A DNA stretch of 64,000 nt from contig NZ_JACHIB010000017.1 in the NCBI RefSeq assembly GCF_014203015.1, positions 1 through 64,000 of the forward strand, written 5' to 3'. This document shows positions 1-64,000 of the stretch, piece after piece. The notes under the pieces were generated by a model that saw only the letters and a list, made by a program, of their open reading frames with translations, was not told the origin of the DNA and did no database searches. The DNA comes from Castellaniella defragrans (lineage in GTDB: Bacteria; Pseudomonadota; Gammaproteobacteria; Burkholderiales; Burkholderiaceae_B). The stretch's first letter is position 1. Every line of letters starts with the position of its first letter. Made by a program: the position numbers and the translations under genes.

Positions 1-216
1 TGATCCGGTGGGCTGCCTGCCCTATCGAAATCCGTGGCCTCGGATCGCCGGAAATTCGGCCTGAAACAGGACAAATGAATTTTTCAGGGACGACTTATTA
101 GTCAATGGATTACGGAACATTCAAGCGACTGAGTTTTATTTGTACGCACGCTGGACTTGCGGCGCCAACCGGCGCACACTTCCAAGTAGACGCGTTCAGC
201 GCCGCGGAGGGACGCC

Positions 217-423
217 ATGTCGTTCATGCTGATCTGGGTCGTCATCGGATCGTTGGTCATGCTGGCCTACATCCTCTTCTTCGTCGACATCGACGACCGG
301 TGGGCCGATGGATTCATCGGCTATCCCCTGGTCTACCTGTTCACGATCTTCCTGTGGCCGATCACGGTGCTTGCCGTGCTCTGGACCCGGCTCGCTGCAC
401 TCCGCGATGCGCGGCATCGATGA
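217..423 (+). CDS. Small two-helix inner-membrane protein (68 aa), unknown function
   Basis: I do not recognise this protein. It has two hydrophobic segments (about residues 3-23 and 34-56) with a short acidic loop between them (DIDDRW) and a basic tail (RDARHR), so a hairpin in the inner membrane is likely. A good ribosome binding site (GGAGG at 206-210) sits 6 bases before the ATG. The next small gene starts 32 bases after its stop, so the two are probably co-transcribed. Size, start signal and membrane pattern support a real gene; the function is unknown. Confidence 0.6.
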   Translation: MSFMLIWVVIGSLVMLAYILFFVDIDDRWADGFIGYPLVYLFTIFLWPITVLAVLWTRLAALRDARHR

Positions 424-455
424 CGCGCCCTTGACCGCTACCGGAGGCCGACGCC

Positions 456-629
456 ATGACAGAGAAAGACACCCGTCCGGATGCCGCACGCAAGACTCCC
501 GAACGTCTTCGGGAATCGCAGCCGCTGTGCCCGCAGTGCGGCGAGCCGATCGAGGCCTGCGATTGCGCGCAGCGCTGGGAGAACGAAGGCGGAGCGCCGT
601 ACCCGCGGAAAAACGGGAAACCCGGCTGA
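456..629 (+). CDS. Very small Cys-rich zinc-ribbon-like protein (57 aa)
   Basis: A 57-residue reading frame starts at the ATG at 456 behind CGGAGG (442-447). The N-terminal third is charged and Lys/Arg-rich. The middle holds four cysteines, CPQC followed 7 residues later by CDC, a CxxC...CxC pattern that would suit one zinc ion. The C-terminus is Gly/Pro/Lys-rich. It follows the small membrane protein gene in the same direction and is convergent with hutD. I know no named family for it. The start site and cysteine pattern argue for a real gene. Confidence 0.5.
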   Translation: MTEKDTRPDAARKTPERLRESQPLCPQCGEPIEACDCAQRWENEGGAPYPRKNGKPG

Positions 630-653
630 CTTTTCGCCGTTCGCGCCGGCAAT

Positions 654-1280
654 TCAAGCGGTCTCGATCCGCACGGCGATCAGGCAGGCGTCGCGGGATT
701 TCGGCGTCAGCCTCAGGATCGGGCGGTCGCCCGCCGCCACGCAAAGATGCAGCGTGTCGCCGGCTTCCAGCACGCCGCGGCTCAGGCGGCCGGGCATGTC
801 CACCTCGTAGGCTCCGCGCCAGCCGTGCCACAGCCAATGTCCCGGGGCGAGGCGCCGGGCGAGCGCGCCGTGGAACGCCTGCGCGTGGCCCTGCGCCTTC
901 GTGCGCCGCAGCATCAGGTTGAAATCCCGCACGGGACCGGCGAGCAGTTCGCAGCGGTAAGGCTCCTCGCCGGCGAAGCGGAAGCCCTGGCCGGCCGGCA
1001 GGATGATGGCGCGTTCCGTGCGCTCCTGGATCAGGCGGATCGGGCCGCCCCGGGTGACGAGCAGCACGCGGTCGACACCCTCCCAGTGCGAGAACGGCCC
1101 GGGCGCCGCGACGTCGGCGGCGCTGACGCGCCACAGGAAATCGTCCATGCCTGCTCCGGCGGGATGGACCGCGATCTCGCGCGTGACGCCGCCGCCGTTC
1201 TTCCAGGGACTCTTGCGCAGCTCGGCGGCGCGGATGAAGCGCAGCCAGGTCGCGGCCGATCCGCCGCGGGACATCGACAT
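654..1280 (-). CDS. hutD: HutD family protein (histidine utilisation accessory)
   Basis: A 208-residue cupin-like HutD family protein. The family hallmark near the N-terminus, W-K-N-G-G-G-x-T-x-E-I, is present at about residues 25-35. HutD proteins accompany histidine-utilisation genes in many proteobacteria; their role is not firmly known, and a protective or governor function that limits pathway flux has been proposed. The ATG at 1280 is preceded by GAAGG and gives the usual family length; a second in-frame Met lies two codons later. It is the last gene of the minus-strand operon, 23 bases after hutG. Confidence 0.8.
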   Translation of the reverse strand: MSMSRGGSAATWLRFIRAAELRKSPWKNGGGVTREIAVHPAGAGMDDFLWRVSAADVAAPGPFSHWEGVDRVLLVTRGGPIRLIQERTERAIILPAGQGFRFAGEEPYRCELLAGPVRDFNLMLRRTKAQGHAQAFHGALARRLAPGHWLWHGWRGAYEVDMPGRLSRGVLEAGDTLHLCVAAGDRPILRLTPKSRDACLIAVRIETA

Positions 1281-1303
1281 GACGGGGATGCCTTCGGAAT
1301 CCG

Positions 1304-2239
1304 CTAGGGCCTCAGCAGATGCCAGGCCAGCCGGGCGGCGGCGCGGGCCGTGTGGTGATCGACGTCGTGGTCCGGGTTCATCTCCGCGATGTCGGCCAGG
1401 CGCACTTTGCCGCTCTTCTTGACCGCCAGCACGCAGGCCTCCACGACGCTCAGGGGCACGCCCAGGGCGGCGGGCGCCGACACGCCGGGCGCCACGCCGG
1501 CGGGCAGCACGTCCAGGTCGATCGTCAGGTAGACCAGATCGGCCTCGGCCAGCAGGCCGTCGATCTGCCGCAGGCGTTCGGGCAGGTGGCGCTCCTGCAT
1601 GTCCATGTCTTCGACGTGAAAGACGTCCAGTGCCCGGGCGTGATCGTACAGCCCCCGGGTATTGCCCACGGGCGACACGCCAAGGCACGCGTAGCGGATG
1701 GGCAGCCCGTGGTCGCGGCCGTATTCCAGGATCTGGTCGAAAGGAGTCCCCGACGACCCCGGCCGGCTGGTGCGCAGGTCGAAATGCGCGTCCAGGTTGA
1801 CGACCAGGATGCGCGGCGGCGCCCCGCCCTCTCCTTCCAGATGGGCGGCCAGCCCCTGGAAGCTGGCCCAGGCGACCTCGTGCCCGCCGCCGAGCGTGAC
1901 GGGACGCGCGCCCGCGTCCAGCACGGCGGCGACCTTGCGCGCCAGCGCCCGCTGGGCTTCTTCCAGCGCGTCGCCCTCGCAGACCACGTCGCCCGCGTCC
2001 CAGAAACGTTCCAGGTCGTGCGCGGGCAGGTTCGCCAGCATGCGCCGGATCGCCCCGGGCCCTTTCGCGGCGCCCGGACGGCCGTGGTTGCGCCGCACGC
2101 CCGCGTCGCTGGCGAAGCCCAGCAGGACGGCGTCCCCCGCCCCGCAGCCGTCCAGCCCGGTGCGCACGATCTGGTGCAGCCGGCGGGTGTCCCCGCTTTC
2201 GGACGCGTCGTCGCGCCCCGTCCAGAGTGTGTCGCTCAT
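1304..2239 (-). CDS. hutG: Formimidoylglutamase (arginase/agmatinase family)
   Basis: A 311-residue ureohydrolase-fold enzyme expected to hydrolyse N-formimidoyl-L-glutamate to glutamate and formamide, the last step of one histidine degradation branch. The binuclear manganese ligands are visible: GGGHE (H120), N-L-D-A-H-F-D (D150, H152, D154) and D-L-D-V (D241, D243). Its ATG overlaps the stop of the upstream ABC ATPase by 4 bases, so translation is probably coupled. The next gene is hutD. No hutH, hutU or hutI lies in the window. Guanidino-hydrolysing relatives share the fold, so the substrate call leans on the hutD neighbour. Confidence 0.8.
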
Positions 2240-3021
2240 GATGCGCCCGCCTCCATGGGACCCTTGCTGAGTACCGCCTGCAGGAACGAGCGGGTGCGCT
2301 CGTGCCTGGGCTGCTGGAAGATGACGTCCGGGCGGTCCGCCTCGATGACCCGGCCGTAGTCCATGACGACCACGGTGTCGGCCATTTCCCGGGCGAAGCC
2401 CATTTCATGGGTGACGACCATCATCGTCATGCCTTCCTTGGCCAGCAGCTTCATCACCTGCAGGACCTCGCCGACCAGTTCCGGATCCAGCGCCGAGGTG
2501 GGCTCGTCGAACAGCATGACCTCCGGCTCCATGGCCAGCGCCCGGGCGATGGCCACCCGCTGCTTCTGCCCGCCCGACAGGCTGTTGGGCATGGCCCGGG
2601 CCTTGGATGCGAGCCCGACCTTGGTCAGCAGCGCCAGCCCTTTTTCGTCGGCCTGCGCGGCCGAAGCGCCCCGCAGGGTGCGCGGGCCGATGGTGACGTT
2701 CTCCAGCACGGTCAGGTGCGGGAACAGGTTGAAGGACTGGAACACCATGCCCACGCGGGTGCGCAGGTGGTTCAGGGCCTTTTCGGGCATCAGCGCGCCC
2801 TCGTCGAGCAGGCGCTCGCCGCAGAGTTCGATGGTGCCCCGCTCGGCGACCTCCAGGCCGTTGCAGCAGCGCAGCAAGGTGCTCTTGCCCGAGCCGCTGG
2901 GGCCGATGACGACCACGACCTGGGACCGGTCGACCTCCAGGTCGACTCCTTTCAGGACCGCATTGTCGCCATACGACTTGTGGAGATCGCGGATCCTGAT
3001 CATGACGTCGGACGTACTCAT
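2236..3021 (-). CDS. Polar amino acid ABC transporter, ATP-binding protein (HisP/GlnQ type)
   Basis: A 261-residue cytoplasmic ATPase that powers amino acid uptake. It carries a Walker A GPSGSGKS (about residues 40-47), a Q-loop, the LSGGQ signature and a Walker B ending [10 protein letters not shown]. Length and the [11 protein letters not shown]-loop match the HisP/GlnQ group. It overlaps the permease stop upstream and the hutG start downstream by 4 bases each, so uptake and catabolism are expressed as one unit. Histidine or a formimino derivative is a plausible substrate, but that is inferred from the hut neighbours only. Confidence 0.88.
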
Positions 3022-3686
3022 TGCACCATGCCTCCGGCCTGCAGACGCAGCTCGACGCGGCGCAGGATTTTCGATGTGGCGCTGGTGAGGATCCAGTAGA
3101 TCAGCGCGATCACGAGATAGACCTCCAGCGAGCGGTAGGACACGCTGATGATCTTCTGGCCCTCGTGCATGACGTCGTGGATGGTGACCAGGGAAACCAG
3201 CGCCGAATTCTTGATCAGGGCGATGAACTCGTTGCCCAGCGGCGGGATCATGCGCACGACCGCCTGCGGCAGGATGATCTTGGCCATGGCCTGGGCCGAG
3301 GACATCCCCAGGGACCGGGCCGCCTCCATCTGCCCCTTGTCCACGGACTGGATCGCGCCGCGCACGACCTCAGAGACGTAGGAGGCCGAATACATGCCCA
3401 TGCCCAGCACCCCGCAGACGAAGGCCGGCAGCAGGATGCCGAAGCGGGGCAGCCCGAAGAACCAGATGAAGAGCTGCACCAGCAGCGGCGTGCCGCGGAA
3501 GCAGGACAGGTAGACGCTGCATGCCTTGTAGACGATCCTGCGCCGGGGGTTCAGGCGGCCGATGCCGATCAGCAGGCCCAGGCAGCAGGAAAGCAGCAGC
3601 GCGCACACGGTGACCTCCACCGTCACCCAGGTGCCACGCAGCAGGTCTTCCCAGCCGGCGAGCGCGGGCGTGAAGTCCAGGTTCAT
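3018..3686 (-). CDS. Polar amino acid ABC transporter, permease (HisM/GlnP type)
   Basis: An inner-membrane permease of about 222 residues with 4-5 hydrophobic helices and the cytoplasmic coupling (EAA-type) segment around [10 protein letters not shown] place the start at the ATG at 3686, not at the in-frame GTG at 3704: the ATG follows GAGGGG and gives a 4-base overlap with the binding-protein stop. Only one permease gene is present, so the transporter probably works as a homodimer of this subunit. Confidence 0.85.
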
Positions 3687-4426
3687 TTCTTCCCCTCGAA
3701 CCACTTGTCGACCAGGCGCTGGTACACGCCGTTGGCCTGGATGGTCTTGAGCGCCTGGTTCAGGTCCTTGGTCAGCCCGGGCTCGTTCTTGCTCACGGCG
3801 ATGCCGTATTCCTCCGTCGTGATCTGCTCGTCCAACACCGTGAAGCCGGGATTCTGCTGCGCGAACAGCTTGGCGGCCGGCTTGCCGGTCACCGCCGCGT
3901 CCGCGCGGCCGATGTCCACCAGGTTGAACATTTCCTGGTTCTTCTCCACCTCGACCCGCTGCACCTTGGGATAGTGCTGCTGCATGTAGTTCACGGACTT
4001 GGTGCCGACCTGCACCGTGACGCGCCGGCCGTCCAGGTCCTTCAGCGTCTTGATCGGGCCGCCGCTCTTGGTCAGCACCACGAGCCCGCCGGCATAGTAC
4101 GGATCCGTGAAGTCCACGGCCTGCTTGCGCGCGTCCGTGATGTAGATCGCCGACATGGCGGCGTCGGCCCGGCCGGACAGCACCGCGGGGATGAGCCCCT
4201 TGAAGTCGATGTCGGTCCAGGCGATCTTCTTGCCCATGGCCTGGGCCAGGGCCTCGGTCAGCTCGATGTCGAAGCCCGTCCGCTTGCCGTCCACGGTCAT
4301 TTCCATGGGCGGGAACGTCGGGTCGGTCACCACGCGGATGGTGTCGGACGCCGCCTGGCTGGCGGCGGACGCGCCGCCCAGCGCCAGGGCCAACAGGGTG
4401 ATTCGGAAGGTCTGGGAAAATTTCAT
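3683..4426 (-). CDS. Periplasmic amino acid binding protein (SBP family 3)
   Basis: A 247-residue extracytoplasmic solute receptor. A cleavable signal peptide ends near S-Q-A-A-S (about residue 27). The mature part opens with the family 3 pattern T-D-P-T-F-P-P-M-E and then T-G-F-D-I-E-L, the usual amino acid binding start. AGGAG lies about 8 bases before the ATG. It is the first structural gene of the transporter-hut operon, 34 bases after the IclR gene. Confidence 0.87.
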   Translation of the reverse strand: MKFSQTFRITLLALALGGASAASQAASDTIRVVTDPTFPPMEMTVDGKRTGFDIELTEALAQAMGKKIAWTDIDFKGLIPAVLSGRADAAMSAIYITDARKQAVDFTDPYYAGGLVVLTKSGGPIKTLKDLDGRRVTVQVGTKSVNYMQQHYPKVQRVEVEKNQEMFNLVDIGRADAAVTGKPAAKLFAQQNPGFTVLDEQITTEEYGIAVSKNEPGLTKDLNQALKTIQANGVYQRLVDKWFEGKK

Positions 4427-4460
4427 GGAGAGTCTCCTCGGTGTGTGGGCTTGTCTCGGG

Positions 4461-5219
4461 TCAAAGGCTCTGCAGCCGCGATGAAATGTGCGCCGCCCCG
4501 CGCACGATCATCTCGATGAATCGTTCTTCCTGTCCTTGCGCCCGCAGCGAAGGCGCCATCAGGGTGATGACGGCTACGGCGGCATGGCCGTCATGCTGGA
4601 ACAGGGGCGCGCTCGCCCCCCAGACGCCGGCGTCGACTTCGCCGTTGGTGACCGCGTATCCCTGGATGCGGATCCGCTCCAGCTGGTGTTCCAGGTCGGC
4701 CCGCGCGGCATCGTCGAGCAGTTGGTCGCGCTGCAATTGATCCAGCACGGCGCGCCGCCGCTCGACGTGCATGAACGTCAGCAGCGCCTTGGCCGAGGCG
4801 CCCTTGCACAGCGGCAGCATCCGTCCCTTGACGAAGGAGCAGCGCAGCGGATGCCGGCTTTCCACCATGTCGAGACAGACGATCTGGTGCTTGACGGCCA
4901 TGAGCAGCCCGATCGATTCCCCGCTGAGGTTCGACAGGGCTTCCATTCTTTCGTGGGATTCGAGCGTGAGGAACGAGGACTGGTCGAATCCCCAGGCCAG
5001 GGGCACGCACATCGGTCCGGGCGAGAATTCGTTGTCCCGTCCGATCACGAAGCCCCAGCGCCGCAGCAGGGACAGCTGGCGGTACAGCGTGCTTTGCGCC
5101 AGGCCCGTCAGGTCCATCAATTCGGCGATCGTGGCGCCGCGTCCGAGCCGGGCCAGCGTCGCCAGGACGTGCAGGACCCGCTCTGCGCTGCCTTTGGCCA
5201 CGGCGTGATCTTCTTGCAT
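4461..5219 (-). CDS. IclR family transcriptional regulator
   Basis: A 252-residue regulator from the ATG at 5219. Residues 8-70 form a winged helix-turn-helix (the A-E-L-M-D-L-T-G-L-A-Q-S-T-L-Y-R region), followed by the IclR ligand-binding domain. It lies directly upstream of the amino acid transporter and hutGD in the same direction, and probably controls that operon in response to a pathway metabolite. A palindromic sequence in the A+T-rich leader (5352-5372) is a candidate binding site. Longer in-frame extensions upstream lack the A+T-poor, family-like character and are not supported. Confidence 0.82.
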   Translation of the reverse strand: MQEDHAVAKGSAERVLHVLATLARLGRGATIAELMDLTGLAQSTLYRQLSLLRRWGFVIGRDNEFSPGPMCVPLAWGFDQSSFLTLESHERMEALSNLSGESIGLLMAVKHQIVCLDMVESRHPLRCSFVKGRMLPLCKGASAKALLTFMHVERRRAVLDQLQRDQLLDDAARADLEHQLERIRIQGYAVTNGEVDAGVWGASAPLFQHDGHAAVAVITLMAPSLRAQGQEERFIEMIVRGAAHISSRLQSL

Positions 5220-5351
5220 GCGGATGGGCCCTCGCGGAGGAAATGGCTGGCGGCGAAACCGTGGCGGCACGAGGCGGATCCTTGGCCGGCCCCCCCTGTC
5301 CCGCACGGAATGAAGCCCATCATAAATATTTTTTGATAATTTCTTGTCTTG

Positions 5352-5372
5352 TATTCTTATCCAGTGAGAATA
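5352..5372. promoter_or_regulatory. Inverted repeat in the leader of the IclR-transport-hut operon
   Basis: TATTCT and AGAATA flank a 9-base spacer in an A+T-rich island (about 5320-5385) between the lysR stop and the iclR start. Position and symmetry suit an operator for the IclR protein. This is inferred from position; six-base arms are short. Confidence 0.3.
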
Positions 5373-5381
5373 TAAGGGAAA

Positions 5382-6317
5382 TCACTGAACCGCGCCAGGC
5401 TCGCGCAGCACGTGGCGGATGCAGTCCAGCGCCAGTTCCACCGCTTTCGGGCGGTATTCGTCCCGCCGCCAGTACATCGACACCGAGCCGAAGACCTGCA
5501 GCTTCAGCGGCAGGATGCGCAGCAGGTTCATGTCCGCCAGCGCGCTGGCCGAACGGTGCGAGGCGACGCCGATCGCGTCGCTGTTGCTCAGCAGCGCGAT
5601 GTTGGCGATGACGGAGTTGGATTCGATGTAATTGGGCGGCAGACTCAGGCCCGCCGCGGCCAGCGCGGTCTCCAGCGCCTTGCGGATCGGCGATCCGCGC
5701 GGCCAGACGACCCAGCGGTACTGCCGGACGTCGTCCCAGCCGATCTCGGCGCGGCCGATCAGGGGGTGGTCGCGGCGCACCGCCAGATCGACCGGCTCGG
5801 TGTACAGGAGTTCGGCATCGAAGCCGGCCAGGCTCGCATCGTCTTCCATCGTGCGGCCGATGACGATGTCCAGGTCGCCCTGGCTCAGCAGATTGAGCAG
5901 CAGGTCCATGGTGCCTTCGACCAGGTCGATGCGCAGGGTGGGCATGCGCGCGGCCATTTCCAGCACGGCGAGCGGCCCGGCCTCGGTCGCCGCCACGCCG
6001 GAGGCCCCCAGGGCCACGCGCCCCGCCCCGCCCTCTCGCAGGATGTTCATGTCGGCCGCCGCCCGGTCGAGCTGGGCCTCGATGCGGCGCGCGTGCGCGA
6101 TCAGCGCCTGGCCGTGCACCGTGGGTGTCAGCCCGCGGGCGTGGCGCTCGAACAGCGTCAGGCCGACGTCGCTTTCCAGGTCCTTGAGCCATTTCGACAG
6201 GCCGGGCTGCGTGGTGTGCAGCGCGGCCGCCGAGTGGCTGAGATTGCGCGTCTGGGCCAGGCTGAGCAGGAACCTGAGGTTGCGCAGGCGGATGCGGTCG
6301 GTCCAATCGCTACCCAT
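5382..6317 (-). CDS. LysR family transcriptional regulator
   Basis: A 311-residue LysR regulator. The N-terminal helix-turn-helix lies at about residues 15-70 (N-L-S-H-S-A-A-A-L-H-T-T-Q-P-G-L-S-K), followed by a two-lobed effector domain. It is the third gene in line behind the aromatic hydroxylase (7595-9487) and the binding protein (6385-7557) on the same strand, so it probably controls them. A T-N11-A type site upstream of the hydroxylase gene (9569-9589) supports this. The effector is unknown; an aromatic acid is a reasonable guess. Confidence 0.82.
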   Translation of the reverse strand: MGSDWTDRIRLRNLRFLLSLAQTRNLSHSAAALHTTQPGLSKWLKDLESDVGLTLFERHARGLTPTVHGQALIAHARRIEAQLDRAAADMNILREGGAGRVALGASGVAATEAGPLAVLEMAARMPTLRIDLVEGTMDLLLNLLSQGDLDIVIGRTMEDDASLAGFDAELLYTEPVDLAVRRDHPLIGRAEIGWDDVRQYRWVVWPRGSPIRKALETALAAAGLSLPPNYIESNSVIANIALLSNSDAIGVASHRSASALADMNLLRILPLKLQVFGSVSMYWRRDEYRPKAVELALDCIRHVLREPGAVQ

Positions 6318-6384
6318 GACGGGCTCCTGGAAGGCGGCGCGCCGCCGGCGCGGGGCACGCCGGCGGCACGGGACGGTCTCACGG

Positions 6385-7557
6385 CTACTTCTGCTTGCCC
6401 GGATCCTTCACGGCCTCGAAGGTGGCGAATTCGACGTTGCGCAGTTCGCCATCGACCCGCTCCAGCCTGCGGATGTATTCGTTCTGGATGATGTCGCGGG
6501 TGTCGGGATCGATCTGCACGGGGCCGCGCGGGCTTTCCCACTTCAGGCCCCGGGCGGCCGCGATGAAGGCGTCGCCGCTCGCGTCGCCGCCGGTCTTCTC
6601 CAGGACCTTGTAGATGAGCTGCATGCCGTCATAGCCGCCCACCGACATGAAGTTCGCACTGTCCCGATGGGCCTTGGCGTAGGCGGCGACGAAGGCCTTG
6701 TTCGCCGGCGAATCGTGCGCGGTCGAATAATGGAAGGCGGTGATCATGCCCAGCGCGTTGTCCCCCAGGGCCGGCAGGGAATTTTCGTCGGTCATGTCGC
6801 CGGGGCCCATTTCCTTGATGCCGAGCTTGTCCAGGCCCATCTCGCGGAAGTTCTTCGCCAGGGCCACCATCGAGCTGCCCGGCGGCACGAAGAAGAACAG
6901 CGCATCCGGCCGGCTGTCCTTCACGCGCTGCAGGAAGGGCGCGTAATCCGGCGTGTTGACCGGCGTGCGGACCTCGCCCACCACCTTGCCGCCCAGCCCG
7001 GTGAAAGTCTTCTTGAACTGCTCCTGGGCGTCGTGCCCGGGGCCGTAGTCCGCCACCAGGATGTAGGCCGAACGGATGTCGTTCTTGACGGCCCACTGGG
7101 CGATGGCCCAGGAGCTCTGCGGCAGCGTCATCGAAACGCGCACGATGTAGGGCGACTTCTCGGTGATCGAGGAGGTGGCGGCGTTCATCACGATCATGGG
7201 CACCTTGGCCTCGGTGGCCAGAGGGGCGACCGAGAAGGCGTTGGGCGTCAGGTCGAATCCGGCGAGGATGTCGACCTTGTCCTTGATGAGCAGTTCCTGG
7301 GCCTGGCGCTTGGCCACCGCCGGCGCGATGCCGGTGTCGTCCTTGACGATCAGCGTGACCTTGCGGCCGGCCACCGTGTCGCCATGCTGGGCGATGAAGG
7401 TCTCGATGCCGTTCTGGATCTGCTTGCCGTAGTCCGCATACGGCCCCGACACTGACAGGACCAGGCCGATCTTCAGATCCCTGGCCTGGACCGGCAGCGC
7501 GAGCGCCACCCCGCCGATGGACAGGGCCGCGACGCCCAGGATTGTGCGCAGTTTCAT
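6385..7557 (-). CDS. ABC transporter periplasmic binding protein, branched-chain amino acid/aromatic type
   Basis: A 390-residue type I periplasmic binding protein (LivK-like fold). The signal peptide ends near P-V-Q-A (about residue 25), followed by the usual K-I-G-L-V-L-S-V-S-G-P opening. No permease or ATPase genes accompany it. It sits 37 bases after the hydroxylase gene and 67 bases before the LysR gene. Relatives in aromatic-catabolic operons bind benzoate-type acids, so an aromatic ligand is plausible but not shown by the sequence. Confidence 0.8.
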   Translation of the reverse strand: MKLRTILGVAALSIGGVALALPVQARDLKIGLVLSVSGPYADYGKQIQNGIETFIAQHGDTVAGRKVTLIVKDDTGIAPAVAKRQAQELLIKDKVDILAGFDLTPNAFSVAPLATEAKVPMIVMNAATSSITEKSPYIVRVSMTLPQSSWAIAQWAVKNDIRSAYILVADYGPGHDAQEQFKKTFTGLGGKVVGEVRTPVNTPDYAPFLQRVKDSRPDALFFFVPPGSSMVALAKNFREMGLDKLGIKEMGPGDMTDENSLPALGDNALGMITAFHYSTAHDSPANKAFVAAYAKAHRDSANFMSVGGYDGMQLIYKVLEKTGGDASGDAFIAAARGLKWESPRGPVQIDPDTRDIIQNEYIRRLERVDGELRNVEFATFEAVKDPGKQK

Positions 7558-7594
7558 TGTCTCTCTCCTTGGTTGACGAAATTCGTTGCCGCCG

Positions 7595-9487
7595 TCATCG
7601 CTGCCGGATGGCGAAGGTCCGCAGGAAGCCCGCCAGTGCGTCGGTGTCCGTCAGTGCCAGCACGCCGGCGACGTACTGGTCGGGGCGCACGATCACGATA
7701 GCACCTTGCCGGTCGATGCCGCGCAGCTGGAAGATGTCCTGGTCGGGCAGCGCCGCGTAGACGTTTTCCAGATCGGTCAGCTGGTAGGGGCCGACGCGCG
7801 GCAGGAACGCCCGGGGGACTGCGCCGATGTCCACCGCGGTGTGGTCCTGCTGGTAGACGACCTTGACGTCGAACCAGGCGTTCTCGTCCAGGCCGGCCGG
7901 CGTGTAGCCCCGGATGGGCGAATCGGGGGACTCGTCCAGCCAGCGCCCCAGGGTCGCCAGCGGCGAGTCCTCGCCGGCGCGCGCCGCGTCGGCGAACACG
8001 TAGATCCGCCAGCGGCCGTCGGCGCGGGCCTCGTGCCCCAGGTGCAGGCGGTTGGCGTCGGCCACCCGCATCACCTCGGCGGAGCGGAAGCGCTTGCCGA
8101 CCGGATAGCCCGTGGCCAGCGCCTGGCGGCTGTCCGCCAGCGTGATCATCGAAGGCTCGTACTGGGTCATGAAGCCCTGGGCGAATTCGGTGATGCGCAG
8201 GTAGGCCTGCTCGAACTCGGCATGCGAGGCGAAGGCTTCCGCGGACTTGGCCATCTGCGTCGCCCAGCGCAGGTCCTGGTCGATGAGCGACTGGCCGACC
8301 TTCTGGCGCTCGGCGGAATAGGTGTCGAGCAGGCCGGCGGGGCTGCGGCCCTCGAGGACGTGGCCGAGCTTCCAGCCCAGGTTGAAGCCGTCCTGCATCG
8401 AGGCGTTCGTGCCCTGCCCCGCCTTGGCGCTGTGGGTATGGCTCGCATCCCCGGCGATGAAGACGCGCGGCATGCGGCGGCCCACCTGCTCCGGCGGCAC
8501 GTCGTCGAAGTGGTCGCACAGGCGGTGGCCCACTTCGTACACGCTGTGCCAGGCCACGTGGCGCACGTCCAGCCGGTAGGGATGGAAGATGCGCTGCGCC
8601 CGGGCGATGATCTGCTCGACCGGCGTGCGGCGGATGGCGCCGCCGTCGTCCGGCGCCACGTCGCCCAGATCGACGTAGACGCGGAACAGGAAGCCGCCCT
8701 CGCGCGGGATCAGCAGGATGTTGCCGTCGGATTCGGACTGGATCGCGCACTTGGTGCGGATGTCCGGGAAATCGGTGTCGGCCAGCAGGTCCATGACGCC
8801 CCAGGCGTGGTTCGACGACACGCCGCGCAGCGTCTGGCCGATGGCCTTGCGCACGCCGCTGTGGGCGCCGTCCGACCCGAGGACGTAGCGGGCGCGCACG
8901 ACGCGCTCCTCGCCGGCCTGGTCGCCCGTGCTGCGCTTCAAGGTGACCGTCACGGGATGGTCGCCTTCATCGGCGACCGTCAGGCCCACGAACTCGTAGC
9001 CATAATCCGGCTTCATGCGCGTGGGGGCGTTTTCCATGAATTCGGCGAAGTAGTCCAGTACCCGGGCGTGATTGACCGTCAGGTGGGGATATTCGCTGAC
9101 GTTCTGCGGGTCCTCGTCGACGCGGGACACGCGCACGATGTTTTCGGGCTGCGCGGGATCGGGCTTCCAGAATGCGGTTTCGGTGACCTGGCAGGCCTCG
9201 GCGATCAATTGCTGCGCGAAGCCGAACGCCTCGAAGGTCTCGATGCTGCGCTTCTGCATGCCGTCGGCCAGGCCGATTTCCAGGCGTCCCGCCCTGCGTT
9301 CGACGATGCGGGTGACGATGCCGGGAAACTGGGACAGCTGGGCCGCCGCGATCATGCCGGCCGGCCCCGCGCCGACGATGAGGACGTCCACCTGGTCGGG
9401 CAGATCCTCGGGGCGGTCGATGCCGACGCCGGCCGGCGGCTGGATGCGCGGGTCGGACGAAACGTAGCCGTGGTGATGGTATTTCAA
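7595..9487 (-). CDS. FAD-dependent aromatic hydroxylase, 3-hydroxybenzoate 4-monooxygenase (MobA) type
   Basis: A 630-residue flavoprotein monooxygenase. The FAD-binding GAGPAG lies at residues 39-44, a G-S-D-G-A-H-S motif near 206, and the flavin/ribityl motif G-D-A-S-H-T-H-S-A-K-A-G-Q-G near 355. The C-terminal 170 residues form the thioredoxin-like domain of the phenol hydroxylase family, ending with F-Q-L-R-G-I-D-R and V-R-P-D-Q-Y-V. Layout, length and motifs match Comamonas MobA, which makes protocatechuate from 3-hydroxybenzoate with NADPH and O2. The start is a TTG at 9487, backed by AGGAG 7 bases upstream. Phenol 2-monooxygenase is the main alternative. Confidence 0.8.
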   Translation of the reverse strand: MKYHHHGYVSSDPRIQPPAGVGIDRPEDLPDQVDVLIVGAGPAGMIAAAQLSQFPGIVTRIVERRAGRLEIGLADGMQKRSIETFEAFGFAQQLIAEACQVTETAFWKPDPAQPENIVRVSRVDEDPQNVSEYPHLTVNHARVLDYFAEFMENAPTRMKPDYGYEFVGLTVADEGDHPVTVTLKRSTGDQAGEERVVRARYVLGSDGAHSGVRKAIGQTLRGVSSNHAWGVMDLLADTDFPDIRTKCAIQSESDGNILLIPREGGFLFRVYVDLGDVAPDDGGAIRRTPVEQIIARAQRIFHPYRLDVRHVAWHSVYEVGHRLCDHFDDVPPEQVGRRMPRVFIAGDASHTHSAKAGQGTNASMQDGFNLGWKLGHVLEGRSPAGLLDTYSAERQKVGQSLIDQDLRWATQMAKSAEAFASHAEFEQAYLRITEFAQGFMTQYEPSMITLADSRQALATGYPVGKRFRSAEVMRVADANRLHLGHEARADGRWRIYVFADAARAGEDSPLATLGRWLDESPDSPIRGYTPAGLDENAWFDVKVVYQQDHTAVDIGAVPRAFLPRVGPYQLTDLENVYAALPDQDIFQLRGIDRQGAIVIVRPDQYVAGVLALTDTDALAGFLRTFAIRQR

Positions 9488-9568
9488 AGCAGTCTCCTGA
9501 GGGATTTTGTGGAGATCTTTTCGCGAGAAGAACTGCTGAATATTCTAGGGTTGAATCACGTCTATGTC

Positions 9569-9589
9569 ATATTTTTATGAATGAAATAT
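9569..9589. promoter_or_regulatory. LysR-type (T-N11-A) operator upstream of the aromatic hydroxylase gene
   Basis: ATATT-N11-AATAT is a symmetrical T-N11-A box of the kind bound by LysR regulators. It lies about 90 bases upstream of the TTG start at 9487, in an A+T-rich segment that also contains the palindrome GAATATTC (9538-9545). The LysR gene two genes downstream is the likely partner. Confidence 0.5.
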
Positions 9590-9677
9590 TCCTATCATCC
9601 ATATGGAAAAATATATACCTCGGGGCGGAATGGAGGAGCCCGGTGCGATGCCTCGCGGGGGGCATCCCGTCGGGACA

Positions 9678-9719
9678 TTGCGTCATGTCAACGTCGAACG
9701 GCCGCCGCAGGCGTAGATT
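9678..9719 (+). promoter_or_regulatory. Candidate FNR/ANR-type promoter of the usp-adh genes
   Basis: TTGCG-TCAT-GTCAA (9678-9691) matches 7 of 10 positions of the FNR/ANR half-sites. A TAGATT -10 sequence (9714-9719) lies so that the site centre (9684.5) would fall at -41.5 from a start near 9726, the standard geometry of an FNR-activated promoter. The match is imperfect in the left half-site. Confidence 0.45.
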
Positions 9720-9759
9720 GGATTTCGAGATCCGATTGCTTCGCCGACAGGAGGCCGCC

Positions 9760-10599
9760 ATGCTCGAACGTATTGCCCTCGACCTGACCAAGGACGCCAA
9801 CCAGGCGCGCCGCGTGCAGCTGGCCATCCAGCTGGCGGCGCGCCACAAGGCCGAGCTGATCGGCATCTGCACCGATCCGCCCCTCCCGCGGTACATCTAC
9901 GACGAGGGCGGCATTTCGCAGCAGATCCTGGCCAAGCTGCAGGAGCAATCCACGCAGGAAAAAATCGAGACCAAGACCCATTTCCTGCAGCAGGCCGCGC
10001 TGGCGGGCATCCAGGCCCAATGCCGGATGCCCCAGAGCCCCATCGAGGAAGCCCTGGCGGCGCATGCCCGTTCATGCGATCTGCTGATCATGAGCCAGAC
10101 GGACACGGCGCAGGCGAACTGGGCCATACCGCCCAGCGTGGTCGATTCCGTGATCACGGCGGCCGGGCGGCCCGTGCTGGTCGCCCCCTACATCGGAGAC
10201 GCACATCGGCCCATCGGCCGGAAGGTGCTTTTCTGCTGGGATTACGGCCGCCGGGCCGCGCGGGCGCTGGCCGATGCCGCTCCGCTGCTGCGCGAGGCAT
10301 CCGAGCTCACCGTCCTGACGGTCGATCCGCAGCCGGACATGCTGCGGGCGCTGGACATCCAGCCGGGAGACCTGGCGGCCTACTGCGCCGCGCATGGCTA
10401 TCCCGCGCCACGGACCGTGCACACGATGAGCGAAGGCGTCGGAGTCGGCAATGCCATCCTGAACGCGGCCACGGATTACGATTGCGACATGATCGTCATG
10501 GGCCTCTACAACCGCAGCCGCGTGCGCGAATGGATCCTGGGCGGCACGTCCAAGACCCTGCTGCAATCGATGACCGTTCCGATCCTGTTTTCGCACTAG
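9760..10599 (+). CDS. Universal stress protein with two tandem Usp domains
   Basis: A 279-residue protein from the ATG at 9760, which follows GACAGGAGG. It holds two UspA domains (about residues 1-140 and 145-279). The second ends with G-L-Y-N-R-S-R and, further on, G-G-T-S-K-T-L-L, close to the ATP-binding G-x2-G-x9-G-(S/T) motif; the first lacks a clear copy. Such tandem Usp proteins are often induced by oxygen limitation in proteobacteria. It lies upstream of a zinc alcohol dehydrogenase and an FNR-type regulator, which fits an anaerobic-response group. Confidence 0.85.
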   Translation: MLERIALDLTKDANQARRVQLAIQLAARHKAELIGICTDPPLPRYIYDEGGISQQILAKLQEQSTQEKIETKTHFLQQAALAGIQAQCRMPQSPIEEALAAHARSCDLLIMSQTDTAQANWAIPPSVVDSVITAAGRPVLVAPYIGDAHRPIGRKVLFCWDYGRRAARALADAAPLLREASELTVLTVDPQPDMLRALDIQPGDLAAYCAAHGYPAPRTVHTMSEGVGVGNAILNAATDYDCDMIVMGLYNRSRVREWILGGTSKTLLQSMTVPILFSH

Positions 10600-10664
10600 C
10601 GCCCCGCCGCCCCGGGAATCCGCATTTTCCGGGCGCCGGCGGGCTTCAATGAGGAGCGGCAGCC

Positions 10665-11669
10665 ATGACAGCGGAACGGCATCGCATGCAGGCGATGGTC
10701 CTGCATCGGACGGGGCGGGACCTGCGCTTCGAGGAACGGGACATTCCCTCTCCCGGGCCTGGAGAGGTGCGCGTGCGCGTCGAAGCCTGCGCCGTGTGCC
10801 GCACGGACCTGCACGTCGTGGATGGAGAACTGCCGGACCAGCGGGTGCCCATCGTGCCGGGGCACGAGATCGTCGGGATCGTCGAGGCAGCCGGGTCCGG
10901 CGTCGCCGGCATCGCGCCGGGCACGCAGGTCGGAGTGGCGTGGCTGGCGGGCACGTGCGGCGTCTGCGCGTACTGCCGGGAAGACCGCGAGAACCTCTGC
11001 GAATCGGCCGCGTTCACCGGCCATACGCGCGATGGCGGATTCGCGAGCCACGTGATCGCGGACGCCGCCTATGTGTTTCCCTTGCCTCCGGATGCCGACC
11101 CCGTCAAGCTGGCTCCCCTGATGTGCGCCGGCCTGATCGGCTGGCGCTGCCTGCGCGCGCTGGGCGCGGCGCGGAACGTCGGCCTGTACGGCTTCGGCGC
11201 GGCCGCGCATCTCGTCGCGCAGGTGCTCCGCTGGGAAGGCAGGGCGTTCCACGCCTTCACGCGTCCCGGGGACGAGCAGAGCCAGGCGCTGGCGCGATCC
11301 CTGGGCGCGGCCTGGGCCGGCGGCTCGGATGCCCTGCCGCCGGTGCCGCTGGACGGCGCCATCATTTTCGCGCCCGTCGGGTCGCTCGTGCCGGCGGCGC
11401 TGGGCGCCGTCCGCAAGGGCGGCCGGGTGGTGTGCGGCGGCATCCACATGTCGGACATCCCCTCGATGCCCTACCGCCTGCTCTGGGGGGAAAGGGAACT
11501 CGTCTCCGTGGCGAACCTCACCCGGCGCGATGGCCGGGAATTCCTCGAACTGGCCGGGCGGATCGGCATCGCGCCCAAGACGACCCCCTACGCCCTGCGG
11601 GACGCCAACCGCGCGCTGGACGATCTGCGGCAGGGACGGATCGACGGCGCGGCCGTCCTCGTTCCCTGA
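10665..11669 (+). CDS. Zinc-dependent alcohol dehydrogenase (medium-chain family)
   Basis: A 334-residue MDR-family dehydrogenase. Likely catalytic zinc ligands are C45, H67 (G-H-E) and C154 (P-L-M-C-A-G). The structural zinc site is the four-cysteine loop C98, C101, C104 and C112. A Rossmann segment G-F-G-A-A-A lies near residue 175. It is expected to interconvert alcohols and aldehydes with NAD(H). GAGGAG precedes the ATG. Related AdhA-type genes often sit beside usp genes under ANR/FNR control. The substrate is unknown. Confidence 0.85.
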   Translation: MTAERHRMQAMVLHRTGRDLRFEERDIPSPGPGEVRVRVEACAVCRTDLHVVDGELPDQRVPIVPGHEIVGIVEAAGSGVAGIAPGTQVGVAWLAGTCGVCAYCREDRENLCESAAFTGHTRDGGFASHVIADAAYVFPLPPDADPVKLAPLMCAGLIGWRCLRALGAARNVGLYGFGAAAHLVAQVLRWEGRAFHAFTRPGDEQSQALARSLGAAWAGGSDALPPVPLDGAIIFAPVGSLVPAALGAVRKGGRVVCGGIHMSDIPSMPYRLLWGERELVSVANLTRRDGREFLELAGRIGIAPKTTPYALRDANRALDDLRQGRIDGAAVLVP

Positions 11670-11745
11670 CGGTCTTTTTCGCGCCGGCGGGCCGGCGTAG
11701 AATTGCAGCATGTCCGACCTGTGGCTCGCGGCGATGAATCCGCCT

Positions 11746-11777
11746 GCCCGATCCCTCGGGATCCAGCAGGATCGGGC
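11746..11777 (+). other. Stem-loop just upstream of the FNR-type gene
   Basis: GCCCGATCC and GGATCGGGC form a perfect 9-base stem around a 14-base loop. An inner GATCCC/GGGATC pair could form an alternative hairpin. It lies between adh and the fnr-like start (21 bases before it). No T-tract follows, so processing or translation control is as likely as termination. Confidence 0.4.
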
Positions 11778-11797
11778 GGTTCATGGGGGATGGTGCA

Positions 11798-12598
11798 ATG
11801 GAGAATTTCGACGCAAGCCCTCCGGTTCCGCCGATGGCGCGCATGCCTCGTCCATCCGGACCCGGCCCCGCTTCTCCCGCTCCATGCAAACTGGCCGCCA
11901 CGGGCGCCTGCCTGGTCCCCGGGCTATGCCGCAACCCGAAGACGGCGGTCGCCAGCCGTGCGAATGGCGGCCGGCCGCCCTCCCCGGCCGGCGGCGTCAC
12001 GCGCCGCATCGTCCATCGGGGGCAGTCCCTGTACCGTGCCGGCGACGCCTTCGCCAATCTGTACCAGCTGTATGCGGGCTCGATGAAGCTGCGCATCACC
12101 AACAGCGCCGGCATGGAGCAGATCGCGTCGTTTCCCATCGCCGGCGCACTGCTGGGCCTCGATGGCATAGACACCGGACACTACGCGTGCGACGCCATTG
12201 CCCTGGAAGACTCCCTGACGTGCATCCTGCCGTTTGCCGACCTGGTGGCCCGCTCCAGGGCCGATGCGCCGTCGGCGCTGCAGCTCAGCAGAGCGATCGC
12301 GCAGGAGACGAACCATTACCGGCGCCTGATCATGGTGCTGGCCGGCATGAACAGCGAAGAGCGCGTCGCCCATTTCCTCCAGGACATCTCGGAGCGGATG
12401 GCCGCCGGCGGCTATTCCTCGCGGGAGTTCGTCCTGAAGATGACGCGCGCGGACATCGCCCGCTACCTGGGCATGAAGATCGAGACGGTCAGCCGCGCGT
12501 TCACCCGCCTGCACCTGGCGCGCATCCTGGACGTGCGCGGCCGGCACCTCCGCATACGCGACCCGGACGCCCTGCGCCGGCTGGGCGCCGGCCGCTGA
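11798..12598 (+). CDS. Crp/FNR family regulator, FNR-like with unusual cysteine spacing
   Basis: A 266-residue regulator from the ATG at 11798 (GGGGGA just upstream; another ATG lies 15 bases earlier). The cyclic-nucleotide-binding-like domain covers about residues 65-185, and the C-terminal helix-turn-helix contains the FNR recognition pattern E-T-V-S-R. N-terminal cysteines C30, C38 and C44 plus C142 (S-L-T-C-I-L-P-F, aligned with the distal cysteine of FNR) suggest an oxygen-sensing 4Fe-4S cluster. The C-x7-C-x5-C spacing differs from the C-x2-C-x5-C of Escherichia coli FNR. It probably controls anaerobic genes such as usp-adh and the NO reductase operon. Confidence 0.78.
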   Translation: MENFDASPPVPPMARMPRPSGPGPASPAPCKLAATGACLVPGLCRNPKTAVASRANGGRPPSPAGGVTRRIVHRGQSLYRAGDAFANLYQLYAGSMKLRITNSAGMEQIASFPIAGALLGLDGIDTGHYACDAIALEDSLTCILPFADLVARSRADAPSALQLSRAIAQETNHYRRLIMVLAGMNSEERVAHFLQDISERMAAGGYSSREFVLKMTRADIARYLGMKIETVSRAFTRLHLARILDVRGRHLRIRDPDALRRLGAGR

Positions 12599-12667
12599 GG
12601 GCGGCCCTCCGCTGGAGCGCTCCCCGCTCCGATGCGTCCTCGCGGCGCCAGGTCCGCCCCCCCGGCC

Positions 12668-12692
12668 GCCCGGCGCGGGAAGGGTGCCGGGC
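12668..12692. terminator. G+C-rich hairpin between convergent fnr-like and arsB genes
   Basis: GCCCGGC and GCCGGGC pair around an 11-base loop between two converging genes. There is no T-tract, so termination is only a guess from position. Confidence 0.25.
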
Positions 12693-12706
12693 GCCGCCGC
12701 GCCCGC

Positions 12707-13984
12707 TCAGCCGATCCGCCAGGCCAGCGCCGCCAGCGCGGCGGCCAGCACCGGCAGCGTCAGCGCCAGCCCCATGCGGCAGTACTGCCCCCAGCCGATG
12801 CGGATGTCCCGGCCGCGCAGCACGTGCAGCCACAGCAGCGTGGCCAGGCTGCCGATGGGCGTGAGCTTGGGCCCCAGGTCGCAGCCGATCACGTGCGCGT
12901 AGACCATGGCCTCGCGCACCACGCCCTGCGCCTGGGACGCCTCGATCGAGAGGGCGCCGATCAGCACCGTGGGCAGGTTGTTCATCAGGGACGACAGGAC
13001 CGCGCTCAGCAGGCCCGTGCCCAGGGTGGCCGTCCAGACGCCCTGCCCGGCCAGCCAGTCCAGCGCCTGCGTCAGGAATCCCGTCAGGCCCGCGTGGCGC
13101 AGGCCGTAGACCACCAGGTACATCCCCAGGGCGAACACGATGATCTGCCAGGGGGCGCCGCGCACCCGGCGCAGCACCGGGATGCGCCCGCCCCGGGCGG
13201 CGACCAGGGCCAGGGCCAGGGCGCCGGCCGCCGCCGTCGCGCTGACCGGGATGCCCAGGGGCTCCAGCACGAAAAAGCCCAGCAGCAGCCACGCCAGCAC
13301 GCCCCACCCCGCCCGGAACGTCGGTCGGTCGCGCACGGCGGTCGCCGGCGCCGGCAGCCGCTGCACGTCGTAGCGCGCCGGGATGGCGCGGCGGAACACC
13401 CCGCCCAGGACCGCCAGCGAGGCGAGGATGGCGGCGAGATCGACCGGCGCCATGATGGCCGCGTAGCGGGCGAAGCCGATGCCGAAATAATCCGCCGTGA
13501 CGATGTTGACCAGATTGGACACCACCAGCGGCAGGCTGGCCGTGTCGGCGATGAAGCCGGCCGCCATGACGAAGGCCAGCGTCGCGCGGGGCGAGAAGCG
13601 CAGCGCCGCCAGCATGGCGACGACGATCGGCGTCAGGATCAGCGCCGCGCCGTCGTTGTTGAACAGCGCGCTGACGCCGGCGCCCAGCAGCACCATCAGG
13701 ACGAACAGGCGCCCGCCCCGGCCCCCGCCCCAGCGCGCCATGTGCAGGGCGGCCCACTCGAAGAAGCCGGCGGCCTCCAGCAGCAGGCTGATGATCACGA
13801 CCGCGACGAAGGTGCCGGTGGCGTTCCAGACGATGCCCCAGACCACCGGGATGTCCGCCGGCCGGATGACGCCGGTGAGCAGCGCCAGCCCGGCGCCCAG
13901 ACAGGCGCTCCAGCCGATGCCCAGGCCGCGCGGCTGCCAGACGACCAGCGCCAGCGTCAGGACGAACAGAGCCAGGGCGAGCAT
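12707..13984 (-). CDS. arsB: Arsenite efflux permease ArsB
   Basis: A 425-residue membrane transporter with about 12 hydrophobic helices. It matches ArsB along its length: Q-P-R-G-L-G-I-G-W near the N-terminus, [25 protein letters not shown] and V-I-G-C-D-L-G-P-K. ArsB exports arsenite and antimonite using the proton gradient, alone or with ArsA. Its ATG overlaps the stop of the GDT1 gene by 4 bases, so it is translated from the same mRNA. No arsR or arsC is nearby; control appears to come from the manganese riboswitch upstream, which is unexpected for ArsB. Confidence 0.9.
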
Positions 13985-14559
13985 CAGGCCCCCAGCCCGC
14001 CGGCGGCGTGCAGCAGCGTCAGGCCGCCCAGGCCCGCGAACAGCACGGCGGCGATGCTGTGCACCAGGCGGACGGGCAGGCGGTCGGCGGCGCGGGCGCC
14101 GAAATACACGGCCGGGACGTTGGCCAGCATCATGCCCAGGGTGCTGCCGCCGACGACCGCGACGAGGCTGTCGTAGCGCGCCGCCAGGGCCACCGTGGCG
14201 ATCTGGGTCTTGTCCCCCATTTCCGCCAGGAAAAACAGCACGAGGGTGGCCGTCAACACGCCCAGGCCGCGCATCGGCCTGGGCGCCTCGTCGAGCTTGT
14301 CGGGGATCAGCAGCCAGCCGGCCATGAGCAGAAAGGAGATCCCCAGCACCCACTGCAGGACGACGGGATCGAGCAGCTGGGCCACGAGCTGGCCGGCCAG
14401 GCCCGCCAGGGCGTGGTTGGCCAGGGTGGCGATCAGCACGCCCAGACAGATCAGGACGGGCCGGTGGTAGCGGGCGGCCAGCACCATGGCGAGCAGCTGG
14501 GTCTTGTCGCCGATTTCACCCAGGGCGACCACGCCGGTGGAAACGAGGAAGGCATCCAT
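13984..14559 (-). CDS. GDT1/TMEM165 (UPF0016) family manganese exporter
   Basis: A 191-residue membrane protein with six or seven helices and the two family signature motifs E-I-G-D-K-T (near residue 16) and E-M-G-D-K-T (second half). GDT1/UPF0016 proteins move Mn2+ (and in eukaryotes Ca2+/Mn2+) across membranes; bacterial members such as Vibrio MneA export manganese. I chose the ATG at 14559 (M-D-A-F-L-V-S-T-G, the usual family start); an ATG at 14571 is the alternative, and neither has a strong ribosome binding site. A yybP-ykoY riboswitch lies directly upstream and arsB follows with a 4-base overlap. Confidence 0.9.
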
Positions 14560-14573
14560 GAAGAGGAACATCC

Positions 14574-14775
14574 GGGGGCTGACGCGACTACGCCCCCGCC
14601 GGCCCCATGCGGCGGGAAACGCAGTCAGCGGTCTTGCCAGGCCCGGGTATGCGGATGCGGATACCGGCGGGCCGCGCGCGCCATGGCCGGACGGCCAAGC
14701 GTGTTGACGCATGCACCCGCGCATGGCGCGCCGTCCTGGACGGGCCTGTGCGCGAGTCGGCTACTCCCCGATGAC
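14574..14775 (-). promoter_or_regulatory. yybP-ykoY manganese riboswitch
   Basis: Read on the minus strand, the leader of the GDT1 gene contains the conserved blocks of this class in order: GGGGAGTAG (14761-14769), GTCAACACGC (14699-14708) and GGCAAGACC (14630-14638). A GGGGGC...GCCCCC hairpin (14574-14597) then stands right before the start codon. The class binds Mn2+ and turns on manganese exporters. The final hairpin has no T-tract, so control is probably at translation. The downstream GDT1 gene fits the known regulon. Confidence 0.88.
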
Positions 14776-14786
14776 GGGTGGCGCGA

Positions 14787-14792
14787 ATTATA
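14787..14792 (-). promoter_or_regulatory. -10 element of the riboswitch operon
   Basis: A perfect TATAAT lies on the minus strand about 18 bases before the GGGGAGTAG block of the riboswitch, so transcription would start near 14780. No good -35 sequence is seen. Confidence 0.5.
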
Positions 14793-14904
14793 CCGGGGAT
14801 TTCCTTCTTCCCGATTCCCGCTTCGCGCGCAAGGGCGCGCCGGACGATGCGGGCGGCTTTGTCGTATGATGGTCTTCTACCCGTTTCTCCCCCTTCATAC
14901 CATC

Positions 14905-16041
14905 ATGCCCTCAGGTACCCGAATCGTCGAATTCGACCGCCCGGACATGGCCGTCGGCACCCATACGGTGGCCGAGGCCTGGGCCCGGGTGAATCCGCCG
15001 CTGTCCCCCCAGGAACGCGAATTCCAGAAGGACCGCGTCCGGCGCCTGCTGAAATCCCGCAACGCCGTCCTGGTCGCGCACTACTACGTGGACGCCGACA
15101 TCCAGGACCTGGCCGAGGAAACCGGCGGCTGCGTCTCCGATTCCCTGGAAATGGCGCGCTTCGGGCGCGATCACGCGGCCGACACGCTGGTGGTCTCGGG
15201 CGTGCGCTTCATGGGCGAGACGGCCAAGATCCTCTCCCCCGAAAAACGCATCCTGATGCCCGACCTGGACGCCACCTGTTCCCTGGATCTGGGCTGCGAC
15301 CCGGTGGCCTTCGCCGCGTTCCGGGCGCAGCACCCCGACCGCACCGTGGTGGTGTACGCCAACACCAGCGCCGCCGTGAAGGCCCAGGCCGACTGGATGG
15401 TGACCTCCTCCATCGGCCTGGACATCGTCGCCGAGCTGCACCGCCAGGGCAAAAAGATCCTCTGGGCGCCCGACCGCCACCTGGGCTCCTACATCCAGCG
15501 CGAGACCGGCGCGGACATGGTGCTGTGGCAGGGATCCTGCACCGTGCACGACGAATTCAAGGGCATCGAGCTGGACCTGATGCGCAAGGAGCACCCGGAC
15601 GCCCTGGTGCTGGTGCACCCCGAATCGCCCGCCCCCGTCGTGGCCCAGGCCGACGTCGTGGGCTCGACCTCGCGGCTGCTGGCGGCCGTGACCGAATCGC
15701 CGGCCACGACCTTCATCGTCGCCACCGACCAGGGCCTGCTGCACAAGATGCGCCTGGCCGCGCCGGACAAGACTTTCATCGCCGCGCCCACGGCCGGCGA
15801 ATCCGCCACGTGCAAGAGCTGTGCCCACTGCCCCTGGATGGCCATGAATTCCCTCAAGGGCGTGGCCGACGCGCTGGAATTCGGCAGCAACGAAGTCCAC
15901 CTGGACCCGGCCCTGGGCCGCCGGGCCAAGGTCTGCATCGACCGCATGCTGGATTTCGCCGCCGCGCGCCGCCGCGACACGCGCCCCGGGCCCGACCTCG
16001 CCCAGGAGCAGGCCCTGTTTTCGGGGATCGGTCCGGCATGA
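14905..16041 (+). CDS. nadA: Quinolinate synthase NadA
   Basis: A 378-residue iron-sulfur enzyme that condenses iminoaspartate with dihydroxyacetone phosphate to quinolinate, in the de novo NAD pathway. The three 4Fe-4S ligands correspond to C125 (D-A-T-C-S), C212 (Q-G-S-C-T-V-H) and one cysteine of C-K-S-C-A-H-C (303-309). The H-Y-Y-V (about 59-62) and M-G-E-T-A-K-I-L segments are typical. The start at 14905 gives normal length; an in-frame ATG at 14867 is less likely. It is followed by nadC on the same strand and faces the riboswitch operon divergently. Confidence 0.92.
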
Positions 16042-16099
16042 GCACGCACAGCCGCTTTCCCTTCGGCCGCAACCCGGCGCGCCATGCCAGGGGGGCCGC

Positions 16100-16975
16100 A
16101 TGAGCCCCGCGCCCTCCACGCTGCGCAATCCCTACGCCCCCTTCCCGCCCGCCCTGCAGACGTCCTTCGAGGCCAACATCGAGCGCGCCCTGGCCGAGGA
16201 CGTCGGCACGGGCGACGTCACCGGCCTGCTGATCCCGGAAGACCAGGTCGAGGCCGCCCGCGTCATCGTGCGCGAACCCGCCGTGCTGTGCGGCGCGCCC
16301 TGGTTCGAGGCCGTGATGCACCGGGTGGACGAGCGCATCCTGCTCGACTGGGCCTACGCCGAGGGCGACCGGATGGAGGCCGACTCGGTGGTCTGCCGCC
16401 TGCACGGCCCGGCGCGCGCGCTGCTCACCGCCGAGCGCACCGCCCTGAATTTCCTGCAGCTGCTCTCCGGTGTGGCCACGGCCACCCGCCGCTACGTGGA
16501 CCTGATCGCCGGCACGCGCGCGGCCATCCTGGACACGCGCAAGACGCTGCCCGGCCTGCGCCTGGCGGAAAAATACGCCGTGCGCGTGGGCGGCGGCCGC
16601 AACCAGCGCCTGGCCCTGTACGACGGCATCCTGATCAAGGAAAACCACATCATGGCGGCCGGCGGCATCGCCGCCGCCCTGCGGGCCGCGCGGCAGGTCT
16701 CGGGCGGCGTCCCGATCCAGATCGAGGTGGAATCCCTGGACGAACTGCGCCAGGCGCTGGACGCCGGGGCCGAGTCCGTCCTGCTGGACAACTTCAGCCT
16801 GGACGACCTGTCCGAGGCGGTCGCGCTCAATGCCGGCCGCGCCCTGCTGGAGGCATCCGGCGGCATCCGCCACGACACCGTGCGCGCGATCGCCCGCACG
16901 GGCGTGGACCGGATTTCCATCGGCAGCCTGACCAAGGACATCCGCGCCGTCGATTATTCCCTGCGGATCGTGTAG
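16100..16975 (+). CDS. nadC: Nicotinate-nucleotide pyrophosphorylase (carboxylating) NadC
   Basis: A 291-residue enzyme converting quinolinate and PRPP to nicotinate mononucleotide, CO2 and pyrophosphate. Family features: A-E-R-T-A-L-N-F-L-Q, D-T-R-K-T-L-P-G-L-R, V-G-G-G-R-N-Q-R and I-K-E-N-H-I, which line the active site. The ATG at 16100 follows a GGGGG tract. It lies 58 bases after nadA and probably shares its transcript; nadB converges from the other side. Confidence 0.93.
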   Translation: MSPAPSTLRNPYAPFPPALQTSFEANIERALAEDVGTGDVTGLLIPEDQVEAARVIVREPAVLCGAPWFEAVMHRVDERILLDWAYAEGDRMEADSVVCRLHGPARALLTAERTALNFLQLLSGVATATRRYVDLIAGTRAAILDTRKTLPGLRLAEKYAVRVGGGRNQRLALYDGILIKENHIMAAGGIAAALRAARQVSGGVPIQIEVESLDELRQALDAGAESVLLDNFSLDDLSEAVALNAGRALLEASGGIRHDTVRAIARTGVDRISIGSLTKDIRAVDYSLRIV

Positions 16976-17053
16976 CCGGGGCCACCGCGGCCCCAGCCCG
17001 CGCGCCGGACGCGCCTGGCCACCGAAGCCGGCCGGATGCGCCGCAGCCGCGTC

Positions 17054-18688
17054 TCAGCGGAAGCCGTCTTCCGGCGTCATCACCGTGGGCAGCGCCCGCG
17101 GCAGCGTCCAGGGGAAGTCCTGGCAGTAGTGCAGGCCGCGGCTTTCCTTGCGCGACAGCGCGGCGGCCACCACCAGGGCGGCGACCTGGATCAGGTTGCG
17201 GCATTCCAGCAGATCGCTGGTGACCCGGTGCTCCTGGTAATACGCCTCGATTTCCTGGTCCAGCAGGCTGATGCGCTGGCGCGCGCGGCCCAGGCGCTTC
17301 TGCGTGCGCACGATGCCGACGTAGTTGGACATGAGGCGCCGGACCTCGTCCCAGGCGTGCGTGACCAGCACGGCCTCGGAACTGTCGCGCGCCCGGCTGT
17401 CGTCCCAGTCCGGCACCCGGCCGGCGAGGGGCTCCGCCGCGGGCTGGGCGTCGATGTCGTGCGCGGCGTTGCGGCCGATCACCAGGCATTCCAGCAGCGA
17501 ATTGCTGGCCAGGCGGTTGGCGCCGTGCAGGCCGGTGTAGGCCGTTTCCCCCACCGCGTACAGGCCGGGGATGTCGGTGCGGCCGTTCATGTCGACCACC
17601 ACCCCGCCGCAGGTGAAGTGCATCGCCGGCACCACCGGGATCGGCTCGCGGGTCATGTCGATGCCGAATTCCAGGCAGCGGGCGTGGATGGTGGGGAAGT
17701 GCTCGCGGATGAATTCGGCCGGCCGGTGGCTGATGTCCAGGTCCACGTGGGTCAGGCCGCGCTTCTTGATCTCGAAGTCGATGGCGCGGGCCACCACGTC
17801 GCGCGGCGCCAGTTCCAGCCGCTCGTCGTGCCACTGCATGAAGCGCTCGCCCGCCTGGGGGCCGGCCGAGGCCGGCAGGCGCAGCACCCCGCCCTCCCCG
17901 CGCACGGCCTCGGAGATCAGGAAGGACTTGGCCTGCGGGTGGTACATGCAGGTCGGGTGGAACTGCATGAATTCCATGTTGGCCACGCGGCAGCCCGCCC
18001 GCCAGGCCATGGCGATGCCGTCGCCGGTGGAGGTGTCGGGATTGCTGGTGTGCAGGTAGACCTTGCCCGCGCCACCCGTGGCCAGCACGACGCGGGGCGC
18101 CAGGATGGTGTGCACGCGGTCGGCGCGCTCGTCGTAGACGTAGGCGCCGAGGCAGCGGGCCGGCTGGTGGGCGGCACCCGGCGCCTCGCCGTCCAGGATG
18201 CGGCTGGTGATGAGCTCGACCCCGGAATGGTATTCCAGCAGGGTGATGTTGCGGTGGGCCCGCACCTGCTGCTCCAGGGTGAGCTGGACCAGGTGGCCGG
18301 TGGCGTCGGCGGCGTGGATGATGCGCCGCTGGCTGTGGCCGCCCTCGCGGGTCAGGTGGAAGCCCAGTTCGGCGCCCTGGTCGGGGGTGAAGGGCACGCC
18401 CAGTTCGATCAGCCAGTCGATGGCCGAGCGGCCCTGCTCGACGATGTGGCGCGTGGCGTCGGTGTCGCACAGCCCGGCGCCCGCGACCAGCGTGTCGGCG
18501 ATGTGCTCGTCATGGCTGTCCTGGGAGTCCAGCACGGCGGCGATGCCGCCCTGGGCCCAGTTGCTGGATCCGTCCAGCAGGGCCTTTTTCGACAGCACGG
18601 CGACCTTCTTGTCGGCCGCCAGGTGCAATGCCACCGTCAGGCCGGACAGGCCGCTGCCGATGATCAGGACGTCGTATTGGTGATTCAT
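17054..18688 (-). CDS. nadB: L-aspartate oxidase NadB
   Basis: A 544-residue flavoenzyme that oxidises L-aspartate to iminoaspartate for NadA. The N-terminal FAD motif is G-S-G-L-S-G-L (about residues 11-17). Succinate-dehydrogenase-type features follow: G-G-I-A-A-V, E-F-M-Q-F-H-P-T and G-G-V-V-V-D-M-N-G-R. It is convergent with nadC, so the whole quinolinate branch is in one place. A perfect 7-base hairpin (18715-18731) lies in its leader. Confidence 0.92.
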   Translation of the reverse strand: MNHQYDVLIIGSGLSGLTVALHLAADKKVAVLSKKALLDGSSNWAQGGIAAVLDSQDSHDEHIADTLVAGAGLCDTDATRHIVEQGRSAIDWLIELGVPFTPDQGAELGFHLTREGGHSQRRIIHAADATGHLVQLTLEQQVRAHRNITLLEYHSGVELITSRILDGEAPGAAHQPARCLGAYVYDERADRVHTILAPRVVLATGGAGKVYLHTSNPDTSTGDGIAMAWRAGCRVANMEFMQFHPTCMYHPQAKSFLISEAVRGEGGVLRLPASAGPQAGERFMQWHDERLELAPRDVVARAIDFEIKKRGLTHVDLDISHRPAEFIREHFPTIHARCLEFGIDMTREPIPVVPAMHFTCGGVVVDMNGRTDIPGLYAVGETAYTGLHGANRLASNSLLECLVIGRNAAHDIDAQPAAEPLAGRVPDWDDSRARDSSEAVLVTHAWDEVRRLMSNYVGIVRTQKRLGRARQRISLLDQEIEAYYQEHRVTSDLLECRNLIQVAALVVAAALSRKESRGLHYCQDFPWTLPRALPTVMTPEDGFR

Positions 18689-18755
18689 GACACTTCTTGG
18701 TTGACGGGTTGCGAGCCCGGGCTTCCCGGGCCGGGGACCATTCTATATCCGTTTT

Positions 18756-21623
18756 TTACCCACATGCCCCTGTGTACCCGCAGTGGGTGCAGAACTGGCA
18801 GCCGTCCTTCTTGATGACGCTGTGCAGGTGGCATTCGGGGCACTCGGCGCCGTTGATGACGGGCGCCGGACCGGCCGGACGGGCGGGCGCGGCGGCGTCG
18901 GACTCGGCCTGCACCACCCCCATCTGCTCGACCGGCTCGCCGTGCTCGTCCAGGATGCCGAGCATCGCGTAGCGATGGATCAGCAGGCGGGCGATGTAGG
19001 CTTCGGTGGAGGGGAAGGAGCTGGACTTGTCGGCGCCGGGCACGCGGGCCAGGAAGTCGCCCTGGGGTTCGGCGTAGTTCATCAGCTTGCGCAGCTTCAT
19101 GGCGATCCAGGCCGGATCGACGATGCGCATGTCCAGGCTCAGCAGCTTGAACAGGCCCTCGAAGGCGCGCGGGAACTTGCCGGCGCCCCAGACGGAATAC
19201 GGCCGGGTGGAGCCGTCGGGCATGCGCAGTTCCTTGACCATCAGCACGAAATCGTCGCCCGTGACCGGATTGAGGACGTCGCAGATCCAGCCCATCGTCC
19301 CGTCCGGGCCGGTCTTGGGCTCGCGCGGCGCGATCAGGGCTTCCATCATGGCGGACTTGGCCTGGGCCGAGGCGTCGATGCCCAGGGTGCGGTGGCGGAA
19401 CGCCACCAGGCGCGCCAGGGCGGCCACGGTGGAGGGCACCCAGATCGGCTCGCCGGTTTCCGGATCGAGGATCTGGAAGGCCGTGCCCCCGTTGGTGCCG
19501 GCCAGGACTTCCAGCTTGCGGTTGAGCCAGGGGAAGTCGTCGGTGTACATGTCCAGGCTGAGCATCTTGGCCACGGAACCCAGGCCGCGCGGCGGACGGG
19601 CGCCGTTGACCCAGACCTCGAAGGGCCGGTTCTGCAGGTCGGACACGAAGACCACGAAGCTGCCTTCCGGGGATTCGATGGCGTCCGACGCCCAGCAGGA
19701 CGCGCCGCGCGGCAACCGCGGGCGGTTGGGCCAGCGCAGGCTGTTGAGCACCGGCTCGATGACGCGCTTGAGCACCAGCCGGCGGTCGGCCTCGGACAGG
19801 GAGATGGCCTCGGGCTGGGCGGGCGCGTCGGCCGCCGGGGCGACCGACAGCACGGCGGCGCGCTTGCCGCTGGGCCGGTAGGTGGTGATGCCCTTCAGGC
19901 CGAGCTTCCAGGCCTGCATGTACAGGTCCTTGAAGTCCTCGTAGGGATAGTCCGCGGCCACGTTCACGGTCTTGGAGATCGCGGCGTCGACGTAGTCCTT
20001 GACGGCGGCGACCATCAGCGCGTGGTCGCGCGCGGAGATCTCCAGCGCGGTGCGGAAATACGGCGGCAGCGCGCCGGACACGTCGCCCCCCATCAGGCGG
20101 TAGAGGCGGTAGGCGTGGTCCTCGACCACGTAATCCTGCTTGCCGCCGTCGGCCATGCGCTTGGTGCGCGTGTAGGTCCAGGAGAACGGCGGCTCGATGC
20201 CGTTGGAGGCGTTGTCGGCGAAGGCCAGGGAAATCGTGCCCGTCGGGGCGATCGAGGTGAGGTGGCTGTTGCGGATGCCGTGTTCCGCGATGGCGGCGCG
20301 GATGTCCTCGGGCAGGCGCCGGGCGAAGCCGCTCGCCAGGTAGGGCCCCGCCTGGAAGCCGGGGAAGGGGCCGCGCTCGCGGGCCAGCTCGACCGAGGCG
20401 CGGTAGGCGGCATGGGCCACCTCGCGGGCGAAGCGGGCCGCCATGGCGCGCGCCGGCTCGCTGTCGTAGGCCAGTTTCAGCATGATCAGCGCGTCGCCCA
20501 GGCCGGTGACCCCCAGGCCGACGCGGCGCTTGTGGGCGGCTTCCGCCGCCTGCTCCGGCAGCGGCCAGACGGTGGCGTCGAGCACGTTGTCCAGCATGCG
20601 CACGGCCAGCGCGACGACCTCGGCCAGGCCGTCCCAGTCCACGGAGGGCTCGCCCTGCAGGCCGAAGGGGCTGCGCACGAAGCGCGTCAGGTCGATGGAG
20701 CCCAGGCAGCAGCAGCCGTAGCCCGGCAGCGGCTGCTCGCCGCAGGGGTTGGTGGCGTCCAGCGTTTCCAGGTAGTGCAGGTTGTTCTCGCCGTTGATCC
20801 GGTCGTGGAACAGCACGCCGGGCTCGGCGTAGTCGTACGTGGACTGCATGATGCGGTCCCACAGCGCGCGCGCCCGGATCTCGCGGTAGACCCACAGGCC
20901 GTCCTCGCGGCGATGGGCGCCGGCGGCCTTGAGGTCGTCCGAGGGCTCGGCCGCATGGGTCAGGGGAAACAGCGCGTCGTCCTCGACGGCGCGCATGAAC
21001 GCATCGGTGACGTTGACCGACACGTTGAAATTGGTCAGCTCGCCGGCCGTCTGCTTGGCCTCGATGAAGGCCTCGATGTCGGGATGGCCGACGTCGAGCA
21101 CGCCCATCTGCGCGCCGCGCCGCGAGCCGGCCGATTCCACGGTTTCGCAGGAGCGGTCGAACACGCGCATGTAGGACACCGGCCCGGAGGCCTTCGAGGC
21201 CGTGCCCTTGACGATGGCGCCCGCCGGGCGGATGTGGCTGAAGTTGTACCCCACCCCGCCGCCGCGGCGCATCGTCTCGGCGGCCTTCTGCAGGGCGTCG
21301 TAGATGCCCGGCCGGCCGTCCACGGGATCGGACACGGAGTCCCCCACCGGCTGGACGAAGCAGTTGATGAGCGTGGCGGCCAGCTCCGTGCCGGCGGCCG
21401 AATTGATGCGCCCGGCGGGGATGAACCCGCGCTGCTGCGCATCCAGGAACGCGGCCCGGTAGCGCGCGCGCTGCTTGGGCTTTTCGACCGCGGCCAGCGC
21501 GCGCGCCACGCGCTGCTGGATCTCGACGATCGAGGTTTCCGCGCCCTTGGCGTATTTTTCCCGCAGGACTTCGACGGAAATGGATTGGGTTTCCAGGCCC
21601 GAGAAAACATCGACTCGGTTCAT
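18756..21623 (-). CDS. nrdJ: Adenosylcobalamin-dependent (class II) ribonucleotide reductase
   Basis: A 955-residue single-chain class II reductase that makes deoxyribonucleotides with or without oxygen, using adenosylcobalamin to start the radical. Visible features are [10 protein letters not shown], the N-C-F-V-Q-P substrate-binding cysteine, N-P-C-G-E-Q with the active-site G-C-C-C-L-G-S-I-D region, a TSCPD-type domain in the last third, and a C-terminal four-cysteine zinc finger (C-P-E-C ... C-T-H-C-G). AGGAG precedes the ATG. A rho-independent terminator sits only 31 bases upstream of the start. No cobalamin riboswitch was recognised. Confidence 0.92.
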
Positions 21624-21653
21624 GCCGGCTCCTGTGATGAAAGACGATGATTG

Positions 21654-21689
21654 AAAAAACCCTGCGGCGGCCGACGGCCGCGCGCAGGG
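21654..21689 (-). terminator. Rho-independent terminator between cytochrome c gene and nrdJ
   Basis: On the minus strand a strong G+C stem (CCCTGCG...CGCAGGG with an inner GGCCG pairing) is followed by six Ts. It ends the cytochrome c transcript, but because it stands about 31 bases before the nrdJ ATG it could also act as an attenuator for nrdJ. Confidence 0.85.
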
Positions 21690-21760
21690 TCTCCGGACGC
21701 GCCCGGGGCCGTCCGGCCCGGCGATGGCCGCCAGGCCGGGGCCCCGCGAGGACCGGACGA

Positions 21761-22093
21761 TCAGTGCGGGGCGCCCGCCACCAGCCAGTCGACCACCGTC
21801 TTGATGTCGGCATCGGAAATGCCGACATTGGGCGGCATCGGGATCGGACCGTAGACACCCGAGCTGCCGCCCTTGATGTGCTTGGTCAGGACTTCGGCGG
21901 CGTCCGCCTGGCCCTTGTGCTTGGCAGCGACTTCTTCGTACGCCGGCCCGATGACCTTCTTGTCGACCGCGTGGCAGGCCAGACAGGCGTTCTTGGTCAG
22001 GATGTCCTTGACCTGGGCGAAATCCGGCGCGGCGTGGGCGACCTGGCCCACGACCAGCAGGGAAAGGCTCAGGGCGAGAGCGGACAGTTTCAT
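21761..22093 (-). CDS. Class I cytochrome c (c551/c552 type), periplasmic
   Basis: A 110-residue protein with a signal peptide ending at A-H-A-A (about residue 22). The haem motif C-L-A-C-H lies at residues 37-41 and the likely Met ligand in I-P-M-P-P-N (about 86). It resembles the small c551/c552 (c8) electron carriers that donate to nitrite reductases, NO reductases or oxidases. GGAG lies 8 bases before the ATG at 22093. It could feed electrons to the NorC-type protein at 58 kb, but nothing links them directly. Confidence 0.88.
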
Positions 22094-22315
22094 GTGTGAA
22101 TCTCCGTCAGACAGGGAAGTTTCCGATGGGCGCCCCACGAGCGCCCTGCATCACCCGCCGCCGGCGAAATGGCGGCGGAACCGCCTCATTACACCACGGG
22201 CGGCGGGCGGGCGGAAGATTACCACTACGATTTATAGGTTTTCGCGCGCGGCGGCTTTTCGCCGGCGGGCGCCCGTCCTATCATGGAGCCACAGACCTCT
22301 GCGCGGAGCCTCATC

Positions 22316-22807
22316 ATGATCAACGGCGCGCTGCCGCCCCCCTGGGACATCGAGACCTGGCTGAACGTCCACGACGCCCCGCCGACGCTGGAGTCGCTGC
22401 GCGGGTCGGTGGTGGTGGTGCACGCCTTCCAGATGCTGTGCCCGGGCTGCGTCTCCCACGGCCTGCCGCAGGCCAAGGCGATCCACGAGTCCTTTCCGCC
22501 CGGGCGCGTCCAGGTGATCGGACTGCATACGGTCTTCGAGCACCACGCCGCCATGGGCGAAGTCGCGTTGCGGGCCTTCCTGCACGAATACCGCATCCGC
22601 TTCCCCGTGGGCATCGACCGCCCCGCCCCGTCCGGCAATCCGATCCCCCTGACCATGCAGGCCTGGGGCCTGCAGGGCACGCCGTCCCTGGTGATCCTGG
22701 ATGCGCGCGGCGGCGTGCGCCTGCATCATTTCGGCCGGCTGGACGACCTGCGCACGGGCGCCGTCATCGGTCAGCTTCTGGCCGAGGCGGACGCGATGGC
22801 CCCATGA
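22316..22807 (+). CDS. Thioredoxin-fold redoxin with CPGC active site
   Basis: A 163-residue thioredoxin-like/AhpC-TSA domain protein without signal peptide, so cytoplasmic. The active-site motif C42-P-G-C45 lies in F-Q-M-L-C-P-G-C, and the cis-proline segment G-T-P-S-L near residue 120. It resembles the cytosolic TlpA/redoxin group; the redox partner is unknown. I chose the ATG at 22316 (GGAG just upstream) over the one at 22283. Its 3' end overlaps that of the convergent slipin gene by 44 bases. Confidence 0.75.
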
Positions 22808-23552
22808 ACCCGGCCAGCAGGTCGATGGGAATCGGGAACACCAGGGTGGAGGATTTGTCGCCCGCCACCTGGGACAGGGTCTCCAGGTAGCGCAGCTGCA
22901 TGGCGGAGGGTTCGCGGGCCAGCGTATGGGCCGCGTCGGCCAGCGCCTGGGCCGCCTGGCGCTCGCCTTCGGCGTGGATGACCTTGGCGCGGCGGTCGCG
23001 CTCGGCCTCGGCCTGGCGCGCCATGGCCCGCACCATGGTCTCGTTCAGGCCGATGTCCTTGATCTCGACGTTGGTGACCTTGATGCCCCAGCCGTCGGTC
23101 TGGGCGTCCAGGATGGTCTGGATGTCCAGGTTCAGTTTTTCGCGCTCGGCCAGCATCTCGTCCAGCTCGTGCTTGCCCAGCACCGCCCGCAGCGTGGTCT
23201 GCGCCAGCTGGCTGGTGGCTTCCAGGTAGTGTTCGACCTGGATGATGGCCTTGGCGGGATCCACCACCCGGAAATACAGCACGGCGTTCACCTGCACCGA
23301 CACGTTGTCGCGGGAAATCACGTCCTGTGGCGGGATGTCCAGCGTCACCACGCGCATGTCCACGCGCACCGCCTGCTGCAGGAAGGGAATCACGATGATC
23401 AGCCCCGGCCCCTTGCTGCTGGTGTAGCGGCCCAGCGTGAAGATCACGGCACGCTCGTACTCGCGCAGGATGCGGAACAGCTTGAACAGCACGACCACCA
23501 GGAAGACGAGCACCAGCAGGCCGAGGCCCGTATCCAGTTCGAGGAACATCAT
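22764..23552 (-). CDS. Slipin (SPFH/Band 7 membrane protein)
   Basis: A 262-residue stomatin-like protein. One N-terminal membrane segment (about residues 7-27) precedes a full SPFH domain ([24 protein letters not shown]). A coiled-coil, Ala/Glu/Arg-rich stretch follows (about 180-225). Slipins form scaffolds in membrane microdomains. The start at 23552 overlaps the NfeD gene stop by 4 bases; slipin and NfeD are a well-known conserved pair. Confidence 0.88.
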
Positions 23553-23878
23553 GAGGGTTCTCCCAGAGAGACGTCCCTCTCGGGGACGGGTTCGACTTCC
23601 AGCATCAGGCCGCGCTCGGCCCGGACCCGCACGGTCTGGCCGGGCCGCAGCGGCGCATCCGCATGCACCTGCCAGATCTCGCCGCGCACCAGGGCGCGCG
23701 CCCTGCCCCGCAAGTCGGATGCCTGGGTGACTTCGCCAATCATGCCGGGCAGCTCTTCGTTGCCGCCCCGCGCCCGCCCGCGGTGCGCCTGGATGGCGAT
23801 GACCGCGGCCAGCAGCAGGATCAGCCCCAGCAGCGAAAGGGCCCAGACCGACTGAGAACCGAAATAGACCAGCAGCAT
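23549..23878 (-). CDS. Short NfeD-family membrane protein (partner of slipin)
   Basis: A 109-residue protein with one N-terminal hydrophobic stretch (about residues 10-30), followed by a C-terminal OB-fold NfeD domain (M-I-G-E-V-T-Q-A and G-E-I-W-Q-V near residues 46-72). This is the truncated NfeD form without the ClpP-like protease part. It is the first gene of a two-gene unit with slipin. Confidence 0.78.
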
Positions 23879-24014
23879 GTCCTTTTCCGAGAAAGTTGAG
23901 GCGCCCGGCCCGGTCCCGCCGGGCGAACACCGGTCCGGTTCGATCCGATCCGGCCGGGCCCGCCGCGGCGCAGCCGCGCGCCAGGGACACCCGCGCCGGG
24001 CGCCGGGGATGCGT

Positions 24015-24395
24015 TCAGGCGATGCGGTGGCGCCTGGCGTAGTCGTTCATCGCGTCGGCCAGGACCAGCGCGTGGTTGTGTTCGGGATCCTTGGCGCCGA
24101 ACACCAGGGTGATGCGCCGGCCCCCGGCGGCCTCGAAGACCTCGCCCATGCGGGCCTGCGCCTGCTCGTCCTTCAATTCGGCGGCGTAGTCGCGGCGGAA
24201 GCCGTCCCAGTGCTCGGGCTTGTGGCCGAACCAGGTGCGCAGCGCCGGGCTGGGCGCCAGATCCTTGCACCAGAGGTCGTACTGGAACGCGGCCTTGGAC
24301 AGGCCGCGCGGCCAGAGCCGGTCGATGAACACGCGCAGGCCGTCGGTGTCCGCGGGGTCTTCGTATACGCGCTTGATCTGTACGGGCGATTTCAT
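24015..24395 (-). CDS. DUF488 family protein
   Basis: A 126-residue DUF488 protein, normal in length. It shows the family pattern R-V-F-I-D-R-L-W-P-R-G near residue 21 and W-F-G-H-K-P-E-H-W near 56. Proteins of this family are common in bacteria as stand-alone genes, and their biochemical role is not established. It stands alone between NfeD and fumC. Confidence 0.85.
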   Translation of the reverse strand: MKSPVQIKRVYEDPADTDGLRVFIDRLWPRGLSKAAFQYDLWCKDLAPSPALRTWFGHKPEHWDGFRRDYAAELKDEQAQARMGEVFEAAGGRRITLVFGAKDPEHNHALVLADAMNDYARRHRIA

Positions 24396-24498
24396 GCTGC
24401 ATGCCTTGCACGGGCCCGCGGCCAGGCATCCGTGGCCGCGGGCCGTCTGTTGCGTCGCAGGCGCGGGACGGTCCGCGGGGACCGTCCCGTGTCCCGCC

Positions 24499-25902
24499 TC
24501 ACCCCTTGCTCGGATGCGTCATGTCCAGGGGGACGATCCATTCATCGTACTGCGCATCGGTCAGAAAGCCCAGCGCCAGCGCCGCTTCCCGCAGGGTGCT
24601 GTGCTCCTTGTGGGCCTTCTTGGCGATCGCGGCGGCCTTGTCGTAGCCGATGTGGCGGTTCAGCGCGGTGACCAGCATCAGGTTCTTGTTCAGGTTTTCC
24701 TCGATGCGCGGCAGATTGGGCTCGATGCCCACGGCGCAGTGCTCGTCGAAGGACAGGCAGGCGTCGGCCAGCAGGCCGATGCTTTCCAGGACGTTGTGCA
24801 CCATGACGGGCTTGTAGACGTTCAGCTGGAAGTTGCCCTGGGACCCGGCGAAGGCCACGGCGGCGTCGTTGCCGTAGACCTGGGCGCAGACCATGGTCAT
24901 GGCCTCGCACTGGGTGGGGTTGACCTTGCCCGGCATGATGGACGAGCCCGGCTCGTTTTCCGGGATCAGCAGCTCGCCGATGCCGCAGCGCGGGCCGCTG
25001 GCGAGCCAGCGCACGTCGTTGGCCATCTTCATCAGCGCGCCGGCCAGGGTGCGCAGCGCCGCCGAAAGATTCACCAGCGCGTCGTGGGCCGACAGGGCGA
25101 AGAACTTGTTTTCCGCGCTGCGGAACGGCAGGCCCGTGATGTCGGCGATGCGGGCGGCGGCCAGCTCGCCGAAGCGCGGGTGGGCGTTCAGGCCGGTGCC
25201 CACGGCCGTGCCGCCGATCGCCAGGTCGTAGATGCCCGGCAGCGCCGCCTGCACGGCGTCCAGGGCGAAGTCGATCTGCGCCACCCAGGCGCTGATTTCC
25301 TGGCCCAGCGTGATCGGCGTGGCGTCCTGCAGGTGGGTGCGGCCGGTCTTGACGATGTCCTGGAAGGCCTTGGCCTTGGCGTCCAGCGTGGTGCGCAGGC
25401 GCCCGACGGACGGGAAGAAGTGGCGCGACAGTTCTTCCGCCACCGCGATGTGCATGGCCGTGGGGAAGGTGTCGTTGGAGGACTGGCCGCGGTTGACGTG
25501 GTCGTTGGGGTGCACCGGGGCCTTGGAGCCCACCTGCCCGCCGGCCAGTTCGATGGCCCGGTTGGAGATGACCTCGTTGGCGTTCATGTTCGACTGGGTG
25601 CCCGAGCCGGTCTGGAACACCACCAGCGGGAATTCGGCGTCGAGCTTGCCCTCGATGACCTCGTCGGCGGCGCGCACGATCAGGTTGCCGATGTCCGCCG
25701 GCAGTTCGCCGAGTTCGGCGTTGGCCTGGGCGGCGGCCTTCTTCAGCACGCCCAGGGCGCGGATCACCGGGGGCTGCCAGCGGAACCGGGCCACGCCGAT
25801 CGGGAAGTTCTGGATGGAGCGCTGCGTCTGCGCGCCCCAGTAATGCGCGGCGGGCACCTCGATGGCGCCCATGGAATCGGTTTCGGTCCGGCTTTCGGCC
25901 AT
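24499..25902 (-). CDS. fumC: Class II fumarate hydratase
   Basis: A 467-residue iron-free fumarase that converts fumarate to L-malate in the TCA cycle. Diagnostic segments are S-S-N-D-T-F-P-T (about residue 139), [10 protein letters not shown] (about 188) and the signature [11 protein letters not shown] (about 318-328). It starts 4 bases after the stop of the upstream erythrose-4-phosphate dehydrogenase gene, so it is the last member of a three-gene operon. Confidence 0.93.
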
Positions 25903-25906
25903 GATG

Positions 25907-27022
25907 TCAAACTCCAGAAGATAGGGATGAGGAAAGGGATGCGGATTCGGGCGCCGGCGCGGCCGCCTGGAAGCGGCCTGCCCAGGCCTGCGCCACGTCG
26001 AGCATGCGGTGGGCGAAGCCCCATTCGTTGTCGAACCAGATCAGCAGGTTGGCGAAGCGGCCCTGGTTGACGCGGGTCTGGCCCAGATCGACGATGACCG
26101 AGTGCGGATCGTGGTTGAAGTCCACCGAGGCGTGGGGCTGGCCGGTGCAGGCGATCAGGTCCGGACGGGCCCGAGCCGCCTCGGAAAAGATCGCGTTCAG
26201 GGCCTCGGGGGAGGTATCCCGGCGCAGGTTCACGGCGAGGTCGATGGCCGAGACGTTGAGGATCGGCACCCGCACGGCCTTGGCCTGGACGCGGCCGGCC
26301 AGGCCGGGCAGCATGCGCTCGATGCCCTGGGCCAGGCCCGTGGACACGGGCACGATGGACTGCATGGCCGAACGGGTGCGGCGCAGGTCGGCGTGGTGGT
26401 AGCCGTCGATCATGGGCTGGTCGTTCATCACCGAATGCAGCGTGGTGAGGAAGGCGCCGTCCACGCCCAGGCGGCGCTCCAGCAGGTCCAGGACCGGGAC
26501 GGCGGCGTTGGTGGTGCACGAGGCCGCCGACACGATGCGCTGGCCGGCCCGCAGGTCGGCGTCGTTGAAGCCGTGCACGATGGTGCAGTCCACGTCGGCC
26601 GCGCTTCTGCCGGGATGCGAGACCAGCACCCGCGGGCAGCCCGCATCCAGGAAGGCCTGCAGGCTGGCGCGCGTGGCGAAGGCTCCGGAGCATTCCAGCA
26701 GCAGGTCGAAGTCCAGCCGGCGCCAGGGGCCGTCGGCCGGCTCCCGCGCGTGGGAAACGGGAATCGCCTGCCCGGCGATCTCCAGCCCGCCGTCGATCTC
26801 GCGGACCTCGCCCGGGAAGATCCCGTGGGTGGAATCGAAGCGGGTCAGGTAGGCCATGGAGGCCAGGTCAGCGGGCTCGTTGATCGCCACGACGCTCAGG
26901 GCGCGGCGGTGCCGCGGGGATTCCGCCAGGGCGCGCAGCACGCAGCGGCCGATGCGGCCGTAGCCGTTGATGGCGATGCGCAGGGGGCGGGACGCGGCGG
27001 ATTCGGGGCGGTCGGCGGGCAT
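25907..27022 (-). CDS. epd: Erythrose-4-phosphate dehydrogenase-type GAPDH homologue
   Basis: A 371-residue dehydrogenase of the GAPDH superfamily. The Rossmann motif is N-G-Y-G-R-I-G-R (about residues 20-26), the catalytic Cys is C169 (A-A-S-C-T-T-N) and the base H196 (T-L-H-S-V-M-N-D-Q). The H-S-x-M-x-D-Q and [10 protein letters not shown] signatures match Epd (E4P to 4-phosphoerythronate, the first step of DXP-dependent vitamin B6 synthesis), not glycolytic GapA. It has a short Ala/Ser-rich C-terminal tail. It is preceded 18 bases upstream by a 2-hydroxyacid dehydrogenase gene and followed by fumC. Confidence 0.78.
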
Positions 27023-27040
27023 GGAGGCGTGTCGGGGAAA

Positions 27041-28021
27041 TCAGCGGGCGGCGCGGTAGCCGGCGACCACGTTGCGCGGGTCGTCGCGCAGGAAGGCGTC
27101 GATATTGTCGCGCACCTGGCGGATCACCGTGCGGATGGCCGCGGAGCTGCTCCAGGCCACGTGCGGGGTGAGGATGAAATTCGGCAGGTCCAGCAGGCGC
27201 ATCAGGGGATGATCGGGCGCGGGGGGCTCCTGGGACGAGACGTCGAAGCCCGCGCCGCTGATCTGGCCGGCGCGCAGCGCGTGCTCCAGCGCGTATTCGT
27301 CCACCAGCCCGCCGCGCGCGGTGTTGATGAGCAGCGGCTTGCGTTCCATCAGGGCGAATTCGGCCGCGCCGATCATGCCGCGGGTCTGGGCGTTGAGCGG
27401 GCAATGCAGGCTGATCACGTCGCTGGTGCGCAGGACGTGGTTGAAATCGGTGTAGTCGTTGGTGGGCTCGCCGGCGTCGCGCCGCGCGGCGAACTGGACC
27501 TTCATGCCGAAGGCGCGGGCGATCTCGGCCACGGCCTCGCCCAGGGCGCCCCGGCCGATGATGCCCAGGGTCGAGCCGGCCAGGTCATGGATGGGGAAGT
27601 CGAAATAGCAGAACTGCCCGCTCGCCTGCCAGCGGCCGTCGCGCACCGACTGGCGGTAGGCCAGCAGGTTGCGCCGCAGGGCCAGCATCAGGGCGAAGGT
27701 GTGCTCCGGCACGGCGTGCACGGCGTATTCGCGCACGTTGGACACGATGATGCCGCGCCGGTCGCAGGCGTCCAGGTCGATGTTGTCGGTGCCGGTGGCG
27801 GCGACCGCGATCATGCGCAGGCGCGGCGCCTGGGCGATCGCGTCGCCGGCCAGCACGACCTTGTTGACGATCACGACGTCGGCGTCGCGGATGCGCTCGG
27901 CCACCTGCGCCGGCGCCGTGCGCGGATACGTCACCAGTTCATGGAGCGCCTGCGGGCCGGTGAAATTCTCCGTCGCCGGCAGGGAATCCCGGTCGAGAAA
28001 AACGATGCGCAGGGGGTCCAT
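27041..28021 (-). CDS. D-isomer-specific 2-hydroxyacid dehydrogenase (HprA-like)
   Basis: A 326-residue NAD(P)H-dependent dehydrogenase. The Rossmann motif G-I-I-G-R-G-A-L-G lies near residue 153. The catalytic Arg, Glu and His are R236 (N-T-A-R-G-G), E265 and H287 (T-P-H-V-A-W). I prefer the ATG at 28021, which has GAGG upstream, over a TTG at 28051. Closest in type to glycerate/hydroxypyruvate reductases. Its place in an operon with epd suggests it could act on 4-phosphoerythronate in place of PdxB, but it lacks the PdxB C-terminal extension, so this is inference. Confidence 0.82.
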   Translation of the reverse strand: MDPLRIVFLDRDSLPATENFTGPQALHELVTYPRTAPAQVAERIRDADVVIVNKVVLAGDAIAQAPRLRMIAVAATGTDNIDLDACDRRGIIVSNVREYAVHAVPEHTFALMLALRRNLLAYRQSVRDGRWQASGQFCYFDFPIHDLAGSTLGIIGRGALGEAVAEIARAFGMKVQFAARRDAGEPTNDYTDFNHVLRTSDVISLHCPLNAQTRGMIGAAEFALMERKPLLINTARGGLVDEYALEHALRAGQISGAGFDVSSQEPPAPDHPLMRLLDLPNFILTPHVAWSSSAAIRTVIRQVRDNIDAFLRDDPRNVVAGYRAAR

Positions 28022-28082
28022 GGAAGAAGCCTCATCGAAAGACAGCGTCAACCCTGTAGTCTACCCCATGGACGAGTCCGGA

Positions 28083-28141
28083 CACCGGGCGGTCCCCGCG
28101 GACTGCCCGGTGCCTGACGAATCCGAACCGCTCGCAAGCGG
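28083..28141. other. Two adjacent hairpins in the divergent dehydrogenase/gst intergenic region
   Basis: A 13-base stem with one G-T pair (28083-28095 with 28100-28112, 4-base loop) is followed by a CCGCT/AGCGG hairpin (28128-28141). They lie in the untranslated leader of the dehydrogenase operon on the minus strand. I do not recognise a known RNA class. Confidence 0.4.
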
Positions 28142-28231
28142 TGAGGCGGGGGGATGCTTCAACCCGCGCCGGCGTCCGTGGTGGTATAAAAAGCAAGGCG
28201 AACCCGCCCTGCTCCTGAAACATCAAACACC

Positions 28232-28843
28232 ATGAAACTCTACTATTTCCCCGGCGCCTGCCCCCTGGCCACCCACATCGTGCTCGAATGGATCGGCAAG
28301 CCCTACGAGACCGTCCGCCTGACCCGCGAGCAGATCAAGGAAGCCGATTACCTGGCGCTCAACCCGACCGGCGCGGTCCCGACCCTGGTGGACGGCGATT
28401 TCGTCCTGACGCAGAGCGCCGCCATCCTGAACTACCTGGCCGAGCTCAACCCCGAGGCCCGGCTGCTGGGCGACACCCCGCGCGAACGCGCCGAGACCCA
28501 CCGCTGGCTGGGCCTGTGCAATTCCGACCTGCACAAGACCTTTTCCCTGGTCTTCGGCCCGGGCTACTACACCGGCGGCGACGAGGCCCTGGGCCAGGTC
28601 GTGGCCGGCAAGGCGGCCGAGAAGCTGCAGAGCCTGTTCGCCATCGTCAACGAGCGCCTGCGCGGCCGCGACTGGCTGACCGGCAGGCGCTCGGTGGCCG
28701 ACGCCTACCTGTTCGTGCTGCTGATGTGGGCGGACGCCAAGCAGATTCCGCTCGCCGGCCTGGACGAGCTGCGCCGCTTCCAGGCCCGCATGCGCGCCGA
28801 CGCCGGCGTTCAGGCCGCGCTGAAGGATCAGGGATTGGCCTGA
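28232..28843 (+). CDS. Glutathione S-transferase (GstA type)
   Basis: A 203-residue GST with an N-terminal thioredoxin fold (M-K-L-Y-Y-F-P-G-A-C-P-L-A, then N-P-T-G-A-V-P-T-L and the glutathione-binding Q-S-A-A-I) and an all-helical C-terminal domain (S-V-A-D-A-Y-L-F-V N-capping region near 155). It conjugates or transfers glutathione; the substrate is unknown. A TATAAA -10-like sequence lies about 50 bases upstream of the ATG. Transcribed alone, divergently from the dehydrogenase operon. Confidence 0.9.
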   Translation: MKLYYFPGACPLATHIVLEWIGKPYETVRLTREQIKEADYLALNPTGAVPTLVDGDFVLTQSAAILNYLAELNPEARLLGDTPRERAETHRWLGLCNSDLHKTFSLVFGPGYYTGGDEALGQVVAGKAAEKLQSLFAIVNERLRGRDWLTGRRSVADAYLFVLLMWADAKQIPLAGLDELRRFQARMRADAGVQAALKDQGLA

Positions 28844-28882
28844 CTCGGGACAGCCCCCTGCGGGCGATCCTGTGTACAGGCC

Positions 28883-28912
28883 AATGAAAATCGGCCCAAT
28901 GAAAATCGGCCC
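28883..28912 (+). repeat. Exact 15-bp tandem duplication next to the liv terminator
   Basis: Two identical copies of a 15-base unit (aatgaaaatcggccc) stand head to tail. The second copy contains one arm and the T-tract of the terminator hairpin at 28905-28932, so that arm exists twice. Confidence 0.8.
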
Positions 28913-28932
28913 CGCCGGAAGACGGGGCCGAT
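28905..28932 (-). terminator. Terminator of the liv operon
   Basis: ATCGGCCCCG and CGGGGCCGAT pair over 10 bases around an 8-base loop and are followed on the minus strand by TTTT. It lies 50 bases after the livF stop and can also stop gst transcription from the other side less efficiently. Confidence 0.75.
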
Positions 28933-28981
28933 CGCCGTTCGGCGCGGGCGCGGAGGACCGCGACGCGATGCCGCAGCCGGC

Positions 28982-29685
28982 TCAGGCGCCGAGGTACGCC
29001 TTGCGGACCTCGTCGTTGCTGAGCAGGTTGGCGCCGGTGTCGGCCAGCACGACCTTGCCGGTTTCCAGGACGTAGCCCCGGTCGGCCACCTGCAGGGCCT
29101 TGTTGGCGTTCTGCTCGACCAGGAACACCGTCACGCCTTCCTCGCGGATGGTGCGGATGATGTCGAAGATCTGCGCGATGATCAGCGGCGCCAGGCCCAG
29201 GGTGGGCTCGTCGAGCAGCAGCAGCTTGGGCCGCGTCATCAGCGCCCGGCCGATGGCGAGCATCTGCTGCTCGCCGCCGGACATGGTGCCGGCGCGCTGG
29301 TTGGCGCGCTCGCGCAGGCGCGGGAACAGGTCGAAGACGTGTTCCATGCCTTCTTCGGTCTGGGCTCGGTTGAGGAAGAACGCCCCCATGTTGAGGTTTT
29401 CCGCCACCGTCAGGTCGGGGAACACCCGCCGGCCTTCCGGCGAGATGGCGATCCCGCGCTGCATGATGATGTGCGTGGACTGCTGGGTGATGTCCTCGCC
29501 CAGGAAGGTGATCCTGCCCGAGCGGGCGCGCGGATTGCCGCAGACCGACATGAGCAGCGTGGTCTTGCCGGCGCCGTTGGCGCCGATCAGGGTGACGATT
29601 TCCCCCTGGTTGACTTCCACGGACACTTCGTTCAGGGCCTGGATGGCCCCGTAGAACGTGCTGACGTTTTCGAGCTTGAGCACGG

Positions 29686-29689
<4 letters not shown>
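28982..29689 (-). CDS. livF: Branched-chain amino acid ABC transporter ATPase LivF
   Basis: A 235-residue ATPase. Walker A G-A-N-G-A-G-K-T-T (about residues 34-42), signature M-S-G-G-E-Q-Q-M-L and Walker B L-L-L-D-E-P-T-L-G-L-A-P are the LivF hallmarks. I start at the ATG at 29689, which overlaps the livG stop by 4 bases; longer frames upstream are not protein-like. It pairs with LivG at the LivHM channel to import leucine, isoleucine, valine or related amides. Confidence 0.92.
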
Positions 29690-30446
<757 letters not shown>

Positions 30447-30450
<4 letters not shown>

Positions 30451-31682
30451 GATTCCAATTCCACTTGCGGACGTTTCACCGGCAGCAGGCCCTGCGGGCG
30501 CCAGATCATCATGACGACCATGACCAGGCCGAAGATCAGCATGCGGTATTCGGCGAATTCGCGCGCGATCTCGGGGATGACGGTCAGCAGCACGGCGGCC
30601 AGGATGACCCCGAGCTGGGAGCCCATGCCGCCCAGCACGACGATGGCCAGGATCAGCGCCGATTCGATGAAGGTGAAGGATTCCGGATTGACCAGACCCT
30701 GGCGCGCGGCGAAGAACGCCCCGCCGAAGCCGGCGAACATGGCGCCCATGGTGAAGGCCGAGAGCTTGATGTTGCGCGGGTTCAGGCCCAGGGAGCGGCA
30801 GGCGATCTCGTCCTCGCGCAGAGCTTCCCAGGCGCGCCCGATCGGCATGCGGATCAGGCGGCTGGTGAAGTACAGGGTGAACAGCACCAGCACCAGCGCC
30901 ATCAGGTACAGGTAGATCACCACGTCCTGGCTGTTGAAGGACCAGCCCATCAGCTCATGGAAGGTGGGCGTGCCGTCCGTCGAGCGGCGCACCATCTGGT
31001 AGCCGAAGAAGGACGGCTTGGGGATCCCCGAGATGCCGTCCGGGCCGCCGGTGAACTGGGTCAGGTTGATGAGCAGCAGGCGGATGATCTCGCCGAAGCC
31101 CAGCGTCACGATGGCCAGGTAGTCGCCCCGCAGCCGCAGCACCGGGAACCCCAGGATGAAGCCGAAGAAGGCCGACACCAGGCCGGCGAACGGCAGCGCT
31201 TCCCAGAAGCCCCAGCCGGCCCAGTGGTACAGCAGGGCGTAGGTGTAGGCGCCGGTGGCGTAGAAGCCGACGAAGCCCAGGTCGAGCAGGCCGGCGAAGC
31301 CCACCACGATGTTCAGCCCCAGGCCGAGCATGACGTAGATCAGCACGAGCGTGGCGATGTCCACCTGGGCGCGCCCGGTGAAGAAGGGCCAGGCCAGCGC
31401 GAACAGCACCAGCACCAGGATCGCCCGGTGGCGGAACTTGTCGCTGATGGCGGGAATGCGGAACCGCGAGGGCGCCGCGGCCTTGCCCGCCCGGCGCTGG
31501 CGCAGCCAGGCGTTCAGGATCTGGACCACGAAGACGGCCAGCATGCCGCCGAGGATCATCTTCCAGTCGGGCTGCAGATAGGTTTCCTGGCCCCGGCGCA
31601 GGATCTGCAGGCCATACACGGGGGCAATGATCACCCCCGCCAGCAGCGAGGCGATCGCTGCATTCTTGAGATTCTGATTCAT
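30447..31682 (-). CDS. livM: Branched-chain amino acid ABC transporter permease LivM
   Basis: A 411-residue integral membrane protein. It has an N-terminal extra segment with two hydrophobic helices (about residues 10-60), then the conserved LivM core ([28 protein letters not shown]). E-A-L-R-E-D-E near residue 265 is the ATPase coupling loop. Its ATG comes right before the livH stop codon (no gap). Confidence 0.92.
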
Positions 31683-32612
<930 letters not shown>

Positions 32613-32672
32613 AATGTCGGGGGAGTGAGACGAGAAGACGGCCGGGCGGCGGGCGCCCGGAAGAACCGCAGC

Positions 32673-32694
32673 GGCCCCGGCGCGCGCCGGGGCC
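32673..32694 (-). other. 22-bp perfect G+C palindrome between livK and livH
   Basis: A self-complementary sequence of 22 bases, without T-tract, lies 11 bases after the livK stop and 60 bases before livH. Hairpins at this spot commonly protect the binding-protein mRNA or partly stop transcription. Confidence 0.6.
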
Positions 32695-32705
32695 GGCCGA
32701 GCCCG

Positions 32706-33824
32706 TCAGGGCTGGATCTGGGTCAGGTTGCCGTTGGCATCCCAGCGGAAGACCGCGAATTCAAAGTGCTTGAGGTCGCCCTTCGCATCGTAGTCGACCT
32801 TGCCGATGGCGGTGTCGAAGCTGTGGCCGTGCATGTAGTCGGCGACCTTGGCCGGGTCGGCGCCGACGGCGTTGATGCTGTCGGCCAGCACCTGGACCGC
32901 CGCGTAGGCCGTCATGGTGAAGGCGCCGTCGGGGCTGCGCTGGTATTTCTTGAACTGCTCCAGGATCTGCTCGTTGCCCTTGCGCTTGGTGAAGTCGGCG
33001 GGCAGGGTCACCAGCAGCTTGTCCACGGCCGGGCCGGCGATGGCGGCGAGGTCCTTGTTGGCCACGCCTTCGGGGCCCATGAACTGGGTTTCCAGACCCT
33101 GTTCGCGCGCCTGGCGCAGCAGCAGGCCCAGTTCGGGGTGGTAGCCGCCGAAATAGATCAGGTCGGGGCCCAGGGCCTTGAGCTTGGAGATCACGGCGGA
33201 GTAGTCGCTGTCGCCGACGTTGATGCCCTCGAACATGGCGATGTTCACGCCGTCCTTTTCCAGGGCCTTCTGCACCTGGGTGGCCACGCCGTTGCCGTAG
33301 GTCTGCTTGTCGTGCAGGATGGCGACCTTTTTCGGCTTGAGCTGCTTGGCGATGTATTCGGCGGCGAAGGGACCCTGCTGGTCGTCGCGGCCGATGGTGC
33401 GGAAGAAGAAGTGCGGCTTGATGGTGTCGGTGACCAGCGGGGACGTGGCGCCCGGGGTGATGGCGACGATGCCTTCCTGCTCGTAGACGTTGACCGCGGG
33501 CACCGTGGTGCCGGAGCAGGCGTGGGCCACGGCGAACTTGGCGCCGGCGTTGACCACGCGGTTGGCGGCCGGCACGGCCTGCTTGGGCTCGCAGCCGTCG
33601 TCGATCAGCAGCGGCTCGATCTTCATGCCCTTGATGCCGCCGGTTTCGTTCAGCGCATCGATGGCCGTCAGCGCGCCCGCCTGGATCTGGTCGCCGTACT
33701 GGGTGTTGGGGCCCGTCATCGGCTGCGGAATGCCGATCTTGAGCGTGTCGGCATGGGCGCCGGCAGCCAGAGCCAGAGCTCCGAATGCGAGGATGCAGGG
33801 GGTGATGCGCAGTGTGAACTTCAT
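32706..33824 (-). CDS. livK: Branched-chain amino acid binding protein LivK
   Basis: A 372-residue periplasmic receptor from the ATG at 33824, with GGAG upstream. The signal peptide ends near A-H-A (about residue 23). The mature start K-I-G-I-P-Q-P-M-T-G-P-N and later D-D-G-C-E-P-K-Q-A-V, H-A-C-S-G-T-T (ligand region) and F-F-R-T-I-G-R-D-D-Q-Q-G-P are typical of LivK. It is the first gene of livKHMGF. A paralogue lies at 39449-40570. Confidence 0.92.
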   Translation of the reverse strand: MKFTLRITPCILAFGALALAAGAHADTLKIGIPQPMTGPNTQYGDQIQAGALTAIDALNETGGIKGMKIEPLLIDDGCEPKQAVPAANRVVNAGAKFAVAHACSGTTVPAVNVYEQEGIVAITPGATSPLVTDTIKPHFFFRTIGRDDQQGPFAAEYIAKQLKPKKVAILHDKQTYGNGVATQVQKALEKDGVNIAMFEGINVGDSDYSAVISKLKALGPDLIYFGGYHPELGLLLRQAREQGLETQFMGPEGVANKDLAAIAGPAVDKLLVTLPADFTKRKGNEQILEQFKKYQRSPDGAFTMTAYAAVQVLADSINAVGADPAKVADYMHGHSFDTAIGKVDYDAKGDLKHFEFAVFRWDANGNLTQIQP

Positions 33825-34020
33825 TCGATAGTCTCCGGTAGAGGCGCCGTTGGCAATTTCAGCAACCCGGTCGGGGTCGAAGCCAGGAGCGCCAAGCCTT
33901 GGTTGTGCTTCCGCCCTGAGCGGCACGCGTATTCTGACGGCTCGCCCCGGGGGTGTCACTACGGTTAATCCCTTATGACGGAACGTGACGATGCGCTTTC
34001 CCGGATTATTCGGGGACGGA

Positions 34021-34854
34021 TCAACCCGAGAATTCGCGCGCCAGTTCGCCCGCCCGGCGGGCGGCGGCCGCGACCGCCTCGCGCATGATGCCGGACAGGC
34101 CGCGCTCCTGGAACACCGCCAGGGCCGCCGCCGTGGTGCCGCCCCTGGAGGTCACCCGCTCGCGCAGCACCGCGGGCGAGTCCGGCGACAGCGTTGCGAG
34201 CTGGGTGGCGCCGTGGAAGGTGCCCAGCGCCAGCTGGCGCGCCTGCTCCGGCGTCAGGCCCTGCTCGACCCCGGCCGCGATCAGGGCTTCGAGGAACAGG
34301 AAGACGTAGGCCGGCCCGCTGCCGGAGACGGCCGTGACGGCGTCGATGGCGGCGTCGTCGCGCACCCAGATCACCTGGCCGACGGCGCGCAGCAGCTCCT
34401 CGGCCAGGGCGCGGTCGGCTTCGTCCACGCCGTCCAGGGCCGCCATGCCCGTCATGCCGCTGGCGATCAGCGCGGGCGTGTTGGGCATGCAGCGCACGAC
34501 CCGGGCGTAGGGCTCGGCAGCGGAACCCAGCCAGCGGGCGATCGCCTCGCCGGGGATGCCGGCGGCGATGCTGATGACGAGGGTGCCGGGGCGCAGCCAG
34601 GGGCGGCACTGGCGCACGACCTCGGCCATGATCTGGGGCTTGACGGCGAAGAACCAGACGCGGCATTCGGACAGGCGCCCATCGGGCGCCGCCGCCGTGG
34701 TGGTGCCCAGCGCGTCCCAGCGCGCGCGGACGGCCTCGCCGGGGTCGATGACGTGGACGCTGGAGGCGGCGCAGCGCCGGCCGATCAGGCCGCTGGCCAG
34801 GGCGTTGGCCATGTTGCCGCCGCCGATGAGGGCGAGAGAAAGTTCGGTTTTCAT
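34021..34854 (-). CDS. proC: Pyrroline-5-carboxylate reductase
   Basis: A 277-residue enzyme that reduces pyrroline-5-carboxylate to L-proline with NAD(P)H. The N-terminal Rossmann motif is I-G-G-G-N-M-A (about residues 8-14). The conserved C-terminal region A-V-S-G-S-G-P-A-Y (about 170-178) and R-E-R-V-T-S-R-G-G-T-T mark the family. The ATG at 34854 removes a spurious extension. It lies 197 bases upstream of livK on the same strand and is divergent from ugpB. Confidence 0.92.
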   Translation of the reverse strand: MKTELSLALIGGGNMANALASGLIGRRCAASSVHVIDPGEAVRARWDALGTTTAAAPDGRLSECRVWFFAVKPQIMAEVVRQCRPWLRPGTLVISIAAGIPGEAIARWLGSAAEPYARVVRCMPNTPALIASGMTGMAALDGVDEADRALAEELLRAVGQVIWVRDDAAIDAVTAVSGSGPAYVFLFLEALIAAGVEQGLTPEQARQLALGTFHGATQLATLSPDSPAVLRERVTSRGGTTAAALAVFQERGLSGIMREAVAAAARRAGELAREFSG

Positions 34855-34966
34855 GACCCGGCATTGTACGGACAAGCGCCATCACATAGAAAGCCCTGCG
34901 CGGGGCATCAGAAAGAAAACGCGCGAGAAACGAAAAGAAAAGCAAGGAAATCAGGGATTGCCAAAG

Positions 34967-35000
34967 CCGTCATAAGCTGATCACAATGGCTTCCTATAAT
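34967..35000 (+). promoter_or_regulatory. Candidate Pho box and -10 element of the ugp operon
   Basis: CCGTCAT (34967-34973) and CTGATCAC (34977-34984) resemble the two CTGTCAT half-sites of a PhoB box. A perfect TATAAT (34995-35000) follows after 10 bases, the spacing at PhoB-activated promoters. ugp genes are PhoB-controlled in Escherichia coli. The half-sites are one base closer than standard. Confidence 0.45.
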
Positions 35001-35053
35001 CCCCTCCCGCCGCCACCCGGGCTGGATCGGGGGCACAACCACAGGAGACCACC

Positions 35054-36364
35054 ATGTCTTTTTCCTTGTTTCGCGCGACCGCGCTGGCCGCCCTGCTGAC
35101 CGGCGCGGGCACGGCCCAGGCCGCCACCGACGTCACCTTCTGGCACTCGATGGAAGGTCCGCTGGGCGAACGCGTGGCCAAGCTCGCCCAGGACTTCAAC
35201 GCCAGCCAGTCCGACTACGTCGTGCACGCCGTCTACAAGGGCAACTACGGCGAATCCATGAACGCCGGGATCGCCGCCTTCCGCGCCGGCAACGCGCCCG
35301 ACATCCTGCAGGTCTTCGAGGTCGGCACCGCCACCATGATGTACGCCAAGGGCGCCATCAAGCCCGTCCAGGCGCTGTCCGAGGCCGTCGGCGACCCCAT
35401 CGATCCGTCCACCTTCCTGGGCGCCGTGGCCGGCTACTATTCGTCGCCGGACGGCAAGCTGGTGTCCATGCCCTTCAACAGCTCCACGCCGGTGCTGTAC
35501 TACAACAAGGACGCCTTCCAGAAGGCCGGCCTGGACCCGGAAAAACCGCCCAGGACCTGGCCCGAGGTGGCCGACGCCGCGAAAAAGCTGCGCGCCGCCG
35601 GCATGGAATGCGGCTATTCCTCGGCCTGGCCGTCCTGGGTCCTGCTGGAAAACTTCGCCGCCTGGCACAACGTGCCCTACGCCAGCCAGGACAACGGCTT
35701 CGGCGGCCTGGACGCGCGCCTGCAGCTCGACAGCCCGCTGTTCCGCAAGCATCTGGGCTTCCTGGCCGACATGGCCAAGGCCGGCACCTTCACCTACGGC
35801 GGGCGCGGCGACGCGGGCAACGCCCTGTTCACCTCGGGCAAGTGCGGCATGTACACAGGCTCCAGCGGCATGCGCGCCTCCATCATCAAGACCGGCGGCT
35901 TCGCCTTCGGCACCAGCACCCTGCCCTACTACCCCGACGTCCAGGGCGCGCCGCAGAACTCCATCATCGGCGGCGCCTCGCTGTGGGTGTTCTCCGGCAA
36001 GTCCGACGCCGCCTACAAGGGCGTGATCAAGTTCTTCAAGTTCCTGTCCAGCCCCGCGCAGGCCGCCGCCTGGCACCAGGGCACCGGCTACGTGCCCGTC
36101 ACCAAGGCGGGCTACCAGGCCACCAAGGAATCCGGCTTCTATGACAAGAATCCCGGCACGGAAATTGCGGTCAAACAGCTCGATGCCGCCACCACCGCCA
36201 ACTCGCGCGGCATCCGGCTGGGCTACCTGCCGCAGATCCGCGACATCGAGGACAGCACCATGGAGCAGATCTTCGCCGGCAAGACCAGCCCCGGGGACGG
36301 CCTGAAGAAGATGACCGCCGAGGGCAACGCCCTGCTCGAACGCTTCGAGAAAAGCGTCAAGTAG
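35054..36364 (+). CDS. ugpB: Glycerol-3-phosphate ABC transporter binding protein UgpB
   Basis: A 436-residue periplasmic receptor for sn-glycerol-3-phosphate and glycerophosphodiesters. The signal peptide ends at A-Q-A-A (about residue 24). The mature protein opens with [14 protein letters not shown], the UgpB signature. Further typical parts are [23 protein letters not shown] and S-S-G-M-R near residue 275. AGGAG precedes the ATG. First gene of ugpBAEC. Confidence 0.93.
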
Positions 36365-36384
36365 GCCCGGGGCCGGCCGCGCTC

Positions 36385-37266
36385 ATGGAGAAACGGGTCG
36401 TCTTCCGCCACCGCAGCCTGCCCTGGCTGCTGCTGGCGCCGCAGCTCGCCATCACGCTGGTGTTCTTCTTCTGGCCGGCGGGCCAGGCGCTGTGGCAGTC
36501 CTTCCGCCTGGAAGACCCCTTCGGCCTGTCCTCGCAGTTCGCCGGCCTGGACAACTTCGCCGAGCTGTTCGCCAGCGCCGACTATCTGGACTCGTTTCGC
36601 ACCACGCTCTGGTTCTCGGCGCTGGTGGCCTTCGGCGGGCTGGCGATCTCGCTCGTGCTGGCCGTGATGGCCGACCGCGTGGCGCGCGGCGCGGGGATCT
36701 ACAAGACCCTGCTGATCTGGCCCTACGCGGTCGCGGCGGCGGTCGCCGGGGTGCTGTGGCTGTTTCTGTTCTCGCCCTCGGTCGGCATCCTGGCGGTCTA
36801 CCTGGCGCAGCTCGGCTTCGACTGGAACCCGCGCCTGGACGGCACCGACGCCCTGGCGCTGGTCGTCTTCGCCTCGGTCTGGAAGCAGGTGTCCTACAAC
36901 TTCCTGTTCTTCCTGGCCGGCCTGCAGTCCATCCCCCGCTCGCTGATCGAGGCCGCCGCCATCGACGGCGCGGGCCCCGTCCGGCGCTTTCTCACCATCG
37001 TCTTTCCGCTGCTCTCGCCCACCACCTTCTTCCTGCTGGTGATCAACTTCATCTACGCCTTCTTCGACACCTTCGCGGTGATCGACGTGGTGACGCAGGG
37101 CGGGCCGGGACACGCCACCGACATCCTGGTCTACAAGGTCTACAACGCCGGCTTCAAGGGCCTGGACCTGGGCGCCTCCGCCGCCCAGTCCGTGATCCTG
37201 ATGCTGATCGTCATCGGCCTGACGGCGCTGCAGTTCCGCTACGTCGACCGCAAGGTGAACTACTGA
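36385..37266 (+). CDS. ugpA: Glycerol-3-phosphate ABC transporter permease UgpA
   Basis: A 293-residue inner-membrane subunit with six helices. The L-L-A-P-Q-L start of helix 1 and the coupling loop [10 protein letters not shown] (about residues 191-200) identify it as a sugar-type permease of the UgpA group. It starts 20 bases after ugpB. Its TGA overlaps the ATG of a small ORF that leads into ugpE. Confidence 0.92.
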
Positions 37267-37379
37267 TGCGAGGTCAACCGCCGATGCGAAGCGCATTGCT
37301 CATGCGGGGTGCGCCGCCGATGCAAGGCCCACCCTCGACGGCGGCCGGTCCCGCCCTTTCCGGAGGCGCCCATGGTTGA
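37266..37379 (+). CDS. Small ORF (37 aa) bridging ugpA and ugpE
   Basis: The ATG overlaps the ugpA stop (TGATG) and its own TGA lies inside the first codons of ugpE, so ribosomes could pass from ugpA to ugpE through it. The product is Met/Arg/Pro/Gly-rich with imperfect repeats (M-R-G-x-P-P-M, M-R-G-A-P-P-M). I do not know a family. It may be a translational coupler or a neutral insertion; there is no separate strong ribosome binding site. Confidence 0.3.
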
Positions 37380-38214
37380 ACGCCGCCCGCTGCTGGACAT
37401 CGTCTCGCACCTCACGCTGATCCTGGGCGTGGCGGTGATCGCCTTCCCGCTGTACGTGGCCTTCACGGCCTCCACCCAGACCGCCCAGGAGGTCGCCCGG
37501 GCGCCGATGTCCCTGATCCCCGGCCCGCATCTCCTGGAAAACTACTGGGCCGTGCTCAAGGGCGGCGCGATCAACACCCCGCCCGTGGGCCGGATGCTGT
37601 GGATCAGCACCTTCATGGCCCTGGCGATCGCCATCGGCAAGATCGCCATCTCCATGCTGTCGGCCTTCGCCGTGGTGTATTTCCGCTTTCCCCTGCGCAT
37701 GCTGTGCTTCTGGATGATCTTCGTCACCCTGATGCTGCCGGTGGAAGTGCGCATCGCCCCCACCTACGCGGTGGTCGCCGGCCTGGGCATGCTCAACAGC
37801 TACGCCGGCCTGACGCTGCCGCTGATCGCCTCGGCCACGGCCACCTTCCTGTTCCGGCAGTTCTTCCTGACCGTGCCCGACGAGCTGGTCGAGGCCGCGC
37901 GCATCGACGGCGCCGGCCCCATGCGCTTCTTCAAGGACATCCTGCTGCCGCTGTCGCGCACCAGCATCGCCGCCCTGTTCGTGATCCAGTTCATCTACGG
38001 CTGGAACCAGTACCTGTGGCCGCTGATCATCACCACGCACGAGGACATGTACCCCGTGGTGGTGGGCATCCGCCGGATGATCGCCGGGGGCGACAGCGTG
38101 ACGGAATGGAACCTGGTCATGGCCACGGCCATGCTGGCCATGCTGCCGCCCGCCGCCATCGTCATCCTGATGCAGAAATGGTTCGTCAAGGGCCTGGTCG
38201 ATTCGGAAAAATAG
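37372..38214 (+). CDS. ugpE: Glycerol-3-phosphate ABC transporter permease UgpE
   Basis: A 280-residue permease with six helices, partner of UgpA. The coupling loop [10 protein letters not shown] lies at about residues 178-187 and W-N-Q-Y-L-W-P-L follows near 211. I chose the ATG at 37372, preceded by CGGAGG; an in-frame extension to 37309 would add a basic, non-family segment. ugpC follows after 28 bases. Confidence 0.92.
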
Positions 38215-38242
38215 CTTCGGAAAAAAGGACGGCGCATTCCCC

Positions 38243-39316
<1,074 letters not shown>

Positions 39317-39369
39317 ACCCGGCCGGCGCCGCGTGGACGGCCGGGGATGGCCGCGCGGACGGCCATGAA

Positions 39370-39403
39370 AAAACGGCGCGGCCCGGTTGGGCTGCGCCGT
39401 TTT
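39370..39403. terminator. Bidirectional terminator between ugpC and the second livK
   Basis: AAAACGGCGC-GGCCC and GGGCT-GCGCCGTTTT pair over about 15 bases with a four-base loop, with A and T tracts on both sides. It lies between two converging genes and can stop transcription from either side. Confidence 0.85.
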
Positions 39404-39448
39404 CCCGCGTCCGGGGCGCCGCGCGGCGCCCCGGACATGGACCGGCTT

Positions 39449-40570
39449 TTACTTGAAGACGGACTTGGAGCCGTCGGCGTGCCAGGTGAAGACGTCGAAC
39501 TTGAAGGACTTGAGATCGCCCTGCTTGTTCCAGGCGATGTCGCCGATCGGGGTCTTGACCGAGTTGCCGTGCAGCCAGGCGGCGACCTTGGCCGGGTCGT
39601 CCTTGCCCGCGCCCTTGATGCCGGCGGCGATGGCTTCGACGGCGGAATAGGCGGTGAGCTGGAAGGCGCCGCCCGGGTTGCGGTTCTTGTCCTTGAAGGC
39701 CTTGACCACGGACGCGTTGGCCGGGTCGGTGGTGAAGTCGGCGGGCAGGGTCACCAGCATGCCTTCGACGGCCGGGCCGGCGATGGCGTTGATGTCCGGG
39801 TTGCCCACGCCTTCGGGACCCATGAACTTGGCCTGCAGGCCCTGCTCGGCGCCCTGGCGCAGCAGCAGGCCCATTTCGGGGTGGTAGCCGCCGTAGTAGA
39901 CGAAGTCGGCGCCCGCGGACTTGAGCTTGGTGATCACGGCGGAGTAGTCGCTGTCGCCGGCGTTGATGCCTTCAAACAGGACGACCTTGATGCCGGCCTT
40001 TTCGAGGTCGGCCTTGACGGCCGTGGCGATGCCCTGGCCGTACGACTGCTTGTCGTGCAGCACGGCGACGGCCTTGGGCTTGACCTTCTGGGCGATGAAT
40101 TCCGCGGCGGCGGGACCTTGCTGGTCGTCGCGGCCGATGGTGCGGAAGATCATGTCGTAGTTCTTGCCGTCGGTCACCAGGGGCGAGGTGGCGGACGGGG
40201 AGATCATGACCACGCCTTCGTTGTTGTAGACGGGCGTGGCGGCGATGGTGGCGCCGGAGCACACGTGGCCGACGACGTAGTGGATCTTTTCATTGACGAC
40301 GCGGTTGGCCACGACCGGACCCTGCTTGGGCTCGCAGCCATCGTCGATCACGACGGCTTCCAGCTTGTTGCCCAGCACGCCGCCACCGGCGTTGATGGTT
40401 TCGATCGCCGTGTCCACGCCTTCCTTGACCATGTCGCCATACTGCGTCAACGCCCCGGTGAAGGGCCCCGCGATGGCGATGCGGATGGTATCGGCATGCG
40501 CCACGGAAGAAAGCATCATGCCGGCGGCCAGGCCCAGTGCGGCTGCCATCGGCGTAAAGCGTACGTTCAT
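39449..40570 (-). CDS. Branched-chain amino acid binding protein, LivK paralogue
   Basis: A 373-residue periplasmic receptor from the ATG at 40570, behind AGGAGG. The signal peptide ends at V-A-H-A (about residue 26), followed by T-I-R-I-A-I-A-G-P-F-T-G. The body closely parallels the LivK at 32706-33824 (D-D-G-C-E-P-K-Q-G-P, H-V-C-S-G-A-T, F-R-T-I-G-R-D-D-Q-Q-G-P). It has no transporter genes of its own and may deliver a different ligand to LivHMGF. Confidence 0.9.
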   Translation of the reverse strand: MNVRFTPMAAALGLAAGMMLSSVAHADTIRIAIAGPFTGALTQYGDMVKEGVDTAIETINAGGGVLGNKLEAVVIDDGCEPKQGPVVANRVVNEKIHYVVGHVCSGATIAATPVYNNEGVVMISPSATSPLVTDGKNYDMIFRTIGRDDQQGPAAAEFIAQKVKPKAVAVLHDKQSYGQGIATAVKADLEKAGIKVVLFEGINAGDSDYSAVITKLKSAGADFVYYGGYHPEMGLLLRQGAEQGLQAKFMGPEGVGNPDINAIAGPAVEGMLVTLPADFTTDPANASVVKAFKDKNRNPGGAFQLTAYSAVEAIAAGIKGAGKDDPAKVAAWLHGNSVKTPIGDIAWNKQGDLKSFKFDVFTWHADGSKSVFK

Positions 40571-40694
40571 AAGACCTCCTGTGAAAGACCTGGAAAAGAA
40601 TACACGAAACCCCCGTACAGCGGTCATTGCGCCGTACGGGGGTTTTCCCGATATCGCGTTGCGCACCGCGGCAAAACGGCGCGCGGATATGAGG

Positions 40695-41222
40695 TCAGGC
40701 CAGCAGGCTGCGCAACATCCAGGCGTTCTTTTCGTGCACGTCCAGGCGCTGCGTGAGCAGATCGGCCGTGGGCTGGTCGTTGACGGCGTCGGCGCACTGG
40801 AAGGCCCGGCGCGCGGTGCGCGCGACCGCCTCGTTGCCTTCGACCAGCATGCGCAGCATGTCTTCGGCCGACGGCACGGCGGCGGGCTCGGCGATGGAGC
40901 TGAGGCGCGCGTACTCGGCGTAGGTGCCGGGCGCGTAATGGCCGAGGGCGCGGATGCGCTCGGCGATGGCGTCCAGCGCCTGCCAGGTTTCCGTGTACTG
41001 GGTCATGAACAGCTGGTGCAGGGTGCTGAACATGGGGCCGGTCACGTTCCAGTGGAAATTGTGCGTCATCAGGTACAGCGTGTACGTGTCGGCCAGCGTC
41101 CTGGAGAGTTCCGCCACGACGGCAGCGCGATCCTGGGCCGAGATGCCGATGTCGATCGGCAGGCCGCTGGAGGGCGCGACGGCGGATTTCTTCGAGCTGG
41201 TTTTCTTGGCGGCTTTGGCCAT
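40695..41222 (-). CDS. dps: Dps family DNA-binding ferritin-like protein
   Basis: A 175-residue ferritin-like protein that stores iron using hydrogen peroxide and protects DNA. The Lys/Ser-rich N-terminal tail (about residues 1-20) is of the kind that binds DNA. The ferroxidase region H-N-F-H-W-N-V-T-G-P (about 55) and the later D-A-I-A-E-R-I-R-A-L-G are conserved. AGGAG lies before the ATG at 41222. It sits just downstream of oxyR on the same strand and is a classic OxyR target. Confidence 0.9.
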   Translation of the reverse strand: MAKAAKKTSSKKSAVAPSSGLPIDIGISAQDRAAVVAELSRTLADTYTLYLMTHNFHWNVTGPMFSTLHQLFMTQYTETWQALDAIAERIRALGHYAPGTYAEYARLSSIAEPAAVPSAEDMLRMLVEGNEAVARTARRAFQCADAVNDQPTADLLTQRLDVHEKNAWMLRSLLA

Positions 41223-41314
41223 GGGACACTCCTTTGAAAGGTCAGTCATACGGGTCCAGAATAGCATGCGCGGCGCGCGCCCGGCATCGCCGCGCCGCCC
41301 GGCGCGCCGCGGCC

Positions 41315-42271
41315 TCAGCCCGCCTCGACGGCCAGCGGGGCCGGGTCTTCGAGCATGGTCGCGCCCGGCATGCCGCAGTGGCGCACGGCCTGGATCAGGG
41401 CCTCGATGGCCGCCTGGCGCGGGAAGCTCTTGCGCCAGACCAGCACCACGCGGCGGTCGGGCGCCGGCGGCTTGAACGGCACGAAGCGCAGCAGCCGGCT
41501 TTCGGCCCCCCGCACGCCCAGCGCGCTGGCCGGCAGGACCGTGATGCCGATGCCCGCGGCCACCATGTGGCGGATGGTTTCGAGCGATGACCCCTCGAAG
41601 GTGCGCTGGATGCCTTCGCTGGAGGCCGAGAAGCGCGAGAGTTCCGGGCACACTTCCAGCACCTGGTCGCGGAAGCAGTGGCCGGCCCCCAGCAGCAGCA
41701 TGGTCTCGTCCTTCAGGCGGCTGGAATCGATCTGCTTTTCCTTCGCCCAGGGGTGGCCGTGCGGCAGGGCGACGTAGAACGGCTCGTCGTACAGCGGGCA
41801 CTGCGACAATCCGGTGTCGGGCAGCGGCAGGGCGACGATGGCGCAGTCGATCTCGCCCTGGCGCAGCAGTTCCAGCAGCCGCGTGGTGTAGTTTTCCTGG
41901 AGCCGCAGCGGCATCTGCGGGGTGCGGCGGATCTGCTCGGGCACCAGGTAGGGCAGCAGGTACGGCCCCACGGTGTAGATCACCCCGACGCGCAGCGGGC
42001 CTTCGAGCGGATCGTGCCCCTGGCGGGCGATCTCGCGCAGGTTGGCGCCCTCCTCCAGGACCTTCTGCGCCTGGGCGACGACACGCAGGCCGATGGGGGT
42101 GATGCCGACCTCGGCGCCGCCGCGCTCGAACAGCACCACGCCCAGTTCTTCCTCCAGCTTGCGGATGGCCACCGACAGCGTGGGCTGGCTGACGAAGCAG
42201 GCTTCCGCGGCGCGGCCGAAATGGCGCTCCCGCGCCACGGCGACGATGTATTTCAGTTCGGTCAGAGTCAT
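41315..42271 (-). CDS. oxyR: Hydrogen peroxide sensor OxyR (LysR family)
   Basis: A 318-residue LysR regulator. The helix-turn-helix region F-G-R-A-A-E-A-C-F-V-S-Q-P-T-L-S covers about residues 18-33. The redox pair C199 (G-H-C-F) and C208 (E-V-C-P-E) has exactly the positions known for Escherichia coli OxyR; oxidation by H2O2 forms the disulfide that activates dps, katG and ahp genes. It lies 21 bases after recG and is followed by dps. Confidence 0.93.
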   Translation of the reverse strand: MTLTELKYIVAVARERHFGRAAEACFVSQPTLSVAIRKLEEELGVVLFERGGAEVGITPIGLRVVAQAQKVLEEGANLREIARQGHDPLEGPLRVGVIYTVGPYLLPYLVPEQIRRTPQMPLRLQENYTTRLLELLRQGEIDCAIVALPLPDTGLSQCPLYDEPFYVALPHGHPWAKEKQIDSSRLKDETMLLLGAGHCFRDQVLEVCPELSRFSASSEGIQRTFEGSSLETIRHMVAAGIGITVLPASALGVRGAESRLLRFVPFKPPAPDRRVVLVWRKSFPRQAAIEALIQAVRHCGMPGATMLEDPAPLAVEAG

Positions 42272-42292
42272 GGTGAAAGCCCCCAGGTCGGG

Positions 42293-44359
42293 TCAACTGC
42301 GCAGATACTGGTCGGCGCCCGCCATCCAGCGTTGCCGGTGGGCGCGGGCGTGCTCGGGAAAATCGGCCGACAGCCAGGCGGCCGCTTCGCGGGCCTGCTC
42401 CAGCAGGTCCTCGTCGGATTCCAGGTCGGCGAAACGCAGCAGGGCCTGGCCCGACTGGCGCAGGCCCAGGAGCTCCCCGGGGCCGCGCTGGGCCAGGTCG
42501 CGGCGCGCGATCTCGAAGCCGTCGGTGGTCTCGTACATGGCGCGCAGGCGTTCGCGGGCGATGGCCGACAGCGGCGGCTGGTAGAGCAGGACGCAGGTGG
42601 CCTCGCCGCCGCCGCGCCCCACCCGGCCGCGCAGCTGGTGCAGCTGCGCCAGGCCGAAGCGCTCGGCATGCTCGATCACCATCAGGCCGGCGTTGGGCAC
42701 GTCCACGCCGACCTCGATGACGGTGGTGGACACCAGCAGGTCGATGTCGCCGGCGCGGAAGGCGTCCATGACCTCCGACTTTTCCCGCGCCGGCAGGCGG
42801 CCGTGCATCAGGCCGACGCGCAGGTCCGGCAGGGCCGCGCGCAGCAGTTCGTGGGTATCGACGGCGGTCTGCAGCTGCAGGGCCTCGCTTTCCTCGACCA
42901 GCGGACAGACCCAGTAGGCCTGGCGCCCGGCGCGCACGACCTCGCCCACGCGGGCCAGGACTTCGTCGCGCCGCCGGTCGTCGAACAGGCGCGTGCGCAC
43001 CGGCACGCGCCCCGGCGGCAGCTCGTCCAGCACCGAGACGTCCATGTCGGCGAAAAAGGCCATCGCCAGGGTGCGCGGGATCGGCGTGGCGCTCATGCTG
43101 AGCTGGTGGGGGCGGTAGCGGGCCTGGTCGCCCTTGCGGTTCAGCGCCAGGCGCTGCCCCACCCCGAAGCGATGCTGCTCGTCGCTGATCACCAGCCCCA
43201 GCGACTCGAATTCCACCTTGTCCTGGATCAGCGCCTGGGTGCCGACCGCCAGCCGCGCCTCGCCGCGGGCCATGGCCTGCAGGGCCCGGCGGCGCTCGGC
43301 GGCCGGCAGGCTGCCGGTGAGCCAGACCGCCGCCACGCCCAGCGGCGCCAGCCATTCGGACAGCTTGCGCCAGAGCTGCTCGGCGAGGATTTCCGTCGGC
43401 GCCATCACGGCGACCTGGGCGCCGGACTCGATGGCCTGGGCGGCCGCGAAGGCGGCGACCAGGGTCTTGCCGCTGCCCACGTCGCCCTGCAGCAGGCGGT
43501 GCATGGGGTGCGTGCGCGCCAGGTCGGCGCCGATCTGCGCCACGGCGCGCGTCTGGGCGCCGGTGGGCTCGAACGGCAGGCCGGCGAGCAGGCGGCCCGT
43601 CAGGCTGCCGTCCCCCTTCAGGCTGCGGGCGGCCTGGGCGCGGCGCGCCGCCCGGGCGTCGGCCAGGGCGAGCTGCTGCGCCAGCAGCTCGTCGAACTTG
43701 ATGCGCCGCCAGGCGGGATGGTTGTGTTCGGCCAGCGATTCCAGGGAGATGTCCGGCCCCGGATGGTGCAGCAGGCGCAGGGACGGCTCGAAATCGGCCA
43801 GCCGGTAGGCCTCGCGCACGGCGGCCGGCAGGGTGTCGCCCAGGTCGGCCTCGTCCAGGGCGCGCGCGATGGCCTTGCGCAGGGCGGCCTGCGGCAGGCC
43901 CTGGGTCGTGGGATAGACCGGCGTCAGGGTGTCGGGCAGCGGGGTGCCCGGCTCGGTGATCAGGGGATGCACGATCTCCAGGCCGTGGTAGCCGGCGCGC
44001 ACCTCGCCACGCGCGCGCACCCGTCGTCCGGCGTGCAGGCGCGCCTGCTGGCCCGGATAGACGTGCAGCCAGCGCAGGCCCAGGCGGCCGGACTCGTCGG
44101 CCAGCGTGGCCTGCAGCTCGCGCCGGGGGCCGAAGCGGATTTCGCTGTCCACGATCTCGCCTTCAAACAGGGCATGGGCGCCGGGGCGCGCCGCGCCGAT
44201 CGGCGTGATGCGGGTCTCGTCCTCGTAGCGCAGCGGCAGGTGCGTGGCGAAGTCGGCCGGGGTGCGCAGGCCCAGCCGCTCGAACAGGCGGGCCTGCGGG
44301 ACGCCCGCCGTCTTGCGGGCGCCGGGCGCGGCCCGGCGCGGCTTGCCAGCCGAGGTCAC
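42293..44359 (-). CDS. recG: ATP-dependent DNA helicase RecG
   Basis: A 688-residue helicase that reverses stalled forks and branch-migrates Holliday junctions. The N-terminal wedge/OB domain covers roughly residues 60-170. Helicase motifs follow: Walker A L-L-Q-G-D-V-G-S-G-K-T (about 285), the DExH box D-E-Q-H-R-F-G, S-A-T-P-I-P-R-T and Q-L-R-G-R-V-G-R-G. The start is a GTG at 44359. Placement with oxyR downstream is common in betaproteobacteria. The stretch S-A-G-K-P-R-R before residue 15 is basic and may be disordered. Confidence 0.93.
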   Translation of the reverse strand: MTSAGKPRRAAPGARKTAGVPQARLFERLGLRTPADFATHLPLRYEDETRITPIGAARPGAHALFEGEIVDSEIRFGPRRELQATLADESGRLGLRWLHVYPGQQARLHAGRRVRARGEVRAGYHGLEIVHPLITEPGTPLPDTLTPVYPTTQGLPQAALRKAIARALDEADLGDTLPAAVREAYRLADFEPSLRLLHHPGPDISLESLAEHNHPAWRRIKFDELLAQQLALADARAARRAQAARSLKGDGSLTGRLLAGLPFEPTGAQTRAVAQIGADLARTHPMHRLLQGDVGSGKTLVAAFAAAQAIESGAQVAVMAPTEILAEQLWRKLSEWLAPLGVAAVWLTGSLPAAERRRALQAMARGEARLAVGTQALIQDKVEFESLGLVISDEQHRFGVGQRLALNRKGDQARYRPHQLSMSATPIPRTLAMAFFADMDVSVLDELPPGRVPVRTRLFDDRRRDEVLARVGEVVRAGRQAYWVCPLVEESEALQLQTAVDTHELLRAALPDLRVGLMHGRLPAREKSEVMDAFRAGDIDLLVSTTVIEVGVDVPNAGLMVIEHAERFGLAQLHQLRGRVGRGGGEATCVLLYQPPLSAIARERLRAMYETTDGFEIARRDLAQRGPGELLGLRQSGQALLRFADLESDEDLLEQAREAAAWLSADFPEHARAHRQRWMAGADQYLRS

Positions 44360-44387
44360 GGCGTACGGTCCGGCGGGCGGCGGGGCG

Positions 44388-44774
44388 TCAGAGCGCCAGG
44401 ACGGCCTCGACCTCGAACTGCGCGCCCTTGGGCAGGCTGGCGACCCCGAGGGTCGAGCGCGCCGGATAGGGCTGGGGAATGATTTCCGCCATGATGGCGT
44501 TGGCGCTGGCGAACTTGCTGAGATCCGTCAGGAACAGGGTGAGCTTGACGATGTCGTTCAGCGTGCCGCCGGCCGCCTCGATGACGGCCTGCATGTTGGC
44601 GAAGGACTGGCGGACCTGGCCCTCGAAGTTTTCCGATACCAGCTCGCCCGTGCCGGGCTCCAGCCCGATCTGGCCCGAGAGGAAGACCAGCTTGCCCGCC
44701 GGTGCGCTGACCGCCTGGGAATACGGGCCGACGGCGGCCGGGGCGGCATCGGTGTGGATGATTGCCTTGCTCAT
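44388..44774 (-). CDS. ridA: RidA family enamine/imine deaminase
   Basis: A 128-residue YjgF/RidA protein. It hydrolyses reactive 2-aminoacrylate-type enamines made by PLP enzymes. The key arginine lies in Y-P-A-R-S-T-L-G-V (about residue 105), with G-P-Y-S-Q-A-V near 17 and L-S-G-Q-I-G near 33. Stand-alone position between recG and a terminator; promoter not identified. Confidence 0.93.
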   Translation of the reverse strand: MSKAIIHTDAAPAAVGPYSQAVSAPAGKLVFLSGQIGLEPGTGELVSENFEGQVRQSFANMQAVIEAAGGTLNDIVKLTLFLTDLSKFASANAIMAEIIPQPYPARSTLGVASLPKGAQFEVEAVLAL

Positions 44775-44841
44775 GGTGGGAGACTCGGTGATGGTTGAAA
44801 GACTATCAGAGTGTACCGACCAATAGCAAAAAATAAAAGCC

Positions 44842-44889
44842 GGCGCGAGCCCGCATCACCCGCTGTTCGAGGTGATGCGGACCCGCGCC
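44842..44889 (-). terminator. Terminator downstream of fpr
   Basis: A 19-base stem with a few mismatches (44842-44860 with 44871-44889) is followed on the minus strand by a T-rich run (about 44825-44838). It lies 31 bases after the fpr stop. Confidence 0.85.
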
Positions 44890-44919
44890 GCGCCTGAACC
44901 GAGCGGTGAGTGCCGCGCC

Positions 44920-45696
44920 CTACTTTTCGGCGAAGGCGCGCTCGAAGACGTAGTCGCCGGGCTCGCCGACGCCCGGCGAGGCGACGAAGCCGCGCGCGTC
45001 CAGCATGGCGCGGATGTCGGTCAGCATGGCCGGGCTGCCGCAGATCATGGCGCGATCGACGGCGGGATCCAGCGGCGGCAGGCCGATGTCGGTGAACAGC
45101 TGGCCGGTTTCCACCAGCGTCGTCAGCCGGCCCTGGTGCTCGTAGGGCTCGCGCGTCACGGTGGGGTAGTAGATCAGCTTCTCGCGCACCATTTCGCCCA
45201 GGTATTCGTCCTGGGGCAGCTCTTGGCGGATGTAGTCGGAGTAGGCCAGCTCGCTGACGAAGCGTACGCCGTGCATCAGGATGACTTTCTCGAAGCGGTC
45301 GTAGACCTCCGGGTCCTTGATGATGCTGAGGAACGGCGCCAGCCCCGTGCCGGTGGCGAACAGGTACAGGTGGCGGCCCGGACGCAGGTCGTCGACCACC
45401 AGCGTGCCCACCGGCTTGCGGCTGACCAGGACGATGTCGCCCGGCTTGAGGTGCTGCAGGCGCGAGGTGAGCGGACCGTTGGGGACCTTGATGCTGAAGA
45501 ACTCCAGATTGTCCTCGTGGTTGGCGCTGGCGATGCTGTAGGCGCGCATCAGCGGCTTGCCCTCGACTTCCAGCCCCAGCATCACGAAATGGCCGTTGTG
45601 GAAGCGCAGGCCGGGATCGCGGGTGGTCTTGAAGGAGAACAGCGTGTCGTTCCAGTGACGCACGCTGAGGACTTGCTCGGAATTGAAAGCGGCCAT
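44920..45696 (-). CDS. fpr: Ferredoxin/flavodoxin-NADP+ reductase
   Basis: A 258-residue flavoprotein that moves electrons between NADPH and ferredoxin or flavodoxin. FAD-binding R-A-Y-S-I-A-S lies near residue 53. The NADP-binding region holds A-T-G-T-G-L-A-P-F (about 109) and C-G-S-P-A-M (about 226). The C-terminus ends F-A-E-K. I chose the ATG at 45696, the normal family length. It is divergent from the iron-uptake operon fbpABC, which fits a joint role in oxidative stress and iron supply. Confidence 0.9.
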   Translation of the reverse strand: MAAFNSEQVLSVRHWNDTLFSFKTTRDPGLRFHNGHFVMLGLEVEGKPLMRAYSIASANHEDNLEFFSIKVPNGPLTSRLQHLKPGDIVLVSRKPVGTLVVDDLRPGRHLYLFATGTGLAPFLSIIKDPEVYDRFEKVILMHGVRFVSELAYSDYIRQELPQDEYLGEMVREKLIYYPTVTREPYEHQGRLTTLVETGQLFTDIGLPPLDPAVDRAMICGSPAMLTDIRAMLDARGFVASPGVGEPGDYVFERAFAEK

Positions 45697-45876
45697 GACG
45701 AAGGTCGGACTCCAGGATTCGGGGTATGGACGGGGATGAACCGGTATGAATAGATGGTACGGCGATGGCCGGGAAACGCAAGGCCGGACCTTGCGAGGCG
45801 CAGGGGTTTTCTTGATTTCGCGCAAGATGGCGTGCGAAAGCGGGCCGCCGGGCCAGGATCGGGGCGCATTTTAATA

Positions 45877-45901
45877 CGTTCAGCTTGCTTTAAGCTGAAC
45901 G
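45877..45901. promoter_or_regulatory. 10-bp-arm inverted repeat between fpr and fbpA
   Basis: CGTTCAGCTT and AAGCTGAACG are perfect inverted copies around a 5-base spacer, 24 bases before the Fur box. The symmetry suggests an operator for a dimeric regulator. It does not match the Fur consensus. Confidence 0.5.
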
Positions 45902-45924
45902 CGATGCTAAATTTCGGGCCTATT

Positions 45925-45939
45925 TGAGAATTGTTCTCA
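45925..45939. promoter_or_regulatory. Fur box upstream of fbpA
   Basis: TGAGAA-TTG-TTCTCA is a perfect palindrome and fits the 7-1-7 Fur consensus TGATAATNATTATCA except at a few positions. It lies 27 bases before the fbpA start, the expected place for iron repression. Confidence 0.75.
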
Positions 45940-45966
45940 TTTTAACTCTTCGAGCGAGCCGCCGCC

Positions 45967-47007
45967 ATGCCCATCCGTCTCCGCGCCCCTTCCGTCGTCC
46001 GACGCCTGTCCCTGCTGGCCGCCGCCCTGCCGCTGATGGCGGGCACCGCCCTGGCGGCGGAGGTCAATCTGTACACCACCCGCGAGCCCAAGCTCGTCGA
46101 GCCGCTGCTGTCCGCCTTCACCCAGGACACCGGCGTCAAGGTCAATACGGTCTTCGTCAAGGACGGCCTGCTGGAACGGGTGCGCGCCGAAGGCGCGCAA
46201 TCGCCGGCCGACGTGCTGATGACGGTGGACATCGGCAATCTGCTGGACCTGGTGGACGGCGGGGTGACCCAGCCGGTCGACTCCGCCACGCTGAAGGCCT
46301 CGATCCCCGCGTACCTGCGCGGGGCCGACGACCAGTGGTTCACCCTGTCGCTGCGCGACCGGGTCGCCTACGTCGCCAAGGACCTGGACATCAAGTCCTT
46401 CCACTACGAGGACCTGGCCGACCCGCGCTGGAAGGGCAAGGTCTGCATCCGCTCCGGCCAGCATCCCTACAACACCGCGCTCATCGCCGCGATGATCGCC
46501 CATGACGGCCCCGAGGCCGCGGAACAATGGCTGCGCGGCGTGAAGGCCAATCTGGCCCGCCCCGCCGCCGGCGGCGACCGCGACGTGGCGCGCGACATCC
46601 TGGGCGGGATCTGCGACGTCGGCATCGCCAACGCCTACTACGCCGGCCACATGAAGAACGCGGCCGAAGGCAGCGACGCCCGCCGCTGGGGCGACGCCAT
46701 CCGCGTCATCCGGCCCACCTTCAGGAATGCGCCGGGCACCCACGTCAACATCTCCGGCGCCGCCGTGGCGCGCCATGCGCCGAACCGCGCCGAGGCCGTC
46801 CGGTTGCTGGAATACCTGATCTCGGACAAGGCGCAGACCCTCTACGCCCAGGCCAACTACGAATACCCCGTCAAGGCGGGCGTGATGCTGGACCCGACCG
46901 TGGCGAGCTTCGGCCTCCTGCGCATCGACACCCTGCCCCTGACCGAGATCGCGCGCCACCGCAAGCAGGCCAGCGAGCTGGTCGATCGCGTCGGCCTGAA
47001 CCGATAG
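45967..47007 (+). CDS. fbpA: Ferric iron ABC transporter binding protein
   Basis: A 346-residue periplasmic Fe3+ receptor. The signal peptide ends near T-A-L-A-A (about residue 31). The mature start N-L-Y-T-T-R-E-P-K and the paired-tyrosine segment N-A-Y-Y-A-G-H (about 222), where ferric ion is held, are characteristic of the FbpA/FutA group. Fur box just upstream. fbpB and fbpC follow on the same strand. Confidence 0.9.
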   Translation: MPIRLRAPSVVRRLSLLAAALPLMAGTALAAEVNLYTTREPKLVEPLLSAFTQDTGVKVNTVFVKDGLLERVRAEGAQSPADVLMTVDIGNLLDLVDGGVTQPVDSATLKASIPAYLRGADDQWFTLSLRDRVAYVAKDLDIKSFHYEDLADPRWKGKVCIRSGQHPYNTALIAAMIAHDGPEAAEQWLRGVKANLARPAAGGDRDVARDILGGICDVGIANAYYAGHMKNAAEGSDARRWGDAIRVIRPTFRNAPGTHVNISGAAVARHAPNRAEAVRLLEYLISDKAQTLYAQANYEYPVKAGVMLDPTVASFGLLRIDTLPLTEIARHRKQASELVDRVGLNR

Positions 47008-47017
47008 GCGGGAAGTC

Positions 47018-48688
47018 TTGGCAAGGCGGGACGCCAGGGCGGCGGGCGGCCGGTTCCAGGCCTGGCCCTGGCACGCCGGAACGGCCCTGGCGGCGCTGGG
47101 CGTGCTGGCGCCGGTCCTGGCCCTGGTGGGCCAGGCGGGCGCGGGCTCGGGCGGCCACTGGAGCCACCTGCTGCGCTTCGTGCTGCCGGACGCGCTGGCC
47201 CAGACCCTGGGCCTGCTCGCCGGGGTCGGCCTGCTGGCCGCCGCCCTGGGCGTGGGCGCCGCCTGGCTGGTGACGGCCTACGAGTTCCCCGGCCGCAGGA
47301 TCCTGTCCTGGGCGCTGCTGCTGCCGCTGGCCGTGCCCACCTACGTCGTGGCCTACGCCTACCTGGACATCCTGCATCCCATCGGCCCCGTCCAGGAAGC
47401 CCTGCGCGCCCTGCTGGGCCATGCCAGCCCGCGCGACTTCCGCCTGCCCGACCTGCGCAGCCTGCCGGGCGCCATCGTGCTGCTGGCCTTCGTGCTCTAT
47501 CCCTACGTCTACCTGACCACCCGCAGCATGTTCGCCAGCCAGGCGGCCCACCTGATGGAAGCCGCCCGGCTGCTCGGCCACGGCCCGTGGAGCGCCTTCC
47601 GCCACGTGGCCCTGCCACTGGCCCGTCCGGCCATCGCCGTGGGCCTGTGCCTGGTGCTGCTGGAAACCCTGAACGACATCGGCGCCTCCGAATTCCTCGG
47701 GGTCCAGACCCTGACCGTGGCCCTCTACACCACCTGGGTGACGCGCTCCGACCTGGCGGGCGCCGCGCAGATCGCGCTGGTGGCCCTGGCGCTGGTGACC
47801 GTCCTGATCGCGGTCGAGCGCCACGGCCGGCGGCGCCTGCGCTACACCGGCGCCCGCCGCGCGGCGCCGATCCGCCCGCGCCGGCTGCGCGGCGCGGCGG
47901 GCTGGCTGGCGGCGCTGCTGGGCCTGGCGCCGGTCGTGGCGGGCTTCGCCGCGCCGGCCGCCTACCTGCTGGCCCTCGCCCTCGAACGGCTGGGCGGCGG
48001 CCAGGGCCCCTCGCCCGCCCTGCTGCGGGCCGCGGAGCAGACGCTGACGGTCTCGGCCCTGGCCACGGCTGCCACCGTGGCCATCGGCCTGGTCGTCGCC
48101 TGGAGCCGCCGCATCCTGCCGCGGGCGGCCGCCTGGCGGCGCGCCCTGCCCCGGCTGGCGACGCTGGGCTATGCCCTGCCCGGCACCGTCCTGGCGATCG
48201 GCCTGCTGTTTCCCCTGATGGCGGTCGAGCGGGGCCTGGCGGCGCTGCGCGCGGGCGCGGGGCTGGACCCGGCGGGCCTGGTGCTGCTGGGCACCCCGAC
48301 CGCCCTGGCGCTGGCCTACGTGATCCGCTTCCTCGCCATTCCCGTGGGGACGCTGGAAGCGGGCCTGGACCGGATCCCGCCGTCCCTGGACCAGGCCGCG
48401 CGGCTGCTGGGCGAGAACGTCCACGGCACGCTGCGGCGCGTGCACCTGCCGCTGCTGCGCCCGGCTCTGGCCGCCTCGGCGCTGCTGGTGTTCGTGGACG
48501 CGATGAAGGAACTGCCCGCCACCCTGCTGCTGCGGCCGCTGAACTTCGACACCCTGGCGACCTGGCTGTACGCCGAGGCCGCGCGCGGCACCTACGAGGA
48601 AGGCGCCATCGCCGCCCTGGGCATCGTCGCCGCCGGCCTGCTGCCCGTGATCCTGCTGGCCCGTTTGATGGACCGGCCCGCCGCCTGA
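47018..48688 (+). CDS. fbpB: Ferric iron ABC transporter permease FbpB (fused two-half type)
   Basis: A 556-residue permease with about 12 helices in two similar halves, each with its own coupling loop: E-A-A-R-L-L-G-H in the first (about residue 180) and Q-A-A-R-L-L-G-E in the second (about 460). This tandem form is normal for FbpB/SfuB. The start is a TTG at 47018, ten bases after the fbpA stop, with a weak GGGAAG before it. Confidence 0.88.
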   Translation: MARRDARAAGGRFQAWPWHAGTALAALGVLAPVLALVGQAGAGSGGHWSHLLRFVLPDALAQTLGLLAGVGLLAAALGVGAAWLVTAYEFPGRRILSWALLLPLAVPTYVVAYAYLDILHPIGPVQEALRALLGHASPRDFRLPDLRSLPGAIVLLAFVLYPYVYLTTRSMFASQAAHLMEAARLLGHGPWSAFRHVALPLARPAIAVGLCLVLLETLNDIGASEFLGVQTLTVALYTTWVTRSDLAGAAQIALVALALVTVLIAVERHGRRRLRYTGARRAAPIRPRRLRGAAGWLAALLGLAPVVAGFAAPAAYLLALALERLGGGQGPSPALLRAAEQTLTVSALATAATVAIGLVVAWSRRILPRAAAWRRALPRLATLGYALPGTVLAIGLLFPLMAVERGLAALRAGAGLDPAGLVLLGTPTALALAYVIRFLAIPVGTLEAGLDRIPPSLDQAARLLGENVHGTLRRVHLPLLRPALAASALLVFVDAMKELPATLLLRPLNFDTLATWLYAEAARGTYEEGAIAALGIVAAGLLPVILLARLMDRPAA

Positions 48689-48697
48689 GAGCCCGAC

Positions 48698-49480
48698 ATG
48701 CTGGAACTGAACCGGATTTCCCTGAGCTACGCCGCCGACGGCGGCCGGCGCCCCGTGCTGCGCGCCCTGAGCCTGACCCTGGAGCGCGGCCAGATCGCCT
48801 GCCTGCTGGGCGCCTCGGGCTGCGGCAAGACCAGCGTGCTGCGCGCCATCGCCGGCTTCGAGCCGCTGGACGGCGGTTCGATCCGGCTGGACGGGCGCCT
48901 GCTGTCGGGCGAAGGCGCCCGCGTCGAGCCCGAGCACCGGCGCGTGGGCATGATGTTCCAGGACTACGCGCTGTTCCCCCACCTGGACGTGGCGGCCAAC
49001 GTCGGTTTCGGCCTGCGCCGCCTGGACGCCGCCGAGCGCGGCCGGCGCGTGCGCGCCCTGCTGGAGCTGGTGGGCCTGGCGGGCCAGGAGGCGCGCCGCC
49101 CCCATGAGCTGTCCGGCGGCCAGCAGCAGCGCGTGGCGCTGGCCCGGGCGCTGGCGCCCGAACCCGAGCTGCTGCTGCTCGACGAGCCCTTCTCCAACCT
49201 GGACGTGGACGCCCGCGAACGGCTGGCGTTTGAATTGCGCGACCTGCTGAAGGCGGCGGGGCGCACGGCGCTGGTGGTCACTCACAACCAGGCGGAGGCC
49301 TTCGCCGTGGCGGACCGGATCGGCATCCTGCAGGCCGGCCGGCTGGCCCAGTGGGACACGCCCTACGGCATGCACCACCACCCCGCCACGCCGGAGATCG
49401 CGGCCTTCATCCAGCGCGAGGCCCTGATGGCCCGGCGCGCCCAGGCCGCCCTGCGCGGCGCGCCCCCGGCCGCCGCCTGA
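48698..49480 (+). CDS. fbpC: Ferric iron ABC transporter ATPase FbpC
   Basis: A 260-residue ATPase. Walker A G-A-S-G-C-G-K-T-S lies at about residues 38-46, the signature L-S-G-G-Q-Q-Q-R follows, and Walker B is L-L-L-D-E-P-F-S-N-L-D. It lacks the long C-terminal regulatory domain found in many FbpC proteins (about 350 residues), so it is a short form. Last gene of the operon; converges on ntrC. Confidence 0.88.
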   Translation: MLELNRISLSYAADGGRRPVLRALSLTLERGQIACLLGASGCGKTSVLRAIAGFEPLDGGSIRLDGRLLSGEGARVEPEHRRVGMMFQDYALFPHLDVAANVGFGLRRLDAAERGRRVRALLELVGLAGQEARRPHELSGGQQQRVALARALAPEPELLLLDEPFSNLDVDARERLAFELRDLLKAAGRTALVVTHNQAEAFAVADRIGILQAGRLAQWDTPYGMHHHPATPEIAAFIQREALMARRAQAALRGAPPAAA

Positions 49481-49506
49481 GCGGTTCGAGACGCCGGCGC
49501 CCGACT

Positions 49507-51075
<1,569 letters not shown>

Positions 51076-51139
51076 GCGGCTCCCTGTCTTTCGATGCCCC
51101 GCCTTCCGGCTGCCCGCCCCCTGGCTCCCCGCATCCCGC

Positions 51140-52093
51140 TCATGCGACCTCCAGCGGCAGCAGCAGGCGGAATTCGGTGCGGCCGGGGGCGGAATCGAAT
51201 TCCAGCAGGCCGCCCTGGCGCTGCAGGCATTCCTGGGCCAGGCTCAGGCCCAGGCCGGTGCCCTGCGCCCGCCCGGTCACCAGGGGATGGAAGAGCTTGT
51301 CGCGCAGGGCCTCGGGCACGCCGGGACCGTTGTCGGCGACCGCGATCCGCAGCCCCATGCGGTGCTGGCCGTCGGCCAGCACCGGCTGATGCAGGATGCG
51401 GGTGCTGATCCGCAGCACCGGAGCGGCCACGTCCGCCGTCTCGGCCAGCGCCTGGGCGCCGTTGCGCGCCACGTTCAGCAGCGCCTGCAGCAGGGGGTCG
51501 CGGTCGGCGCGCATGTCCGGCACCGAGGCGTCGTAGTCGCGCTCCAGGCGGATCCGCTCGCCGAACTCCAGGCGGATCAGGGCCAGGACCCGCTCGCACA
51601 CCTCATGGACGTTGAAGACGCTGGGCGCGGCGGCCGGCTGGCTGGGCGAGGCCAGGCGGGTCACCAGGTCGGCCAGGCGGTCGGCCTCGGCCACGATCAC
51701 GCGGGTGTATTCGCGCAGGTCGTCGCGCGGCAGCTCCATTTCCAGCAGCTGGGCGGCGGCGCGCAGGCCCGCCAGGGGATTGCGCACCTCGTGGGCGAGG
51801 TTGCGCAGGGTCTCGCGCTGCGCGGCCTGGCGGCCGCGGGCCTGGCGCAGGTCGTCCAGGTGGCTGCCCTGATGGACCGGAATCTCGATCACCCAGGCCC
51901 AGGGCTGGCCGCGCAGCGGCGTCTTCAGGACGCTGTCGAAGCCCTCCAGCCAGGGCTGCGCGGGCTGCCCCGCCAGCTGGCGCAGGGACTGGCCCAGCAG
52001 TTCCTCCGCCGCGCCGTTGGCATGGCGGATGTGGTGGGACTCGTCCAGCAGCAGGACCGCGGTGCGCAGCAGGTCGAGGCCGGACGTGTCCAC
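51140..52093 (-). CDS. ntrB: Nitrogen regulation sensor kinase NtrB
   Basis: A 317-residue cytosolic histidine kinase/phosphatase that acts on NtrC under control of PII. It has an N-terminal PAS-like domain (residues 1-75), the H-box N-L-A-H101-E-V-R-N-P, and an ATPase domain with D-N-G-P-G-V-P and G-T-G-L-G-L. The start is a GTG at 52093, 11 bases after glnA. Slightly shorter than Escherichia coli NtrB (349). Confidence 0.9.
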   Translation of the reverse strand: MDTSGLDLLRTAVLLLDESHHIRHANGAAEELLGQSLRQLAGQPAQPWLEGFDSVLKTPLRGQPWAWVIEIPVHQGSHLDDLRQARGRQAAQRETLRNLAHEVRNPLAGLRAAAQLLEMELPRDDLREYTRVIVAEADRLADLVTRLASPSQPAAAPSVFNVHEVCERVLALIRLEFGERIRLERDYDASVPDMRADRDPLLQALLNVARNGAQALAETADVAAPVLRISTRILHQPVLADGQHRMGLRIAVADNGPGVPEALRDKLFHPLVTGRAQGTGLGLSLAQECLQRQGGLLEFDSAPGRTEFRLLLPLEVA

Positions 52094-52104
52094 CCCGGGC
52101 CCCG

Positions 52105-53517
52105 CTAGAGCGTGTAGTACAGGTCGAATTCGACCGGGTGCGGGGTCACGCGCAGGCGGTCGAGCTCATTGGCCTTCAGGTCCAGGTAGGCGTCCAGCAG
52201 GTCGTTGCTGAAGACCCCGCCGCGCGTCAGGAACTCGCGGTCGCGGTCCAGGGCTTCCAGGGCCTGTTCCAGCGAGGAGCACACCGTCGGGATCTTGGCG
52301 TCTTCCTCCGGCGGCAGGTCGTAGAGGTTCTTGTCGGCCGGGTCGCCCGGGTGGATCTTGTTCTGGACGCCGTCCAGGCCCGCCATCATCAGGGCGGAGA
52401 AGGCCAGGTACGGATTGGCCAGGGGATCCGGGAAGCGCGCCTCGACGCGGCGCGCCTTGGGGTTGCTGACGTAGGGGATGCGGATCGAGGCCGAGCGGTT
52501 GCGCGCGGAATACGCGAGCTTGACCGGCGCCTCGTAGTGCGGCACCAGGCGCTTGTAGGAATTCGTGCCCGGGTTGGTGAGGGCGTTCAGGGCGCGGGCG
52601 TGATGGATGATGCCGCCGATGTAGTACAGGGCGAATTCCGACAGCCCGCCGTAGCCGTTGCCGGCGAACAGGTTCTGGCCGTCCTTCCAGATGGACTGGT
52701 GCACGTGCATGCCCGAGCCGTTGTCGCCCACCACGGGCTTGGGCATGAAGGTGGCGGTCTTGCCGTAGACGTGGGCCACGTTGCGGATCACGTACTTCAT
52801 GATCTGGGTCCAGTCGGCGCGCTGCACCAGGGTGGAAAAGCGCGTGCCGATCTCCAGCTGGCCGCAGTTGGCGACCTCGTGGTGGTGGACCTCGACGGGC
52901 ACGCCCATCTGCTCCATCAGCAGGCACATTTCCGAGCGCATGTCGGCGAAGGAATCGATCGGCGGCACGGGCACGTAGCCGCCCTTGACGGCGGGACGGT
53001 AGCCCAGGTTGTTGCCGTTGGACTCGCTGGCGTTGGACCAGGCGGCCTCGTCCGACGAAATCTTGACGAAGCTGCCGCTCATGTCCGCGTTCCAGCTCAC
53101 GCCGTCGAAGACGAAGAATTCGGGTTCCGGGCCGAAGTAGGCGGTGTCGCCCAGGCCGCTGGACTTGAGGTAGGCCTCGGCGCGGCGGGCCAGGGAGCGC
53201 GGATCGCGGTCGTAGCCCTTCAGGTCGGACGGCTCGACCACGTCGCAGGTCAGGATCAGCGTGGTTTCCTCGCGGAAGGGATCCAGGCGGGCCGTGCCGG
53301 CGTCCGGGATCAGGATCATGTCGGAGGCCTCGATGCCCTTCCAGCCGGGCAGCGACGAGCCGTCGAAGGCGACGCCCGATTCCATCCGGTCCTCGTCCAC
53401 CAGTCCCGCGGGGACGGTCAGGTGATGTTCCCGACCCAGGGTGTCGGTAAAGCGGAAATCCACGAACGCCACTTCGCGTTCGGCGATCATCTGCACAACG
53501 TTTTCAGGGGTGGACAT
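52105..53517 (-). CDS. glnA: Glutamine synthetase type I
   Basis: A 470-residue GSI-beta enzyme that makes glutamine from glutamate, ammonia and ATP. The signatures [18 protein letters not shown] and the adenylylation site N-L-Y-D-L-P-P-E-E (Tyr near 398) are all present, so activity is under GlnE control. A sigma-54 promoter and two NtrC sites lie upstream, and ntrB/ntrC follow. Confidence 0.95.
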
Positions 53518-53579
53518 AAAAGCTCCTGCGCCAAGTCATGTCGTCAAAGGGGAAAGCCCGAGGCTTCGTCGGTTTCATT

Positions 53580-53595
53580 AGCAATGACCGTGCCA
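53580..53595 (-). promoter_or_regulatory. Sigma-54 promoter of glnA
   Basis: TGGCACG-GTCA-TTGCT on the minus strand matches the -24/-12 consensus (TGGCACG-N4-TTGCW) exactly. It lies about 63 bases before the glnA ATG. Confidence 0.9.
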
Positions 53596-53667
53596 ACTTT
53601 CAGGGCCGCGATTCCAGGGGGCGTGAGCCCTTTGCCGGTGCCGGGGCGGTCATTTCGGCGCATGGAC

Positions 53668-53723
53668 GCACCATTCAGGTGCACATTCTAGTGCAGATCC
53701 GGGTGTATGCACCAGAACGGTGC
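53668..53723 (-). promoter_or_regulatory. Two NtrC enhancer sites of glnA
   Basis: GCACC-N5-GGTGC occurs twice as a perfect palindrome (53668-53682 and 53709-53723), 41 bases apart, with a weaker TGCAC-N6-GTGCA element between them (about 53680-53695). They stand some 75-140 bases upstream of the sigma-54 promoter, the normal enhancer position. The remaining part of this 349-base gap (53724-53866) is G+C-rich, with short repeats of a CGACGTCCGGCG-like unit and nothing else I can name. Confidence 0.88.
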
Positions 53724-53866
53724 GAATCCGCGTGCATGGATGCGGGAGGCCGGAGGCGGGCGTCCCGGCGCGCCTCCGCCGCGGGGACCGGCCCTTTTCG
53801 GCATTCGACGTCCGGCGGCGGCCCGGTGTCCGGTGCTCGACGTCCGGCGTCCGGCGGCCCAAGGGC

Positions 53867-55087
53867 TCAGGACAGGAACTCCATCTGCAAATCGTTCAGG
53901 AAGCGCCAGCCCTGGGGCGTGGCGCAGATCCGGTCCAGGCCGGGTTCGAGCAGGCCGCGCTCCACCGCGCGGCGCATGGCCGGCAGGAGGGCCATCAGCG
54001 ACAGGCCGGTGCGCTCGATGAACAGCCCGCCCTCGACGCCTTCGCGCAGGCGCAGGGCGTTGAGCATGAACTCGAAGCCCAGGTCGCCGTGGCTCAGCTC
54101 GCGGCGTTCGACCACGTGCCGGCCGGCCCCCTCGGTCGCCAGCCGCATCCAGGCGTCCGGCATGCGCGCCCGCGCCTGGCGCGTGATGCGGTCCTGGAAG
54201 GAGATCTTGGAATGCGCTCCCGGGCCGATCCCCAGGTAGTCGCCGAAGCGCCAGTAGTTCAGATTGTGCTGGCAGGCCTGGTGGGGCCGCGCGTAGGCCG
54301 AGACCTCGTAGCGGTCGAAGCCCGCCGCCTGCACCAGTTCCGCCACCCGATCCTGCATGGCCGCGCTCAGTTCGTCGTCCGGCACCCGGGGCGGGTATTT
54401 GGCGAAGACCGTGTTGGGCTCCAGCGTCAGGTGGTAGAGCGACAGGTGCCCCGTACCGAAGGCCAGGGCCTCGCGCACGTCCCGTTCGCACTCGGCCAGG
54501 GTCTGCTCCGGCAGCGCGAACATCAGGTCCAGGTTGACCCGGTCCACGGCGCGCTGGGCCATTTCGATGGCCGCGCGCGCCTGGGCGGCGTCGTGGATGC
54601 GCCCCAGGCGGCGCAGCTTGTCGTCGTCGAAGCTCTGGATGCCGAGCGAAATCCGGTTCACCCCGGCCTGGGCGTAGCCCTGGAAGCGGGCGGCCTCGGC
54701 GGTGCCCGGATTGGCTTCCAGGGTGATCTCCACGCCAGGGGGCAGGTTCAGGTAGGCGCGGAACAGGCCGATGATCCGGTCGATCGCCTCGGCCGACAGC
54801 AGGCTGGGCGTGCCGCCGCCGAAGAACACCGTCGAGACCGGCCGGCCCCAGACGTCCGGCACGGCCTGCTCCAGGTCGGCCTGCAGCGCCTGCAGGTAGG
54901 CTTCTTCCGGCAGCTCGCCGCTGCGCTCGTGCGAATTGAAGTCGCAATACGGGCATTTGTGCACGCACCAGGGCACGTGCACGTACAGCGACAGCGGCGG
55001 CAGCGCCACCAGGCCGGGCTTGCCGCGCACGCCGGGGCGGCCATCGCCTTCGCGTTCGGGCGTGGGAACGGGCACCAGGCGCTTCAT
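53867..55087 (-). CDS. hemW: Radical SAM haem chaperone HemW
   Basis: A 406-residue protein of the HemN-like radical SAM family. The 4Fe-4S motif is C41-V-H-K-C45-P-Y-C48, after the Y-V-H-V-P-W lead-in that is typical of HemW. It lacks the extra cysteine of true HemN coproporphyrinogen oxidases, so a haem-trafficking role is more likely. The ATG at 55087 overlaps the rdgB stop by 4 bases; this pairing is common. Confidence 0.9.
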   Translation of the reverse strand: MKRLVPVPTPEREGDGRPGVRGKPGLVALPPLSLYVHVPWCVHKCPYCDFNSHERSGELPEEAYLQALQADLEQAVPDVWGRPVSTVFFGGGTPSLLSAEAIDRIIGLFRAYLNLPPGVEITLEANPGTAEAARFQGYAQAGVNRISLGIQSFDDDKLRRLGRIHDAAQARAAIEMAQRAVDRVNLDLMFALPEQTLAECERDVREALAFGTGHLSLYHLTLEPNTVFAKYPPRVPDDELSAAMQDRVAELVQAAGFDRYEVSAYARPHQACQHNLNYWRFGDYLGIGPGAHSKISFQDRITRQARARMPDAWMRLATEGAGRHVVERRELSHGDLGFEFMLNALRLREGVEGGLFIERTGLSLMALLPAMRRAVERGLLEPGLDRICATPQGWRFLNDLQMEFLS

Positions 55088-55731
55088 CGCGGCGCTCCGC
55101 CCGCCGGGCCGCCGTCCTGGTCCGGGAACGAGCCGAATTCGCCGCGCAGCGCCCACAGCAGGCCGCGCAGGGCGCGTGCGCGGTGGCTGAGAATGTTCTT
55201 CTGCTCCAGGGGCAGCTCGGCGGCGGTCATGCCCAGGTCGGGCAGGTAGAAATACGGGTCGTAGCCGAAGCCGTTGGCGCCCCGCGGGGCGTCCAGGACC
55301 TCGCCGTCCCAGGAGCCCTCGACCACGATGGGGCGTGGGTCGTCGGCGCTGCGCATGTAGACCAGGACGGCGACGTAGCTGCCGCGCCGGTCGGTGCGGC
55401 CGGCCATCTCGGCCACCAGCCGGGCGTTGTTGGCCGCGTCCGAGCGCGTGCCGTCCGGCATCCGGGCGTAGCGCGCCGAATGGACGCCGGGCGCGCCGCC
55501 GAGGGCGTGGACGCACAGGCCGGAATCGTCGGCCAGCGCCGGCAGGCCGGTGGCGCGGCTGGCGTGGCGCGCCTTGGCCAGGGCGTTTTCCACGAAGGTG
55601 TGGAAGGGTTCCTCCGCCTCGGACACGCCCAGCGCGCTCTGCGGCACCATGTCGATGCCGGCGGCCGCCAGGCTGGCGGAAAATTCCCTCAATTTGCCCG
55701 GATTGCCCGAGGCCAGCACGACCTTTTTCAT
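55084..55731 (-). CDS. rdgB: XTP/dITP pyrophosphatase RdgB
   Basis: A 215-residue Ham1-type house-cleaning enzyme that hydrolyses dITP, ITP and XTP to monophosphates. The substrate motif A-S-G-N-P-G-K-L-R-E-F opens the protein (about residues 7-17). A-D-D-S-G-L-C-V (about 66) and G-F-G-Y-D-P-Y-F (about 154) complete the site. Middle gene of rph-rdgB-hemW. Confidence 0.94.
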   Translation of the reverse strand: MKKVVLASGNPGKLREFSASLAAAGIDMVPQSALGVSEAEEPFHTFVENALAKARHASRATGLPALADDSGLCVHALGGAPGVHSARYARMPDGTRSDAANNARLVAEMAGRTDRRGSYVAVLVYMRSADDPRPIVVEGSWDGEVLDAPRGANGFGYDPYFYLPDLGMTAAELPLEQKNILSHRARALRGLLWALRGEFGSFPDQDGGPAGGAPR

Positions 55732-55786
55732 CGCCGGGCCGTCCCGAGACGAGCTGGCCGCTGGCGCGGCGTGGGGGCCACTGTTT

Positions 55787-56539
55787 TCATGCCGCCTCCA
55801 GGGCGCGCGCCTGCGCGCGGATCAGGGCCTGGATGCCGGCGGTGGCCAGGTCCAGCAGGCCGTCCAGCTCGTCGCGGCGGAAGCTGCCGCCCTCGCCCGT
55901 GCCCTGCACCTCGACGAAATCCCCGGCGCCGGTCATGACCACGTTCATGTCGGTGTCGCAGGCGGCGTCTTCCGGATAGTCCAGGTCCAGCACCGGGCGC
56001 CCGCCCACGATGCCGACCGAGACGGCGGCCACCTGGCCGCGCAGCGGATCGGCCGCCAGCTGGCCGCCGGCCATCAGACGGCGCACCGCCAGCGCCGCCG
56101 CCACCCAGGCGCCGGTGATGCTGGCGCAGCGGGTGCCGCCGTCGGCCTGCAGCACGTCGCAATCCAGGTGCAGCGTGCGCTCGCCCAGCGCCTGCAGGTC
56201 GAACACCGCGCGCAGGCCGCGGCCGATCAGGCGCTGGATTTCCTGGGTGCGGCCGCTCTGCTTGCCGCGGGCCGCCTCGCGCTCGCCGCGGGTGTGCGTG
56301 GCGCGCGGCAGCATGCCGTATTCCGCCGTGACCCAGCCCTGCCCGCGCCCCTTCAGGAAGGGCGGCACCTTGTCCAGCACGCTGACGTTGCACAGCACGC
56401 GGGTGTCGCCCATGCAGGCCAGCACCGAGCCTTCGGCGTGGCGCGTATAGCCGGTCAGCAGTTCGATGGGGCGCAGTTCGTCGGGCCGGCGGCCGGACGG
56501 CCGCGGCGGGGCGGAAACGGGGGCGGAGGGGAGCGTCAT
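55787..56539 (-). CDS. rph: Ribonuclease PH
   Basis: A 250-residue phosphorolytic exonuclease that trims tRNA 3' ends. [15 protein letters not shown] (about 65), the [14 protein letters not shown] region (about 95) and [12 protein letters not shown] (about 126) are hallmark segments. The N-terminus carries an Ala/Pro-rich extension of about 15 residues. It is divergent from yicC, a usual arrangement. Confidence 0.93.
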
Positions 56540-56623
56540 GAAGGAATTTCCTGCGATGGGCCGCGCGATGGGGCCGGACTACAATAAGGCCCCATTGTAG
56601 ATAAACGCCGACGAGACCGCCCC

Positions 56624-57535
56624 ATGATCCGCAGCATGACCGCCTTTGGCTCCGCCCGTCTGGATTCCGACGCCGGCTCGATCAGCGCCGAGATCCGCAG
56701 CGTCAACAACCGCTTTCTGGACCTGAGCCTGCGGATCCCGGAAGACCTGCGCTTCGCCGAATCCCGCCTGCGCGACCTGGTCGGCCGCCAGGCCCTGCGC
56801 GGCAAGGTCGAGCTCAAGCTGAGCTACGCCGCGCTCGACCGCGAGGCCCTGCGCCCGCTGGATCCCGAGGCGGTGCGCGCGCTGGCCGAACAGCTGCAAT
56901 GGGCGCGCCGGTTCATTCCCGACCTGCCCGCCCCCACGCTGGCCGAACTCCCGCGCGAAGGCGGGCTGCGCGGCGGGCTGGACGCCGAAGTCTGGCTGCC
57001 CCTGTGCGAGCAGGCCTGCGCGCAGGCCCTGGAGGAATTCGGCGCCGCGCGCCAGCGCGAGGGCGCCCGGCTGGCCGAGGCGATGCTGGCCATGGCCGGG
57101 GAGGTCGATGCCATCGTCGCGCGCGTGGAAACCGAACTGCCGGCCCTGGTGCGCCAGCACCAGGAGCGCGTCGCCCAGCGCCTGCGCGAGGCCCTGGAGG
57201 CCGCCAGCCCGGAGGGCTTCGCCGCCATCGGCGGGGCCGAGCTCACCGCCCGCATCGCCCAGGAAGCCAGCCTGTTCGGCCTGCGCGTGGACGTGGCCGA
57301 GGAACTCACCCGGCTGCGCTCGCACCTGCAGGAACTGCGCGAGATCCTGTCCGGCAGGCATGCGTCCGCGGCGCGCGGCGGCAGCGGCAAGCGGCTGGAC
57401 TTCCTGTTCCAGGAAATGAACCGCGAGGCCAACACCCTGGGCTCCAAGGCCGCCGCCCTGTCCGTCACCCAGGCCGCCATCGACCTGAAGCTGCTGATCG
57501 AGCAGATGCGGGAGCAGGCGCAGAACATCGAGTGA
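56624..57535 (+). CDS. yicC: YicC family endoribonuclease-like protein
   Basis: A 303-residue protein with the conserved opening M-I-R-S-M-T-A-F-G-S-A-R and R-S-V-N-N-R-F-L-D, and the C-terminal DUF1732 block G-K-R-L-D-F-L-F-Q-E-M-N-R-E-A-N-T-L-G-S-K. YicC proteins affect stationary-phase growth and RNA decay. It lies divergent from rph. Confidence 0.92.
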   Translation: MIRSMTAFGSARLDSDAGSISAEIRSVNNRFLDLSLRIPEDLRFAESRLRDLVGRQALRGKVELKLSYAALDREALRPLDPEAVRALAEQLQWARRFIPDLPAPTLAELPREGGLRGGLDAEVWLPLCEQACAQALEEFGAARQREGARLAEAMLAMAGEVDAIVARVETELPALVRQHQERVAQRLREALEAASPEGFAAIGGAELTARIAQEASLFGLRVDVAEELTRLRSHLQELREILSGRHASAARGGSGKRLDFLFQEMNREANTLGSKAAALSVTQAAIDLKLLIEQMREQAQNIE

Positions 57536-57568
57536 CCGCCTGGGGAAAACCCCCATTTTTACGCTATT

Positions 57569-57582
57569 TTGATCCAGATCAA
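57569..57582. promoter_or_regulatory. Perfect FNR/NNR-type box upstream of the NO reductase operon
   Basis: TTGAT-CCAG-ATCAA matches the FNR/NNR/Dnr consensus at every defined position. It lies between yicC and the NO reductase genes, 329 bases before the first of them, so a long leader is implied. The -10 region at the expected distance is poor. Confidence 0.7.
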
Positions 57583-57671
57583 GGCGCTCGACCCCGGCAG
57601 TTGATCCTTGTGGTTCGGGCGCTCTGCGCGTCGCCCGCGGGCGCCCAGTCCGCGTTCCTCAGAAAAAACAT

Positions 57672-57715
57672 CAAGAACATTCTGTATCTCCATGATACAT
57701 AGGAATATATTCTTG
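57672..57715. promoter_or_regulatory. Interrupted inverted repeat in the A+T-rich leader of the NO reductase operon
   Basis: CAAGAA/TTCTTG outer arms and TGTATC/GATACA inner arms surround TCCAT. The segment 57655-57800 is much richer in A+T than the genes around it. It could be an operator or an mRNA hairpin. The rest of the 376-base gap (57536-57911) holds the FNR box (57569-57582) and a GGAGG ribosome binding site just before 57912, but no convincing gene. Confidence 0.5.
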
Positions 57716-57911
57716 AAAGACAATCTCTTGGACGTGGTCATTCGCGCCATTTCTTCATCTCGCGCCGCAGCAAAGAAAACCATCGTTTGATGTTTTCCTG
57801 ATTCTTTACGCATCAACCATATCCCGCATCCGGCTTGATGGCTTCGCGGCTCCCCGCCCACCCCCGCTCCTAGACTGTTCCTGCCATCCGCAACCTGGAG
57901 GAAAGGGAATC

Positions 57912-58175
57912 ATGGCGCAACGCATTATCGACGGGGTCCTCTCGGCCCTGGCCGGCCTGGTCAGCGTGCTGCTGTCCTGGCCCTACTGGCGGGATTTCGA
58001 ATACTGGCCGGAATCCCATGCCATGTGGTGGCTGTACATCGCGGTGGGCTACGTCCTGGCGGTGTACGTGTTCTACGTCTTCATGGGCAGCCTGCGCACC
58101 CTGTTCCTGCATGACGAGCAGGCGCGGGCCCCGGCATCCGGGCGCGAAGGCCTGGCGAGGGAGGACCGGTCATGA
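57912..58175 (+). CDS. Small membrane protein at the head of the NO reductase operon
   Basis: An 87-residue protein with two hydrophobic segments (about residues 4-26 and 37-65) and a charged C-terminal tail. GGAGG stands before the ATG. Its TGA overlaps the NorC start by 4 bases (ATGA), so it is translated with it. I do not know its family; by size and position it recalls the small NorH-type or CcoQ-type subunits found with other haem-copper enzymes. A structural or assembly subunit of this NO reductase is the natural guess. Confidence 0.7.
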   Translation: MAQRIIDGVLSALAGLVSVLLSWPYWRDFEYWPESHAMWWLYIAVGYVLAVYVFYVFMGSLRTLFLHDEQARAPASGREGLAREDRS

Positions 58176-59155
58176 GCTGCCTGAACGGTACCGACTGCCG
58201 CGAACCGGCCAAGCGCCGCGCCGCCCTGGCCGTGCTGGGGCTGATGCTGGCGATCTTCCTGCTGCTGTCGGCCTGGTCCTTCCTGCCGTCCCGCGTGCAG
58301 GCCATTCCCGATACGATCCAGTACGGCGGCGTCGACGCGGTGGAGGGCAAGCGCGTCTTCCAGGCCTACAACTGCATGGGCTGTCATACCATCGTCGGCA
58401 ACGGCGCCTATTTCGGGCCCGACCTGACGCGCATCTACGCCGATGCCGGGCCCGCCTGGCTGGCCGCCTTCCTGCCTTCGGCGGGCGGCTGGCCCACGTC
58501 GGCCGCCGTGCGGGTGCAGCTGCAGAATCCCGCGGTCCGGGAAGACGCCGGCTCCGCCGACCTGCAAGACTACCTGCGGCATCATCCCGGGGTGGCCGAG
58601 CGGCTGGACCAGCGCGGGGGCCGGCACACCCTGATGCCCAACCTGCCGCTGGACGCCCATGAGGTCGCGGCGCTGATCGCCTTCCTGAAATACACCTCGT
58701 CCATGCACACCGAGGGCTGGCCGCCCAAGCCGCGCGAGGATCGGCGGATCCCCGCCGGCCTGGCCGGGCCGGCGGCGGCCGGCAGTCCGGCGGCCAGCCA
58801 GGCCGTCGCCGCGGCCGCCACGGCGCCCCCCGCCACGGCCGCCGCGCCGGACGCGCAGGCCCAGGATCCCGTGGCGCGCGGCCGGCAGCTGGTCTCCGAC
58901 CTGGGCTGCGTGGCCTGCCACGCCACCGACCAGAAGCGCACGGTGGGTCCGGGCTGGGGCGGCCTGGCCGGCCACGCGGTCGAGCTGGCCGACGGCACCA
59001 CCGTCACGGCGGACGAGGCCTACCTGGTCCGCTCGATCCGCCAGCCCGACGCCCAGATCGTCGCGGGCTACCCGCCGCACGTCATGCCGTCCTACGACGC
59101 GCTGATCGACGAGGCCGACATGAAGGCCATCGTGGCCTTCCTGCGCAGCCTGTGA
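58172..59155 (+). CDS. norC: NorC-type cytochrome c with a second, caa3-type cytochrome domain
   Basis: A 327-residue membrane-anchored cytochrome. One helix (about residues 18-36) is followed by a NorC domain with C68-M-G-C71-H, the N-G-A-Y-F-G-P-D-L segment and a Met ligand near 155 (T-L-M-P-N). G-W-P-P-K near 182 closes this part. An Ala/Pro linker (about 195-230) leads to a second haem domain with C246-V-A-C249-H and M305 (P-H-V-M-P-S-Y), which resembles the cytochrome tail of caa3 oxidase subunit II. Ordinary NorC has only one haem and about 150 residues. Confidence 0.85.
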   Translation: MSCLNGTDCREPAKRRAALAVLGLMLAIFLLLSAWSFLPSRVQAIPDTIQYGGVDAVEGKRVFQAYNCMGCHTIVGNGAYFGPDLTRIYADAGPAWLAAFLPSAGGWPTSAAVRVQLQNPAVREDAGSADLQDYLRHHPGVAERLDQRGGRHTLMPNLPLDAHEVAALIAFLKYTSSMHTEGWPPKPREDRRIPAGLAGPAAAGSPAASQAVAAAATAPPATAAAPDAQAQDPVARGRQLVSDLGCVACHATDQKRTVGPGWGGLAGHAVELADGTTVTADEAYLVRSIRQPDAQIVAGYPPHVMPSYDALIDEADMKAIVAFLRSL

Positions 59156-59168
59156 AAAGGAAGCCATC

Positions 59169-60893
59169 ATGATCAAGATCGACTATCAGACACAGCGCCT
59201 GAGCCTGCGCTTCTTCCTGCTGATGCTGGTGCTGTTCGGATTCCAGGTCCTGTTCGGCCTGCTGATCGCCGTGCAGCACGTGGACCCGCACCTGCTCTCG
59301 GGCATCCTCAACTTCAACGTCCTGCGCGCCGAGCACACCAATCTCGGCATCCTCTGGATCCTGTCGGGCTTCATCGGCACCATCCTCTTCATCGGCCCCC
59401 TGCTGTCGCGCCGCGAGCTGGCCGCTCCCGGCCTGATCCGCTTCCTGTTCTGGGCCCTGCTGGCGGTCACGCTGTGGAACGTCGCCACCCAGTCCCTGGC
59501 GGCGCACGGCATCGCCGGCTGGTGGCTGGGGCAGCCCTGGCTGCAGGAAGGCCTGGAATACCTGGAGGCCGGCCGCGCCGCCGACATCGTCATCTTCGTC
59601 GGCTTCGCCATCCTGGCCTGGGTGGTGCTGCGCACCTTCCCGGCGCGCCGCGAATGGAACGAGATCCACTGGGGGCTGGCGATCGGGGTCACCGCCCTGA
59701 CCTTCGTCTGGCTGTTCGGCGTGTTCTTCGTCGAGCGCCTGGACCTGCAGGAATACTTCCGCTGGTACGTGGTGCACTACTGGGTCGAGGGCGTCTGGGA
59801 AGTCATCCACATCAGCCTGGTCGGCTTCCTGCTGGTGCTGATGTTCAAGGCCGACGTCAAGGCGGTGGGCTACGCCGTGTTCTGGGGCGTGGCGATGGTC
59901 TGGCTGTCGGGCCTGATCGGCAACGCCCACCATTACTTCTGGATCGGCACGCCGGAATTCTGGCAGTTCTGGGGCTCGCTGTTCAGCGCCCTGGAACCGC
60001 TGCCGCTGGTGTTCTGCTTCTGGCACATCTACCTGGACGCCCACCAGGACCACCGCCCGCTGGAAAACGCCCCGGCCTTCTACTTCATCCTCGGCTCGGT
60101 GGTGCTGGAGCAGGTCGGAGCGGGCATCCTGGGCTTCACCATGACCTTCGCGCTGACCAACGTCTGGTCGCACGGCACCTGGGTCACGCCCAGCCACGCC
60201 CACCTGGCGCTGTTCGGCACCTTCGGCATGCTGGGCATCGCGTCGGCCTACTATGCCATCCCGCTGCTGCGCGGCGTGAAGGACTTCGACCAGCGGCTGG
60301 GCCGGATCGCCTTCTGGCTGGTCTTCGCCGGCATGCTGGGCATCGCCTTCGCCTTCGCCATCGGCGGCACGATCCAGGTCTTCCTGTACCGCGCCATGGG
60401 GCTGAACTGGTTCGGCGGCCAGGTCTTCCCCGCGATGCAGTTCTACAAGGTCCTGGTGCCGGTGTTCGGCCTGGTCTTCCTCACCGGCGCGGGCCTGCTG
60501 ATCTACGACCTGCTGACGCTGGGGCTACGCGCCCGCACCGCTCCCCGTGAGCAGGCGGTCCCGCGCGCGGCCGGCGCGGGACGCTGGGGCCGCACGCTGC
60601 ACGGCGCGGAAGCCGGCCTGTGGCTGATGGGCATGTGGCTCTTCGGCGCCTTCATCACCCTGGGGCTGCTCAGCTTCAACCTGGATGCCGTGGCCCAGGG
60701 CGATCCGACCATCCCCTACGTCCTGGCCGGCCTGGGCTATCCGGGCCTGCTGCTGATCACGCTGCTGTTCGTCTGGCGCTTCCTGGCCTCGCTGGAGGCG
60801 CGGGTGGCCGGGGCGGCGGGGGTGGCGGGCGAACCGGCGCCGTCCAGCCCCGCCGCCGGCCACGCACCGATCGATCAGGCCGCCCGGGCCTGA
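59169..60893 (+). CDS. norB: Nitric oxide reductase large subunit, extended NorB
   Basis: A 574-residue haem-copper superfamily protein with about 14 helices. The cNOR ligands of Pseudomonas aeruginosa NorB all have counterparts four residues earlier: haem b H56 and H345, haem b3 H343, FeB ligands H203, H254, H255 and E207, and the conserved E211 and E276. It should reduce 2 NO to N2O. Two extra helices follow the normal NorB end (about 482-545), and a Pro/Ala-rich tail ends the protein. No norQ or norD is adjacent. The 3' end overlaps the urea transporter gene by 19 bases. Confidence 0.88.
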   Translation: MIKIDYQTQRLSLRFFLLMLVLFGFQVLFGLLIAVQHVDPHLLSGILNFNVLRAEHTNLGILWILSGFIGTILFIGPLLSRRELAAPGLIRFLFWALLAVTLWNVATQSLAAHGIAGWWLGQPWLQEGLEYLEAGRAADIVIFVGFAILAWVVLRTFPARREWNEIHWGLAIGVTALTFVWLFGVFFVERLDLQEYFRWYVVHYWVEGVWEVIHISLVGFLLVLMFKADVKAVGYAVFWGVAMVWLSGLIGNAHHYFWIGTPEFWQFWGSLFSALEPLPLVFCFWHIYLDAHQDHRPLENAPAFYFILGSVVLEQVGAGILGFTMTFALTNVWSHGTWVTPSHAHLALFGTFGMLGIASAYYAIPLLRGVKDFDQRLGRIAFWLVFAGMLGIAFAFAIGGTIQVFLYRAMGLNWFGGQVFPAMQFYKVLVPVFGLVFLTGAGLLIYDLLTLGLRARTAPREQAVPRAAGAGRWGRTLHGAEAGLWLMGMWLFGAFITLGLLSFNLDAVAQGDPTIPYVLAGLGYPGLLLITLLFVWRFLASLEARVAGAAGVAGEPAPSSPAAGHAPIDQAARA

Positions 60894-61786
60894 GCCCCCC
60901 GGCGCAGGGCGGCCTGGCGCACCGCCCAGGTCGCCAGCAGGAACGGCGCCGTCAGCGGCGGCAGTTCCAGCGCCTGGAAGCCCCGCATCAGGCCAAGGCT
61001 GAGCAGCGCGCCCAGGCAGGGCCACAGCCAGCGCTCGAGGCGGCCCGGGCGGACCGCCCGCAGCGCCTCGGCCGCGAGCACGGCGTTGAAACCGTACAGG
61101 CCCAGCCCGGCCGCGTCGGGCGGGAAGCCCGCCAGGACCGCCGCCAGCAGGCACAGGCCCGAGGCCAGGCCGGCGGACAGCGCCGCTCCGGGCGCGCCCA
61201 GCGCCAGGCCCAGCAGGCACAGGGCGCCGGCGCGGGGATCGTCCAGGAACATCACCTGCCCCACCCCGCGCAGTACGCCCTGCACCGCCTCGCCCCAGCC
61301 GGGATCGGCGGCGGCCGCGGCGGCGGCCCGCGGCAGGTCCAGGCCTTCGGCCGCCGCCATCAGCAGCCAGGTCACGAGGACGAAGGGCGCCGTATAGGGC
61401 GGCGCCGCGCACCGGTTGCGCCATGCCCGCGCCGCCCACGTCGCCAGACAGGCCAGGGGCGCCACCAGGGACCAGGCGAGCGGCCCGGGCGGCAGCACGG
61501 CCATGATTCCCAGCCCGGTCAGCGCGCCGTTGTAGCCGTCCAGGCCGGCGCGGCCGCCGGCGTCGGCGCGACCCGCCGACAGGCCCCACACGGTCCCGGT
61601 CAAGGCGCCCAGCAGGCAGGCGCCCGCCAGCGTCCAGGACTGCCAGGCCACGGCGGCCAGCAGGACGGCGCCGGCCCGGGCGCTGGGCAGCAGATAGACC
61701 TGGCCGATCCCGCGCAGCACCCGGCGGCCGAAGACGGCGCCGAACGGAAACGGATCGCCGGACGAATCATGAACCCGCTGGAACAT
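60875..61786 (-). CDS. Urea transporter (UT family)
   Basis: A 303-residue membrane protein with the twofold repeat of the urea transporter family: L-R-G-I-G-Q-V-Y-L-L and later L-R-G-V-G-Q-V-M-F-L-D-D, and the paired Y-N-G-A-L-T-G-L and Y-G-F-N-A-V-L-A-A segments that line the pore. It allows passive urea movement across the inner membrane. No urease genes are in the window. The ATG at 61786 is chosen; the ribosome binding site is weak. Converges on norB. Confidence 0.88.
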   Translation of the reverse strand: MFQRVHDSSGDPFPFGAVFGRRVLRGIGQVYLLPSARAGAVLLAAVAWQSWTLAGACLLGALTGTVWGLSAGRADAGGRAGLDGYNGALTGLGIMAVLPPGPLAWSLVAPLACLATWAARAWRNRCAAPPYTAPFVLVTWLLMAAAEGLDLPRAAAAAAADPGWGEAVQGVLRGVGQVMFLDDPRAGALCLLGLALGAPGAALSAGLASGLCLLAAVLAGFPPDAAGLGLYGFNAVLAAEALRAVRPGRLERWLWPCLGALLSLGLMRGFQALELPPLTAPFLLATWAVRQAALRRGAQARAA

Positions 61787-61833
61787 GGAGCGCGCCTGGA
61801 AGATGAATGAATCAATGAATGAATGACGTGGCT

Positions 61834-61920
61834 GACGGACCCGAGCCGATGACGAACCGGAGCCGATGAGGGGCCCGAGCCGATGGCGAACCAGCGCCGA
61901 TGACGGACCCGAGCCGCGAT
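61834..61920. repeat. 17-bp tandem repeat (four full copies and a variant fifth)
   Basis: Units at 61834, 61851, 61868 and 61885 are each 17 bases and end in CCGAT; a fifth, 19-base variant runs 61902-61920. Their consensus is close to GACGGACCCGAGCCGAT. Next to it (61802-61827) lies a short TGAA/ATGA-type tetranucleotide run. The array fills the gap between the urea transporter and the exporter genes and lies in no gene. Confidence 0.85.
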
Positions 61921-62044
61921 CGTACAGCGGGAACGGCGCGTGCGGGCGCGGCCGACGAAATAGCCTCCATTACGGCCGGCGCATGTCCCGGCCCGGCTTC
62001 CAGGACCGGCGTACAATCGAGCGGATGTCATCGTCCGATCCATC

Positions 62045-63262
62045 ATGAAAAACTCTCTCGCCACGGCGCCATCCGCCGCGCCTCCGTCCGAGCCCGGCGT
62101 CGCCTTCCCCGTCCTGGGGGCCATCAGCCTCACCCACCTGCTCAACGACATGATGCAGTCGGTGCTGCTGGCCATCTACCCGGTGCTGCAGGGCCGCTTC
62201 GACCTCAGCTTCGCCCAGGTCGGCATCATCACCCTGGCCTTCCAGTTCTCGTCCTCGCTGCTGCAGCCGCTGGTGGGCCGGTTCACGGACCGCCGCCCGC
62301 TGCCCTATTCCCTGCCGATCGGCATGGGCTTCACCTGCTGCGGCCTGCTGCTGCTGTCCCAGGCCTGGAACTTCCCCCTGGTGGTGCTGGCCGCCACGCT
62401 GGTGGGGGCCGGGTCCTCGGTGTTCCATCCGGAATCCTCGCGGGTGGCGCGCATGGCCTCGGCCGGCCACCACGGCCTGGCCCAGTCGATCTTCCAGGTG
62501 GGCGGCAACATCGGCTCTTCCATCGGCCCGCTGCTGGCGGCCCTGCTGATCGTGCCGCACGGCCAGGAAAGCGTCGCCTGGGTGTCACTGGCCGCGCTGG
62601 CCGGCATCTGCATCCTGCTGGGCGTCAGCCGCTGGTACGCCGCCAACCTGTCCGGCGTGCGCGGACGCGCGTCGCTGCGCAAGACCGACAACGGCCTGTC
62701 GGCGCGCCAGGTGCGCGGCGCGGTGTTCATCCTGCTGCTGCTCATCTTCAGCAAATATTTCTACCTGGCGGGACTGAACAGCTATTTCACCTTCTTCCTG
62801 ATCGACCGCTTCGGCCTGGACGTCCAGCAGGCGCAATATTCCCTGTTCGTGTTCCTGGCCGGCGTGGCCACCGGCACGCTGGCCGGCGGCCCCATCGGCG
62901 ACCGCGTCGGCCGCAAGCGCGTCATCTGGGGCTCGATCCTGGGCACGGCGCCGTTCTCCCTGGCGCTGCCCTACGCCAACCTGCACTGGACCCTGATCCT
63001 GGTGTTCTGCGCCGGCTTCATGATCGCCTCGGCCTTCCCGGCCATCATCGTCTACGCGCAGGAACTCATGCCCGGCAAGACCGGCACGGTCTCGGGCCTG
63101 TTCTTCGGCCTGGCCTTCGGCATGGGCGGGATCGGCGCCGCCGCGCTGGGCCGGCTGGCCGACGCCACCAGCATCGCCTTCGTCTACCACCTGTGCGCCT
63201 TCCTGCCGCTGCTGGGCCTGGCCGCCTTCTTCCTGCCGGACACCCGGCGCCGCGCCGCATGA
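62045..63262 (+). CDS. MFS exporter, fosmidomycin-resistance (Fsr) type
   Basis: A 405-residue major facilitator with 12 predicted helices. The family patterns H-L-L-N-D-M-M-Q-S (helix 1), G-R-F-T-D-R-R (loop 2-3), S-S-V-F-H-P-E-S-S-R-V-A-R and G-G-N-I-G-S-S-I-G-P match Fsr proteins, which expel fosmidomycin and related compounds. The real substrate here is unknown. Its stop overlaps the next transporter gene by 4 bases. Confidence 0.87.
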   Translation: MKNSLATAPSAAPPSEPGVAFPVLGAISLTHLLNDMMQSVLLAIYPVLQGRFDLSFAQVGIITLAFQFSSSLLQPLVGRFTDRRPLPYSLPIGMGFTCCGLLLLSQAWNFPLVVLAATLVGAGSSVFHPESSRVARMASAGHHGLAQSIFQVGGNIGSSIGPLLAALLIVPHGQESVAWVSLAALAGICILLGVSRWYAANLSGVRGRASLRKTDNGLSARQVRGAVFILLLLIFSKYFYLAGLNSYFTFFLIDRFGLDVQQAQYSLFVFLAGVATGTLAGGPIGDRVGRKRVIWGSILGTAPFSLALPYANLHWTLILVFCAGFMIASAFPAIIVYAQELMPGKTGTVSGLFFGLAFGMGGIGAAALGRLADATSIAFVYHLCAFLPLLGLAAFFLPDTRRRAA

Positions 63263-64000
63263 AGCCGGCCGTCACCCGCCCGGCGGTCTGGCTGACGGCG
63301 GCCAGCCTCCTGCTGCTGGCCGCCAACCTGCGCCCGCTGTTTCCCAGCACGGCCATCCTGCTGCCCGAACTGACCCGGGCCCTGGGCCTCACCGGCGCCC
63401 AGGCCGGCTACCTGACCACCCTGCCCGTGCTCTGCATGGGCCTGTTCGCCCCCTTCGCGCCGCGCCTGGCGCAGCGCACCGGCATCGAGCGCACCCTGCT
63501 GCTGGTGCTGGCGCTGATCACCGCGGGTACGGCCCTGCGCGGCGTCCTGGGCGTGACGGGCCTGTTCCTGGGCACCGGCCTGGCGGGCGCGGGCATCGCC
63601 CTGGGCAACGTGCTGCTGCCCAGCCTGGTGAAGCGGGATTTTTCCGACCGTGCGGCCCTGATGACCGGCCTGTACACCATGAGCCTTGTGGGCGGCGCCG
63701 CCCTGGCCGCCGCCGTCACGCTGCCGGTCACCCGGGCCCTGGACGGCCGCTGGGACCTGGGCCTGGCGCTGTGGGCCGTCCCGGGCGTGGCGGCGCTCGC
63801 GGCCTGGGCGCCGATCGCCCTGCGCGCCCCCGGCCGCCCGGCGGGCGGGCGCCACATCCTGCCGGTCGACGGCCTGCGGCGCGACGGCCTGGCCTGGGCC
63901 GTCACCCTGTTCATGGGCCTGCAGTCGGCGCTGGCCTATTGCGTGCTGGGCTGGATGGCGCCGATGCTGCGCGATCGCGGGCTGGACGGCACCGAGGCCG
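63259..64000 (+). CDS. CynX/NimT-type MFS transporter, cut off by the window end
   Basis: The first 247 residues of a major facilitator of the cyanate/nitroimidazole transporter group. L-L-L-L-A-A-N-L-R-P opens helix 1, and G-A-G-I-A-L-G-N-V-L-L-P-S-L-V-K-R-D-F is the characteristic central motif. The ATG overlaps the upstream stop (ATGA). The gene continues beyond 64000, so only the first seven or so helices are seen. Confidence 0.85.
   Translation, partial: MKPAVTRPAVWLTAASLLLLAANLRPLFPSTAILLPELTRALGLTGAQAGYLTTLPVLCMGLFAPFAPRLAQRTGIERTLLLVLALITAGTALRGVLGVTGLFLGTGLAGAGIALGNVLLPSLVKRDFSDRAALMTGLYTMSLVGGAALAAAVTLPVTRALDGRWDLGLALWAVPGVAALAAWAPIALRAPGRPAGGRHILPVDGLRRDGLAWAVTLFMGLQSALAYCVLGWMAPMLRDRGLDGTEA

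Follow-up and report, generated by a model that had tools for sequence, protein, structure and literature searches.

A conserved three-gene unit of Castellaniella defragrans that probably encodes a nitric oxide reductase with a di-haem NorC and a long NorB

The window considered here is the whole stretch of DNA that was analysed, i.e. the first 64,000 nucleotides of contig NZ_JACHIB010000017.1 of Castellaniella defragrans (assembly GCF_014203015.1), read on the forward strand. Three consecutive genes form a unit, which is followed by a convergent gene:

57912-58175, + strand: gene of an 87-aa small membrane protein (ORF with two hydrophobic stretches and an invariant His67)
58172-59155, + strand: norC, di-haem, 327 aa, with a membrane anchor, a NorC-type haem c domain, a linker and a caa3-type haem c domain
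59169-60893, + strand: norB, 574 aa, with 14 predicted TM helices and complete haem b, haem b3 and FeB ligands
60875-61786, convergent: urea transporter gene (PF03253), 3' neighbour of norB

An overlap of 4 bases (ATGA) joins the small gene to norC, and a gap of 13 bases separates norC from norB. The coupling of the 87-residue protein in front of norC, pointed out in the initial annotation, is found in the window as this overlap and across related loci as the same gene order. The 5' neighbour of the unit is an ORF (56624-57535) which we take to be yicC-like.

The long NorB was aligned with the 465-aa NorB of Pseudomonas aeruginosa (3o0r_B). The sites H56, H203, E207, E211, H254, H255, E276, H343 and H345 are found at an offset of 4 residues and the glutamates E130/E133 at an offset of 5. 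The initial annotation had announced that all metal ligands were kept at a constant 4-residue offset: the ligands are indeed all kept, and the offset holds at the nine His and Glu sites listed but not at E130/E133. Two parts of the protein are located as follows:

59775-59801, + strand: FeB ligands H203 and E207, and E211 (NorB 203-211), from the alignment to 3o0r_B; invariant in 78 rows
60603-60827, + strand: two added C-terminal NorB helices (residues 479-553), from the AlphaFold2 model; hydropathy peaks at 492 and 527

Throughout 78 rows of long NorBs (76 related loci, L068 and the window), H56, H203, H254, H255, E130, E207, E211 and E276 are invariant; H343/H345 are present in 77 rows and the remaining row is truncated. 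An AlphaFold2 model built from a 52-row alignment (pLDDT 80.3, pTM 0.87) comprises 14 long helices, the last two being 479-504 and 514-553, and the hydropathy peaks are also readable as 14 helices. The two more helices and about 110 extra residues read from the sequence at first were thus recovered (574 versus 465 aa), with the additions placed at the C-terminus. Residues 4-457 of the model best match cNorB (4xyd_A, Z 38.9, rmsd 2.5, 441 aligned residues; 3o0r_B, Z 36.5), followed by cbb3 oxidases (about 32) and qNOR (about 29). Foldseek and VIA-align rows reach NorB residue ~460 and include no solved match for the two added helices, so that novelty of the helix arrangement does not follow from them. 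Kinship of these helices with NorE/COX3, COX4 or qNOR was rejected (best E 0.18 for a whole sequence out of six, 0.035 for a single stretch). PF00115 is the sole Pfam match of NorB and an NCBIfam search of the window NorB gave no match. Its phmmer and profile matches place NO reductases far ahead of any oxidase.

Two haem c motifs are encoded by norC:

58373-58387, + strand: first haem c motif, CMGCH, in the NorC-type domain; Cys, Cys and His invariant in 32 rows
58907-58921, + strand: second haem c motif, CVACH, in the caa3-type domain; Cys, Cys and His invariant in 32 rows

In sequence searches the first CxxCH domain hits the NorC chains of 3o0r and 4xyd. For the second, the nearest solved relative is 1w2l, a caa3 oxidase cytochrome c domain, with a sequence match of 1.7e-17 that agrees with the caa3-like character first attributed to this domain, and with a TM-score of 0.89 (by target) for the model. 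NorC chains were ranked low in the model-based search of NorC (E ~0.05), and the identity of NorC rests on sequence. All 32 rows compared keep the probable Met ligands 155 and 305, and the linker (183-228) is of low confidence in the model. With two conserved CxxCH/Met sites, an internal electron relay in NorC is plausible.

To collect related loci, 84,980 species genomes were scanned for patterns drawn from 12 aligned NorB rows; 76 loci were retained out of 125 matched stretches, and relatives devoid of the two peptide patterns would be missed. NorB is 63-95% identical in the 76 named loci, the closest named relatives being those of Castellaniella (84-95%). The norC gene adjoins norB in 76/76 loci and the small gene is present in 73, the three misses (L114, L127, L130) each lying at a contig end. 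Two CxxCH motifs occur within one NorC ORF in 72 loci, and the misses are the same three contig ends plus L093. The norC gene of L093 seems frameshifted. Of the 73 loci having the small gene, 65 show its 4-base overlap with norC; an overlap of equal length joins norC and norB in 53/74 loci once two loci with broken norC frames are excluded. The search for this gene order in other genomes, called for at the outset, finds it recurring across 76 loci, beyond chance. Record titles of the loci name Pseudomonadota, Planctomycetota, Verrucomicrobiota, Kiritimatiellota, Deinococcota, Gemmatimonadota and Bacteroidetes, all loci outside Pseudomonadota being metagenome bins. Named isolates among the hosts include Castellaniella, Rhodanobacter, Luteimonas, Lysobacter, Mesorhizobium and strain HdN1. 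Draws of genomes carried the unit in 12/250 cases at the family level, 1/369 at the class level (the genome of the window itself) and 2/398 at the phylum level (the same genome included). Among the draw matches listed, the next NorB is at most 37% identical, the draws showing no NorB between 63% and 37%.

Codon-scored gene calling around the loci detected no other gene in more than 11 of the 76; since this caller picked up even the three genes of the unit in no more than 46-61 loci, rarer common neighbours may be missed. The lack of a neighbour common across lineages suggests that the unit is self-contained and transferable. Viral contigs were considered as a source of relatives and rejected (25 pattern stretches, none related), as were plasmids (317 matching records, none covering 80% of the query, all below 60% identity). 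In plasmid records, even canonical NorB goes under the name 'cbb3-type cytochrome c oxidase subunit I'.

NorQ and NorD insert FeB in Paracoccus, where activity falls to 4% and non-haem iron to 24-28% in the NorB variants D220A and E222A (PMC9976466). The norQ and norD genes were not found in the 76 related loci, with flanks of up to 10 kb on each side. Their absence next door had been noticed at once, and the genome-wide search extends it to the genome of the window, where CbbQ_C and NorD gave 0 matches. The NorB site linked to these proteins lies at:

59853-59861, + strand: NorB D229-V230-K231, at the place of Paracoccus D220/E222; the Glu is a Lys here

This mapping of D220/E222 onto D229/K231 goes through the P. 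aeruginosa numbering and the Paracoccus number of the FeB glutamate, presumably E198. The D-R-E site is present in 50/51 canonical cNorB rows. Its NorQD-linked Glu is replaced by Lys or Arg in 78/78 long, 5/5 Thermus-type, 6/6 near-Thermus and 5/5 qNOR rows, in groups that were defined after inspection of the tree (from which L071 is absent). Because the first-position Asp is retained in 37/78 long rows, only the Glu is a clean mark of the site.

NorD was looked for in genomes with one NorD query. It was found in 47/47 genomes with a D-R-E NorB; the 48th canonical genome searched (G742, 80% complete) has a P-R-S site and NorD was not found in it. Neither was it found in G600, in four Thermus-type genomes or in the genome of the window. 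Five other near-Thermus genomes match just the VWA part of NorD (residue 341 on), on contigs other than that of norB, and the VWA matches of G549 (195 and 192 bits) are indistinguishable from true NorD. Eight genomes carry the long NOR and no ordinary cNorB (one of them, G185, is 78% complete): NorD was found in none and CbbQ_C in one, G062, as a weak match (26 bits for a cut-off of 20.6) ~100 kb from norB. Both NorD and CbbQ_C were found in 5/5 genomes holding the two NOR types. As the NorD and Lys/Arg patterns mostly track one clade boundary, the pattern is strong but corresponds to few independent events. The charge reversal of the NorQD-linked Glu and the genome devoid of a NorQ/NorD match support, at the level of sequence, the different assembly factors first supposed.

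No similarity of the small protein to NorH was detected, in a weak test with two short membrane sequences as targets. Homology to a NorF-like and to a COX4-like protein was rejected, and so was kinship with a solved chain (best E 0.27). Weak Pfam matches in 6/32 members of the small-protein family (best 3.3e-4) were read as general membrane similarity. The two-helix protein is most likely a subunit with a structural or an assembly role. A more specific role, that of a dedicated FeB-loading factor substituting for NorQD, is conceivable but doubtful. Its gene is co-encoded with norC and overlaps it in most loci, its His67 is invariant in 32/32 rows and the Thermus-type norCBH clusters, whose NorB is also without the NorQD-linked Glu, likewise carry a small membrane protein; but no likeness to NorH or to NorF/COX4-like proteins was detected, and qNOR does not require NorQD (PMC9976466), so that there may be nothing to replace.

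A candidate regulatory site precedes the unit:

57569-57582, no strand assigned: perfect FNR/Dnr-type box, TTGATCCAGATCAA, 342 bases ahead of the first start codon

Boxes of this type with at most one mismatch occur within 400 bases upstream in 17/72 loci, versus 24/2212 controls and 11/1440 shuffles, and 31/72 loci have no upstream box at up to two mismatches. A promoter scan found no sigma-70-type site. The unit is probably under FNR/Dnr-type control.

The N2O of denitrification is made by NO reductase. Fifty of the 76 host genomes were searched for other such enzymes: 21 have no other cNOR/qNOR-type match at E 1e-15, and in six an ordinary cNorB is recognised by score. The 21 genomes in which the long NOR is the sole cNOR/qNOR-type match are mostly metagenome bins whose completeness is not stated. 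A NirK or NirS-like protein is encoded in 14 of them, i.e. NirK over the cut-off in 11 and a strong full-length cytochrome d1 in three, a match that cannot fully tell NirS from NirN. Mesorhizobium denitrificans LA-28 and Mesorhizobium sp. Root157 are the isolates among these 14. The other seven have no clear NirK or NirS, including G1015 with its strong but split d1 matches. Being the sole cNOR/qNOR-type enzyme found in a good part of its hosts, the long NOR is probably their denitrification NO sink. It is unlikely to be instead an enzyme of NO detoxification or tolerance: the seven genomes just mentioned would fit such a role, as would the genome of the window, which has an additional qNOR (together with two NirK-type genes over the cut-off), whereas the 14 genomes with NirK or NirS-like proteins, two isolates included, argue for respiration and the two-haem input would suit a respiratory chain.

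The NorB phylogeny, a check set beforehand, places the long form outside the sampled ordinary cNorB, and the refuting outcome named in the initial annotation, a NorB falling within ordinary cNorB, was not obtained. The 23 long NorBs of a 64-row tree form a single clade (100/99) that lies outside the whole set of 35 cNorB rows, those of Thermus type among them, in a tree whose long branches were flagged by the program and whose bootstrap was not quite settled. A 36-row tree without the far outgroup separates long NorB plus qNOR from all cNorB (100/99). This tree is unrooted, and a position between cNOR and qNOR is therefore the limit of safe placement. AU tests reject the grouping of long NorB with twelve canonical rows (p 0.002) and with seven Thermus-type or near rows (p 0.009); nesting in either branch was accordingly rejected, with a caveat for long branches. 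These tests, the NorQ/NorD search of the genome of the window and the replacement of the NorQD-linked Glu in every long NorB make it improbable that the enzyme is an ordinary cNOR, i.e. a fast-evolving cNorB branch with a C-terminal tail, a domain fusion in NorC and unrelated MoxR/VWA proteins in place of NorQD, although its NorB fold and ligands are those of cNorB, a separate haem-bearing NorC is present as in ordinary cNOR, the weak CbbQ_C match of G062 would favour it and the long branches make the tree less safe. That the unit encodes an oxygen reductase, or a haem-copper enzyme of some other kind, can hardly be credited: Pfam gives NorB PF00115 alone, cNOR is followed by cbb3 oxidases in the ranking of folds and the second haem domain of NorC is caa3-like, but E207 and E276, a mark of cNOR/qNOR where oxygen reductases have a Tyr (PMC8756737), are invariant in long NorB, and its sequence matches put NO reductases far above oxidases.

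We consider, with a probability of about 0.75, that the unit encodes a three-subunit membrane NO reductase, independent of NorQD and with a caa3-type haem entry, belonging to a lineage apart from the sampled cNOR and qNOR. The variant is real, conserved and, judged from its sequence, cNOR-like by every residue compared; as it departs from canonical cNOR in helix number, clade and NorQD, it is not filed as one. The distinct NOR architecture proposed in the initial annotation is retained on the strength of the conserved three-gene unit, the clade outside the sampled cNorB and the 14-helix model. Following domain order, the caa3-type haem c domain at the C-terminus of NorC would receive the electrons and hand them to the NorC-type haem c. 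From there they would reach NorB, first haem b and then the haem b3/FeB site, at which 2 NO would be converted to N2O. FeB would be inserted without NorQ/NorD, and low oxygen or NO would drive expression through an FNR/Dnr-type regulator.

A broader proposal, to which we give an even chance, is that the cNOR/qNOR superfamily has here a third lineage of deep origin, three-subunit and di-haem, outside the sampled cNOR radiation and independent of NorQD like qNOR. If true, NorQD-driven FeB insertion would have arisen later, within a single cNOR clade, dependence on NorQD could be read from the single D-R-E site of NorB and NorQD would not be a general rule for cytochrome c-fed NO reductases. The long NOR makes it testable which NO reductases require an ATP-driven chaperone for FeB and which residues decide. 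Surveys using canonical cNorB or NorQD markers may miss long NORs or mistake them for oxidases.

No description of a 14-helix NorB with a di-haem NorC was found among the titles, abstract openings and passages covered from the open-licence part of PubMed Central; a large NOR survey, reportedly by Murali and others in PNAS in 2024, may contain such sequences. The seven NOR classes derived from that survey are named in PMC12569097. In a Castellaniella survey, norBC is entered as a cytochrome c-dependent type (PMC11046850), and the NorB modelled in a Rhodanobacter paper receives no special comment there (PMC8809349). Nitrospirae ORFs with a cytochrome domain have detectable norC similarity, as reported in PMC8756737. 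The same paper gives as marks of sNOR, eNOR, gNOR and CuA-NOR an Asn, Gln or Asp replacing the active-site Glu and a cupredoxin subunit II (PMC8756737); these classes were rejected, the Glu being invariant here and subunit II being a haem c protein. The putative NO dismutase, a qNOR-type single chain minus one conserved His (PMC3413370), was rejected too, as the long NorB has the six His of the haem/FeB sites and a separate NorC.

The canonical cNOR (norCB, norQD, norEF) of Pseudomonas, Paracoccus and Roseobacter shares with the long NOR the NorB fold, the haem b/b3/FeB ligands and a separate membrane-anchored NorC with haem c, to which the window NorC adds a second haem c domain. The long NOR differs by 14 predicted NorB helices instead of 12, a small co-encoded protein, no NorQ/NorD found, Lys or Arg at the NorQD-linked Glu and a separate clade. 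The Thermus-type cNOR (norCBH), the nearest published three-gene case (PMC7694296, PMC9270275), has in common with it three genes including one for a small membrane protein, no adjacent NorQD and the absence of the NorQD-linked Glu, but its NorC has one CxxCH, its NorB has 476 aa and it falls in another clade (AU p 0.009). The qNOR (NorZ) shares Lys or Arg at the NorQD-linked site (5/5) and the same side of the unrooted split, and its lack of need for NorQD (PMC9976466) resembles the state proposed for the long NOR. It is however a single chain bearing a cytochrome c-like domain devoid of haem (PMC3413370), whereas in the long NOR the di-haem NorC is a subunit of its own. Finally, the cytochrome c domain of caa3 oxidase subunit II (1w2l) has its counterpart in the long NOR fused behind the NorC-type domain, where it would serve NorB.

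The long NOR unit is bordered by, and contains, the following features:

57683-57699, inverted repeat TGTATC-TCCAT-GATACA, read from the sequence, downstream of the FNR/Dnr-type box and upstream of the first gene
58178-58180 and 58196-58198, + strand, NorC Cys residues 3 and 9, from the 32-row alignment
60875-61786, - strand, urea transporter gene, from an ORF call and a Pfam match (PF03253)

The inverted repeat may be a second regulator site. The urea transporter gene is convergent with norB, and the two ORFs overlap by 19 bases. At the end of the small membrane protein encoded in a Trueperaceae locus (L122, 8764-9057), a His/Asp-rich tail was observed.

Both NorC cysteines are located near the N terminus, ahead of the membrane anchor. 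Across the 32 rows, the first is nearly invariant and the second occupies a majority column of the consensus. The norC reading frame is apparently broken in two loci, L093 and L126, as a split or run-on ORF, possibly through assembly errors.

NorD, searched with a single query, was found in 47 of 47 canonical cNorB genomes whose NorB has the D-R-E site, and neither was found in G742, a canonical cNorB genome that is 80% complete. The D-R-E site may be a sequence mark of NorQD dependence.

Three loci, L160, L159 and L162, carry a Thermus-type norC with one CxxCH together with a norB of 469 aa, followed in L160 by a 97-aa NorH-like gene. Their hosts (G160, G029 and G027, respectively) are two genomes from the window's genus and one from its family, and the genome-draw search returned no match to the long NOR in any of them. 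Related strains thus equipped seem to have replaced one NOR module with another.
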